From NCBI GenBank assembly GCA_001785175.1, contig MFSY01000089.1, forward strand, positions 510 through 5,710: a stretch of DNA of 5,201 bases, written 5' to 3'. The notes beneath the pieces were generated by a model that worked only from the letters and a program-made list of their open reading frames with translations, was not told where the DNA came from and ran no database searches. The position numbers were made by a program, and so were the translations under genes. Positions 1 to 5,201 of the stretch are shown one piece after another. Within the stretch, counting starts at the first letter, position 1. Every line of letters begins with the position of its first letter. Origin of the DNA: Candidatus Muproteobacteria bacterium RIFCSPHIGHO2_01_FULL_65_16 (lineage in GTDB: Bacteria; Pseudomonadota; Gammaproteobacteria; Acidiferrobacterales; Sulfurifustaceae).

Positions 1-390
1 CTGCTAACCATCAAGGGCATCGCACAAACCAGCGCCATTGCCCTGCTGGGCGAATTGCTGTTACTGCCCGCGGGACTGACCCACAAACAATGGGTCAAGT
101 TCGCCGGCCTCGATCCGCGCCACTTCCAATCCGGCACCAGTATCGAGAAACGCGCGCGTATCTCCAAGTCCGGCAACCGCTACATCCGTCACGCGTTGTA
201 CATGCCGGCACTCAGCGCCAAGGCCCACGACCCCCATGTTAAGGCCTTCTTTGAGCATCTGCTCGTCAACGGCAAGACCCCGCTGCAGGCGGTCTGTGCC
301 GTCATGCGTAAACTGCTCCACGCCATCCATGGAATGTTGCGGAACAACCAACCGTTCGACAACACGCGTTTCTATGCCATCCCGGTCTAG
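1..390 (+). CDS. IS110-family transposase, C-terminal part (5' end outside window)
   Basis: The frame is open from the first base and ends with TAG at 388-390, giving 129 residues of the C-terminal half. Residues 1-20 (LLTIKGIAQTSAIALLGEL and following) look like the helix-hairpin-helix segment seen in the IS116/IS110/IS902 transposase domain. Next come FAGLDPR and QSGTS, then RISKSGNRYIRHALY, the family's typical block. Ser44 (codon 130-132) in QSG fits the position of the catalytic serine of the Tnp domain; the RuvC-like DEDD domain would lie to the left. The family carries out RNA-guided recombination through a bridge RNA. The visible part has no frameshift or internal stop, so the copy may be intact. 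It converges on the oxidase operon. Confidence 0.88.
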   Translation: MLTIKGIAQTSAIALLGELLLLPAGLTHKQWVKFAGLDPRHFQSGTSIEKRARISKSGNRYIRHALYMPALSAKAHDPHVKAFFEHLLVNGKTPLQAVCAVMRKLLHAIHGMLRNNQPFDNTRFYAIPV

Positions 391-476
391 ATCGCACGAC
401 CTTGCAAGAAAAACAGTTGACGGCGAACAGAGTATCTACATCGAAACCATTTTGAGATAGGTTCTAGGCTGCTGGA
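1..476 (+). mobile_element. Right-hand part of an IS110-family insertion sequence
   Basis: The element is recognised by its transposase C-terminus; its left end is outside the window. The right boundary cannot be fixed from one copy, but must lie between the transposase stop (390) and about 476, because subunit III coding sequence ends at 477. The non-coding right end is therefore at most 86 bases. Within IS110 elements, the IS110 group keeps its long non-coding end, which encodes the bridge RNA, upstream of the transposase, while the IS1111 group has it downstream. The short end here favours the IS110 group (inference). I found no convincing terminal inverted repeat, as expected for this family. 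Confidence 0.65.
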
Positions 477-1322
477 TCACAGCCAGTAGAAATAAACGAA
501 CACCAGCACCCCCGGCGCGACCACCACGAAGTTCCAGTACCAGGCGACGCCGTCGAGGCCGAAATGCCGTTCCGGCGTGAAATGTCCGATAAGCTCGCGG
601 AACAGGATCACGAGCAGCATGACCAGGCCGAAGACCAGGTGCAGCCCGTGCACGCCGGTCAGCGTGTAGAACATCGTGCCGTAGGCGCCGGTGCCGATCA
701 GCACCCCGAGGTCGTAGGCGTGGCCGTATTCCAGGAGCTGCTGGACCAGGAACGTCGCACCCAGGACGATCGTCAACAGCAGGCCGGCCGTCATCTGGCC
801 GCGATTGTTCTTGATCAGTCCCGCCCGCGCCCAGGCGGCGGTCGCGGCCGAGATCAGAAGCAGCAGCGTGTTCACCGCCGGCACGCCCCAGGCGTTCAGC
901 GGCGTGAACGGCTTGCCCGCCGGTCCGCTGGACGGCCACTTGCCCTCGAAGCCAGGCCAGAGCAGGTCGGCGGCGTGCAGCCCCGGCAGCGCGAAGCCGC
1001 GCGTGTACAGGAGCGCGGCGAGGAACGCGGCGATGAACATGAGCTCGGCCGCGATGAAGTAGCCCATGCCGATGCGGAACGAGCGGTCCTCCCACTCGTG
1101 ATACCGCCCGGTCTCGTTCTCGCCGATTATCCGGCCGATCCAGGCGATGGCGCCGTAAACGGTCACCAGCGCGCCCGTCAGCAGCGACGGCGTCGCGAGC
1201 GCCAGCGAATTCAGCTTGAGGACAAACCCGAGCGCCAGGAAAAACAGGCCGGCGTTCACCACCGCCGGATACGCGCTGGGGTCGGGGACGTAGTAGTGCA
1301 GTTCGTTCCTGGCCTTCGCCAT
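477..1322 (-). CDS. ctaE: Cytochrome c oxidase subunit III
   Basis: This 281-residue protein is the third core subunit of the haem-copper oxidase, an integral inner-membrane protein without redox centres that stabilises the complex and proton uptake into the D-channel. The N-terminus (MAKARNELHYYVPDPSAYP) and about seven hydrophobic segments fit the COX3 family, and the length is normal. The membrane Glu of the family is present at residue 93 (AAELMF), and the GVHGLH block lies at 223-228. The ATG at 1322 was chosen because an AGGAGA box precedes it and homology begins there; the frame stays open 64 codons further upstream, but that part overlaps ctaG and has no family similarity. The gene starts 17 bases after ctaG. 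The last helix departs from the usual WYWHFVDVVW: residues 261-270 read WYWNFVVVAP. It is also called coxC. Confidence 0.96.
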   Translation of the reverse strand: MAKARNELHYYVPDPSAYPAVVNAGLFFLALGFVLKLNSLALATPSLLTGALVTVYGAIAWIGRIIGENETGRYHEWEDRSFRIGMGYFIAAELMFIAAFLAALLYTRGFALPGLHAADLLWPGFEGKWPSSGPAGKPFTPLNAWGVPAVNTLLLLISAATAAWARAGLIKNNRGQMTAGLLLTIVLGATFLVQQLLEYGHAYDLGVLIGTGAYGTMFYTLTGVHGLHLVFGLVMLLVILFRELIGHFTPERHFGLDGVAWYWNFVVVAPGVLVFVYFYWL

Positions 1323-1327
1323 GTCGG

Positions 1328-1333
1328 TCTCCT
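1328..1333 (-). promoter_or_regulatory. Ribosome binding site of ctaE
   Basis: On the minus strand AGGAGA lies five bases before the ATG at 1322. This strong box decides the start of subunit III in favour of the 281-residue form over longer upstream starts. Confidence 0.8.
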
Positions 1334-1339
1334 GTGACG

Positions 1340-1882
1340 TCACGAGCCGTCTTCGATCGGGTAGAAGGCGTACGACAGGGCGAGCGCCCGCACCTCCGCC
1401 GGCAGTTCCGGACTGATGAAGAAGGTCACGGCCATCTCCCTGGTCTCGCCCGGGGCCAGTTGCTGGCGCTTGAAGCAGAAGCAGTCCACCTTCTTGAAGT
1501 GCCGCGCCGCCCATCCCGGACTCACGCTCGGCACCGCCCGGCCGCTGAGCGGCCGGTCGGTCGGGTTCTTGACGTAGTAGGCGACGGTGACCATCTCGCC
1601 CGGATGGACCCGGAGCCTGTTGCGCTTGGCGCCGAATTCCCAGCTCAGCCCCGGCATCGCGTTCCCGGCGAGCTCGACCGTCACCCAGCGCGCGGCGTCG
1701 GCCGTCCCTGGCGCTACTGCTCCTGCGGAAACCGCGCCGCCGGTCTTGCCGTTCAGGCCGGTGACCGCGCAGAACACGTCATAGAGCGGCACCAGCGCGA
1801 AGCCCAGGCCGCCGGCCGCGACCGCCGCCAGCACCAGCCGGCGCGCCAGTCGTCTATTCGCCTGTCGAATCGCCGCATCCAT
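1340..1882 (-). CDS. ctaG: Cytochrome c oxidase assembly protein Cox11/CtaG
   Basis: This 180-residue protein is the copper chaperone that inserts CuB into subunit I. It has a short cytoplasmic N-terminus, one membrane anchor (about residues 14-32), then a periplasmic beta-domain. Diagnostic features are the VPLYDVFCAVTGLNGKTGG block (31-49) with conserved Cys38, and the copper-binding CFCF motif (134-137; Cys134 and Cys136) after HFKKVD. The AVPSVSPG stretch before it is also typical. The ATG at 1882 is preferred: it matches the usual family start, follows the TAA of the small upstream gene by two bases, and has an AAGGA 12 bases upstream (a little far). An alternative ATG at 1906 would add eight residues and overlap that gene. 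This is the Cox11 type, not the unrelated Bacillus CtaG. Confidence 0.95.
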   Translation of the reverse strand: MDAAIRQANRRLARRLVLAAVAAGGLGFALVPLYDVFCAVTGLNGKTGGAVSAGAVAPGTADAARWVTVELAGNAMPGLSWEFGAKRNRLRVHPGEMVTVAYYVKNPTDRPLSGRAVPSVSPGWAARHFKKVDCFCFKRQQLAPGETREMAVTFFISPELPAEVRALALSYAFYPIEDGS

Positions 1883-1884
1883 GT

Positions 1885-2028
1885 TTATGACCAGTCCTTG
1901 AACCATGCGAACAGGTACATCGCCAGTGCGAGCGCGGCCAGCATCACGGCCAGGAGCCAGTTGACCCGCCTGCGCTCCCGCTGGACCTGATCCATCAATA
2001 CCCCCATGACGCCCGGCCCCGGTTTCAT
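1885..2028 (-). CDS. Small one-helix membrane protein between coxA and ctaG (probable oxidase assembly/accessory protein)
   Basis: This 47-residue frame has a basic stretch (QRERRRVNW, residues 16-24), one hydrophobic helix (about 24-42) and a short polar tail (FKDWS), suggesting a single-pass inner-membrane protein with its N-terminus inside. Its ATG (2028) overlaps the coxA TGA in an ATGA junction, and its TAA lies two bases before the ctaG start, so translation is probably coupled. Small membrane proteins at this place are annotated in many proteobacterial operons as a cytochrome oxidase small assembly protein; I infer the same here from position and shape, not from a recognised motif. The start is uncertain: ATG at 2007 (40 residues) or 1995 (36 residues, preceded by GGGGG) would keep the basic stretch and helix. 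Confidence 0.72.
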   Translation of the reverse strand: MKPGPGVMGVLMDQVQRERRRVNWLLAVMLAALALAMYLFAWFKDWS

Positions 2029-3626
2029 TTCACCACCGGCGGCGTCGTGAAGCTGTGATACGGCGGCGGCGAGGGCAGCGTGAACTCCAGCCCCTCCGCG
2101 CCTTCCCACACCCGGTCGGTGGCGCGCGCGCCCCGGCCGCGGATGCTCTGCACGATGTTATAGAGGAACAACAACTGCACGGCGCCGAGCAGGAAGGCGC
2201 CGACGGACGAGATCACGTTGAACTCGGTGAATCTGAGCGCGTAGTCCGCGACGTGGCGCGGCATGCCGTCCAGCCCGGCGAAAAATTGCGGTACGAAGGT
2301 GACGTTGAAGAAAACCAGGGTCAGCCAGAAGTGCAGCCGGCCGAGCTTCTCGTCGTACATGTAGCCGGTCATCTTGGGCAGCCAATAGTAGGCCGCCGCC
2401 ATCATCACGAGAACCGCGGTCCCGAAAAACGGGTAATGGAAGTGCGCCACCACGAAATAGGAGTTGTGGTACTGCGCGTTGGCCGCGACGTCAGGCAGCA
2501 CCAGGCCGGTCAGCCCGGCGATGCCGAACATCGCGATGGCGCCGAGGGCGAACAGCATCGGCGTCTCGAAGGTCATCGAGCCGCGCCAGATCGTGGCGAT
2601 CCAGCAAAAGATGAGCACCGCGGTCGGGATCGAGACCGACATGGTGGCGTACATGAAATACAGGTTGCCCGCGAGCGGCATGCCGGAGGTCAGCATGTGG
2701 TGCGCCCAAACGATGGAGCCGAGAATCCCCACGCCCCAGAACGCGTAGATCTGGGCCTTGTAGCCGTAGACCGGCTTGCGCGCGAACGTGGCGAGGATGT
2801 GCGGGAGCAGGCCCCAGAACGGCAGCACCACGATATAGACCTCGGGGTGGCCGAAGAACCAGAAGATGTGCTGGAACATGATCGGATCGCCGCCGCCGGC
2901 GGCGATGAAGAAGTGGGTGCCGAAGTGGCGGTCGGTCAGGAGCATGGTGACCACGGCCGACAGCACCGGCAGCACCAGCACGATCAGGACGGCGGTGACC
3001 AGCCACGACCACACGAACAGCGGCATCTTCGTCAGCGTCATGCCGGGCGCGCGCATGTTGAAGACGGTGACGATGACGTTGATCGCCCCCGACACCGACG
3101 AGATACCCAGCAGATGGACCGCCAGGATGGTGAAGTCCATGCCGATCCCGGCCTGCAACGACAGCGGCGAGTTGTGCAGGGTCCAGCCGCCGGCCGCGGC
3201 CCCGTCGCCGACCCCGAAGAAGGCCAGGAAGAACGGCAGCAACAGCATGACCGCCGCCGGCGGCAGGATCCAGAAGCCCCAGTTGTTGACGCGCGGCAGC
3301 GCCATGTCGGGCGCGCCGATCATGAGCGGGATCAGGTAATTGTTGAGGCCGGTGGCGGCCGGCATGATCGCGCCGAACACCATGACCAACCCGTGCAGGG
3401 TGACCAGCTGGTTGTAAAGGTTGGGGTCCAGCACTTGCAGGCCGGGCAGCAGCAGCTCGGCGCGCACCAGCAGGATCATCACGCCCCCGACGAGGAACAT
3501 GACGAGGGCGAAGGTCAGATAGAGCGTGCCGAGGTCCTTGTGATTGGTCGTGGTCAGCCAGCGCCAGAGGCCGGTCGGATGCCCGTGCTGCGTGTCGTGT
3601 GAAGCCGCGTTTGTCGCCGCCGTCAT
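2025..3626 (-). CDS. coxA: Cytochrome c oxidase subunit I (haem-copper catalytic subunit), K-channel residues missing
   Basis: This 533-residue, roughly twelve-helix protein is the O2-reducing core. Haem a ligands are His78 (TLHGLVMVF) and His397; haem a3 ligand is His395 (VVAHFHY); CuB ligands are His260, His309 and His310 (WAHH). Tyr264 of GHPEVY is the cross-linked tyrosine. The D-channel is intact: Asp107 in IGAPDMALPR, the nearby Asn residues, and Glu262, which mark an A1-type oxidase. Length is normal. Unusual are Leu338 in PTAVLIF where A-type enzymes have the K-channel Lys, Pro275 at the channel Ser, Asn383 and Asn388 at two conserved Asp near the Mg site (YHNSY instead of YHDTY), and His458 in GMPRH for GMPRR. 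The start has a strong AAGGGGAG box; coxB ends 12 bases upstream. Also named ctaD. Confidence 0.97.
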   Translation of the reverse strand: MTAATNAASHDTQHGHPTGLWRWLTTTNHKDLGTLYLTFALVMFLVGGVMILLVRAELLLPGLQVLDPNLYNQLVTLHGLVMVFGAIMPAATGLNNYLIPLMIGAPDMALPRVNNWGFWILPPAAVMLLLPFFLAFFGVGDGAAAGGWTLHNSPLSLQAGIGMDFTILAVHLLGISSVSGAINVIVTVFNMRAPGMTLTKMPLFVWSWLVTAVLIVLVLPVLSAVVTMLLTDRHFGTHFFIAAGGGDPIMFQHIFWFFGHPEVYIVVLPFWGLLPHILATFARKPVYGYKAQIYAFWGVGILGSIVWAHHMLTSGMPLAGNLYFMYATMSVSIPTAVLIFCWIATIWRGSMTFETPMLFALGAIAMFGIAGLTGLVLPDVAANAQYHNSYFVVAHFHYPFFGTAVLVMMAAAYYWLPKMTGYMYDEKLGRLHFWLTLVFFNVTFVPQFFAGLDGMPRHVADYALRFTEFNVISSVGAFLLGAVQLLFLYNIVQSIRGRGARATDRVWEGAEGLEFTLPSPPPYHSFTTPPVVK

Positions 3627-3630
3627 GTTG

Positions 3631-3638
3631 CTCCCCTT
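3631..3638 (-). promoter_or_regulatory. Ribosome binding site of coxA
   Basis: AAGGGGAG on the minus strand, four bases before the coxA ATG and directly after the coxB stop. It is among the strongest boxes in the operon, in line with a highly made catalytic subunit. Confidence 0.8.
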
Positions 3639-4805
3639 TCAGCGCAAGGATTTGACCAGCGCCGGCTGGACCGTGTCGCCCATGTTGTTGCCGAAGGAAT
3701 TGCGCTCGTACGTCGCGACCGCGGCGATGTCGGCGTCGGACAGCGTGTTCTTGAACGCCTGCATCGCGGTGCCCGGCTTGCCGTTCATCACCCGGTCGAG
3801 ATGGCCGTCCTTGATCAGACGGCCGTTCATGTCCACGAACGGGCCGTTGACGATCTTGCTCCCCGCGAGCGCCGGGAACGCGCCCGGAATCCCCTTGCCG
3901 TTGGGCTGATGGCAGGCGGCGCAGATCTTGTCGTAGACGCCGCGGCCCTGGCGCGTCAACTCGTCCTTGGTCCAGACCTTGCCCGCGGCGGCGGCGACCT
4001 TGGCGGTCTCGCCCTTCTTCCGCGCCACCCACTGCGCGTATTGGTCCGGCGACACCGCCTCGACCACGATCGGCATGAACGCGTGCTCGCGGCCGCACAG
4101 CTGGGAGCACTGCCCGCGGTAGACGCCGGGCTTTTCGATTTTCATCCAGGTCTCGCGCAGGAAGCCGGGCACGGCGTCGCGCTTGACCCCGAACGCCGGC
4201 ACCCACCAGCCGTGGATGACATCGGTGGACATGATCAGCACGCGCACCTTCTTGCCGACCGGCAGCACCACCGGATTGTCCACCTCGAGCAGGTAGTTCT
4301 CGCCCTTGGGCGCGCGGTTGGATATCTGATCCTTCGGCGTCGCCAGCATGCTGACGAACTTTATGCCTTCCTCCGGATATTCGTATTGCCATTTCCACTG
4401 ACTCGCGGTCACCTTGAGCACCATGTCGGCGTCGGTCCTGGTGTCCTCCATGGTGGCGGCGGCGTGATAGGCGGGGATGCCGATGACGACGTAATCAATG
4501 ATAAGCAGGCCGACAAACGGCGCGATCACCCACAGCCATTGGGCGCGCGTACCGGGCTTCGTGAACGCGGCCGGCTTGTAGCCCCGGCTCCGGCGGTGCT
4601 TGACGAGGGAATAGACCATGATCCCCAGGGCCGCGAGGAACAGGGCGATGATGATCAGCATGAATTCGTTGTGCACCCGCATGGTGTCCCGCGCGAGCGG
4701 CGTGACCGCCTCGGGGAGATTGAAGGAATACTCGGCGCGGGTGAGAACTGGCAGGGCCGCAAGCAAAATTCCGGTAATCAAGGACGGCGATTTTTTCTTG
4801 AACAT
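3639..4805 (-). CDS. coxB: Cytochrome c oxidase subunit II with fused C-terminal cytochrome c domain
   Basis: This 388-residue protein accepts electrons and feeds CuA. A Sec signal peptide is visible (KKK, hydrophobic core, likely cleavage after TRA at 22-24). Two membrane helices follow (about 48-68 and 90-112), then the periplasmic CuA cupredoxin domain: QWKWQYEY (136-143) for docking and electron entry, and CuA ligands His198 (DVIHGWW), Cys233, Cys237, His241 and Met244. Residues 280-388 form a class I cytochrome c domain with CAACH (295-299) and probable distal Met348, so this is a caa3-like subunit, longer than plain subunit II. Odd features: CSQLC replaces the usual CSELC (Gln235 for the Mg-ligand Glu), and Gln89 stands where the K-channel entrance Glu is expected. 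It is first in the operon. Also named ctaC. Confidence 0.96.
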   Translation of the reverse strand: MFKKKSPSLITGILLAALPVLTRAEYSFNLPEAVTPLARDTMRVHNEFMLIIIALFLAALGIMVYSLVKHRRSRGYKPAAFTKPGTRAQWLWVIAPFVGLLIIDYVVIGIPAYHAAATMEDTRTDADMVLKVTASQWKWQYEYPEEGIKFVSMLATPKDQISNRAPKGENYLLEVDNPVVLPVGKKVRVLIMSTDVIHGWWVPAFGVKRDAVPGFLRETWMKIEKPGVYRGQCSQLCGREHAFMPIVVEAVSPDQYAQWVARKKGETAKVAAAAGKVWTKDELTRQGRGVYDKICAACHQPNGKGIPGAFPALAGSKIVNGPFVDMNGRLIKDGHLDRVMNGKPGTAMQAFKNTLSDADIAAVATYERNSFGNNMGDTVQPALVKSLR

Positions 4806-4811
4806 CCGGCG

Positions 4812-4816
4812 TTCCT
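4812..4816 (-). promoter_or_regulatory. Ribosome binding site of coxB
   Basis: AGGAA on the minus strand, six bases before the ATG at 4805. It supports MFKKK as the start, which also gives a well-formed signal peptide. Confidence 0.75.
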
Positions 4817-4842
4817 ATTCCGTTATTTAGCGACTTAGACTT

Positions 4843-4876
4843 ATTCTAAAGTACACAATATGTTCGGGTGAATCAA
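4843..4876 (-). promoter_or_regulatory. Candidate sigma70-type promoter of the cox operon
   Basis: On the minus strand TTGATT (4871-4876) is followed after 17 bases by TACTTT (4848-4853). Each hexamer matches the consensus in four of six positions with ideal spacing. A TAGAAT (4843-4848, five of six) just downstream is an alternative -10, but it has no -35 at normal distance. Transcription would start near 4841, giving a leader of about 36 bases before coxB. The whole stretch 4817-4960 is clearly AT-rich compared with the genes. The call rests on consensus matching only. Confidence 0.5.
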
Positions 4877-4912
4877 CTTTGAAATTCTCTATGAATCCAT
4901 GAGTTTTATTCA

Positions 4913-4926
4913 CTGATTCTGATCAA
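4913..4926 (-). promoter_or_regulatory. Candidate FNR/ANR-type binding site
   Basis: On the minus strand the sequence reads TTGAT-CAGA-ATCAG, nine of ten matches to the FNR-family consensus TTGAT-N4-ATCAA. Its centre is about 78 bases upstream of the inferred transcription start, not the classic activator position at -41.5. Regulation of an aerobic oxidase by an O2-sensing FNR/ANR protein would make biological sense, but direction of control cannot be read from the sequence. Confidence 0.45.
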
Positions 4927-4931
4927 TTCTG

Positions 4932-4949
4932 GAAAATATTTGTATTTTC
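4932..4949. repeat. Inverted repeat upstream of the cox operon
   Basis: GAAAATA and TATTTTC form perfect 7-base arms around a four-base centre (TTTG). It lies six bases beyond the FNR-like box. It could be an operator or an upstream AT-rich promoter element; without a known regulator the role is open. Confidence 0.4.
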
Positions 4950-4998
4950 AGGACATTATCGGGCTGTTTGAGCCTGGAACCCGGCCGCCAAGTTTGAC

Positions 4999-5032
4999 AA
5001 AAATAAAAAAGCCCCCTCCGTGTGGAGGGGGC
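4999..5032 (-). terminator. Intrinsic terminator of the gene to the right
   Basis: On the minus strand a perfect 9-base-pair stem (GCCCCCTCC / GGAGGGGGC) with a four-base loop is followed by TTTTTTATTTTT. The T-run is on the left only, so it acts on leftward transcription. It stands 58 bases after the stop at 5091 and isolates the cox promoter from that upstream gene. Confidence 0.92.
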
Positions 5033-5044
5033 CGTTACTGCCTA

Positions 5045-5079
5045 CTAATCACCAGTCACCAGTCACTGATCGCCAGTCA
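5045..5079. repeat. Short heptamer tandem repeat
   Basis: Five units in a 7-base register: CTAATCA, CCAGTCA, CCAGTCA, CTGATCG, CCAGTCA. Three units are identical and two are degenerate. On the minus strand the unit reads TGACTGG. The array lies between the stop of the right-hand gene and its terminator. No function is evident. Confidence 0.7.
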
Positions 5080-5090
5080 CCATTTCCAGC

Positions 5091-5201
5091 TTACCGCCAC
5101 GGCGGCGGGTTGGGACGGGTGGAGATGCCATTGCCACCCGTATCGGTGCACGCACCGACAACCGCGACCTTACCGGTTGTCGTGGTCACGATGGGCACAT
5201 C
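5091..5201 (-). CDS. C-terminal end of an unrecognised protein (5' end outside window)
   Basis: Read leftwards from the window edge, this frame codes for 36 residues ending in a TAA at 5091-5093. The tail contains VPIVTTTTGKVAVVGACTD, then a Gly/Asn stretch and RPNPPPWR at the end. The other two minus-strand frames hit stops within the first 30 bases, codons end mostly in G or C like the neighbouring genes, and a strong terminator follows 58 bases downstream, all of which support a real gene end. The Thr/Val/Gly-rich composition with one Cys would suit a secreted or surface protein, but this is a weak guess and I do not recognise a family. Confidence 0.6.
   Translation of the reverse strand, partial: DVPIVTTTTGKVAVVGACTDTGGNGISTRPNPPPWR

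Follow-up and report, generated by a model that had tools for sequence, protein, structure and literature searches.

A proteobacterial clade of A-type cytochrome oxidases without the K-channel lysine and with linked changes in subunit II

Introduction

A-type haem-copper oxidases possess two proton channels with essential ionizable end residues, and a K-type path persists in the B- and C-type enzymes (PMC8239185, PMC12901375). Of the eight protons, one or two are assigned to the K-channel (PMC8079940, PMC8239185, PMC12901375), and in Rhodobacter sphaeroides (Rs) the substitution K362M of its lysine stops the oxidase but not the peroxidase activity (PMC7601700). Within family A, Degli Esposti et al. 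(2021) infer, under one rooting scenario, seven losses of the K-channel in archaeal oxidases (PMC8239418).

Here we describe a cox operon from Candidatus Muproteobacteria bacterium RIFCSPHIGHO2_01_FULL_65_16, contained in a stretch of 5,201 nucleotides (the window, to which positions refer unless stated otherwise), whose subunit I belongs to a proteobacterial clade without the K-channel lysine. Among the papers listed in searches of a CC-licensed PMC set, none describes this clade or its subunit II signature, and an earlier description is possible.

Results

A caa3-type operon with an intact active site

The operon lies on the minus strand in the order coxB, coxA, a small open reading frame, cox11 and coxC (Table 1). 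Its contig, C89, belongs to a draft genome that has 1.7 Mb and is 79% complete. CoxA scores 647.6 bits against the CtaD_CoxA equivalog of NCBIfam (TIGR02891), below its curated cut-off of 670.75. Pfam cytochrome c families match CoxB at residues 284-366, with the motif CAACH, and the enzyme fits the caa3 type, in which a cytochrome c domain is fused to subunit II. The small open reading frame has no match in Pfam or NCBIfam.

Table 1. Genes of the cox operon and residues of CoxA and CoxB discussed here. Rs, R. sphaeroides; Pd, P. denitrificans; LF and LB, lysine-free and lysine-bearing rows of the thinned CoxA alignment.
Feature	Position	Strand	Evidence or residue counts
coxC, subunit III	477-1322	minus	Pfam COX3, 131.9 bits
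cox11/ctaG, CuB assembly protein	1340-1906	minus	Pfam CtaG_Cox11, 156.5 bits
Small ORF between coxA and cox11, 42 aa read	1885-2013	minus	Open frame
coxA, oxidase subunit I, 533 aa	2025-3626	minus	Pfam COX1, 482 bits
Asp379, new acid in the loop after helix IX (Rs Q403)	2490-2492	minus	D 54/54 LF; 0/38 LB
Cys341 (Rs S365, K-channel constriction)	2604-2606	minus	C 53/54 LF; N 38/38 LB
Leu338 in place of the K-channel Lys (Rs K362, Pd K354)	2613-2615	minus	L 49, M 5 of 54 LF; K 38/38 LB
Thr335 (Rs T359, Pd T351), kept in the window	2622-2624	minus	T 10, L 30, V 14 of 54 LF
Ser332 (Rs A356, K-channel-lining)	2631-2633	minus	S 54/54 LF; A 34, S 4 of 38 LB
Thr328 (Rs T352), kept	2643-2645	minus	T 53/54 LF
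Gln292 (Rs M316)	2751-2753	minus	Q 52/54 LF; M 38/38 LB
Pro275 in place of the K-channel Ser (Rs S299, Pd S291)	2802-2804	minus	P 51/54 LF
Tyr264, active-site tyrosine (Rs Y288)	2835-2837	minus	Y 53/54 LF
Glu262, end of the D-channel (Rs E286)	2841-2843	minus	E 54/54 LF
Asp107, entry of the D-channel (Rs D132)	3306-3308	minus	D 52/54 LF
coxB, subunit II with C-terminal cytochrome c domain, 388 aa	3639-4805	minus	Pfam COX2, COX2_TM and cytochrome c families
Asp104 of CoxB, new Asp in the extended TM helix 2	4494-4496	minus	D in the best 120/120 homologues
Gln89 of CoxB in place of the K-channel entry Glu (Rs E101 of subunit II)	4539-4541	minus	Q 117, G 2, E 1 of the best 120 homologues

Over ~500 residues, the AF2 model of CoxA (pLDDT 82.0, pTM 0.87) fits onto solved structures of A-type subunit I, confirming an A-type fold. 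The relatedness is also evident from 46% identity to 1m56_A across the structural alignment and from a position nested among lysine-bearing A-type rows. The enzyme shares with the A1-type aa3 and caa3 oxidases of R. sphaeroides and P. denitrificans the fold, the ligands, the active-site tyrosine and the CuA motif of CoxB. The six histidines that ligate the haems and CuB are intact, and alignment of 54 lysine-free rows bears out the statement of an earlier note on this DNA that all metal ligands are present. The D-channel, called full in the same note, is common to both in seven of the eight residues listed for P. denitrificans (Y35, N113, D124, N131, S134, S193, N199 and E278; PMC3084760); the eighth, Pd S134 (Rs S142), is Gly117 in the window and Gly in 40 and Ser in 13 of the 54 lysine-free rows. 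The two motifs given for nitric oxide reductases, H-X-(Arom)-X-E and H-H-X-(Arom)-(Arom)-X17-E (PMC3084760), are unmatched by the HPEVY and HHMLT of the window. The definition of B-type enzymes by the absence of a D-channel and an alternative K-channel does not fit either, as CoxA has a D-channel. From family membership we infer the haem type and O2 as the substrate.

Loss of the K-channel lysine marks one clade

In an alignment of 203 rows (the window, 120 protein hits and 82 locus frames), position 338 is Leu in 107, Lys in 85, Met in 9 and Val in 2. Leu or Met in 116 of the 203 rows rules out chance or a sequence error as the origin of Leu338. The survey of homologues suggested in the earlier note returned a lineage trait. 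For later counts, row P0002 and the two Val rows were left out and the alignment was thinned at 85% identity, giving 54 lysine-free and 38 lysine-bearing rows. A CoxA tree was built from 72 rows by a quick search with no bootstrap and given P. denitrificans as its root. In this tree, 43 lysine-free rows together with P0119 (Val) form one set (SH-aLRT 100) nested in the lysine-bearing rows, and the window falls within a set of 10 (SH-aLRT 99) with P0003, Gallionellaceae rows and other Nitrosomonadales. The lysine loss is thus a lineage trait of one clade among lysine-bearing oxidases, with hosts in the Gallionellaceae, Methylophilaceae, Sulfuricellaceae and Comamonadaceae and among MAGs labelled Gammaproteobacteria. 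We class the window protein as a derived variant of the A-type, one that departs from canonical A-type enzymes in its K-channel.

The 41 nearest genomes provided 30 loci that were read, 25 of them with Lys; the remaining five come from the window and from four genomes in one other family of the same order. Given this distribution, the operon has likely been transferred. Among the 30 best loci read from 370 genomes drawn from the class, at least four besides the window's own lack the lysine.

Both types occur in a genome labelled Candidatus Accumulibacter, where a lysine-type and a lysine-free coxA lie at 622-2796 and 15636-17351 of one contig (L172), both on the plus strand and ~13 kb apart. 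Accumulibacter aa3 transcripts go up with aeration (PMC6446978); with both types in this genome, the response is unassignable as evidence for the lysine-free one. Two further lysine-free loci, L146 (genome G405) and L152 (G339), from one genus, each have one in-frame stop (TAG and TGA, respectively) in the CoxA match.

Clade-specific changes are enriched at K-channel-lining positions of subunit I

As the earlier note held, Leu338 and Pro275 replace the channel lysine and serine, being aligned to Rs K362 and S299, and Thr335, Thr328 and Tyr264 are retained in the window in both sequence and alignment. In terms of the K-channel set of P. denitrificans (K354, T351, S291 and Y280; PMC3084760), two residues are lost and T351 and Y280 are kept. 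Further differences, nearly invariant in the clade and for the most part confined to it, lie at Gln292, Ser332, Cys341 and Asp379, three of which fall on published K-channel-lining positions; Gln292 aligns with Rs M316, whose pairing across the channel with K362 is one measure of K-channel width (PMC10341450).

The earlier note had named another Lys or acid at the depth of the channel as a finding that would overturn its reading. We scanned CoxA positions 20-499 for charges conserved in at least 80% of the 54 lysine-free rows. The sole one foreign to lysine-bearing relatives is Asp379, which lies outside the channel helices, so that the channel helices of subunit I contain no clade-specific charge conserved to that degree. 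The condition set in the note thus does not overturn its reading, and a replacement elsewhere in this channel can be dismissed. The stretch around Asp379 (residues 378-392) has a pLDDT under 50 in the AF2 model.

The distribution of the changes was then compared between channels. The K-channel-lining set comprised 12 subunit I residues from PMC10341450 and eight added positions (Y288, S299, M316, A319, T352, P358, T359 and K362 in Rs numbering). Clade-specific residues occupy 7 of these 20 positions (S299, P315, M316, A356, K362, I363 and S365), compared with 46 among the other 460 positions (Fisher p 0.0034), and 5 of 18 when K362 and S299 are removed (p 0.033). We take T352 to be a lining position. 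The published 12 positions by themselves include four clade-specific ones. By the identical criterion none of 15 D-channel-lining positions is clade-specific (PMC10341450 lists 17, of which two precede the compared segment); the residue S142, with its mixture of Gly and Ser, falls short of that criterion.

Subunit II lost the entry glutamate and gained a membrane aspartate

The picture drawn in the earlier note, confined to subunit I, is incomplete, in that the clade also differs in subunit II: Gln89 stands in place of the Glu at the K-channel entry, and an invariant new Asp, Asp104, is found in TM helix 2, which is five residues longer than that of lysine-type relatives. We read 138 distinct loci, all picked by similarity to the window or to the kin of its genome; their CoxA has Lys in 116, Leu or Met in 21 and Val in one (L002). 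All 106 readable Lys loci have the entry Glu, and none has a residue in the Asp104 column (10 more are unreadable). By comparison, the 20 readable Leu/Met loci have Gln (19) or Leu (1) at the entry and Asp104 in every case (one more is unreadable). The clade is again one set in the CoxB tree (SH-aLRT 100). In the best 120 CoxB homologues Asp104 is the lone charge in residues 87-112 beyond the helix start (87-89). The AF2 model of CoxB, middling overall (pLDDT 73.1, pTM 0.67), places it in a single helix of residues 87-120 (block pLDDT ~66-77). Two CoxB homologues, P0123 and P0135, have 555 and 585 aa, ~170-200 residues more than the window's.

By helix length, Asp104, 15 residues on from the entry position, would stand ~22 Å above it. 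The distance from the tyrosine to hydronium sites that flank the entry Glu is reported as 19-23 Å (PMC10341450), and comparison of the two distances suggests that Asp104 may lie near the tyrosine's height, provided that the helix is upright.

Two positions on the periplasmic side also vary. The Rs D412 position of CoxA is Asn in 33, His in 17, Gly in 3 and Ala in 1 of the 54 lysine-free rows. Gln replaces the Glu of the CuA loop in the window's CoxB and in 26 of the best 120 homologues. Both are presumably Mg ligands. These substitutions, together with the presence of Asp379 in all lysine-free and no lysine-bearing rows, would suit an enzyme that takes up protons from the periplasm through a remodelled Mg/propionate region with Asp379 and Asp104 of subunit II, moving less charge per O2. 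We consider such uptake unlikely: the CuA-loop Glu is retained in 94 of the 120 homologues, and the low pLDDT of the Asp379 loop means that the model does not fix its location. Periplasmic uptake is, moreover, regarded as excluded in pumping oxidases (PMC8079940).

The clade is under purifying selection

Seven close pairs drawn from the rest of the clade, none of which includes the window, have dN/dS values of 0.029-0.100, indicating purifying selection; one further pair is saturated, and the distant pair of the window and L005 gives 0.27. Together with the clade-wide conservation, these values sustain the earlier view that a dead enzyme is unlikely. An oxidase that is inactive or very slow, or a protein that reduces another substrate such as NO, would accord with the abolished oxidase activity of K362M in the model enzyme (PMC7601700), and each of the 12 other lysine-free genomes has at least one further haem-copper oxidase match. 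We judge it very unlikely in view of that selection, the retention of all ligands, Tyr264 and Glu262, and the failure of HPEVY and HHMLT to match the two nitric oxide reductase motifs (PMC3084760). The operon in Methylopumilus (L007) also speaks against it, going on to SURF1, CtaA and a UbiA-family prenyltransferase. In the window's own genome (79% complete), four haem-copper proteins were found; by eye only that of the window has the whole canonical site, the other three lacking parts of it, and a search for a bd oxidase found none.

The argument that a sole oxidase must work was ruled out for the clade, as the 12 other genomes each have 2-5 PF00115 matches. Many of these matches score ~400 bits and are probably cbb3 oxidases. 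The bd family was matched in 4 of the 12, two of them weakly.

Proton delivery to the active-site tyrosine

The earlier note proposed that the enzyme takes its reductive-phase protons by another route or by the D-channel alone. The other route may be the same channel with a new lining: the channel wall has gained the clade-specific neutral polar residues Gln292 and Ser332. We favour, with a confidence that is evenly balanced, a K-channel re-lined with neutral polar residues that serves the active-site tyrosine without a conserved titratable group. Reductive-phase protons would pass from the cytoplasm to Tyr264 along water held by Gln89 of subunit II, Cys341, Gln292, Ser332 and Thr328, broadly as in the K-channel analogues of B- and C-type oxidases, while the D-channel would retain its usual duties. 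More tentatively, Asp104 of subunit II might act as a proton store or counter-charge.

We prefer this reading because the conserved titratable groups, Lys and entry Glu, are gone and new conserved neutral polar residues have appeared. Polar and conserved inside the channel, Gln292 (52/54) and Ser332 (54/54) are unlike drift in an abandoned channel. Re-lining is further supported by the excess of changes at K-lining over other positions with none at D-lining ones, by the way the two subunits change together (Lys with Glu in 106/106 loci, Leu/Met with Gln in 19/20 and with Asp104 in 20/20), by the single clade in both trees and by the purifying selection. It is also in favour of re-lining that B- and C-type enzymes have working K-channels in which Thr, Ser and Tyr take the place of the lysine set (PMC3084760).

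Several observations count against a re-lined channel. Cys341 is less polar than the Asn of lysine-bearing relatives; the Ser332 residue is also found in 4 of 38 lysine-bearing rows and 11 of 116 Lys loci; the 12 published lining positions by themselves include four clade-specific ones; Asp104 of subunit II and Asp379 are not needed for it; and Rs K362M is reported to inhibit oxidase activity fully (PMC7601700). Gln292 and Ser332 may be conserved for packing, and since all changes trace to one event, compensation and hitch-hiking are indistinguishable.

The channel could instead be closed, given that Leu338 and Pro275 are non-polar and Thr335 has become Leu or Val in 44 of 54 rows. The D-channel would then deliver, via Glu262, all chemical and pumped protons, including those of the reductive phase, in an enzyme whose K-channel has been dismantled in both subunits and which is helped by the new membrane-buried Asp of subunit II. 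We regard this as a possible but distinctly less probable account. The D-channel retains seven of the eight listed residues, with Glu262 in 54/54 rows and no clade-specific change at 15 lining positions, and the decay of Thr335 extends the loss of K-channel hydroxyls in the clade. Against this, the new polar residues inside the K-channel are conserved, and Gly takes the place of the D-channel residue Pd S134 in 40 of 54 rows. A high barrier between the end of the D-channel and the tyrosine has been invoked for A-type enzymes (PMC8079940), and K-channel mutants block haem a3 reduction (PMC12901375).

Comparison with known oxidases

In contrast to A1-type enzymes, the clade lacks the K-channel Lys and Ser and the entry Glu of subunit II, and has Gln292, Ser332 and Cys341 in the channel, Asp104 in helix 2 of subunit II and Asp379. 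It resembles the solved R. sphaeroides mutant K362M (3om3) in being non-polar at the lysine position. K362M, however, is a single laboratory change in a lysine-type channel and is reported to abolish oxidase activity (PMC7601700), whereas in the clade the differences extend over the entire channel, which is under selection. With a re-lined channel, the clade would share with B- and C-type oxidases a K-type path without the A-type lysine (PMC3084760); those enzymes have no D-channel, whereas the window CoxA keeps the D-channel and the HPEVY tyrosine and scores as A-type. The archaeal losses (PMC8239418) are likewise K-channel variants inside family A. The present clade is proteobacterial and nested in lysine-bearing proteobacterial oxidases.

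If the channel is re-lined, a supposedly essential lysine would be replaceable. A selected natural lineage without the lysine and the entry Glu offers a test of which protons need a K-type path, whether a titratable residue is required in that path and whether the tyrosine can be supplied by the D-channel; the two operons on the L172 contig form a natural matched pair. Should the D-channel act alone, the enzyme would mirror the B- and C-type oxidases, which have a K-type path only, and would break the pattern of haem-copper oxygen reductases keeping a K-type path to the active-site tyrosine.

Surroundings of the operon and other haem-copper proteins of the host

A C-terminal fragment of an IS110 transposase (55-390, plus strand) faces the 3' end of coxC, so that the assembly genes usual downstream of the operon are absent from the window. 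At 5000-5032 a GC-rich hairpin and T run on the minus strand resemble, by eye, the terminator of a minus-strand gene past the right end of the window.

A second CoxA-like protein of the same genome (L002; contig C59, 1342-3000, minus strand) has no D-channel Glu (HPATY), also misses the K-channel Lys (PMGVV) and reads GSHM where two CuB histidines (AHHM) are expected; its adjoining CoxB retains the entry Glu. It is perhaps a derivative resembling NO reductase. Two further unusual haem-copper proteins (L003 and L004) lie ~5-6 kb apart on contig C13, the former followed by a heme o synthase gene. For Gallionellaceae, eNOR has been reported (PMC10734462). Matches of similar score and similar spacing on one contig, as with L003 and L004, occur in genomes G041, G042, G044 and G047.
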